NCBI GenBank assembly: GCA_016791345.1
Contig: JAEUMW010000320.1
Span: 1-35,599, forward strand
DNA: 35,599 bases
Direction: 5' to 3'
Origin: Betaproteobacteria bacterium
GTDB taxonomy: Bacteria; Pseudomonadota; Gammaproteobacteria; Burkholderiales; JAEUMW01
Under the pieces are notes generated by a model. That model worked only from the letters and a program-made list of their open reading frames with translations, was not told where the DNA came from and ran no database searches. Below are positions 1 to 35,599 of this stretch, one piece after another (positions within the stretch are counted from its first letter, which is position 1; each line of letters opens with the position of its first letter). A program made the position numbers and the translations under genes.

Positions 1-2
1 TC

Positions 3-290
3 ATCTCGATGACTTCGTCCTCGACCGAAGCGTGGCTCTCGTTCTCTCTCTTCACCTACCTCGGCCCGCACCGTCGGCAGGCGTACTACGGCATGTGTCG
101 CTGGTTCGCCCGCGCTGCTCACGCCCTGCTCGGCGCGCGGCCGCACTGGGGCAAGCACTATCCGCTCGGCGCAACCGAGACCGCACGCATGTATCCGCAC
201 CTGGAGCAGTTCCGTGAGGAGTGCCGGGCGCACGATCCTGCCGGCATCTTCCGCAACGAGATGAGCGAGCGCGTTCTCGAACTGCGCTAG
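3..290 (+). CDS. FAD-linked sugar-lactone oxidase, C-terminal part (cut by window edge)
   Basis: Only the last 95 codons are visible, and the frame is open to the left edge. The residues resemble the C-terminal part of D-arabinono-1,4-lactone oxidase / FAD-linked oxidases of the VAO family: a Trp-rich stretch with YLGP, then RPHWGK, MYPHLEQF and a closing DPAGIFRN segment. Members of this family oxidise aldonolactones or related sugars using FAD; the FAD-binding half would lie outside the window, so substrate and full length cannot be judged. The TAG stop overlaps the stop of the convergent heme peroxidase gene within a CTAG tetranucleotide. An ATG at position 9 is in frame but is probably internal, because the conserved domain should begin far upstream. 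Confidence 0.7.
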   Translation: MSMTSSSTEAWLSFSLFTYLGPHRRQAYYGMCRWFARAAHALLGARPHWGKHYPLGATETARMYPHLEQFREECRAHDPAGIFRNEMSERVLELR

Positions 291-2206
291 TGGATGGCGC
301 CCGCCGGGCGCCAGGGTGCGAACGGATTGATAACGCCGACAAAGGCCGGCTTGAGAGCCGGATGATGGCGCAGGATGACGTCTTTCATGCCGGTAGCCTG
401 GATCCAATCGAGCCCGGGTTTCGTGTAGACCGCTTCGGTAAAGTCGCTGGTGAAGAAGCGATCGCTCTTCAGCCGCCGCGAGGCCATCAGGACGAAAAGG
501 CGAAAGGCGGTATCACTGAACCCGAACCCTTCGGGCAGCCGCTCGCAGAACATGCCGACCATGGTGTCGACGGCTTCCAGATCGCCACCGTAGACCGCCT
601 TGAGCTCCCCGCTGAGATCAGGCCTGACGCCCGCGAGTTCTTCCCAGGAGGTGACCGGTTTCTTCCGCAACTGGCGCCGAAATTCGTTGTAACGCGGCAC
701 CCCCCGCTCGCGGTCGCGCAGAATGTCCACCGCGGCCAGATCGAGCAGCTGCGCCCGCCGGTTGTTGGCGTCGGGTGGCACCGTGAGCTCACGCAGGAAG
801 TTGGGATAGTTCCGGATGGTGATCGCGCCCGGGTGGGCGATGCCGAAGCTGTAGACGAGGTCGTCCATCGAGGCGCCGTCGGCGAGCGGCGCGCGCGCCT
901 TCTCGAAGGCGACGTTGGGCAGCGGGTACGACCCGATCCCCGTACCGCCTTGATGTCTCTGGATCTCGACTGCGTCCGGCAGCAGCGGGTGCAGGCGGTA
1001 GACGGTGGTGAACTCCTCGGTGAGGCTGAACGGCGCGCCGTGATGGTCGGTCTCCGAAAGCGGCGCACCGGTCAGGATCTCCTTGCCGAAGAACTCGGGA
1101 AGAAAGCGCGCGATGCGTCGCGCCAGCCCTTCCCCGAACCAGTGCCCGAGCAATCCCATCCAGTTGGCATCCATTCCCGGCCCGATGGCGGGATGCCCGA
1201 GGATCCCTGGCGTCCATTCCAGGGTGTGGATCTTCGCCATGATCGCGCAGTTGACGAGTCGCGCTTTCTTGAAGATCTCGTCGTCGCTCAAGCCGAGATT
1301 GTCTTTCTCATTCGCCTTCTTGAGGTGCTCGCAGATCGCGTTGTGCTCCTTCACAAACAAGGTGTGGAGGATTTCCAGCCCCAACCACCAGTTGGAGGTA
1401 AACCCGCTCACTGTGGCACCGCTTGCCGGGTCGAAGGGCAGCAGTCCGTCGGCTCCCAGGTAGAGGCAACCGCTGGGACAAAGCAGGTGAGTCGCGGGAT
1501 CCTTGCGCAGCGCTTCCGTCTCTTGCTCGGTCTCGCCATACACCTGGGAGCCATCCCACCACTGCGGATTCTTGTTGCGATAGGCCGGATACTTTCCGTC
1601 CAGCGGCGTAAACACGTCCGGATCGACCTTCGTTCTGGGTACCGACATTTCCGCCGTCTTCCAGTCGCCCGAGCGCGGCAGCCGCAGGTCCTTCCCGGTG
1701 TCGAGCTCTTCGTTCTCGTGCGCAAACCAGTCGTGGACCTGGAACTGGATCCAGGCGGCGGCCAGGAGATTCAGGCTGTTGGCCGGCACGAACTTCTGCC
1801 GTGCCAGCAGCTTCTGGCTCACCAGCAGCGGATCGGGCGTGTAAAGCCGCGCTCGGTCGGGCGCCGTAATCTCACGCGGCACGTTGCGCCCGAAGCGGGA
1901 GCCGCGACAGCCCATCGCTGGAAAGGTGAGATCGTTCTGCGTGCCGCTTGCCGTGCGCATGCCGCGCGCCGCTTTCGGGTCATGGAACGGGCAACCGGGC
2001 TTGGGCACGGCGAGGTCGCCATCGGTATCGTGCAGGTTATGGCGCCGCAGCTCGATGCGCAGCGCAGCGAGATTCGCGATGGCCGGCCATTTCGGCAGCC
2101 GGTGCCACTCGATCCATCGATTGACGATACGGAAGGAGCACACCAGCAGACCATCGACGAGCTTCCCGAGCAGGCCGACTTTCCTGGCGTAAAGTGGATT
2201 GCTCAT
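287..2206 (-). CDS. Animal-type heme peroxidase, alpha-dioxygenase-like
   Basis: A 639-residue protein of the animal heme peroxidase / cyclooxygenase superfamily. The distal heme His is probably His158 in QVHDW. WWDGSQVYG lies at about 216-224, LFVKEHNAIC at about 283-292, and KIHTLEWT at about 325-332. The segment EFTTVYRLHPLLPD at about 398-411 supplies a Tyr403/His406 pair in the position of the catalytic Tyr and proximal His of cyclooxygenases and plant alpha-dioxygenases. These blocks fit fatty-acid alpha-dioxygenases better than myeloperoxidase-type enzymes, so oxygenation of a fatty acid is the best inference; substrate and activity are unproven. No clear signal peptide is seen, and the basic/hydrophobic N-terminus could lie on the membrane. 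The ATG is preceded by GGAG about 12 bases upstream. It starts 18 bases after the channel gene, probably in one transcript. Confidence 0.88.
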   Translation of the reverse strand: MSNPLYARKVGLLGKLVDGLLVCSFRIVNRWIEWHRLPKWPAIANLAALRIELRRHNLHDTDGDLAVPKPGCPFHDPKAARGMRTASGTQNDLTFPAMGCRGSRFGRNVPREITAPDRARLYTPDPLLVSQKLLARQKFVPANSLNLLAAAWIQFQVHDWFAHENEELDTGKDLRLPRSGDWKTAEMSVPRTKVDPDVFTPLDGKYPAYRNKNPQWWDGSQVYGETEQETEALRKDPATHLLCPSGCLYLGADGLLPFDPASGATVSGFTSNWWLGLEILHTLFVKEHNAICEHLKKANEKDNLGLSDDEIFKKARLVNCAIMAKIHTLEWTPGILGHPAIGPGMDANWMGLLGHWFGEGLARRIARFLPEFFGKEILTGAPLSETDHHGAPFSLTEEFTTVYRLHPLLPDAVEIQRHQGGTGIGSYPLPNVAFEKARAPLADGASMDDLVYSFGIAHPGAITIRNYPNFLRELTVPPDANNRRAQLLDLAAVDILRDRERGVPRYNEFRRQLRKKPVTSWEELAGVRPDLSGELKAVYGGDLEAVDTMVGMFCERLPEGFGFSDTAFRLFVLMASRRLKSDRFFTSDFTEAVYTKPGLDWIQATGMKDVILRHHPALKPAFVGVINPFAPWRPAGAIH

Positions 2207-2224
2207 CGCGCGTTCGCTCCGTGT

Positions 2225-2917
2225 TCAGTTCGAGTCGGTCGGGATTCGGCCGCGTTGCGGTGGATACAACCCAGCCAGCCGCGCGATGAGGATGGAAACG
2301 AACAGCGCGCCGATGAGCTGCTCCAGTACGCACAGCGACCGCGCCGGCCGGGAAACGGGTGACATGTCGCCGAAGCCGGTGCTGGTCAGCACGGTGAAGC
2401 TGAAATAGAGGAGATCGGGAAGATCGACATCCGCCACGACCCCGCCCAGGCTGAAGGAATGCGGATAGAAGTGCTCCACGAAGCCGTAAAGGTAAGTCCA
2501 CACCACCCCGATCATCATGTAGCTGGCGCCGGCGCCCCAGAGCCGGTCCGCCGTCATGACATCGCGCTGAAAGACGTAGCGTAACAGGTAAACGAGCGTC
2601 GTGATGTACAGCGCGGTCGCAAACCCCCACGACCAGATCAGCATCTCCGGATGATGCGCCCTGACGGCATCCCACTGCAGCGCGAGTGCCGGAATCGCAA
2701 GCAGCAGCGCAACGACGAAGGAACCGACTGTGCGCCCGAGCGCAGCGACGGCGGCGACGACGACGAAGACGCTGAGCAGGTTGAGCGCGATCCGGCCATT
2801 GGGTGTCGGTTCGATCAGGGGTGCGATCGTCACCAGGACGAGCACCGCCATGAAGAGGTAGAAGCAGCGCTGGAAGAAGACGCGGGCGAGCGCAGCGCGT
2901 GCTGCCCGGATCGCCAT
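2225..2917 (-). CDS. Six-helix ion channel-like membrane protein with GFGD filter
   Basis: A 230-residue integral membrane protein. Hydrophobic segments lie at roughly 15-35, 43-60, 64-82, 95-114, 130-148 and 195-216. Before the last helix comes a pore-helix region, then TSTGFGD at 178-184. TxGFGD is a known variant of the TVGYG potassium selectivity filter, so this is likely a tetrameric cation (K+) channel of the Ion_trans_2 type in the inner membrane. There is no cytosolic RCK/TrkA or cyclic-nucleotide domain: the chain stops soon after the final helix, so no gating ligand can be read from the sequence. It is the upstream member of a probable two-gene unit with the heme peroxidase. The start codon is ATG. 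Ion specificity is inferred from the filter only. Confidence 0.8.
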   Translation of the reverse strand: MAIRAARAALARVFFQRCFYLFMAVLVLVTIAPLIEPTPNGRIALNLLSVFVVVAAVAALGRTVGSFVVALLLAIPALALQWDAVRAHHPEMLIWSWGFATALYITTLVYLLRYVFQRDVMTADRLWGAGASYMMIGVVWTYLYGFVEHFYPHSFSLGGVVADVDLPDLLYFSFTVLTSTGFGDMSPVSRPARSLCVLEQLIGALFVSILIARLAGLYPPQRGRIPTDSN

Positions 2918-3084
2918 CTAGCGCTCCCGGATCGACGATTGCGAGTTCATGTCGGTGCATCGGGCCGCGAACGCAAGCGGGACGGCGCGCGACGCGGCGC
3001 CCCGTCCACCGCTTCGCATCGCACCCACCGCGCTTGCCTCCGGATCATGCGGCAGCGGCCGAATCCTCCGCCGCTGCGCGACGC

Positions 3085-3777
3085 TCAGGCCACGGCGGCA
3101 CGCGCCGCGACGGGCGCCGGCAGATCATTCTCCACGCCGCGCGCGGGCCGCTTCGCCATGGCGAGACAGAAGCGCAGGTCGCGCGTTCCACCGAGGTTGT
3201 GCCACTCGTGAAGGTGCAGACCGGAGCGGCCGACCACTTCGACCAGTTCGTGCTCGTAGGTGACGCGTCCGAAGTGGATGGTGGTCAGGCGGTGCAGCAG
3301 CGGCTTGACCTTTTCCATGACCGGGGCGCGCTTCGTGTGGATGGTCTGCGTGAAGTAGATGCGTCCGCCTGGCGCGAGCATCTGTGCAGCGTGGCGCAGC
3401 GCGCCCACCGGGTCGGGCAGCAGCATGAAGCTTGCGCTGAAATAGATCGCGTCATACGGACCGCCGCGATGATCGTACACTGACTCGAGCAGCGGCGTCA
3501 CATAGCGGCCGAGCCCGGTCTCGCCGACCAGTTTCCTGCATCGGCGAAGATAGACACCGTCGATGTCGACACCGACGATATGCAGGTCGCGCGACCTGAC
3601 GAGCGCCGCGTTGCGCACCAGCGCGCCGCCCGTACCGATGCCGACGTCGAGCAGCCGTGCGCCGCGCGGCAGGCGTTTCAGGACTTCGCGGTACCAGCCG
3701 ACGGTGAGCCCCACGAAGGTTTGATCGTAGATCCAGGCACGCATGGCATCCCTGTCAATGCGGTTGGGGAAAAGCAC
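3085..3777 (-). CDS. Class I SAM-dependent methyltransferase, substrate unknown
   Basis: A 230-residue Rossmann-fold methyltransferase. Motif I is LLDVGIGTGG at about 42-51, the acidic ribose-binding residue is probably Asp72 in GVDID, and the motif IV/post-I region reads DAIYFSASFM. A LAPGGRIYFTQT strand-loop follows, as in Methyltransf_11/25 families. These features establish SAM binding but not the substrate. The first in-frame start is GTG at 3777. An ATG at 3744 has a better Shine-Dalgarno (AGGGA about six bases away) and would give 219 residues without losing any motif, so the start is uncertain. The gene is isolated: 167 bases separate it from the channel gene and about 150 from marC, so its context gives no pathway hint. 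Confidence 0.8.
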   Translation of the reverse strand: MLFPNRIDRDAMRAWIYDQTFVGLTVGWYREVLKRLPRGARLLDVGIGTGGALVRNAALVRSRDLHIVGVDIDGVYLRRCRKLVGETGLGRYVTPLLESVYDHRGGPYDAIYFSASFMLLPDPVGALRHAAQMLAPGGRIYFTQTIHTKRAPVMEKVKPLLHRLTTIHFGRVTYEHELVEVVGRSGLHLHEWHNLGGTRDLRFCLAMAKRPARGVENDLPAPVAARAAVA

Positions 3778-3924
3778 GTGCGCCGCTCTCGCCGAGGGCA
3801 GGACGCCGCGCGCACGCCGTTCTTGTGAGCGCCGACAGTACCGCTACACCGCCCGGCGGTCAATGACACGCCGGGATGTGCGCCCGTCTGCAGCCGCGGA
3901 AAACTATCCCTCGTCCGTCCCCGG

Positions 3925-4602
3925 TCAGCTCCCGATGCCGATGCTCGCGAGCAGCGACTTGACACCGTTCCAGCCGATCTGCACACCGATGCAAAGCACG
4001 ATGAAGGCGGAAAGACGCACCATGATGATCATGCCGGTGTGACCGATCCATTGCCCGACGCGCGCTGCATAGCGGTAGGTGAGGAAGATCGCGGCGGCGA
4101 CGATGCTGGTGCCGACGATGGCAGCCACGACCTGAACGGCGACGCGCTCCACCGTGTGCGCGTGGTTCGCCCCGACCGTGATCGCCACCGAGATCGCGCC
4201 CGGGTCGATGGTGAGCGGCAGGGTCAACGGGTAGAAGGCGCGGGCCAGCGCGCTGACCTTGGCATGGTCGGCATCGGCCTGGGGTACGACGGGTCCGGAA
4301 TCGGTGCTGCCGAGCATGTTCCAGCCAAGGGCGCAGACCACCGCACCGCCCGCGATCTGTACCACCGGGATCGAGAGGTCGAAGAGGCGCAGCACCAGGG
4401 AGCCGAACAGCATCGAAGCGAGCAGCAGGACGAACGAATAGATCGTGATGCGTCGGGCTAGCTCGGCACGGGTCTCGGCGTCGCAGCCTCGCGTCATGTT
4501 GAGGAACAGGGCCGCGTCTCCCAGCGGATTGACGACGGGGAGCACGGCGCCGACTATCAGGAGCACAGCGCTGCCGAGTTGTGCGAGATCGCTCCATAGC
4601 AT
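3925..4602 (-). CDS. MarC family inner-membrane protein
   Basis: A 225-residue polytopic membrane protein of the MarC (UPF0056) family. The N-terminal hydrophobic stretch contains VLPVVNPLGD, and the middle contains FYPLTLPLTIDPGAIS, both typical of the family's duplicated NP-x-G / P-G-x-I blocks. Six hydrophobic segments can be traced. The family's physiological role is unsettled; the old link to multiple antibiotic resistance has not held up. I chose the ATG at 4602, because AAGAGGA sits seven bases upstream and the hydrophobic region begins at once; a GTG at 4641 would add 13 polar residues. The gene stands alone between the methyltransferase and the ABC exporter. Confidence 0.85.
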   Translation of the reverse strand: MLWSDLAQLGSAVLLIVGAVLPVVNPLGDAALFLNMTRGCDAETRAELARRITIYSFVLLLASMLFGSLVLRLFDLSIPVVQIAGGAVVCALGWNMLGSTDSGPVVPQADADHAKVSALARAFYPLTLPLTIDPGAISVAITVGANHAHTVERVAVQVVAAIVGTSIVAAAIFLTYRYAARVGQWIGHTGMIIMVRLSAFIVLCIGVQIGWNGVKSLLASIGIGS

Positions 4603-4790
4603 GTGACGTGAGATTCCTCTTCGGGTCTGCGTGTCCGCCACCTGGCACGCGCGCGAGGGAGACGGACGCCTGCCGAGTCAAAGGGCGGACGGTACCGCCA
4701 CCGAAGCAGACGGTCAACGGAGGCCGGGCATTGCACGAGCCCGCGCGACGCAGAGTCGCATGGGGCGCGCGGCCCGGTCGCAACCGCGGT

Positions 4791-6587
4791 CTAGAGACCG
4801 AACTGCAGTTCGGCCAGCCGCGCGTACAGCGGACTCGTCGCGATGAGTTCGGCGTGGCGACCTATCGCGACCAGGCGACCGTGCTCGATGACGGCGATGC
4901 GGTCGACGCGCTGGACCGTGGACAACCGGTGCGCGATGACGAGTGTCGTGCGCCCCTCCATGAGCCGCTCGAGCGCTGCCTGCACCATGCGCTCGCTGGC
5001 GGAATCCAGAGCGCTCGTGGCCTCGTCCAGCAGCAGAATCGGGCGGTCGGCGAGCACCGCCCGCGCGATTGCGAGCCGCTGCTTCTGCCCGCCCGACAAC
5101 CGCACACCGCGCTCGCCGAGGTAAGTTTCGTACCCCTGCGGCAGGCGGGTGACGAACTCGTCGGCAAACGCGATTGCGCACGCGGCACGCACGGCGTCAT
5201 CGTTCGCGTCGGGCCGGCCATAGCGCACGTTCTCGGCGACGCTCGCCGCGAAGATCGCCGGCTCCTGCGGCACCAGCGCGATGCGACTGCGCACCGCGAG
5301 CGGATCGGCCGCGCGCAGGTCGACACCGTCGAGGCGGATCACACCGGTGTCGGGGTCGTAGAACCGCAGCAGAAGCTGGAACACCGTGCTCTTGCCGGCG
5401 CCCGAGGGTCCGACGAGGGCCAGCTTCTCGCCGCGCGCCACGGCCAGCGACAGGGCACCGAGCGCGGGCAGGCGCGGTCGCGACGGATAACAGAACGTGA
5501 CGTTATCGAACGTAACTTCGCCGCGGGCCGGTTCCGGCAGCGGCTCCGGTCGGGCCGGCGCGCGAATCTGCGGCTCGGTGCGCAGAATTTCCAGCAGGCG
5601 TTCGGCAGCCCCGGCACCCCGCTGCAGGTCACCCACCACTTCGCTGAGCGAGCCGCAGGCGCTGGCAACCAGGGTTGCGTAGAAAACAAACGCGGAGAGC
5701 TCGCCGGCACTGATGCGCCCAGCCAGGACGTCGTGTCCGCCAACCCAGAGAATGGCCGCGACACCGCCGAAGACGACGACGATGACGGCTGCGATGAGGG
5801 CGCCGCGACTGCGGATGCGATCGACCGCGGTCGCGAACGCTGCCTCGATGCGCTGTGCGAAGTGGCGGCGCTCCACGCTCTCGTGGACGTATGCCTGCAC
5901 CACCCGGATCTCGTGCAGCGTCTCGTCGATGTGCGCGCCCAGGTCGGCAACCCGGTCCTGGCTGGCACGCGACAGTTTCCGCACGCGTCGGCCGAAGAAA
6001 AGGATCGGCAGCAGCACGGCCGGCACACCGACGAGGACGAGCAGCGTCAGCTTCGCGCTCGTGAGAAAGAGCATGCCGAGGCTGCCGGCCCCCACCACCG
6101 TATTGCGCAGCGCCATCGATACGCTGCTGCCGATGACCGTCTCCAACAGCGCCGTGTCGGCGGTCAGCCGCGAGATGAGCTCACCCGTGCGCGTTGCCTC
6201 GAAGAAACCCGGCGACAGGCGCAGCAGATGGTCGAAGACGTCGCGCCGAAGGTCGGCGATGACGCGCTCGCCCAGCCAGGAGACGAAGTAGAACCGCGCA
6301 TAGGTCGCCGCGGCCATGACGCCGACAATCGCAAGCAGCGTGAGCAGCGCCTGGTTGAGCGCGTGTGGATTGGCCGCGACGAAGCCTTCGTCGATCACGC
6401 GCTTGAGGCCTTGCCCGACCACGATGAAGCAGGCGGCCGCGACCAGCAGGGCCCCTGCCGCCGCCAGAATCTGCCGGCGATAGGGATGCGCGTAACGGCT
6501 CAGGAAGCGCAGATGCGCGAGGGTCGAAAGGGAGAACCCGCGGCGCTCGGTCTCCGTGGTACCTGCTGGGTTTACCGCATCGTTCAT
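4791..6587 (-). CDS. ABCB-type exporter half-transporter (MsbA-like)
   Basis: A 598-residue fused permease-ATPase. The N-terminal half (about 35-320) has six transmembrane helices of the type I exporter fold, including the GELISRLTADT coupling segment. The C-terminal half is the nucleotide-binding domain with Walker A GPSGAGKST, Q-loop LVPQEPAIF, signature LSGGQKQR, Walker B ILLLDEATSALD and H-loop IAHRLST, all intact. It should work as a homodimer in the inner membrane and export a lipid or amphipathic molecule. The family spans lipid A flippases and multidrug exporters, and the substrate cannot be told from sequence. The N-terminal cytosolic tail before the first helix is about 35 residues. 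No strong ribosome-binding site is visible before the ATG. It is divergent from the glutathione peroxidase gene, with 77 bases between them. Confidence 0.88.
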   Translation of the reverse strand: MNDAVNPAGTTETERRGFSLSTLAHLRFLSRYAHPYRRQILAAAGALLVAAACFIVVGQGLKRVIDEGFVAANPHALNQALLTLLAIVGVMAAATYARFYFVSWLGERVIADLRRDVFDHLLRLSPGFFEATRTGELISRLTADTALLETVIGSSVSMALRNTVVGAGSLGMLFLTSAKLTLLVLVGVPAVLLPILFFGRRVRKLSRASQDRVADLGAHIDETLHEIRVVQAYVHESVERRHFAQRIEAAFATAVDRIRSRGALIAAVIVVVFGGVAAILWVGGHDVLAGRISAGELSAFVFYATLVASACGSLSEVVGDLQRGAGAAERLLEILRTEPQIRAPARPEPLPEPARGEVTFDNVTFCYPSRPRLPALGALSLAVARGEKLALVGPSGAGKSTVFQLLLRFYDPDTGVIRLDGVDLRAADPLAVRSRIALVPQEPAIFAASVAENVRYGRPDANDDAVRAACAIAFADEFVTRLPQGYETYLGERGVRLSGGQKQRLAIARAVLADRPILLLDEATSALDSASERMVQAALERLMEGRTTLVIAHRLSTVQRVDRIAVIEHGRLVAIGRHAELIATSPLYARLAELQFGL

Positions 6588-6664
6588 GAATGCGATGCGC
6601 TGTCCTGATCAGGCGCGAAAGGGGTTAAAGTGTTGCAACCGGTATTCGCTGCAGGGAATCCCGC

Positions 6665-7156
6665 GTGACGCAACCCACCGTCTACGACTTCAGCGCCCGC
6701 GATCTCGAAGGACGCCATCACCCGCTCGCGGAGTATCGCGGGAAGGTGCTGCTGATCGTCAATGTCGCAAGCAAGTGTGCCTTCACGCCGCAATACGCCG
6801 GCCTCGACGCGTTGCAGCGGAAGTACGCATCGAGCGGTTTCGCCGTGCTCGGCTTCCCGTGCAATCAGTTCGGTGAACAGGAACCCGGGACGTCCGATGA
6901 GATCAGGCACTTCTGCCAGTCCCGCTTCGACGTGACGTTCCCGATGTTCGAGAAGATCGATGTCAACGGCCCGCGCGCCCATGCCGTCTATGCGTATCTC
7001 AAGAACGCACAGCCGGGACTGCTCGGCAGCAAGGACATCAAGTGGAATTTCACGAAGTTCCTGGTCGGCAGGGACGGTGCCGCGGTGCGTCGCTACCCGC
7101 CGACCACAAGGCCGGCGACCATCGCCGCCGACATCGAGGCCGAACTCGCAAAGTAG
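6665..7156 (+). CDS. Glutathione peroxidase family thiol peroxidase
   Basis: A 163-residue protein of the glutathione peroxidase family (BtuE type in bacteria). The peroxidatic Cys is in NVASKC at about 33-38, followed by FPCNQFGEQEPG with the conserved Gln. WNFTKFLVG supplies the Trp and Asn of the catalytic tetrad, so the active site looks complete, with Cys in place of selenocysteine. A second Cys lies in FPCNQ, as in family members that use thioredoxin rather than glutathione, so the reductant is uncertain. There is no signal peptide; it should reduce H2O2 or lipid hydroperoxides in the cytoplasm. The start is GTG, with an AGGGA ribosome-binding site close upstream. It converges on the PP2C gene, with 32 bases between the stops. 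Confidence 0.92.
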   Translation: MTQPTVYDFSARDLEGRHHPLAEYRGKVLLIVNVASKCAFTPQYAGLDALQRKYASSGFAVLGFPCNQFGEQEPGTSDEIRHFCQSRFDVTFPMFEKIDVNGPRAHAVYAYLKNAQPGLLGSKDIKWNFTKFLVGRDGAAVRRYPPTTRPATIAADIEAELAK

Positions 7157-7188
7157 CACGCGGGTGCGTCCATCGCCCGCAGCCAACG

Positions 7189-7980
7189 TCAGAACAGGAT
7201 GGCTTCCTGTGAACTCAGCCAGACGGCAATCGCGGAATAGTTGTCGTGGTCGGGTCGGGCGCCGCGCAAGAGCTCGCCTTCGAGTGTGTCCAGCCAACCC
7301 GCCGGGCCGACCGCCTGAGCAAGCTCTGTTTGGAGAACGCGTTCCTCGACGTATTCCCAGAATCCGTCGCTGCAGATCAGGAACACTTCGTCCCCGGTGA
7401 GCGCAAGCGGAGCTTCGGGAATCGCCGGCGTGCACCCCGCCGCGTCCCCCATGGCAGCGGTGAGAACGCTGCGCTTGGGATTGGTGCGAACGCTCTCCGG
7501 CGGCAGGAAACCGGCGTCGACCATGGACTGCACGACGCTATGGTCACGCGTCTGCACGCACAGGCTGCCGTGCTGGAAACCGTAGACGCGCGAGTCCCCG
7601 ACGTGCCCCCAGATCGCGCTCTGGCCGGCAAGATCGAGCAGCAGGAGCGCGACCGTCGCGCGCATGTCCCGCTGCTCCGCAACCTGCTGCTGCTCGGTCA
7701 CCACAGCGCGGTTGGCGACATCTAGGAGCCGCGTCACGATCTCGGCGGAAGCGCCCGGCGCCTCGCGGAACGCATCGGTCACGGTGCGCACGACCACCTG
7801 TGAGGCCACTTCACCGCAGCCGTGTCCGCCTGCACCATCGGCCAGGACGAAGCAGAAGAACGATCCGGAGCTGGCATGCCCCACGGCGTCCTCGTTGTTC
7901 GCGCGGCCGCCCGCCTCCGACAGCACCGCCACGTCGACATTCATCGCGTCGGTGCGCAGCGTCTCCGACATAATCACCAT
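7189..7980 (-). CDS. PP2C-family serine/threonine protein phosphatase
   Basis: A 263-residue PPM/PP2C phosphatase. Metal-binding motifs are in order: GRANNEDA near residue 26, LADGAGGHG near 47, GDSRVYG near 125, SDGFWEYV near 205 and the terminal HDNYSAI. The Asp residues that bind the two Mn/Mg ions are all present, so it should be active in removing phosphate from Ser/Thr. It is cytosolic, with no membrane helix or extra domain. The usual partner, a Hanks-type kinase, is not next to it; its kinase and targets are therefore unknown. The ATG at 7980 is preferred because AGGGA lies about five bases upstream; a second ATG three codons in is possible. It is divergent from the PEP-CTERM-like gene. 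Confidence 0.9.
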   Translation of the reverse strand: MVIMSETLRTDAMNVDVAVLSEAGGRANNEDAVGHASSGSFFCFVLADGAGGHGCGEVASQVVVRTVTDAFREAPGASAEIVTRLLDVANRAVVTEQQQVAEQRDMRATVALLLLDLAGQSAIWGHVGDSRVYGFQHGSLCVQTRDHSVVQSMVDAGFLPPESVRTNPKRSVLTAAMGDAAGCTPAIPEAPLALTGDEVFLICSDGFWEYVEERVLQTELAQAVGPAGWLDTLEGELLRGARPDHDNYSAIAVWLSSQEAILF

Positions 7981-8123
7981 GCTTTCCCTGTCTCAGATTC
8001 CCGCAAATCGCGCGATTATGCACTGCGGGCTGCTGGCGCGCGAGGCGCAAGCGCGGCGCCCCTCGCCTGCGGCCTTGGCCAGAACCCGGCGCATCGGCGC
8101 GGGCAGCCGGCCATCAGTGCTGG

Positions 8124-8152
8124 TTGACCGTTCATCCTCAGTTTCCTATCCT
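8124..8152 (+). promoter_or_regulatory. Sigma70-like promoter of the PEP-CTERM-like gene
   Basis: TTGACC at 8124-8129 and TATCCT at 8147-8152 are separated by exactly 17 bases. The expected start of transcription, near 8159, falls just before the structured leader at 8166. The -35 matches consensus at five of six positions and the -10 at four of six. This is a sequence match only. Confidence 0.5.
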
Positions 8153-8165
8153 TAAACCTACCAAA

Positions 8166-8247
8166 GCGTGAGGTTTTTGGCGCAAACGGCGTTCAGAACT
8201 CCGTTGCGGAAGCAACGGCCGAGCGACCGATGGCTCCAAACCCACGC
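8166..8247 (+). other. Structured 5' leader RNA element of unknown class
   Basis: The leader can fold into a closed domain. GCGTG (8166-8170) pairs with CACGC (8243-8247), GGTTT (8172-8176) with AAACC (8238-8242), and GG (8179-8180) with CC (8236-8237), making a twelve-pair closing helix broken only by a bulged A and two Us. Inside lies a perfect seven-pair hairpin, CCGTTGC/GCAACGG at 8201-8218, capped by a GGAA (GNRA) tetraloop. The joining strands contain GCAAAC and GACCGATGG. The architecture suits a riboswitch or protein-binding leader, but I do not recognise the class. About 100 bases separate it from the start codon. Confidence 0.45.
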
Positions 8248-8347
8248 CAGACAGGGATTGCGACGCTGTCCGGGAGCGTCGGCCGTCTCGCCGGCTGCGG
8301 GGTATCGCGGCCCGGCCAACAAGAATGACACGAGCTTTGGGGGAACC

Positions 8348-9076
8348 ATGAAGTGCCGTACAGGACACGTGACGGTCACCGCGATAACCGCTGTCCTTGC
8401 CGTCTTGCTCGTCCCCGGAACCGCTGCGGCCGGTGCCGCGGGTCCGGGAAATTGTCTGCCCAGTGTGCAGTCGCTCGCCTACTTCTATGGTGCGTATTCG
8501 TCTGACGGATCGCCGCCGAACCGGGCTTACCTCGACCCAGGCAGTTGGCGGCAATCCTGCAAACCGAGCGCGCCGCCCGAGACGCGCGAAGTCGCGCCGG
8601 CCAAGAGAATAGCGAAGAGCAACTGCAATTGGACTTTGTCCCGGGCTGTCTGCAAGGATGGCGCTCGCCTCACGCTGCCTTCCCGTGAGAGGAGCGGTCG
8701 CTCCGTTGCTGCCGCCCGCCGGAATACACGCTCGCCCAGCGACCATCCTGCGACTCGCGCCGCGTTCGCGGGCGTTGTCCCGGTCGCGATGCTTTCGCGG
8801 GACAGCAAGCTCGCGATGGGTTCGCTTGCCGAGCCCGGGCCCAATGCAGGCTTTCCCGTTGCCCGCTACGCGGACAGGGATGCCATCGCCACGCCGCTCG
8901 AGTCCCCGACCGGCCGCTCCTCGCTCCCCTACCGGATCCGGGAGCGTGCCGGTGAGGCGTCCACCGCCCCGGAGCCGGCCGAAGCCGACCCAGCGCCGCC
9001 CGAGCCCCATACCATCCTTTTCATCGGTATTGCGCTTGCCGCGTTCATGATATTTCGTCGGCTTGCGTATGGTTAG
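8348..9076 (+). CDS. Exported hypothetical protein with PEP-CTERM-like sorting signal
   Basis: The 242-residue product is not recognised apart from its ends. The N-terminus is a signal peptide (a charged start, then a hydrophobic core ending near TAAAG at about 28-33). The C-terminus has PPEPHT at about 217-222, a roughly 15-residue hydrophobic helix, then FRRLAYG: the three-part layout of a PEP-CTERM signal, which exosortase enzymes cleave in the envelope. The mature middle has four Cys (in GNCL, QSCK, SNCNW and AVCKD), so two disulfides are possible, and then a low-complexity Pro/Ala/Glu stretch just before the sorting signal. I chose the ATG at 8348 because it follows GGGGGA and starts a clean signal peptide; the same frame is open 60 codons further up, but that stretch overlaps the structured leader. 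No exosortase gene is in the window. Function is unknown. Confidence 0.65.
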   Translation: MKCRTGHVTVTAITAVLAVLLVPGTAAAGAAGPGNCLPSVQSLAYFYGAYSSDGSPPNRAYLDPGSWRQSCKPSAPPETREVAPAKRIAKSNCNWTLSRAVCKDGARLTLPSRERSGRSVAAARRNTRSPSDHPATRAAFAGVVPVAMLSRDSKLAMGSLAEPGPNAGFPVARYADRDAIATPLESPTGRSSLPYRIRERAGEASTAPEPAEADPAPPEPHTILFIGIALAAFMIFRRLAYG

Positions 9077-9126
9077 CCGCAACGCACCGGCGCCGCAGGA
9101 GGCGACGGCTGCTCCAGCCTGAAGCC

Positions 9127-10521
9127 TCAGTACCGTCCCGGCGCAGCGTAATTCTCGAAGCGCGTGAACTCGCGCCGGAAGGTGAGCTTCTCGGTGCCGA
9201 TCGGCCCGTTGCGCTGCTTGCCGATGATGATCTCGGCAACGCCCTTGTCCGGGCTCTCCGGGTTGTAGACCTCGTCGCGATAGATGAACAGGATGAGATC
9301 CGCATCCTGTTCGATGGCGCCGGATTCGCGCAGGTCGGACATGACCGGTCGCTTGTTCGGACGCTGCTCGAGGCTGCGATTCAACTGCGAGAGCGCAACC
9401 ACCGGCACCCGCAACTCCTTCGCGAGCGCCTTCAGCGACCGTGAGATCTCGGAGATCTCCGTCGCGCGGTTCTCACCCGCGCTCGATGCGGACATGAGCT
9501 GCAGGTAATCGATGACGATGAGCCCGAGACCGGGGCCGCCGCACTGTCGGGCGAGGCGCCGGGCACGCGCGCGCAGCTCGAGTGCCGTCAGGGCCGCCGT
9601 CTCGTCGATGTAGACCGGGGCGTCGTTGAGGCGCCCCACCGCATGCGTGAGCCGGCGCCAGTCGTCGTCCTCCAGGCGCCCGGTTCGCAGCCGATGCTGA
9701 TCGAGACGCCCGACGGAACCGATGAGGCGCATGGCGAGCTGGGCGCCCGACATCTCCATGCTGAACACGGCGACCGGGAGCTTGAGCTCGAGCGCGACGT
9801 GCTCGCCGATGTTGAGCGCGAACGCCGTCTTGCCCATGCTCGGACGTCCGGCGACGATGATGAGATCACCCGGCTGCAAACCGGAGGTTTGACGGTCGAG
9901 ATCACCGAAACCGGTCGCGATGCCGGTCACGTCGCTGGGATTCTCCTGGCTGTAGAGCTGGTCGATGCGCTCGACCACCTCCGTCAGCAGCGGCGGCAGC
10001 TCCTGGAAACCCTGCCGGTTGCGCGCCCCCGCCTCGCCGATCTCGAATACCTTCGCTTCCGCCTCGTCGAGCAGCTCGCGCGCGGAGCGCCCTGCGGGCA
10101 CGTAGGCGGACTCCGCAATGCCCGAGCCGACCTCGGCCAGCTGACGCATGATGGCCCGCTCGCGAACGATCTCCGCATAGCGCCGTATGTTCGCGCTCGA
10201 CGGCGTGCTCTGCGCGAGCGCGCTGAGATAGGCGAGACCGCCCACCCCGTCCAGCTCACGGCAGCTGTCGAGCGCTTCGGCGACGGTGACGATGTCTGCC
10301 GGCCTTCCCTTCTCGACCATGCGACAGACATGCCGATAGATGAGCCGGTGGTCGTGCCGGTAGAAGTCGCTCTCGGTGACGAGATCGGCAATGCGATCGA
10401 GCGCTTCGTTGTCGAGCAGGAGGCCGCCGAGCACCGCCTGCTCCGCCTCGACGGAGTGCGGCGGCAGCTTGAGCGCATCGAGATGCGGGTCGGCGGTAAT
10501 GGCTGAAAGGACGGAACTCAT
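9127..10521 (-). CDS. dnaB: Replicative DNA helicase DnaB
   Basis: The 464-residue hexameric helicase unwinds DNA at the replication fork and recruits primase. The N-terminal DnaB domain covers about 20-120 (HSVEAEQAVLGGLL), followed by a linker helix and the RecA-like ATPase. Walker A is GRPSMGKT at 225-232, Walker B IVIDYLQ at 335-341, and the KQRNGP segment near 435-440 carries the arginine finger. Length and motif order are normal, and there is no intein. The gene lies downstream of rplI but is separated from it by an intrinsic terminator, so it probably also has its own promoter in the roughly 60 bases before the ATG; I could not pick one confidently. It converges on the PEP-CTERM-like gene, with 50 bases between the stops. 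Confidence 0.97.
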   Translation of the reverse strand: MSSVLSAITADPHLDALKLPPHSVEAEQAVLGGLLLDNEALDRIADLVTESDFYRHDHRLIYRHVCRMVEKGRPADIVTVAEALDSCRELDGVGGLAYLSALAQSTPSSANIRRYAEIVRERAIMRQLAEVGSGIAESAYVPAGRSARELLDEAEAKVFEIGEAGARNRQGFQELPPLLTEVVERIDQLYSQENPSDVTGIATGFGDLDRQTSGLQPGDLIIVAGRPSMGKTAFALNIGEHVALELKLPVAVFSMEMSGAQLAMRLIGSVGRLDQHRLRTGRLEDDDWRRLTHAVGRLNDAPVYIDETAALTALELRARARRLARQCGGPGLGLIVIDYLQLMSASSAGENRATEISEISRSLKALAKELRVPVVALSQLNRSLEQRPNKRPVMSDLRESGAIEQDADLILFIYRDEVYNPESPDKGVAEIIIGKQRNGPIGTEKLTFRREFTRFENYAAPGRY

Positions 10522-10581
10522 GCTGGGGCGGCCGGATGCAACGGCGAAGATTCTAGCACCGCGTCTCGCGCTTGCCGGCGC

Positions 10582-10609
10582 AAAACAAAAGCCGCCATTG
10601 CGGCGGCTT
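10582..10609 (-). terminator. Intrinsic terminator after rplI
   Basis: An eight-pair GC-rich stem (AAGCCGCC at 10589-10596 with GGCGGCTT at 10602-10609) and a five-base loop. Read leftward it runs into a T-rich tract, TTTTGTTTT. It lies 30 bases past the rplI stop and 61 bases before the dnaB start. Confidence 0.8.
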
Positions 10610-10638
10610 CCTGTCTCGAGTCGATGTCGCCCGGGGGC

Positions 10639-11088
10639 TCAGGTTTCCGCCAGCACCGACACCGTCAACATGATCGTCACATCCGGGTGAAGCGCGACCT
10701 CGAGCGTGTGCTCGCCGACATGCTTGAGCGGACCGGAAGGCATGCGGATCGACGCTCGTGGCACGTCGAAGCCCTCGCCCTTCAGCGCATCCGCAATATC
10801 GATATTGGTGACGGAACCGAAGAGCTTGCCGTCGACGCCCGCCTTCTGCGTCACCTGGACCACCACGCCGTCGAGCTTCGCTGCCTGCTGCTGCGCATGC
10901 GTGAGCTTGTCCGCCTGGACACGTTCCAGTTCGGTGCGGCGTGCTTCGAACTCCGCCAGGTTCGCCTGCGTGGCGCGCTTCGCCTTGCCCTGCGGGATGA
11001 GGTAGTTGCGTGCGTAACCTTCCCGCACCTTGACGATCTCGCCCAGCTCGCCGAGGTTCGTCACCTTCTCCATGAGGATGATCTGCAC
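10639..11088 (-). CDS. rplI: 50S ribosomal protein bL9
   Basis: The 149-residue protein is of normal length. The N-terminal globular domain starts MQIILMEKV and contains [13 protein letters not shown], the family signature, followed by the long connecting helix (about 40-75) and the C-terminal domain with KLFGSVT. bL9 binds 23S rRNA near the L1 stalk and helps keep translation in frame. It is the last gene of the rpsF-priB-rpsR-rplI unit, 11 bases after rpsR, and is followed by the intrinsic terminator. Confidence 0.97.
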
Positions 11089-11099
11089 GGCTATGCTCC

Positions 11100-11387
11100 T
11101 CAGTGAAGGTCGGTGTAGGGCAGCAGCGCCAGGAACCGTGCGCGCTTGATCGCCGTCGAGAGCTGCCGCTGGTAACGGGCCTTCGTGCCGGTGATGCGTG
11201 CGGGAATGATCTTCCCGTTCTCACCGATGAACTCCTTCAGCACCTCGATATCCTTGTAGTCGATCTGCTTCACGCCCTCGGCGGTGAAACGGCAGAACTT
11301 GCGCCGCTTGAACAGGCCGCGGTAGCCACCGTCTCTGCCCTTGCCCTTGTCGTCCTTCTTGGACCGGGGTCCTCTTCCGAATGCCAT
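11100..11387 (-). CDS. rpsR: 30S ribosomal protein bS18
   Basis: The 95-residue protein begins with a basic, disordered extension of about 25 residues ([15 protein letters not shown]), then has the conserved core: [39 protein letters not shown] and a terminal [11 protein letters not shown]. bS18 forms a dimer with bS6 on the platform of the small subunit, which fits the placement of rpsF two genes upstream. It follows priB by 53 bases and precedes rplI by 11. Confidence 0.97.
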
Positions 11388-11440
11388 GACTCTGTCCTCA
11401 ACTCGGTTGTCGGCAGGGTTGCTGACCCGCCTGTATCAAA

Positions 11441-11734
11441 TCAATCCCTGACTTCTGTCGCGTGCACCACGAGCTGCGTGCTGCGGGCACTGCGCTGCGC
11501 CAGAAATCCCGCGATCTCGACCCGCTCGCCGGAGCCTCTCGTCGCGAGCCTGGTGGCGATCTCGCCAATCGCGACGGCCGGCACTTCGAACCTGACCTCA
11601 CGCAGGTGGCCAGCCTCCATCTGCGACGACGCGTGACTCAGCGAGAAGTCCAGAACGGGGATACCGGCGGGTGTGTGTCGCAATGCGTCGATCCTTGCGA
11701 CGATACCGGATAGCACCACCTTGTTCGCTCCCAC
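11441..11734 (-). CDS. priB: Primosomal replication protein PriB (single OB fold)
   Basis: The 97-residue protein is an OB-fold domain with the PriB pattern: NKVVLSGIV at the start, GIPVLDFSLSHAS, then VRFEVPAVAIGEIA and ERVEIAGFLAQRS. PriB binds single-stranded DNA and assists PriA in restarting stalled forks. Its presence between rpsF and rpsR is the usual arrangement in beta- and gammaproteobacteria and favours PriB over SSB, as does the lack of an acidic SSB tail. The start codon is GTG at 11734, 21 bases after the rpsF stop. No in-frame ATG would preserve the first beta strand. Confidence 0.92.
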   Translation of the reverse strand: MGANKVVLSGIVARIDALRHTPAGIPVLDFSLSHASSQMEAGHLREVRFEVPAVAIGEIATRLATRGSGERVEIAGFLAQRSARSTQLVVHATEVRD

Positions 11735-11755
11735 GCTGAGCGCGCGACGCTGCCG

Positions 11756-12163
11756 TCAGCTCGCGGTCGCTTCCTTTGCGCTCTCTTCCGCAGGGGGCGG
11801 CGGCGGGGTCGCCGGACGCGTCTTCTCCTCCACCGGACGTGCCTTTTCCTCCCGCATCATCGGCGAGGGCGTCGTCACTGCCTGGGTCATCTTGACCGTG
11901 AGGTGGCGCAGAACCGCGTCATTGAACTTGAAGGCATGCTCGAGTTCGTCGAGGGCATCCTGATCGCACTCGATGTTCATGAGCACGTAGTGCGCCTTGT
12001 GCATCTTCTGGATGGGATAGGCCATCTGCCGCCGACCCCAGTCTTCGAGCCGATGAATCTGGCCGTTGTGGCTCGTGAGCATCGTGCGATAGCGCTCGAT
12101 CATCGCGGGCACCTGCTCGCTCTGATCGGGATGCACGATGAAAACGACTTCGTAGTGTCGCAT
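11756..12163 (-). CDS. rpsF: 30S ribosomal protein bS6
   Basis: The 135-residue protein starts [16 protein letters not shown], the standard bS6 opening, and contains [15 protein letters not shown] and the HYVLMNIE strand. The C-terminal tail after about residue 100 is long and rich in Glu, Pro, Thr and Ala, as is common in proteobacterial bS6. The ATG at 12163 is fixed by this homology and by a strong AAGGAGG ribosome-binding site; the frame is open for a further 76 codons upstream, but those residues have no S6 character. It heads the rpsF-priB-rpsR-rplI unit behind its own promoter and leader hairpin. Confidence 0.97.
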
Positions 12164-12181
12164 CTGCAGCCTCCTTGTGGA

Positions 12182-12222
12182 TTCAAGCCCCCCACGCTGC
12201 AAGTGGTGGGGCAAGGGTTGAA
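12182..12222 (-). promoter_or_regulatory. rpsF leader hairpin (possible autoregulatory site)
   Basis: On the transcribed (minus) strand the leader forms a long irregular hairpin directly before the AAGGAGG site. The outer helix is TTCAA/TTGAA, then a C-C mismatch, two CC/GG pairs, a TTG bulge, and an inner CCCCAC/GTGGGG helix with a ten-base loop. Leaders bound by the bS6:bS18 complex are known in many bacteria; whether this is one is an inference. Confidence 0.45.
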
Positions 12223-12231
12223 AAACTTGGT

Positions 12232-12261
12232 ATTTTATCTGGAGCCGCCTGGCAACGGCAA
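12232..12261 (-). promoter_or_regulatory. Possible sigma70-like promoter before rpsF
   Basis: Read leftward, TTGCCG (12261-12256) and TAAAAT (12237-12232) are 18 bases apart, in the gap between rlmB and rpsF. The -35 overlaps the loop of a seven-pair inverted repeat (GCCTGGC/GCCAGGC, 12247-12268) that touches the rlmB stop and could be a weak terminator stem without a T tract. Confidence 0.4.
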
Positions 12262-12267
12262 GCCAGG

Positions 12268-13026
12268 CTACGACGCCCCTGCGGATGCGGGCCGCTGCCG
12301 CCGGCTCTCGTACAGGCAGATGCCCGCCGCCACCGAGACATTCAGGCTCTCGACGGTGCCGATCATGGGAATGCGCACGAGCGCGTCGCACGTCTCGCGG
12401 GTGAGGCGGCGCAAGCCTTCCCCCTCTGCCCCGAGCACCCAGGCGAGCGGTCCGCGCAGATCAAGATCACCGTCGCCCAGGTTTGCCGTCCCCGCAGCGT
12501 CCGCCCCGACGATCCACACGCCCTGTTCCTGCAGGGCGCGCAGGGTTCGCGCGAGATTCGTCACCGCAACGTAGGGCACCGTCTCGCTCGCCCCGCAGGC
12601 GACCTTTGCGACGGTCGGCGTAAGCCCGACCGAGCGGTCCTTGGGAACGATCACGGCGTGCGCGCCGAGGCCATCGGCGACGCGCAGGCAGGCGCCCAGA
12701 TTGTGCGGGTCCTGCACGCCGTCGAGTACCAGCAGCAACGCCGGTTCCGTCAGCGCGCCGAGGATGTCGTCGAGATCGGGCCGATGATCGCTCGCCAGTA
12801 CTGATGCCACGACGCCCTGATGCCGCGTGTGACCGGCGAGGCGGTCGAGGCGTTCGCGCTCGACCGTCAGGACGCGCAACCCGGCCTGGCCAGCCGTCGC
12901 GACGAGATCGCGCATGCGCACGTCGTCACGCCCCGCCTGCACGTACAGCGTCGCCACGCCCGCGGGATTCTGGCGAATGCAGCTTCTCACCGCATGAAAG
13001 CCGAACACTCTGCGCTCCTGCGCCAC
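12268..13026 (-). CDS. rlmB: 23S rRNA (guanosine-2251-2'-O)-methyltransferase RlmB
   Basis: The 252-residue SPOUT methyltransferase uses SAM to methylate the ribose of G2251 in the P-site loop of 23S rRNA. The N-terminal L30e-like substrate-binding domain ([10 protein letters not shown] at 8-17) is followed by the knotted SPOUT domain. Its motif 1 is [15 protein letters not shown], motif 2 [10 protein letters not shown], and motif 3 [22 protein letters not shown] (residues about 219-240), including the conserved Asn, Glu and Ser residues. Length is normal. It starts 17 bases after rnr, the usual neighbour, and is probably cotranscribed with it. Confidence 0.95.
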
Positions 13027-13043
13027 CGCCTTGCTTCCCGGTA

Positions 13044-15254
13044 TCAGCGGCCTCGGCGCTCAGCGGACCGGCGCGCGCGAGGGTGCGTCTGTGCCTCTTC
13101 GGCATCGGCAGGAACGAAATCGATCCGTGCCCGCTCCATGTCGACGCGCACGACGCGCACCCGCAGGCGGTCACCCAGCCGGAAACGCTGCCCCGTGCGT
13201 TCGCCGAGCAGCTGATGCCGCGGTGGATCGAAATGGAAATAATCCGCACCGAGTTCGGAGATGTGGACCAGACCTTCGGCATGAATCTCGTCGAGCGCGA
13301 CGAAGATGCCGAACTCCGTCACCGCGCTCACCGTCCCGGGGAACGTCTCACCGAGGCGGTCACGCATGAAGTAGCACTTGAGCCAGTTGATCACGTCGCG
13401 TGACGCCTCGTCCGCCCGCCGCTCGGTCTCGGAACAATGACGTCCGAGTTCGCTCCAGCTGCCGGGGGCATACGTCCGCCCCTCCAGCACGGCCTTGATC
13501 GAACGATGGACGAGGAGGTCCGGATAGCGACGGATCGGCGAGGTGAAATGCGTGTAGGCCTCGTAGGCGAGGCCGAAGTGCCCGACGTTCTCGGGGCTGT
13601 ATACCGCCTGCGACAGGGAGCGCAGCATCACCGTCTGCAGAAGCTGTGCGTCCGGGCGGTCCTTGATGCGGGCAAGCAGCTTCGCGTAGTCCTTCGCCGC
13701 CGGCTCTTCGCCGCCCGTGAGATACAGGCCGAACTCCTTCAGGAACTCCTGCAGCTGATCGAGCTTCTCCGGCGGCGGACCCTCGTGGATGCGGTACAGG
13801 GTCGGATGCTCGTGCCGCTGCAGGAAGTCCGACGCGGAGACATTCGCGGCCAGCATGCACTCCTCGATCAGCCGGTGCGCGTCGTTTCGCTGAACCGGCA
13901 CGATGCGCTCGATCTTGCCATGGTCGTCGAAGACGATCTGCGTTTCGATGGTCTCGAAGTCGATGGCGCCGCGCCGCACCCGCGCACCCACGAGCACGCG
14001 AAACAGCCGTTGCAGGTTCTCGAGGTGGGGCACGAGCGTGGCTCGCGACGGCGGCGCCGAAGCGGGGTCTGCCAGGATCGCGGCCACCTCGGTGTAAGTC
14101 AGCCGCGCGTGCGAGTGCATGAGCGCCGGACAGAACCTGTAGCCGACGATGTGGCCACGATGGTCGATGTCCATGTCGCAGGCGACGCACAGACGATCGA
14201 CACCGGGATTAAGCGAGCACAGCCCGTTCGAAAGCGCTTCCGGCAGCATCGGAATCACGCGTCGCGGGAAATACACCGAATTGCCGCGCTCCCGTGCCTC
14301 GCCGTCGAGCGCGTCGCCGTCGCGCACGTAATGGCTCACGTCGGCAATGGCGACGATCAGCCGGAAGCCCTTGCCGCGGGCCTCGCAGTAGACCGCATCG
14401 TCGAAATCGCGCGCGGTCTCGCCATCGATCGTCACCAGCGGGAGGTGCGTGAGGTCGACGCGCCCCGCGTGGTCGGTCGCGGTCACTTCCGGCGCAAAGC
14501 CATTCGCGCGCCGCTCTGCCGCGGCCGAGAACGCGAAGGGCAGCGCGTGCTTGCGCAGCGCGATCTCGATTTCCATGCCCGGGTCACCGTAATTGCCGAG
14601 AACTTCAGTGACGCGGCCGATCGGCTGCGTGTGGAAGCTCGGCTGCTCGATGATCTCGACCGTCACGATCTGCCCGGGAACGGCGTTACCCGCATCGCGC
14701 GGCGGGATCAGGATGTCCTGCGCGATGCGCCGATCCTCGGGGACCACGAAAAGCGCGCCGTGCTCGTCGTGAAAACGGCCGACGAGGTGCTTGTTGCGCC
14801 GTTCCAGCACCTCGACGATCCTGCCTTCGGGCCGACCGCGCCGATCCACGCCGGTCCGGCGCACCATCGCGCGGTCGCCATGCAGCACCTTCTGCATCTC
14901 GCGCGGTCCGAGCGCGATGTCCGGACCCTCGTTGTCGGTGATGAGAAAGCCGAACCCGTCGGGATGCCCCTGCACACGCCCGGCGACGAGGTCGAGCTTG
15001 CCGGCAATGCAGATGTCGCCCTTGCGGTTGAACAGCAGTTGGCCGTCGCGCTCCATCGCGCTCAGCCGCCGCTGAAACAGCGCTTCCTCCTCCGGCTCGA
15101 TGTCCAGCAGATCGTTGAGCCGACTGGGCGTCACCGGGGCGCCCTGCTGCTCGAGCACATCGAGGATGAACTCCCGGCTCGGCAACGCGTGGCCATAACG
15201 GTCACGTTCCCGTGCGAGGTGAGGATCACGACTGCGAAGGCGGGTGTTCGACAT
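13044..15254 (-). CDS. rnr: Ribonuclease R
   Basis: The 736-residue 3'-to-5' exoribonuclease degrades structured RNA. In order it shows an N-terminal winged-helix region ([16 protein letters not shown]), two cold-shock domains (around [11 protein letters not shown] and [10 protein letters not shown]), and the RNB catalytic domain with [16 protein letters not shown] carrying the metal-binding Asp cluster. The S1 domain ([19 protein letters not shown]) comes next, then a short basic tail (RRSAERRGR). It is a little shorter than the E. coli enzyme (about 810), mostly in the tail. I chose the ATG at 15254; the frame is also open to a TTG at 15275, but that lies inside the divergent tRNA promoter. 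Its own promoter is not obvious. Confidence 0.95.
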
Positions 15255-15282
15255 TTGACAAGCAGGCCGTTTCAACTAAAAT
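15255..15282 (+). promoter_or_regulatory. Promoter of tRNA-Leu
   Basis: A perfect TTGACA at 15255-15260 and TAAAAT at 15277-15282 (five of six) are 16 bases apart. The predicted start near 15289 lies about six bases before the mature tRNA. The bases between the -10 and the start are GC-rich, as is common in stable-RNA promoters under stringent control. The -35 abuts the rnr start codon on the other strand. Confidence 0.7.
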
Positions 15283-15294
15283 CCCGGTCCGAAA

Positions 15295-15381
15295 GCCGAG
15301 ATGGCGGAATTGGTAGACGCACCAGGTTCAGGTCCTGGCGGGGGCAACCCTGTGGAGGTTCGAGTCCTCTTCTCGGCACCA
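15295..15381 (+). tRNA. tRNA-Leu (anticodon CAG)
   Basis: The 87-base gene folds as a class II tRNA. The seven-pair acceptor is GCCGAGA with TCTCGGC, the D arm contains GGTAGACGCA, and the anticodon stem is CCAGG/CCTGG around TTCAGGT, giving CAG, which reads CUG. A long variable arm follows, then a T arm with TTCGAGT, discriminator A at 15378, and an encoded CCA (15379-15381). All features agree with leucine. Confidence 0.96.
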
Positions 15382-15385
15382 GGAC

Positions 15386-15409
15386 GGGCGACAGCGCAGT
15401 CGATCGCCC
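15386..15409 (+). terminator. Possible terminator hairpin after tRNA-Leu
   Basis: GGGCGA (15386-15391) pairs with TCGCCC (15404-15409) around a 12-base loop, followed by a pyrimidine-rich but not T-only stretch. It lies five bases past the CCA end. The U tract is poor, so this could simply be a processing or Rho-assisted end. Confidence 0.3.
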
Positions 15410-15693
15410 CTCGTTCCTTCCCTCGCATATCCCCTGTCACGCCAGCTTCGGTCGCGCAGAGCGCACGCAAAAGGGTGCCATGTTGCGGATTACCGCGCCG
15501 TTAATCAAGCGCGGACAATGATGCAAGCGACGACATGCGTCAAGCGAGCGCGACGACCCGGCGTTCGATACATCGCGCTTATCCGCGCGTCGCAGCGGCG
15601 CGCGCGAGGCCTGCAGACCATGACGACATCGTCCAACTCCGAAGCGTTGCAGCGTGCCTCGGATGATGCTCCCGAGTCTCACGGAGCACGCTC
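15410..15693. other. Gap between tRNA-Leu and the ROK kinase
   Basis: With the terminator candidate, about 310 bases separate the tRNA from the next gene. It contains a small inverted repeat (CCGCGC/GCGCGG around 15492-15514) and GC-rich sequence with no convincing coding frame, RNA gene, or duplicated tRNA end that would mark an integration site. A promoter for the kinase should be here, but none stands out. Confidence 0.4.
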
Positions 15694-16584
15694 GTGAGCG
15701 AGAGCCTGCGCTTCGGCATCGATCTCGGCGGCACCAAGACGGAAGGGATCGTTCTGGATGCGGCAGGGATCGAGCGCTTTCGCCAGCGCGTACCCACCGA
15801 CGCCTCCAGCTACGACAGCGTGCTCGACGGCATCGTCGCCCTCTATCGCGACATGCAGCGGGCGGCCGACGGTGCCGCGCATACACTCGGCATCGGCACT
15901 CCGGGGGCGCTGTCGCGCCGCAGCGGACTGCTCAAGAACTCCAACACCGTGTGCCTGAATGGCATGCCGGTGGCAACCGATCTGCGGGCGCGGCTCGGGC
16001 GCGATTTCGTGCTCGAGAACGATGCCAACTGTTTCGCGCTGGCAGAAGCGCTGCACGGCGCCGGCCGCGGCAGGCGCGTGGTGTTCGGCGTGATCATGGG
16101 TACGGGATGCGGTGGCGGGCTGGTGCTCGATGGCGCCGTGCACACCGGCCTGCAATCGATCGCCGGCGAATGGGGTCACATGTCCATCGATCCCGGCGGA
16201 CCGCTCTGCTACTGCGGGCAGCGCGGCTGCGTCGAGACGTTCATCAGCGGATCCGGCATCGAGCGCCGGTACGCCGAATCGAGTGGCGCGCACACGGCCG
16301 CGACCGACATCGTCGCCGCCTGCCGTGCGGGAGACGCCGCCGCCGGCGCGGTGATGGCCGAATTCTTCGCGCGCTTCGGCCGGTCGATCGCGAATGTCAT
16401 CGCCATCGTCGATCCGGACATCGTGGTGCTCGGTGGCGGTCTTTCGAACATCGACGAACTGTACACGCACGGTGTTGCCGAGGCGGCGCGTTGCGTCTTC
16501 AGCGATTCCCTGGAGACCCCGATCGTGCGTCACGCGCTGGGCGATTCGGCGGGGGTGATCGGCGCCGCGCTGGTGGGCCGCTGA
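15694..16584 (+). CDS. ROK family sugar kinase (fructokinase / Mak-like)
   Basis: The 296-residue protein is a ROK-fold kinase. The N-terminal ATP phosphate loop is DLGGTKTEG at 10-18, the catalytic base is probably Asp110 in LENDANCF, and MGTGCGGG at about 135-142 is a second phosphate-binding loop. The ROK zinc site is His162 of GEWGHMS with Cys172, Cys174 and Cys179 (CYCGQRGC), complete here. It should phosphorylate a hexose with ATP in the cytoplasm. The sequence around GEWGHMSIDP suits fructokinase/manno(fructo)kinase, but glucose or N-acetylhexosamine cannot be excluded. There is no DNA-binding domain, so it is not a ROK repressor. The start is GTG with GGAG about 11 bases upstream. It converges on the PfkB gene with 14 bases between the stops. 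Confidence 0.9.
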   Translation: MSESLRFGIDLGGTKTEGIVLDAAGIERFRQRVPTDASSYDSVLDGIVALYRDMQRAADGAAHTLGIGTPGALSRRSGLLKNSNTVCLNGMPVATDLRARLGRDFVLENDANCFALAEALHGAGRGRRVVFGVIMGTGCGGGLVLDGAVHTGLQSIAGEWGHMSIDPGGPLCYCGQRGCVETFISGSGIERRYAESSGAHTAATDIVAACRAGDAAAGAVMAEFFARFGRSIANVIAIVDPDIVVLGGGLSNIDELYTHGVAEAARCVFSDSLETPIVRHALGDSAGVIGAALVGR

Positions 16585-16598
16585 CTGCCGGGCTCCGG

Positions 16599-17444
16599 TT
16601 ACTTGAGGAGGCGCTGAACCGCTGCTGCCGGCAACGCCGAGGTCGGCCACAGCGTCGCCTCCGTGCCGAACCTGACCGCCATGGCAAGCGCGTCCGGCAT
16701 TGCATACCCGCTCACCAGGCCGTGCACCAGCCCGGCCGCGAATGCGTCCCCGGCACCCGTGGTGTCCACCGTTGCCACGTGGGCGGCGTCTGCATCGAGT
16801 GCGTCGTCGCAGGAGATGGCGCGCGCCCCGTCTGCGCCGGTCGTCAGCACGAACCAGCGCAAGCGCTCCCCGGCCACGCGCCGGCCCAGCGCCCACAGGT
16901 CCCCAGTGGCGGCCTCGCCCAGATCCGAGCGCGACGCAACGATGACCTGCGCGGGTCGTGACCCGACATCCACCGGCGGCACATGCGCTACGACGAGCGA
17001 CTTCTCGGCCTGCTCTGCAAGCAGGGACCCCAGGTCATCACGCCGACTGCGCACGAAGACGGCGTCGGCTGCCAGGTCGCGCAACCGGTACGGCGGATCG
17101 GCTTCCTCGCAGCGGCCGAGATTTGCGATCGTGCGCTCGCCTAACGGGTCGACGAACACCAGGGAGTGCGTCGTGGGGCGCGCCACGCGCGCAACACCCG
17201 AAGTGTCCACCCCGCACGACTGCAGTTCCGTCAACAGCCAGTCACCCGCGGCATCCTCGCCCACGCTCGCGAGCAACGTGACCCGATGCCCTGCCCCGGC
17301 CAGCGTGACGGCAGTGTTGGCGCCACCGCCCCCGAGCCGCGATCCGCCCGGAATACCGTTCAGGTGAGCGCCCGGTCGCAGCGGCTCGACCAGCCGGATG
17401 ACTTCGTCCCGTGCCACCGAGCCGATCACGACGATCCAGGCCAT
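16599..17444 (-). CDS. PfkB/ribokinase family carbohydrate kinase
   Basis: The 281-residue protein is a ribokinase-fold kinase. The N-terminal signature has GGSRLGGGGANTAVTLA (about 33-49), and the C-terminal signature is DTTGAGDAFAAGL at 227-239 with Asp233 as the catalytic base and the anion hole before it. It should phosphorylate a sugar or nucleoside; the substrate is not evident. At 281 residues it is slightly short for the family (usually 300-330), with a reduced lid region near residues 10-30. The ATG at 17444 follows GGGAGGGAG and is preferred to a start 20 codons further up, which would add Gly/Arg-rich residues without homology. It lies 56 bases after the M23 gene and is probably cotranscribed with it. 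Confidence 0.87.
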   Translation of the reverse strand: MAWIVVIGSVARDEVIRLVEPLRPGAHLNGIPGGSRLGGGGANTAVTLAGAGHRVTLLASVGEDAAGDWLLTELQSCGVDTSGVARVARPTTHSLVFVDPLGERTIANLGRCEEADPPYRLRDLAADAVFVRSRRDDLGSLLAEQAEKSLVVAHVPPVDVGSRPAQVIVASRSDLGEAATGDLWALGRRVAGERLRWFVLTTGADGARAISCDDALDADAAHVATVDTTGAGDAFAAGLVHGLVSGYAMPDALAMAVRFGTEATLWPTSALPAAAVQRLLK

Positions 17445-17500
17445 TCGTTGTCTCCCTCCCTGCTGTCGTAGGCCACCGCCGGCGGGGCCGGCACGCCCCC

Positions 17501-18334
17501 TCAAGCAAGAAACAACGCCGGGTCCACGGCGACGGTATTCAAGTAAACGGAAAAATGCAGGTGCGGCCCCGTGACCCGCCCGGTTGCGCCGACCTTGCCG
17601 ATGGGCGCGCCGGCTGCGACCACGGCACCTGTGCGAGCACCCACCGCGGAGAGATGCGCGTAAAGCGTGAGCAGCCCCTGACCGTGGTCGAGGATCATCG
17701 TCCGGCCCGAGAAGAAATAATCGCCGACGTCAACCACCTTCCCCGCCGCTGCTGCGGCCACGGCAGTGCCCTGCGCTGCGGCGATGTCCATGCCATTGTG
17801 CGGGCTGCGCGGCTGCCCGTTGAAGAAGCGCCGCAATCCGAACGAACTCGAGCGTGGCCCGGGCACCGGCTGGACGAGTCGCAACGTCGCCGGTGGCGAC
17901 TCCGAGAAGGTCCGCCGCACCTCCTCCAGATGTGCGCGCTCCCGCTCGTAGCGCGCGAGGTCCTCCGGCGAGAGTTCCACCTGTCCGGGCTTGACCTTGA
18001 GATGCTGTTCCGCGTACTGCTTGGCGGTCACCTCGATCGCAAAACGCTTTCCGGCGCCTCCCGCTGCCTCGCGCGTCACCCACAATTGCGAGCCCGGTCG
18101 GGCGTCGAGCGGGATGCCCACCCACGCCGTCCAGTGATCGGCCTCGCGCAGGACCAGCACGCGGTCATCGCCGAGACGAGCCTGCGGTGCCGCAGCCGCG
18201 GCACCGAGGTCGATGCGTGCCACACCGCCGGGGACGCTCGCCATGCGCGGCAGGCTCTCGGCGAATGCCGCGGGCATCCACGGTGGAAGGGTCATCATCG
18301 TGCCAAATGAAACGAGAAAGCAACGGCGGTTCAT
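17501..18334 (-). CDS. Exported M23 (LytM) family peptidase
   Basis: The 277-residue protein has an N-terminal signal peptide (MNRRCFLVSF..., hydrophobic to about 20, likely cleaved after AFA near residue 25). The mature part has an N-terminal region (about 30-150) that may be a beta-rich domain with a short Glu/Arg helix (EDLARYERERAHLEEV). The C-terminal LytM domain (about 155-277) has the Zn ligands His179 and Asp183 in HNGMD and His260 in HLHF, with the further His258, so it looks catalytically competent. It should cut peptidoglycan cross-bridges in the periplasm. The ATG at 18334 is chosen for its signal peptide; the frame is open to 18448 without homology. The divergent neighbour is an MltF-like lipoprotein, suggesting a cell-wall pair. 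Confidence 0.88.
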   Translation of the reverse strand: MNRRCFLVSFGTMMTLPPWMPAAFAESLPRMASVPGGVARIDLGAAAAAPQARLGDDRVLVLREADHWTAWVGIPLDARPGSQLWVTREAAGGAGKRFAIEVTAKQYAEQHLKVKPGQVELSPEDLARYERERAHLEEVRRTFSESPPATLRLVQPVPGPRSSSFGLRRFFNGQPRSPHNGMDIAAAQGTAVAAAAAGKVVDVGDYFFSGRTMILDHGQGLLTLYAHLSAVGARTGAVVAAGAPIGKVGATGRVTGPHLHFSVYLNTVAVDPALFLA

Positions 18335-18451
18335 GGAACGGGCAAGCAGGCGACGGCGCGTGAATATACGCGAAGCCGCCCGGACGCTCCAGGCGAGTGT
18401 CAATCGCCGTGAAGCAACGCGGTAGAATGCGCCTCCAGTCGATTGCACGCA

Positions 18452-20041
18452 ATGCAGATTCCACCCGAGCCGCCTCGCGTCAGGCCACCACGCGCCGCCG
18501 AATGCCTGCGTCTGAAACTGGCGCGCTGCATCGCCGGCCTTGCCTGCATTTGCCTCGGTCTCCTCGCCGCCTGCAACCGGGACGCGTCACAGCCTCCGCC
18601 TTCCCCTGCGGCTCCGAACGGGCTGACGGGATCGACAGATGTCGGCACTCCCGAGAAGACCTCCGCAGGTACTGCGGGAGAGCCCGTGACGCTGGCCGAC
18701 GGATCCCTGCTGCGCTTTCGCAGCACGGTGGACCGGCGACTCGATCGGCTGCCGCTGCGCGAGATCGACACCTTGCGCGTGCTGGTCAACTACACGCGCA
18801 CGAACTTCTTCGTGAGCAAGCACGAGCCGCGCGGCTTCGAATACGAGTATCTGCGCGAGTTCGAGCGCTTCCTGAACGAGCGCGTGCGACGGCAGAAGCA
18901 TCCGATCCGGCTCGAATTCGTCGTCACCGACCTCGATCGCGCCTTGCCGGACCTGCTCGAGGGGCGAGGTGACATCGCCGCCGCGAGCCTCACCATCACG
19001 CCCGCGCGGCAGCAGAAGGTGGACTTTTCGCTGCCCTATCTGGTCGACGTCGACGAGATCGTGGTCACGAATCGCAAGGTGTCCGCGCCGGCCTCGCTCG
19101 CGGCCCTCGGTGGCAAGCGCATAGTCGTCGTGCGCGGTTCGAGCTACGCCGAGCATCTGCAGGCACTCGCGCGGGCACAGCGGGCGGCGGGGAAAGCCCC
19201 CGTCGAGGTGGTCGAAGCAAGTTCCGGCATCGAGTCCGAAGACATTCTCGAACTCGTCAATGCCGGCGTCGTAGACTATACCGTGGTCGATTCCCACCGG
19301 GCAAAGCTGTGGGCCCAGGTGCTGCCCATGATCGCCGTGCACGAGAAGCTGGCGGTGAACGTGGGCGGCAACATCGCCTGGGCGGTGCGTCCGGAAAGCC
19401 GCGAGCTGCGTGAGGCGCTCGACGCCTTCATCGACCAAGACGGTGCCCGCAGCACCCTGAACCGGATGATCTTCGACCGCTATTTTCGGGACACGCGCTG
19501 GATCGAGAATCCGGAGGCGCGCCCGCTGTTGAGGCGCCAGGCGGCCGTGGTGGAAGCCATCAAGAAGTACAGCGCCGCCGCCGGACTCGACTGGCGGCTC
19601 GTGCTGGCGCAGGCGCTCGCCGCGTCAAATCTGGAGTCGGGGCGCCGCGGCGCCGACGGGGCAATCGGCATCATGCAGGTGACGCCGGAGATGGCGGCGA
19701 AGGTCGGGGTGACCGACATCGACCGACCGGAGCGCAACATCGAGGCTGGCGTGCGCTATCTCGCGAGCTTGCGCGACGAGTACGCCCGCGGCGACCGCGC
19801 CGATGCGGGAAGCATGGATCTCGCCGTCGCCGCCTACCGCATGGGACCACGCCAGGTGCAGACGCTGCAGCGCTACGCGCGCGACCTGGGCCTCGACCCT
19901 GCCCGCTGGGAAAGAAACGTCGAGCTGGTGGCGGACCTCACGCTCGGCGATCAGCGCACGCACGAAGTGAACGAGGTCTATCTCTATTTCGAGGCTTTTC
20001 GCCTCGACGAAGCAGCGGGTAGCCCGCCCGCGCGCCGCTGA
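18452..20041 (+). CDS. MltF-like lipoprotein with degenerate transglycosylase domain
   Basis: The 529-residue protein is a probable lipoprotein: a basic N-terminus, hydrophobic core and LLAAC lipobox with Cys41. Residues about 85-325 form a type 3 periplasmic solute-binding domain (LRVLVNYTRTNFF, RGDIAAASLTITPAR, KVDFSLPY), as in MltF. Residues about 365-475 form a lysozyme-like SLT domain with GAIGIMQVTPEMA and AAYRMGPRQV. By ungapped comparison with MltF (AYQESHW), the catalytic Glu position is Ala391 in LAASNL, and the Asn of the usual AYN motif is Arg463. It is therefore probably not a working transglycosylase but a sensor, scaffold or regulator. The ATG at 18452 is preferred to a TTG nine bases upstream. 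It is divergent from the M23 gene and convergent with purA. Confidence 0.85.
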   Translation: MQIPPEPPRVRPPRAAECLRLKLARCIAGLACICLGLLAACNRDASQPPPSPAAPNGLTGSTDVGTPEKTSAGTAGEPVTLADGSLLRFRSTVDRRLDRLPLREIDTLRVLVNYTRTNFFVSKHEPRGFEYEYLREFERFLNERVRRQKHPIRLEFVVTDLDRALPDLLEGRGDIAAASLTITPARQQKVDFSLPYLVDVDEIVVTNRKVSAPASLAALGGKRIVVVRGSSYAEHLQALARAQRAAGKAPVEVVEASSGIESEDILELVNAGVVDYTVVDSHRAKLWAQVLPMIAVHEKLAVNVGGNIAWAVRPESRELREALDAFIDQDGARSTLNRMIFDRYFRDTRWIENPEARPLLRRQAAVVEAIKKYSAAAGLDWRLVLAQALAASNLESGRRGADGAIGIMQVTPEMAAKVGVTDIDRPERNIEAGVRYLASLRDEYARGDRADAGSMDLAVAAYRMGPRQVQTLQRYARDLGLDPARWERNVELVADLTLGDQRTHEVNEVYLYFEAFRLDEAAGSPPARR

Positions 20042-20054
20042 AAGAGTTGGGCGC

Positions 20055-21389
<1,335 letters not shown>

Positions 21390-22547
21390 CTAGGCCATCG
21401 GCAGCACCTGCCAGCGCCCGTCCACGCAACGCAGTTCGCGGTCGATCGCGCCGTCCGCAACCGCCCTGCCGGCCCCGGGCAATTCGACGATCACGACCTC
21501 GCCGGAGCGGCGCAGCATGGCTATTGTCTCACGCAAGGCGGGATCGTCCGAGCAGGGCGCACGAATGCCGCGAGGCCGCGCGGCGTCGGCGCCGATGCCG
21601 GCGATGTCGCGCAGATCGAGGGTGAATCCGGTGGCTGGGCGGGCGCGTCCGAAAGCGCGGCCGATCTCGTCGTAACGCCCGCCGCGGCCGATCGCGTCGG
21701 CCTGTCCCTCGACGTACGCGGCGAACACGATGCCGGTGTGGTAGTGATATCCGCGCAGTTCGCCGAGATCGAACGAACAGCGGACCGGCAGGTCTGCGAT
21801 GGCCTGCGACGCCCGTTCGAGGTCGTCGAGCGCCGCGCGAATCGGCGGGAGATCAGGCAGACGGCGCCGCGCCTCGTGCAGCACCTCCGCCTCGCCGTAC
21901 AGTTCGCCGAGGGCGAGCAGCGCATCGCCGATGGCCTTCGGCAGGCCGCCGACGAGCCTGCGCAGCGCCGGAAAATCCTTGTTGCGCAGGGCCTGCGACA
22001 ACGTGAGCTCACTCGCGGCATCGACTCCACCGCGCGCGATGAGCGCGCGAAACGGTCCCACGTGCCCGAGGTCCAGCTGCAGACTCCTGCAGCCGGCGCA
22101 GGCAAGCGCCTCCAGCATGAGGCGCTGAATCTCGATGTCGCTCTCGATGCCGCCGTGGCCGTAGATCTCGGCGCCGATCTGCAGCAACTCGCGCCGGCGC
22201 GCCGCGCCACCCGGCATCGCATGCAGAACGCTTCCCGCATAACAGAGGCGGGTCACGCCGGAGCGGTTCAGGATGTGCGCGTCGATGCGCGCAACCTGCG
22301 GTGTGATGTCGGCACGCACGCCGAGCAGTCGCCCCGACATCTGGTCGACGAGCTTGAAGGTTCTGAGATCGAGGTCGCGGCCGCTGCCGGTGAGCAGCGA
22401 CTCCACGTATTCGATCAAGGGCGGTGCGACGAGCTCGTAGCCGTGCACGCGGAAAAGGTCGAGGAGCACGCGGCGCAAGCCCTCGATGCGCGCCGCCTCG
22501 GTCGGCAGCACGTCGTCGATGTGGTCAGGCAGACGCCAGTTGTCCAT
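21390..22547 (-). CDS. hisZ: ATP phosphoribosyltransferase regulatory subunit HisZ
   Basis: The 385-residue protein resembles histidyl-tRNA synthetase but lacks its anticodon-binding domain. Motif 2-like LCYAGSVLHAMPGGAARRREL and LQIGAEIYG, and a HisRS-like GYHYHTGIVFAAYVEG block, are visible. HisZ partners with the short form of HisG, where it is needed for activity and histidine feedback on the first step of histidine synthesis. That implies a short HisG elsewhere in the genome. True hisS is present separately in the same gene run, which supports HisZ here. The ATG at 22547 starts MDNWRLPDHIDDVLP, typical of betaproteobacterial HisZ. It is placed between the DUF2065 gene and purA, with 21- and 39-base gaps. 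Confidence 0.93.
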   Translation of the reverse strand: MDNWRLPDHIDDVLPTEAARIEGLRRVLLDLFRVHGYELVAPPLIEYVESLLTGSGRDLDLRTFKLVDQMSGRLLGVRADITPQVARIDAHILNRSGVTRLCYAGSVLHAMPGGAARRRELLQIGAEIYGHGGIESDIEIQRLMLEALACAGCRSLQLDLGHVGPFRALIARGGVDAASELTLSQALRNKDFPALRRLVGGLPKAIGDALLALGELYGEAEVLHEARRRLPDLPPIRAALDDLERASQAIADLPVRCSFDLGELRGYHYHTGIVFAAYVEGQADAIGRGGRYDEIGRAFGRARPATGFTLDLRDIAGIGADAARPRGIRAPCSDDPALRETIAMLRRSGEVVIVELPGAGRAVADGAIDRELRCVDGRWQVLPMA

Positions 22548-22568
22548 GCTCGACGTGCTCCGCCGCCG

Positions 22569-22754
22569 TCAGTCGAGCAGAACCAGCAACAGCAGGCCGG
22601 CCAGCATGGAAGTCAGGCCGATGAAGCGGATCTGACCGTCGCTCAGCTCGATCATCCGTCGGAACGCCTCCTTCCAGATTGACGGTGCGGCAAAGGGCAG
22701 CGCGCCCTCCAGGACGAGCACGAGCGCCAGCGCCGTCACGAGTGTGCCCGTCAT
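22569..22754 (-). CDS. DUF2065 small membrane protein (YjeT-like)
   Basis: The 61-residue protein has two hydrophobic helices, at about 4-22 and 42-60, joined by a short loop with WKEAFRRMIELSDGQIRFIG. This matches the DUF2065/YjeT family of two-helix inner-membrane proteins, commonly found next to hflC and purA in proteobacteria. Its function is unknown; position next to hflKC hints at a link to the FtsH-HflKC membrane quality-control complex, which is inference only. ATG start; 57 bases after hflC and 21 before hisZ. Confidence 0.82.
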   Translation of the reverse strand: MTGTLVTALALVLVLEGALPFAAPSIWKEAFRRMIELSDGQIRFIGLTSMLAGLLLLVLLD

Positions 22755-22811
22755 GGATGGACCTGGCGGACGCTGCCGTTCAGTGCGCGCGGGACAACCG
22801 TCCGCGCCGCG

Positions 22812-23699
22812 TCATCTCGATCCCTTCCCGGCCGACCCCTGGTTCTTGAAGTACTTGAAGAACTCCGTGTTCGGATCCATCACGAGGACGTCGCTCTTGC
22901 TCTTGAAGCTCTGCCGGTAGGCCTCCAGGCTGCGATAGAACGAGTAGAACTCCGGGCTCTGCTCGAAGGCCTGCGCATAGATGGCCGACGCCTTCGCGTC
23001 GCCCTCGCCCTTGATCTTCTGCGCCTCCGAGTAAGCCTCGGCGAGAATGACCTCGCGCTGCCGATCGGCGTCGGCGCGTATCTTTTCAGATTCCGCCGCA
23101 CCCATCGAGCGCAACTCGTTCGCCACCTTCTTCCGTTCCGCCTCCATGCGGCGATACACGGATTCGCTCACGTCCTGCGGCAAGTCGACGCGCTTCAAGC
23201 GCACGTCGAGCACCTGCACGCCGATCTTCTTCGCATCCTCGTTCGCGCGCTCACGCATGAGGTCCATGATCTTGTCGCGTTCACCGGAGACGACATCGTG
23301 GATCGTGCGCTTGCCGAACTCCGCACGCAGGCTGTCGTTGATGGTCTGCAGAAGACGTGTCTGCGCCCGGGGCTCATCGCCGCCTACGCTGATGTAATAC
23401 TGTTTCACGTCCGAGATGCGCCACTTGACGAAGTAGTCGACGAGCACGTTCTTCTTCTCGGACGTGATGAAGCGTTCCGGCTCGCTGGTCTCGAACGTCT
23501 GTATGCGCATGTCGAAAAAGCGCACGTTGTCCACCATCGGAATCTTGAAGTAGAGACCGGGCTTGGTCGCCACCGAGATGATTTCCCCGAAGCGCAGCAC
23601 GATGGCGCTCTGCCGTTGATCGACGGTGAACATGGACAGGCTCAGCACGATCAGTGCGACGATCGCGACGACGACGATCAAACCGATATTGCGCGCCAT
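22812..23699 (-). CDS. hflC: FtsH protease modulator HflC
   Basis: The 295-residue protein has one N-terminal membrane helix (IGLIVVVAIVALIVLSLSMF) and a periplasmic SPFH/prohibitin domain (VDQRQSAIVLRFGEI onward). A long helical region follows (about 160-240) with EAYSEAQKIKGEGDAKASAIYAQAF split across it. HflC joins HflK in a large cage around the membrane protease FtsH and restrains its activity. The ATG at 23699 overlaps the hflK stop by one base (TGATG), so translation is likely coupled; a GTG one codon earlier is possible. Confidence 0.95.
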   Translation of the reverse strand: MARNIGLIVVVAIVALIVLSLSMFTVDQRQSAIVLRFGEIISVATKPGLYFKIPMVDNVRFFDMRIQTFETSEPERFITSEKKNVLVDYFVKWRISDVKQYYISVGGDEPRAQTRLLQTINDSLRAEFGKRTIHDVVSGERDKIMDLMRERANEDAKKIGVQVLDVRLKRVDLPQDVSESVYRRMEAERKKVANELRSMGAAESEKIRADADRQREVILAEAYSEAQKIKGEGDAKASAIYAQAFEQSPEFYSFYRSLEAYRQSFKSKSDVLVMDPNTEFFKYFKNQGSAGKGSR

Positions 23700-24880
23700 C
23701 ACCGTGCCTCCCTGTCGCGACCGCGGAAGGAGTCGCGGGAACGCACCGGCGTATCCGCAGGCGGCACCGCCTCCGGAATCGCCGTCGGTTTTGCGCTGGC
23801 GTCGGCCGCCGGCGCTGCGGCGCCCGACATCTGCATCAGCTTGTCGAGCGGCAGCATCAGCAGATTGTTGCCGCCCTTCTGGTCGACCAGCACCTTGGTG
23901 ACGTTGCCGAAGATCTGCTGCATGGTGTCGAGATACATGCGGTCGCGGGTCACGGCGGGCGCCTTCTGGTACTCGACCAGCACCTGGCGGAAGCGGCTTG
24001 CATCGCCGTCGGCGGTGGCGATGACGCGCTGCCGATAGCCGTCGGCTTCCTGCGTGAGGCGCGATGCCATGCCGGCAGCACGCGGGATGACGTCGTTCGC
24101 GTACGCCTGCCCTTCGTTCTTCAGGCGCTCGCGATCCTGACCGGCCTTGACCGCATCGTCGAACGCGGCCTGCACCTGCTCGGGCGGCTGTGCATTCTGC
24201 ATGGTGACCTTGCTGACCTCGATGCCGGTCCGGTAGCGATCGAGGATCTCCTGCAGGAGCTTCTGCACCGATGCCGCCACCTGCTCGCGCCCCTCATAGA
24301 GCACGAAATCCATCTTGCTTTTGCCGACAACTTCGCGGATCGCGGTTTCCGCCGCCTGCATCACCGCCTCGTCCGGATTGCGGTTGTTGAAGAGGAAGTC
24401 CTCGGGGTTCTTGACCAGGTACTGGACGGCGAACTGCAGGTCGATGATGTTTTCGTCATCGGTGAGCATCAGCGATTCCTTGAGCACCTTGCTCTTCACG
24501 GTCGCCCGATAGCCGACCTCCACCGTGCGCACCTGCGACACGTTCACGATCTCCGCGCTTTCGAACGGAAACGGAATATGCCATTGCAGGCCAGGCTGCG
24601 TGGTCTGCAGGTACTTGCCGAAACGCAGCACTACGCCGCGCTGGCTGGCGTCGACGATATAGAAGCCGCTGGCGAGCCACAGCGCGACGGCAATCGCCAC
24701 CACGAGACCGGCGCCGCCGGGAATGCGGGCGAGCGGAGAGCGTCCGGGCTCGCTCGGGCCGCCGCCCCGGCCGCCGAACATCTTGTTGAACTTCTGCGTG
24801 AGGTTGCGCCACAGCTCGTCGAGGTCCGGCGGACCTTCGTTGCTGCCGCGGCGACCCCAATTGGGATCATTGAGAGCCAC
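23699..24880 (-). CDS. hflK: FtsH protease modulator HflK
   Basis: The 393-residue protein starts with a short cytosolic Gly-rich tail (DPNWGRRG, MFGGRGGG), then a membrane helix near 60-80 (AGLVVAIAVALWLASGFY) and an SPFH domain starting IVDASQRGVVLRFGKY. The C-terminal half has the long helix that builds the HflKC cage (QDRERLKNEGQAYANDVI). Together with HflC it surrounds FtsH. The start is GTG at 24880, giving the usual ALNDPNWG opening; the frame stays open upstream, but those residues have no homology. It follows hflX by 95 bases. Confidence 0.95.
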   Translation of the reverse strand: MALNDPNWGRRGSNEGPPDLDELWRNLTQKFNKMFGGRGGGPSEPGRSPLARIPGGAGLVVAIAVALWLASGFYIVDASQRGVVLRFGKYLQTTQPGLQWHIPFPFESAEIVNVSQVRTVEVGYRATVKSKVLKESLMLTDDENIIDLQFAVQYLVKNPEDFLFNNRNPDEAVMQAAETAIREVVGKSKMDFVLYEGREQVAASVQKLLQEILDRYRTGIEVSKVTMQNAQPPEQVQAAFDDAVKAGQDRERLKNEGQAYANDVIPRAAGMASRLTQEADGYRQRVIATADGDASRFRQVLVEYQKAPAVTRDRMYLDTMQQIFGNVTKVLVDQKGGNNLLMLPLDKLMQMSGAAAPAADASAKPTAIPEAVPPADTPVRSRDSFRGRDREAR

Positions 24881-24975
24881 GTGCCATCCCGTCAGCGTCG
24901 TTGGATGAAATGAATGGATCCCGCGTGCCGCATGACCGCATCGGTCAGGACACAAGCGGTGGGAGGTTCGGACAA

Positions 24976-26091
24976 CTATGCGGTTGCGACGTTCCGGGAG
25001 AGCCGTTCGGGAGAGGCTTCGTCGAGCGCGAGCCGGACGAGATCGAGCCCGGCACCCGTACGAGCACTTGCAAACACGCGCGCAATGTTACCACATTCAT
25101 CCCGTTCGACCGCGGGGGCGAGATCGACCAGGTCGATCTTGTTCAGCACCTGGACCTGCGGGCGGGCGCCGGCGCCAATCTCTTCCAGGACCGCGTTCAC
25201 CCGTCCGATCTGCGCCGCCCGGTGCGGGTTCGAGGCATCCACCACGTGCAGCAGCAGGTCGGCCTGTACCGTCTCCTCCAAGGTCGCGCGAAACGCCGCC
25301 ACCAGGCTGTGCGGCAGATGTCGAATGAAGCCGACCGTGTCCGAGAGCACGATGGCGCTGCCGGAAGGGGTGAAGGTGCGACGCGTGGTGGTATCGAGGG
25401 TGGCGAACAAGCGGTCAGCCGCGTAGGCCTGCGCACGGGTCAGCGCATTGAAGAGGGTCGACTTGCCGGCATTCGTGTAACCGACCAGTGATACGGACAT
25501 GACATCACCGCGCACGCGCGCCCGCCGCTGCGTCTGGCGCTGCCGCTGCAGCTTGTCCAGCCGATCCTTGAGCACCTTGACCCGCTTGCCGAGCAGCCTG
25601 CGGTCGGTCTCCAACTGCGTCTCGCCCGGGCCGCGCAGGCCGATGCCGCCCTTCTGCCGCTCGAGGTGCGACCAGCCGCGCACCAGCCGCGTCGCGAGGT
25701 GATCGAGTTGCGCGAGTTCGACCTGCAGCTTGCCCTCGTGGCTGCGCGCCCGCTGCGCGAAGATGTCGAGAATCAGCGCTGTCCGATCCACGACGCGACA
25801 TTGCAGGCGCCTTTCCAGATTGCGTTCCTGGGCCGGCGTGAGCTCGTGGTCGAACACCACGAGGGTCGCGCCCGCCGCTGCGACGGCTGCGCCGATTTCG
25901 TCGACCTTGCCGGAGCCGGCGAAAAGCGCCGGATCGGGCCGTCCCCGCCTGCCGGTCACCACCCCGACGACAGTGAGCCCTGCACTGCGCGCGAGCTCCG
26001 TCAGTTCGGCCAGACTCTCTTCGTGCTCGCCCTCACCGAAGTCGAGGCTGACCAGCACCGCCTCCTGACCACTATCGGGACGCTCGAGCAT
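24976..26091 (-). CDS. hflX: Ribosome-associated GTPase HflX
   Basis: The 371-residue protein has the HflX N-terminal domain (ELARSAGLTVVGVVTGRR, GKVDEIGAAV, DHELTPAQERNLE) and a coiled region. The GTPase domain has P-loop GYTNAGKSTL, switch II DTVGFIRHLP and specificity motif LNKIDL. HflX splits stalled or hibernating ribosomes, notably after heat stress. The C-terminal domain is short, as in many betaproteobacteria. The ATG at 26091 overlaps the hfq stop by one base (TGATG); a TTG one codon earlier is less likely. The hfq-hflX-hflK-hflC order is classical. Confidence 0.95.
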   Translation of the reverse strand: MLERPDSGQEAVLVSLDFGEGEHEESLAELTELARSAGLTVVGVVTGRRGRPDPALFAGSGKVDEIGAAVAAAGATLVVFDHELTPAQERNLERRLQCRVVDRTALILDIFAQRARSHEGKLQVELAQLDHLATRLVRGWSHLERQKGGIGLRGPGETQLETDRRLLGKRVKVLKDRLDKLQRQRQTQRRARVRGDVMSVSLVGYTNAGKSTLFNALTRAQAYAADRLFATLDTTTRRTFTPSGSAIVLSDTVGFIRHLPHSLVAAFRATLEETVQADLLLHVVDASNPHRAAQIGRVNAVLEEIGAGARPQVQVLNKIDLVDLAPAVERDECGNIARVFASARTGAGLDLVRLALDEASPERLSRNVATA

Positions 26092-26330
26092 CAACTATCG
26101 CCGTGATCACCTGCCTGCAGGTTGACCGGACGCGACGGCACCACCGTCGAGATCGCGTGCTTATAGACCATCTGGGTCACGGTGTTCCTGAGCAGCACCA
26201 CGTACTGGTCGAAGGACTCGATCTGTCCCTGCAGCTTGATGCCGTTCACGAGATAGATCGAAACGGGGATGTGCTCTTTACGCAGCGCGTTGAGGAACGG
26301 GTCTTGTAGCGTTTGCCCTTTTCCGCTCAT
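26091..26330 (-). CDS. hfq: RNA chaperone Hfq
   Basis: The 79-residue Sm-like protein forms a hexamer that pairs small RNAs with mRNAs. The proximal face contains [19 protein letters not shown], the rest of Sm1 is [17 protein letters not shown], and Sm2 contains [10 protein letters not shown] with the conserved Tyr-Lys-His. The C-terminal tail is only about ten residues, much shorter than in E. coli, which is usual for betaproteobacteria. GGAGT lies upstream of the ATG. It follows der by 80 bases, enough for its own promoter, though I cannot identify one firmly. Confidence 0.97.
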
Positions 26331-26410
26331 TTTTACTCCAAATTGTTGGCACTCGGGCCGCTCACTCTACTTGAAATTACCCCGGGATACCACTGCGGGT
26401 CCGCCACGGG

Positions 26411-27754
26411 TCAGTGCCGACCCGCGCGATTGCGAAAAGGGTTCGTCCCCTTGCGCAGTTCCACACGCAACGGTGTTCCATCGAGTTCGAACGCCTCGCG
26501 GAAACAGCGTTCCAGATAGCGCCGATAGCTCGCTGGCACGTGATCGACGGCGTTGCCGTGAATCACGATCACGGGAGGGTTGTTGCCGCCCTGATGCGCG
26601 TAGCGCAGCTTGGGTCGGACGAGTCCGGCGCGTGGTGGCGGCTGCTGCGTGACGGCGGCCTGCAGCACGCGCGTAAGGCGCGGTGTCGGCAGACGCGTCA
26701 TGGCGGCAGCATAGGCGGCGTGGGCCGAGGCGAGGACTCCGGAAAGCCCGGTGCCGCGCAGTGCGGAAACGAAATGCCAGCGTGCAAACGCGAGAAAGCC
26801 GAGCTTGCGTTCGAGATCGCGCTTCACCTGCTCGCGCTGTGCCGGTGCGAGCCCATCCCACTTGTTCACCACCACCACCAGCGCGCGCCCGGCCTCGACG
26901 ACGAATCCGCCGATGTGCGCATCCTGTTCGCCCACGCCCTCTTGCGCGTCGAGCACCAGAATCACGACATTGGCTTCCTCCACCGCCTGCAACGTCTTCA
27001 CTACCGAGAACTTCTCGGCCACGCCGGCCACGCGGCCGCGACGCCGCAGCCCGGCCGTGTCGATGAGCGTGAAGCGTCGGCCGTCGCACTCGAACTCGAC
27101 GCGTATCGCGTCGCGCGTCGTCCCCGGCTCGTCGCTCGCGATCACCCGTTCCTCGCCGAGCAGCGCGTTGACGAGCGTGGACTTGCCGACGTTCGGACGC
27201 CCGACCACGGCCACGCGCGGATGACGCGGCGCAGACTCGTCGGCGAGCGGCTCGGCCGGCAGGGAAACCCCGGCGAGTGCGTCCTCGACGAGTGCGCCGA
27301 CCCCTTCGCCGTGTGCCGCGGACAGCGCCACCGGATCACCGAGGCCGAGTTCGTGAAATTCTGCACACGCGGTGTCGCGGCCTAGGCCCTCCGCCTTGTT
27401 CGCCGCGACGAGCACGCGCCGACTGGAGCGACGCAACTGCTCCGCGATGATGCGATCGGCCGGCGTCAGCCCGGCGCGCGCATCGACCACGAAGACGATG
27501 GTATCGGCCTCGTCCATGGCCTGCACGGTCTGCCGCGCCATCGCGAAAGGCAGGCCGGACTGCGCGTCCGGCTCGAAGCCCCCGGTGTCGATCACCAGGA
27601 AGGGAACGTCGCCGACGCGCCCGTGTCCGTACTGGCGATCGCGCGTGAGCCCCGGAAGATCCGCGACGATGGCGTCGCGGCTGCGCGTAAGGCGGTTGAA
27701 GAGCGTGGACTTGCCGACGTTGGGGCGACCCACGATGACCAGTGTCGGAAGCAC
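26411..27754 (-). CDS. der: Ribosome biogenesis GTPase Der (EngA)
   Basis: The 447-residue protein has two tandem GTPase domains. The first has GRPNVGKST at 8-16 and DTGGF; the second has another GRPNVGKST near 187-195, DTAGLRRRG and NKWDGL. A C-terminal KH-like domain follows (about 360-447), with the VIHGN and [11 protein letters not shown] segments. Der is essential for maturation of the 50S subunit. The start is GTG at 27754, directly before the first beta strand (LPTLVIVG), 21 bases after bamB. Confidence 0.96.
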
Positions 27755-27775
27755 GTGGGCGCCGCGTCCTCTCGT

Positions 27776-28957
27776 CTACTGCACGTCGATGGCGAAGAGC
27801 CCGCCCTTGCGGGTCTGCACCAGCACCGCATTCTCCAGCGCGATCGGGGTGGCGACGATGGCGCTCCCGTCCGTGGTGATGCGTGCCGCAAAGGAGCCAT
27901 CGTCGCGGTTGATGACATGGACGACACCCTCCAAGTCGCCGACCACCACGTAATTGCGGAAGACGAGCGGCCCGCTCACGCGCCGGTCGGTGAGCTTGTC
28001 CTGTTTCCACAGGCTGCTGCCGGAATTCTTGTCGAGCGCGATCACCGCGCCGCGGTCGTCGGTCACGTAGACGGCCGCGCCGGCGATGGCGAGCCCGGAG
28101 AAACTCGACACGTCGCGTGCCCAGACCGGCGTGCCGCGCGAAGCATCGAAGCACGCGATGCGCCCCTGGTACGCCACCGCGCAGAGCAGCGTACCGTCGA
28201 GCACGGGAAGGCTGGTCACGTCGGCAACGCGCTCGAGTTCCGTCGCACCGCGCGGCTGCGCCACCGTACCTTCCCAGCCCAGCGCGCCGTTCTGCAGATT
28301 GAGTGCGACCAGCTTGCCCCCCGGATAACCGGCGAACACCGCACCGCGGTTGACGACGACACCGCCGAAGCTGCGCACGGTCAGCGCCGGCGTGCCGCGC
28401 TGATAGACCCACTTGCGCGTGCCGTCCGCGGCATTCAATCCGTAGATGCGACCGTCGCCGCTGCGCACGACGACCACGCCGTCGGCATACTGGGGCGACG
28501 CCAGCACTTCGCTGCTCACCTGCGCGATCCAGCGTTCGCGACCGCGCCCATCGAGCGCGATGACCTGACCCTTGCGCGTGCCGACGAGCACGTAATCGTC
28601 ACGCGCGCCCACTCCGCCTGACACGGCGCGGTTCGTGTAATTCGTCCACAGCTCGCGGCCGTTCTCGCCGAACGCGTTCACCGCGCCTTTCGCAGCGGTT
28701 GCGTAGATCGCGCCGTCATCGAGCGCGGGGGAAAACACGTACGGCCGGGCATCGCCCACGCTGTCCTTCCAGAGCACGTTCACCGACGCCGTCGGGGTAA
28801 AGTTCACCAGCTTGGCCGGCTTGTCCTTGGAACTGCTGAAGATCGCGTCGTAATACCCGGCGAAGGTCTCGCCCATGGATTGACATCCGCTGGCGAGCCC
28901 GAGGACGGAGAGAGCGGCGACGAGCGCCGTCGCCCGACGCAGGCGCGTCGCCGTCAT
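27776..28957 (-). CDS. bamB: Outer-membrane assembly lipoprotein BamB
   Basis: The 393-residue protein is a lipoprotein (LASGC lipobox, Cys25) with an eight-bladed beta-propeller made of PQQ-type repeats, seen as recurring GxVxALD/LNxxxGxxxW units (VIALDGRGRERW, IYGLNAADGTRKW, LVALNLQNGALGW, IACFDASRGTPVW, VIALDKNSGSSLW). BamB binds BamA and aids beta-barrel protein insertion in the outer membrane. Its ATG overlaps the yfgM stop by four bases (ATGA), implying coupled translation. Length is normal. Confidence 0.95.
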   Translation of the reverse strand: MTATRLRRATALVAALSVLGLASGCQSMGETFAGYYDAIFSSSKDKPAKLVNFTPTASVNVLWKDSVGDARPYVFSPALDDGAIYATAAKGAVNAFGENGRELWTNYTNRAVSGGVGARDDYVLVGTRKGQVIALDGRGRERWIAQVSSEVLASPQYADGVVVVRSGDGRIYGLNAADGTRKWVYQRGTPALTVRSFGGVVVNRGAVFAGYPGGKLVALNLQNGALGWEGTVAQPRGATELERVADVTSLPVLDGTLLCAVAYQGRIACFDASRGTPVWARDVSSFSGLAIAGAAVYVTDDRGAVIALDKNSGSSLWKQDKLTDRRVSGPLVFRNYVVVGDLEGVVHVINRDDGSFAARITTDGSAIVATPIALENAVLVQTRKGGLFAIDVQ

Positions 28958-29592
28958 CGCGCCTCTCCCAGCCCGTCGAGCTTGAGTTCGACAAGGTCGC
29001 GGCCGCTGCTGCCGAGCGGCAGCTTGATGAGCACCGTCTGATAGGCCGCGCGCGCCTCGGCCACCTTGCCCTGCGCCGCCAGCACGTCGCCCTTCAGTTC
29101 AGCAAACAGCGGCGCCGTCGCATCCGCGTGCTTGGCGTCGAGTTCGCGCAACGCCTCCTCATAGCGCTTCTCGTCGAGCAGCACCGCGGCCAGACGCACG
29201 CGCGCGATGTCGCGGGTCGCTGCGTCCGGCGCGTGTTCCGCGGCCCAGGTGAGATTGGCCTTGGCCGCCGCAAGGTTGCCCGCATCCACACTCGCGCGCG
29301 CCGCGCCGAGGGCACCCATGGCCGCGTACCCGCTCTTGCCGTGCGCCTTGAAGAGTTCGGCCGCAACATCGTTCGCTTTCTTGACGTCCTTCGCCTGCAC
29401 GGCTTCGAGCAGCTGACCGTACAGGGCGGCCGCCTCCAGCGCCTGTGTCCGCTCGTGATAGCGCCATCCCTGCACCGCGAGGACGACAGCCACGCACGCG
29501 ACGACGGCGAGGATCACCGTGCGGCCGTTGTCGCTCCACCACCCCTTGAGGGCGTCCAGCTTTTCCTGCTCTTCGAGATCGTAGATCGCCAT
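28954..29592 (-). CDS. yfgM: YfgM family inner-membrane TPR protein
   Basis: The 212-residue protein has a short cytosolic N-terminus (YDLEEQEKLDALKGWW), one membrane helix at about 24-42 (TVILAVVACVAVVLAVQGW), and a periplasmic TPR-like domain with Ala-rich helices (ALYGQLLEAVQAKD, EALRELDAKHADA). YfgM in E. coli works with PpiD at the SecYEG exit as a periplasmic chaperone link. The gene lies between hisS and bamB, the standard order, 17 bases after hisS. Confidence 0.92.
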   Translation of the reverse strand: MAIYDLEEQEKLDALKGWWSDNGRTVILAVVACVAVVLAVQGWRYHERTQALEAAALYGQLLEAVQAKDVKKANDVAAELFKAHGKSGYAAMGALGAARASVDAGNLAAAKANLTWAAEHAPDAATRDIARVRLAAVLLDEKRYEEALRELDAKHADATAPLFAELKGDVLAAQGKVAEARAAYQTVLIKLPLGSSGRDLVELKLDGLGEAR

Positions 29593-29609
29593 GTCCGTAA
29601 CGCGTCGTC

Positions 29610-30881
29610 TTAAACCGCCGCCTGACCGCGGATGAGCGCAGGCAGCTCGTGAACCTCGGCCTGCACCTGTTCTTTCAGCTCACGCAGCGCCTTGAGGCCC
29701 GCCCGCCCCGCTGCCGCCTCGTCGTCGCCGACGATGACCGCGAACCGCGCGCCGCTTGCGTCCGCCTTCTTCATCTGACTCTTGAAACTGCCGCCGCCGC
29801 AGTGGAACAGCACGCGCAGTCCGGCGTCCCGCAGGCGCTCGGCCACCGTCCACGCGAAGCGGGCCGCGGCTTCGCCCTGATGCACGAGGTACACATCCGC
29901 CGGCGGCGGCTGCGGTCTGCGGCCGAGTTCCTCCAGCAGCGCCAGCACGCGCTCGATGCCCAGCGCGAAACCGCACGCCGGCGCGGCCTTGCCGCCGACT
30001 TGCTCCACCAGACCGTCGTAGCGGCCGCCGGCGCAGATCGTCCCTTGCGCGCCGAGCCGACTCGTCACCCATTCGAAGACGGTGAAGTTGTAGTAATCGA
30101 GTCCGCGCACCATCCGCGGCACGATCTCGTAGTCCATCTGGGCGGCGCGCAGGAGCGCTTGCAGATCTTCGAAATGCCTGAGCGACACCTCGTCGAGATC
30201 ATCGAGAAGCCGCGGCGCACCCGCGATGAGCTCCGTGAGTGCCGGATCCTTGCTGTCGAGCACGCGCAGCGGGTTGCGCTCGCAGCGCTCGCGCAGCCCT
30301 TCGTCGAGCGCATCCCGGTGCTGCCGCAGGTATTCCTTGAGACGCACACGGTGGCGGGCACGATCTTCCGCAGTGCCGAGCGTGTTGATCTGCAGCACGA
30401 CATCGGTGAGACCGAGTTCGCGCCACAGCCGCGCGATCATCACGAGGTGTTCGGCGTCGACGTCGGGGCCGGGGAAGCCCAGCGCCTCGACCCCCAGCTG
30501 GTGGAACTGTCGATAGCGCCCCTTCTGCGGCCGCTCGTGGCGGAACATGGGCCCCTGGTACCAGAGGCGCTGCGGACCCGCATAGAGCAGATTGTGTTCG
30601 AGCACGGCGCGCACGCACGAGGCGGTCGCCTCCGGCCGCAGCGTCAGGCTCTCCCCGTTCAAGTGGTCGACGAAGGTATACATCTCCTTCTCGACGATGT
30701 CGGTCACCTCGCCGATGGCGCGCACGAAAAGCTCGGTCTTCTCCACCAGCGGCAGCCGGATCTCGCGATAGCCGTAGCGCGCAAGCCAGTCGCCGACGGT
30801 GGCCTCGAAGAACTGCCAGACGTGGGTTTCCGACGGCAGCACGTCGTTCATGCCGCGTACGGCTTGCGGGGTCGATTTCAT
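29610..30881 (-). CDS. hisS: Histidyl-tRNA synthetase
   Basis: The 423-residue class II synthetase charges tRNA-His. Motif 1 lies in [15 protein letters not shown], motif 2 in [19 protein letters not shown], the HisA signature is [13 protein letters not shown], and motif 3 is [12 protein letters not shown]-terminal anticodon-binding domain follows ([15 protein letters not shown] onward). The ATG at 30881 starts [16 protein letters not shown], the standard opening; the frame extends 52 codons upstream, over a promoter and ispG, without homology. It has its own -10 hexamer upstream and is 103 bases from ispG. Confidence 0.96.
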
Positions 30882-30927
30882 CGCTGGCTTGACGGAGATG
30901 GCTACGACGGAGGGAAGCGTGGCGCGG

Positions 30928-30933
30928 ATTATA
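30928..30933 (-). promoter_or_regulatory. Perfect -10 hexamer upstream of hisS
   Basis: TATAAT on the minus strand, 47 bases before the hisS start, in the 103-base ispG-hisS gap. No good TTGACA-like -35 is present 16-18 bases upstream, so it would be a weak or activator-dependent promoter. Confidence 0.4.
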
Positions 30934-30984
30934 CGTCGGTCGCCGGCTTCCTTCGGCGCCGCGTGCTGTCTCCCCGGGTGTCCC

Positions 30985-32256
30985 TCAGGAATCGATCGTC
31001 GCCGGCGCCGATGGCGACGGCGCCGGTGTTCCTCCATAGGTGCGCTGCACGTAGTCCTCCACCAGCGCGTGGAATTCCTCCGCGATGGTGGCCCCGCGCA
31101 GGGTGACCGTCTTCACGCCGTCGATGAACACGGGTGCGGCAGGCTGCTCCCCCGTGCCGGGCAGGCTGATGCCGATGTTTGCGTGCTTGCTTTCGCCGGG
31201 ACCGTTGACGACGCACCCCATGACGGCGACGGTCATCGTCTCGACCCCGGGATAGCGCGAACGCCACGCTGGCATCTGCTGCCGCAGATAACCCTGGATG
31301 CGGTCGGCAAGCTCCTGGAAGAAGGTGCTCGTGGTGCGACCGCAGCCCGGGCAGGCCACCACCATCGGCGTGAACGAGCGCAGCCTCATGGTCTGCAGGA
31401 TCTCCTGCGCCACCACCACCTCGCGCGTGCGATCGCCGCCCGGCTCCGGTGTGAGCGACACGCGGATGGTGTCGCCGATGCCTTCCTGCAGCAGGACGGC
31501 GAGCGCCGCGGTCGAGGCGACGATGCCCTTCGAGCCCATGCCGGCCTCGGTCAGACCGAGATGCAGGGGGTAGTCGCAGCGCGCAGCGAGCGACCGGTAG
31601 ACGGCGATGAGGTCCTGTACCCCGCTCACCTTGCACGAGAGCACGATGCGATCGCCCGGCAGCCCGAGCGCTTCGGCGCGCGCTGCGCTCTCCAGCGCGG
31701 AGACGATGAGCGCCTCGCGCATCACCGCCGTTGCATCCTGCGGCTCGGATCGACGGGCGTTGTCGTCCATCAGCCGTGCCAGCAGATCCTGGTCGAGACT
31801 GCCCCAGTTGACACCGATGCGCACCGGCTTGCCGTAGCGGCAGGCGGTTTCGATCAGCGTGGCGAACTGCTCGTCGCGCTTCGCGCCGTAGCCGACGTTG
31901 CCGGGGTTGATGCGGTACTTGTCGAGCGCCTGCGCACAGTCGGGATACTGCCTGAGCAGGCGGTGGCCGTTGTAGTGGAAATCGCCGACCAGGGGGACGT
32001 CGCAACCGCGACGGGCGAGGAGATCGCGAATCGGCGCGACCTGGGCCGCTGCCTCCGGCGTGTTGACGGTGATGCGCACGAGTTCGGAGCCCGCCCGCGC
32101 CAGCGCGAACACCTGCTCTGCGGTCGCCGGTGCATCGGCGGTGTCGGTATTGGTCATCGACTGCACGACGACCGGACCGTCACTGCCGATGAGGACGCCG
32201 CCCACCCGTACCGAGCGGGAACGGCGACGTTGCAAGAGCCCTTCTCCTGCCGACAT
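30985..32256 (-). CDS. ispG: 4-hydroxy-3-methylbut-2-en-1-yl diphosphate synthase IspG
   Basis: The 423-residue iron-sulfur enzyme converts cyclic methylerythritol diphosphate to HMBPP in the MEP isoprenoid pathway. The N-terminal TIM-barrel part contains [13 protein letters not shown] and [11 protein letters not shown]. The C-terminal [4Fe-4S] domain carries Cys302 and Cys305 in CPGCGRT, and Cys348 with Glu355 in GCVVNGPGE. The middle insertion seen in plant and chlamydial forms is absent, as usual in proteobacteria. The ATG at 32256 lies five bases after the rodZ stop, with GGAG upstream inside the end of rodZ; the open frame above it has no homology. Confidence 0.96.
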
Positions 32257-32261
32257 GGAGC

Positions 32262-33140
32262 TCACTCCAGCGTGAACTTGGCGACGTCGACCTTGCTGAA
32301 CGGAACGATATCCACCGCCTGGCCGTTCCATTCCACCTTCACGCCGCTCGCCGCCCCCGCCACGACGTGCAGCGGTGCAATCGCCTGCACCGACTTTTCG
32401 GTGCCCGCCTTGACCAGTTGATTCATGATCTTGTTGCCATCGCGATCCTTGACCTCGATCCATGAATCGCGCTCGGCGCGAAAGCGCACGATGCCGGGAC
32501 CGGATGCAGCCGCCGCCGTCGGGCTGCCGAGCGCTGCGGACGCGGCTGCCGTTGGCTCCGCTCCCGCCGGGGTCGCTGATCCTGGTGCTTCGGTCGCTGC
32601 AGCGGGTACCTCTGCTGCCGGGGTCGGCGCAGCCGCGGGCTTTGGCGCCGGGGCTACTGCTGCGGAGCGCTCGGCCGTGGGAGCAGATGCGGGCGCTCTG
32701 AAGAAGTCCGGATCCGCGGAGTACTCGTAGATGCCGAGCATCACCGCCACGAACGCGAGCCCGCCGAGCGCTATCTTCAGCCACGGCCGGCTCGGGCGCT
32801 CGAAGGCCACGACCTCGCGCTGCCGCCTGTGTTTCTTCGGCTCGGCCGTCGCACCCGGAAGGTCGTGCACGCTGCCCAGCAACTGGTCGGGGTCGATCTG
32901 CACCAGCCGCGCGTAGTTGCGCAGGAATCCCTTCACGATGACGGGGCTCTTCGGCAGTCGTCCGAAATCGTCTGCCTCCAGCGCCTCGACTTGGTGCACC
33001 GAAAGCTTGATCTGGCGTGCGACATCGGCCACCGACAGGCCCAGCGATTCGCGCGCGGCGGCGAGCCGGCGTCCGACCGTGGTGAGATCCGATTGGGAAA
33101 GCGACGGCTCCGTGGTCCCGTCGATGGCTGGGTCTGTCAT
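32262..33140 (-). CDS. rodZ: RodZ-like cell-shape protein (HTH, membrane helix, DUF4115)
   Basis: The 292-residue protein has an N-terminal cytosolic helix-turn-helix of the RodZ type ([20 protein letters not shown] to about residue 90), a basic segment, one membrane helix at about 118-140 ([20 protein letters not shown]), and a long Ala/Pro/Thr-rich periplasmic linker (about 145-215). It closes with a small DUF4115 beta domain ([18 protein letters not shown]). RodZ links MreB filaments to the elongasome and sets rod shape. Its ATG overlaps the pilW stop by four bases. The gene order pilW-rodZ-ispG is conserved in proteobacteria. Confidence 0.92.
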
Positions 33141-33913
33141 TGATAATTTCCGCTCTTCAAGGCAAGCGCTTCCTTCGAATCGGGAAAGCGTCGCCGCAAC
33201 TGCAATCCGTAGCTGGCCTCGGCGTTGCGATCGCCGAGCCCCCGGGCCGAGAGCAGCCCGAGCCAGAGAATTTCCGGGGTGGGCTGGGCGACCTCGAGAA
33301 ACCGGGTCACGAGTTCCTTGGCCCCTTTGTAATCGCCGCGCTGGTAATGGATGTCAGCCAGTGCCTGCAGCGCACGCGGCTGTCCCGGCTGCAGCTTGAG
33401 CGCCTGCAGCAGGTAGCTTTCCGCTTCCTTGTCGTTGCCGAGCTTGCGCGAGCACAGACCCGCGTTGGTATAGGCAAGTTCAGGCGTTTGATACAGGGGA
33501 TTCCTGATCGCAGCCAGAAAGAACGCGATCGACTCCTTCTCGCGACCACGGTTGCACAGGAACCAGCCGTAGTTGTTGTTCGCCTCCGAATCGTTCGGAT
33601 TGATCGCGAGCGCCTGCTGGAAGCTGCGGTCCGCCGCCGCATCTTCCTTCAGTTCCATCTGCACCAGGCCGAGCACGTTGTACGCGGGCCCGTACTGCGG
33701 ATCGGCCTCGACCGCGATCGTGCTCTCCTGCAGCGCCACTCCGTAGTTGGCCTTGCTGTAATAGAGGGCGGCGAGCTCGGTGTGGATGCGTGCGCGGTCC
33801 TGCGGTGAAGCGGGCTTCGGCGCGGCCTGCGGCGGATTGAGCCCGGTCGATGACTTCGGCTGCCCGGCGCAGGCCACAAGAAACACAAGAAACAGAAGAA
33901 AAAAGCGGTTCAT
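33137..33913 (-). CDS. pilW: Type IV pilus biogenesis/stability lipoprotein PilW (PilF)
   Basis: The 258-residue protein has a short signal peptide with lipobox LVAC (Cys15) and about six TPR repeats from residue 38 on ([56 protein letters not shown] and so on). PilW/PilF helps the PilQ secretin assemble in the outer membrane. The start overlaps the rlmN stop by four bases, and the stop overlaps the rodZ start by four, so three genes are likely translationally coupled. Its presence suggests, but does not prove, type IV pili elsewhere in the genome. Confidence 0.92.
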
Positions 33914-34998
33914 TGGACAACGGAAGGGGTCGAGCTGCCCAGAGCGCGCCGGGCCCGCGCCTGCACCTGCCCGGCGAGTTGGCCGCAGGCGCCGTCGATG
34001 GCATCACCGCGCGTCTTGCGCACGGTAGTGACGAGATCGGCGCGCGCCAGCACTTCGCGAAAGCGACGGATCGCCTCTGCTGAAGAGCGTCGATACGGCG
34101 CGTCAGGAAACGGATTGAAGGGGATCAGATTGAACTTGCACGGCACGTCGCGCGTGAGCCCGACGAGCTCGTGTGCCAGCGCGGGCGCGTCGTTGATGCC
34201 TTCCAGCATCACGTACTCGAAGGTGATGAAATCGCGCGGTGCGGCGTCCAGGTAGCGCCGGCAGGCCGCCATCAGCTCCGCCAGCGGATACTTTCGGTTC
34301 ACCGGAACCAGCACGTCGCGCAGCGCATCGTTCGGGGCATGCAGCGACACCGCGAGCGACACCGGGCAGCGCAGCCGCAAGCGGTCGATCGCCGGCACGA
34401 TGCCGGAGGTGCTCACCGTCACGCGACGGCGCGACAGGCCGTAGGCGTGATCGTCGAGCATCAGCTCCAGCGCGGTGACAACATTGTCGAAGTTGAGCAG
34501 CGGCTCGCCCATGCCCATCATGACGACGTTGGTGATCGCGCGCGCCTGCCCATGAACGGCGCCGAGCGCCTGGTTTGCCCACCACAGCTGACCGACGATC
34601 TCTGCGACCGTGAGATCGCGATTCCAGCCCTGCCGGCCGGTCGAGCAGAAGCTGCAGGCGAGTGCGCAGCCGACCTGGCTCGATACGCACAGCGTCCCGC
34701 GATCGGTTTCCGGAATGTAGACAGTCTCGATGCCGTTGCCGCCACCCACGGCGAACAGCCACTTGCGCGTGCCGTCGCTAGCAATTGCGTCGGACAGGAG
34801 CGCCGGCGGCCTCACCTCGGCGCGAGCTGCGAGCCGCTCGCGAAACATCTTCGAGAGATCCGTCATGCGCGCGAAGTCCGCCTCACCGAGCTGGTGAATC
34901 CAGCGCTCGAGCTGGCGCGCGCGGAAGGGCTTCTCGCCCATCTCCGCGCAGAGCCGGGTAAGACCATCGGCGTTGAAATCGAGCAGGTTGAGGGTCAC
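33910..34998 (-). CDS. rlmN: Dual-specificity RNA methyltransferase RlmN
   Basis: The 362-residue radical-SAM enzyme adds a methyl to C2 of A2503 in 23S rRNA and A37 of some tRNAs. The N-terminal domain contains [14 protein letters not shown]. The radical-SAM cluster is CALACSFC with Cys111, Cys115 and Cys118, followed by [13 protein letters not shown]. The C-terminal catalytic Cys lies in [14 protein letters not shown]. The start is GTG at 34998, giving the usual [11 protein letters not shown] opening 16 bases after ndk; the frame is open upstream inside ndk without homology. Confidence 0.96.
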
Positions 34999-35014
34999 TG
35001 CAGAGGACTGCCGA

Positions 35015-35440
35015 TCAGCGTGCGCAAACGTCCAGGGCCGGAAAGAAGTACGCGATCTCGACCTGTGCCGTTTCCGCTCCGTCCGACCCGTGAACGGCGT
35101 TGGCATCGATGCTTTCCGCGAAGTCCGCGCGAATGGTGCCGGCCGCTGCTTTCTTCGGATCGGTGGCCCCCATGAGGTCGCGGTTCTTCTGGATCGCGCT
35201 CTCGCCTTCGAGCACCTGGATCATCACCGGACCGGACACCATGAAATCGACCAGGTCCTTGAAGAACGGTCGCTCGCGATGCACGGCGTAGAAGCCCTCG
35301 GCCTGCTGCCGCGACAGATGCATCATGCGCGCAGCGACGATCCTCAACCCATTCGTTTCGAAGCGGGAGTAGATCTTCCCGATGACGTTCTTCGCCACAG
35401 CGTCCGGCTTGATGATGGAAAGAGTGCGTTCTACAGCCAT
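35015..35440 (-). CDS. ndk: Nucleoside diphosphate kinase
   Basis: The 141-residue enzyme transfers phosphate between NTPs and NDPs through a phosphohistidine. Key segments are the [13 protein letters not shown] opening, [34 protein letters not shown] and the catalytic-His segment [12 protein letters not shown]. Length is standard. The ATG at 35440 follows AGGGGAG; the frame is open further up, but those residues have no homology. It is the first gene of the leftward run and has an AT-rich upstream region. Confidence 0.97.
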
Positions 35441-35459
35441 GAATGTCTTGCTCCCCTGA

Positions 35460-35465
35460 AGTATA
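35460..35465 (-). promoter_or_regulatory. Possible -10 element of the ndk promoter
   Basis: TATACT on the minus strand lies about 20 bases before the ndk ATG, in the most AT-rich stretch of the right part of the window. An alternative TAGAAT lies some 20 bases further up. No clear -35 goes with either, so the call rests on base composition and position. Confidence 0.3.
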
Positions 35466-35543
35466 AACACCAGAAAATTCAAAATTCTACCATGGGAAGC
35501 AGGAGGATGCCTCGGGTTCGGGGCGCAGGCTGCATGCACGAAG

Positions 35544-35567
35544 AAAGCCCGGCCGCAGCCGGGCTTT
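35544..35567 (-). terminator. Intrinsic terminator upstream of ndk
   Basis: A ten-pair stem (AAAGCCCGGC at 35544-35553 with GCCGGGCTTT at 35558-35567) around a CGCA loop. The T-rich end on the leftward strand points to termination of a gene entering from the right edge. The symmetry could let it work in both directions. Confidence 0.8.
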
Positions 35568-35587
35568 TCAGGGCCTTTGCGGCGGGC

Positions 35588-35599
35588 TCAGTTGATCAT
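35588..35599 (-). CDS. Possible 3' end of a gene entering from the right
   Basis: Only Met-Ile-Asn-stop is visible on the minus strand. The call depends on the strong terminator 20 bases downstream of the TGA. No identity can be given. Confidence 0.25.
   Translation of the reverse strand: MIN

Follow-up and report, generated by a model that had tools for sequence, protein, structure and literature searches.

Pseudoenzymes are well known among the M23/LytM wall proteases. Wall hydrolases that have lost their activity are proteins of a known kind, but for a naturally catalysis-dead family-1 lytic transglycosylase, or a dead MltF, no description was found in the open-access literature searched (subscription papers fall mostly outside it). 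The solved structure closest by sequence to the protein described here is MltF of P. aeruginosa (phmmer E 3.3e-29, residues 105-487). Its catalytic residue is Glu316, and the E316Q mutant is inactive (PMC10746161). The catalytic domain reportedly opens when muropeptides bind to the N-terminal domain (PMC10746161). A preliminary description of our locus likewise remarked that the solute-binding domain is thought to control the enzyme domain by sensing muropeptides.

The window, which is the whole 35,599-nucleotide stretch that was analyzed, contains on its forward strand a gene for an MltF-type lipoprotein that lacks this glutamate (18452..20041). It starts with an ATG at 18452, ends with a stop codon at 20041, and encodes 529 amino acids. 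The lipoprotein signal peptide (18452..18574, forward strand) has the lipobox LLAAC and an asparagine at +2, with Cys41 (codon 18572-18574) as the predicted acylated residue and a helix modeled at residues 15-37, so that membrane anchoring is predicted from the sequence. It is followed by a family-3 solute-binding domain (SBP_bac_3, 18794..19486, forward strand, residues 115-345, Pfam E 1.1e-18, above the cut-off) and a lysozyme-like SLT domain (19556..20011, forward strand, residues 369-520). The Pfam match to the latter covers residues 369-478 and is also above the cut-off (E 4.6e-12). The AlphaFold2 model has a pLDDT of 84 overall and mostly above 90 across residues 110-520, including most of the SLT domain, and its top match in the PDB is again P. 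aeruginosa MltF (E 9e-28). The overall TM-score against this structure is only 0.39-0.52 (rmsd about 12-15 Å), probably as a result of a different orientation of the two domains relative to each other.

Sequence, Pfam and model thus agree with the preliminary description in assigning the protein the MltF layout of lipobox, N-terminal solute-binding domain and C-terminal SLT domain. The additional claim that the GIMQV segment is an MltF trait is correct only in part. The segment resembles the GxMQ motif found in many MltF-like relatives, whereas classical MltF has GLMML, and in our alignment the column contains Gln in 90 of 145 homologues and Met in the other 55. The score of the protein against the MltF equivalog model NF008112 is 172.3 bits, below the curated cut-off of 354, which places it in a wider MltF-like group and not with the E. 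coli-type equivalog.

Homologues were collected at three taxonomic levels, with 399 genomes sampled from the order, 369 from the class and 399 from the phylum of the source genome, which was the only genome at the family level. The alignment has 147 rows, of which 145 are from other genomes, one is the window protein and one is a paralogue from the same genome. Ala391 (19622..19624, forward strand) aligns with the catalytic Glu in the QES motif of P. aeruginosa MltF, so that QES becomes AAS, and this column is Glu in all 145 homologues from other genomes. Arg463 (19838..19840, forward strand) replaces the Asn of the AYN motif, which therefore reads AYR, and this Asn is likewise present in 145 of 145. 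Some rows are dependent on each other, several being from one genus, and the counts should be read as a measure of rarity and not as a rate. A third change, Met414 (19691..19693, forward strand), affects a column that is Thr in 99% of homologues. The structural near-invariants G406, M408, Y436, Y462, G465 and W486 are all retained. A degenerate catalytic site on a retained fold is a feature of DipM-like non-catalytic regulators of wall hydrolases, which are comparable in the way they work, and alignment and model indicate this combination here.

These results bear out the preliminary description, which had reported an AYR motif and an apparent loss of the Glu, had numbered Ala391, Tyr462-Arg463 and Glu395 exactly, and had argued against a frameshift from the intact flanking motifs. 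The GC pattern by codon position (GC3 0.83) resembles that of the neighboring genes. Neither chance nor a frameshift or single-base error accounts for the substitutions. No protein without the Glu was found outside the source genome among the aligned rows of the order, class and phylum samples (plasmid matches were left out of the motif alignment). A scan of genome contigs with the window protein returned only fragments of solute-binding domains and no orthologue.

The alignment, the AlphaFold model and the published E316Q mutant all give good support to a loss of the general acid, and we infer that the window protein is likely to have no lytic activity. It could still be an enzyme if Glu395 (19634..19636, forward strand) or another carboxylate in the groove supplied the acid, in which case it might cleave glycan slowly or act on another substrate. 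The groove does retain Tyr462, Met408 and Gln409, and in the phiKZ endolysin gp144, a distant enzyme with an SLT fold, the E115A variant keeps 54% of its activity, or about 30% according to earlier work (PMC5406664). For Glu395 in particular, the role of replacement acid seems unlikely. Its column lies four residues past the catalytic Glu and corresponds to the D/N of RLDQ/RLNQ, a non-catalytic position in relatives that carry both the Glu and the D/N. The catalytic helix of the model spans residues 381-392, with Ala391-Ser392 at its end, and the loop beyond it carries Glu395. By alignment and model, Glu395 is unlikely to take the catalytic place, the arrangement that the preliminary description had named as evidence against its own reading. 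Residual catalysis is also difficult to reconcile with the additional loss of Asn463 and Thr414, with the complete inactivation of P. aeruginosa MltF by E316Q, and with a paralogue that has no Glu at either place (QLSRLDQ). Overall, we consider it improbable that the protein still cleaves glycan.

This paralogue is the genome's second MltF-like protein (contig C338 of G000, locus L041, about 3671-5089) and the only other row of the alignment without the Glu and the Asn. QES has become QLS (Glu to Leu), SYN has become SYQ (Asn to Gln), and the Thr at column 414 is replaced by Val. No MltF-like protein with the Glu was found in the source genome, which is 96% complete. Its four other SLT proteins (one MltD-like, one Slt70-like and two short ones) all keep the Glu, so that within this genome only the MltF type has lost it.

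The two proteins do not represent one duplicated dead family. A tree of 82 homologues shows the paralogue nested among enzymes of the same order, and the large group that contains these (support 96/89) excludes the window protein. In a second tree, calculated without the three altered columns, the window protein has a weak affinity to family f104 (support 80) and is once more separated from the paralogue. Its long branch makes the exact placement uncertain. Forcing the two proteins to be sisters costs 88 log units (p-AU 1.5e-4, catalytic columns removed). The rejection of this topology implies that the Glu and Asn losses are independent. Ten SLT columns are conserved to at least 97%; the window protein and the paralogue miss the same three, and other homologues miss at most two. 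A simple hypergeometric estimate for the overlap is about 0.01, which can serve only as a guide since the columns were picked from the same data. We conclude that the two proteins are probably non-cutting wall-binding or sensing proteins. Both are also altered in the C-terminal ETV motif (residues 501 and 503, 19952-19960), with E changed to Q/R and V to T/S.

An alternative would be an artefact of assembly or contamination, with the two sequences coming from different organisms or containing errors. The assembly consists of 473 contigs and has an estimated contamination of 2.68%, and a first class-level sample of purA sequences hinted at contamination of the window contig. Genomes of the same order turned out to be closer, however, and the purA adjacent to our gene is most similar to them (76%). 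The tetranucleotide profiles also fit, with r of 0.996 for the window contig and 0.995 for C338, compared with 0.74-0.97 for eleven control stretches from other genomes. The reference for this comparison was the pool of the other contigs of the genome, in which four sampled contigs had no usable sequence (GC 0.000). Moreover, two genes are affected, and in the paralogue several base changes are needed to replace the Glu and the Asn. An artefact is therefore very improbable, and we reject contamination of the window contig.

Mean identities per domain were compared with the closest group of enzymes (group B, 45 rows). Among members of the group, the average is higher for the SLT domain, at 53%, than for the binding domain, at 43%. 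For the window protein compared with the group, the pattern is reversed, with 34% for the SLT domain and 38% for the binding domain (z -4.8). The binding domain retains Arg186 (19007..19009, forward strand; R in 102 of 145 homologues) and Asp280 (19289..19291, forward strand; D in 110 of 145), in the columns that we take to be the signature of family-3 binding proteins for amino-acid ligands, the Arg contacting the carboxylate and the Asp the amine. Judged from these comparisons, the binding domain looks to be under ordinary constraint and the SLT domain relaxed or repurposed. In the paralogue, the SLT domain is normally conserved (49%, z +0.6), and the Arg186 column contains Gln, so that a signature residue of the solute-binding domain is lost.

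Relaxed selection would mean that the enzyme became dispensable and that the SLT domain now drifts, either with no SLT-related role or with the binding domain alone being important. The divergence of the window SLT domain, which unlike that of group B members is less conserved than its own binding domain, fits this explanation, as do the presence in the genome of four further SLT proteins with the Glu and the loss of both catalytic and solute-binding signature residues in the paralogue. It does not easily explain that both open reading frames are full length without internal stops and have normal GC by codon position, that structural near-invariants are retained and the same three columns are hit in each copy, or that the paralogue SLT domain is not over-diverged. 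We regard drift of a relic as a possible, though not the favored, outcome.

The gene neighborhood offers one candidate partner. Divergently oriented to the MltF-type gene and separated from it by a 117-bp gap is a gene for an M23 peptidase (17501..18334, reverse strand; Pfam M23 E 2.3e-30) that is apparently intact, with HNGMD and HLH motifs. Its signal sequence contains RR and is Tat-like. In a more specific form of the regulator explanation, a dead SLT domain would dock on a wall hydrolase, for example this M23 peptidase, and inhibit or activate it in a dominant-negative or partner-specific way. The common intergenic region is consistent with such a pairing, and there is a precedent in DipM, an inactive LytM-domain protein that binds and stimulates the lytic transglycosylase SdpA (PMC10336132). 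However, proximity by itself is weak evidence, and no matching M23 gene was found near the loci of 20 homologues or within 12 kb around the paralogue. A conserved pair of M23 peptidase and MltF-like pseudoenzyme is thus rejected, and a partner-specific role appears rather unlikely.

Other features of the surroundings were also noted. Only a few genes separate the window gene from rnr, and in another genome (G693, L175, 1920-6416) a Glu-bearing MltF-like gene adjoins rnr; the two lineages are grouped, with weak support, in one tree. A tRNA-Leu gene (cag; 15295-15381, forward strand) is overlapped by a spurious long open reading frame. Further away, a 639-amino acid protein (290-2206, reverse strand) matches animal haem peroxidase (PF03098, E 6.9e-96), a family uncommon in bacteria.

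We propose that the window protein is an envelope lipoprotein derived from an enzyme of the lytic transglycosylase F type, in which glycan cleavage would have been lost with the replacement of three residues, the general acid/base Glu by Ala391, the Asn of AYN by Arg463 and a nearly invariant Thr by Met414. The solute-binding domain may still bind an amino-acid or muropeptide-like ligand, and the remaining SLT fold may bind peptidoglycan or another wall enzyme. The ligand-responsive part would then be retained, and the output would be binding to glycan or to another enzyme instead of cleavage. The same loss would have arisen independently in the second MltF-like protein, suggesting a lineage that has dispensed with MltF catalysis. 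We assign a probability of about 50% to the window protein being such a ligand-responsive, non-catalytic regulator or binding module that senses muropeptides or binds the wall. The invariance of Glu and Asn in 145 of 145 homologues, the three lost columns in common, the non-sister position of the paralogues and the normal conservation of the binding domain argue for it, as do the retained structural near-invariants, the modeled fold, the ordinary codon-position GC, the inactive E316Q mutant and the Glu of the four other SLT proteins. On the other side, the SLT divergence also fits relaxed selection, the loss of the Arg in the paralogue means that ligand sensing is not common to both copies, no conserved partner gene was found, and the Glu to Ala exchange leaves gp144 with about half of its activity (PMC5406664). 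The roles that the preliminary description had derived from an SLT fold without general acid (sensor, scaffold or inhibitor) appear plausible.

That one genome has lost the same three near-invariant positions twice, independently, suggests that MltF proteins which no longer catalyze may still be of use to the cell, or may at any rate be tolerated. The two losses also make it possible to test a signaling or scaffolding role of the MltF solute-binding domain apart from cutting.

Among known systems, P. aeruginosa MltF (PDB 4p11, 5aa1-5aa4) resembles the window protein in being membrane-bound and in combining a family-3 solute-binding domain with an SLT domain. It differs in having Glu316 and an AYN motif and in being active and muropeptide-controlled (PMC10746161), whereas the window protein has Ala391, Arg463 and Met414. 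The closest sequences (about 31-43% identity) are records annotated as lytic transglycosylase F with QES...GxMQ...[AS]YNAG motifs, which have the same two domains and the same C-terminal helices. They occur, for example, on a Klebsiella pneumoniae plasmid (NZ_CP129856) and in numerous genomes from the phylum of the source genome, and, unlike the window protein, every aligned member from other genomes keeps the Glu and the Asn. The C338 paralogue shares the architecture and lacks the conserved residue at the same three positions, but differs in its replacements (Leu, Val and Gln), its tree branch, its lost binding-domain Arg and its otherwise normal SLT domain. The E115A variant of phiKZ gp144 has the same Glu to Ala change in an SLT-type catalytic domain; it is a laboratory mutant, and its residual activity indicates that loss of the Glu need not abolish activity. 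DipM and other inactive LytM regulators (EnvC, NlpD) are similar in the way they work, in that a wall-hydrolase fold without activity controls other hydrolases. Their fold (M23/LytM) is unrelated, and regulation has been demonstrated for them and is only proposed for the window protein. As a tentative extension, both MltF-type enzymes of this genome may have turned independently into non-catalytic lipoproteins that sense muropeptides or the wall and control other wall hydrolases, and would then be the lytic transglycosylase counterpart of the degenerate LytM regulators.
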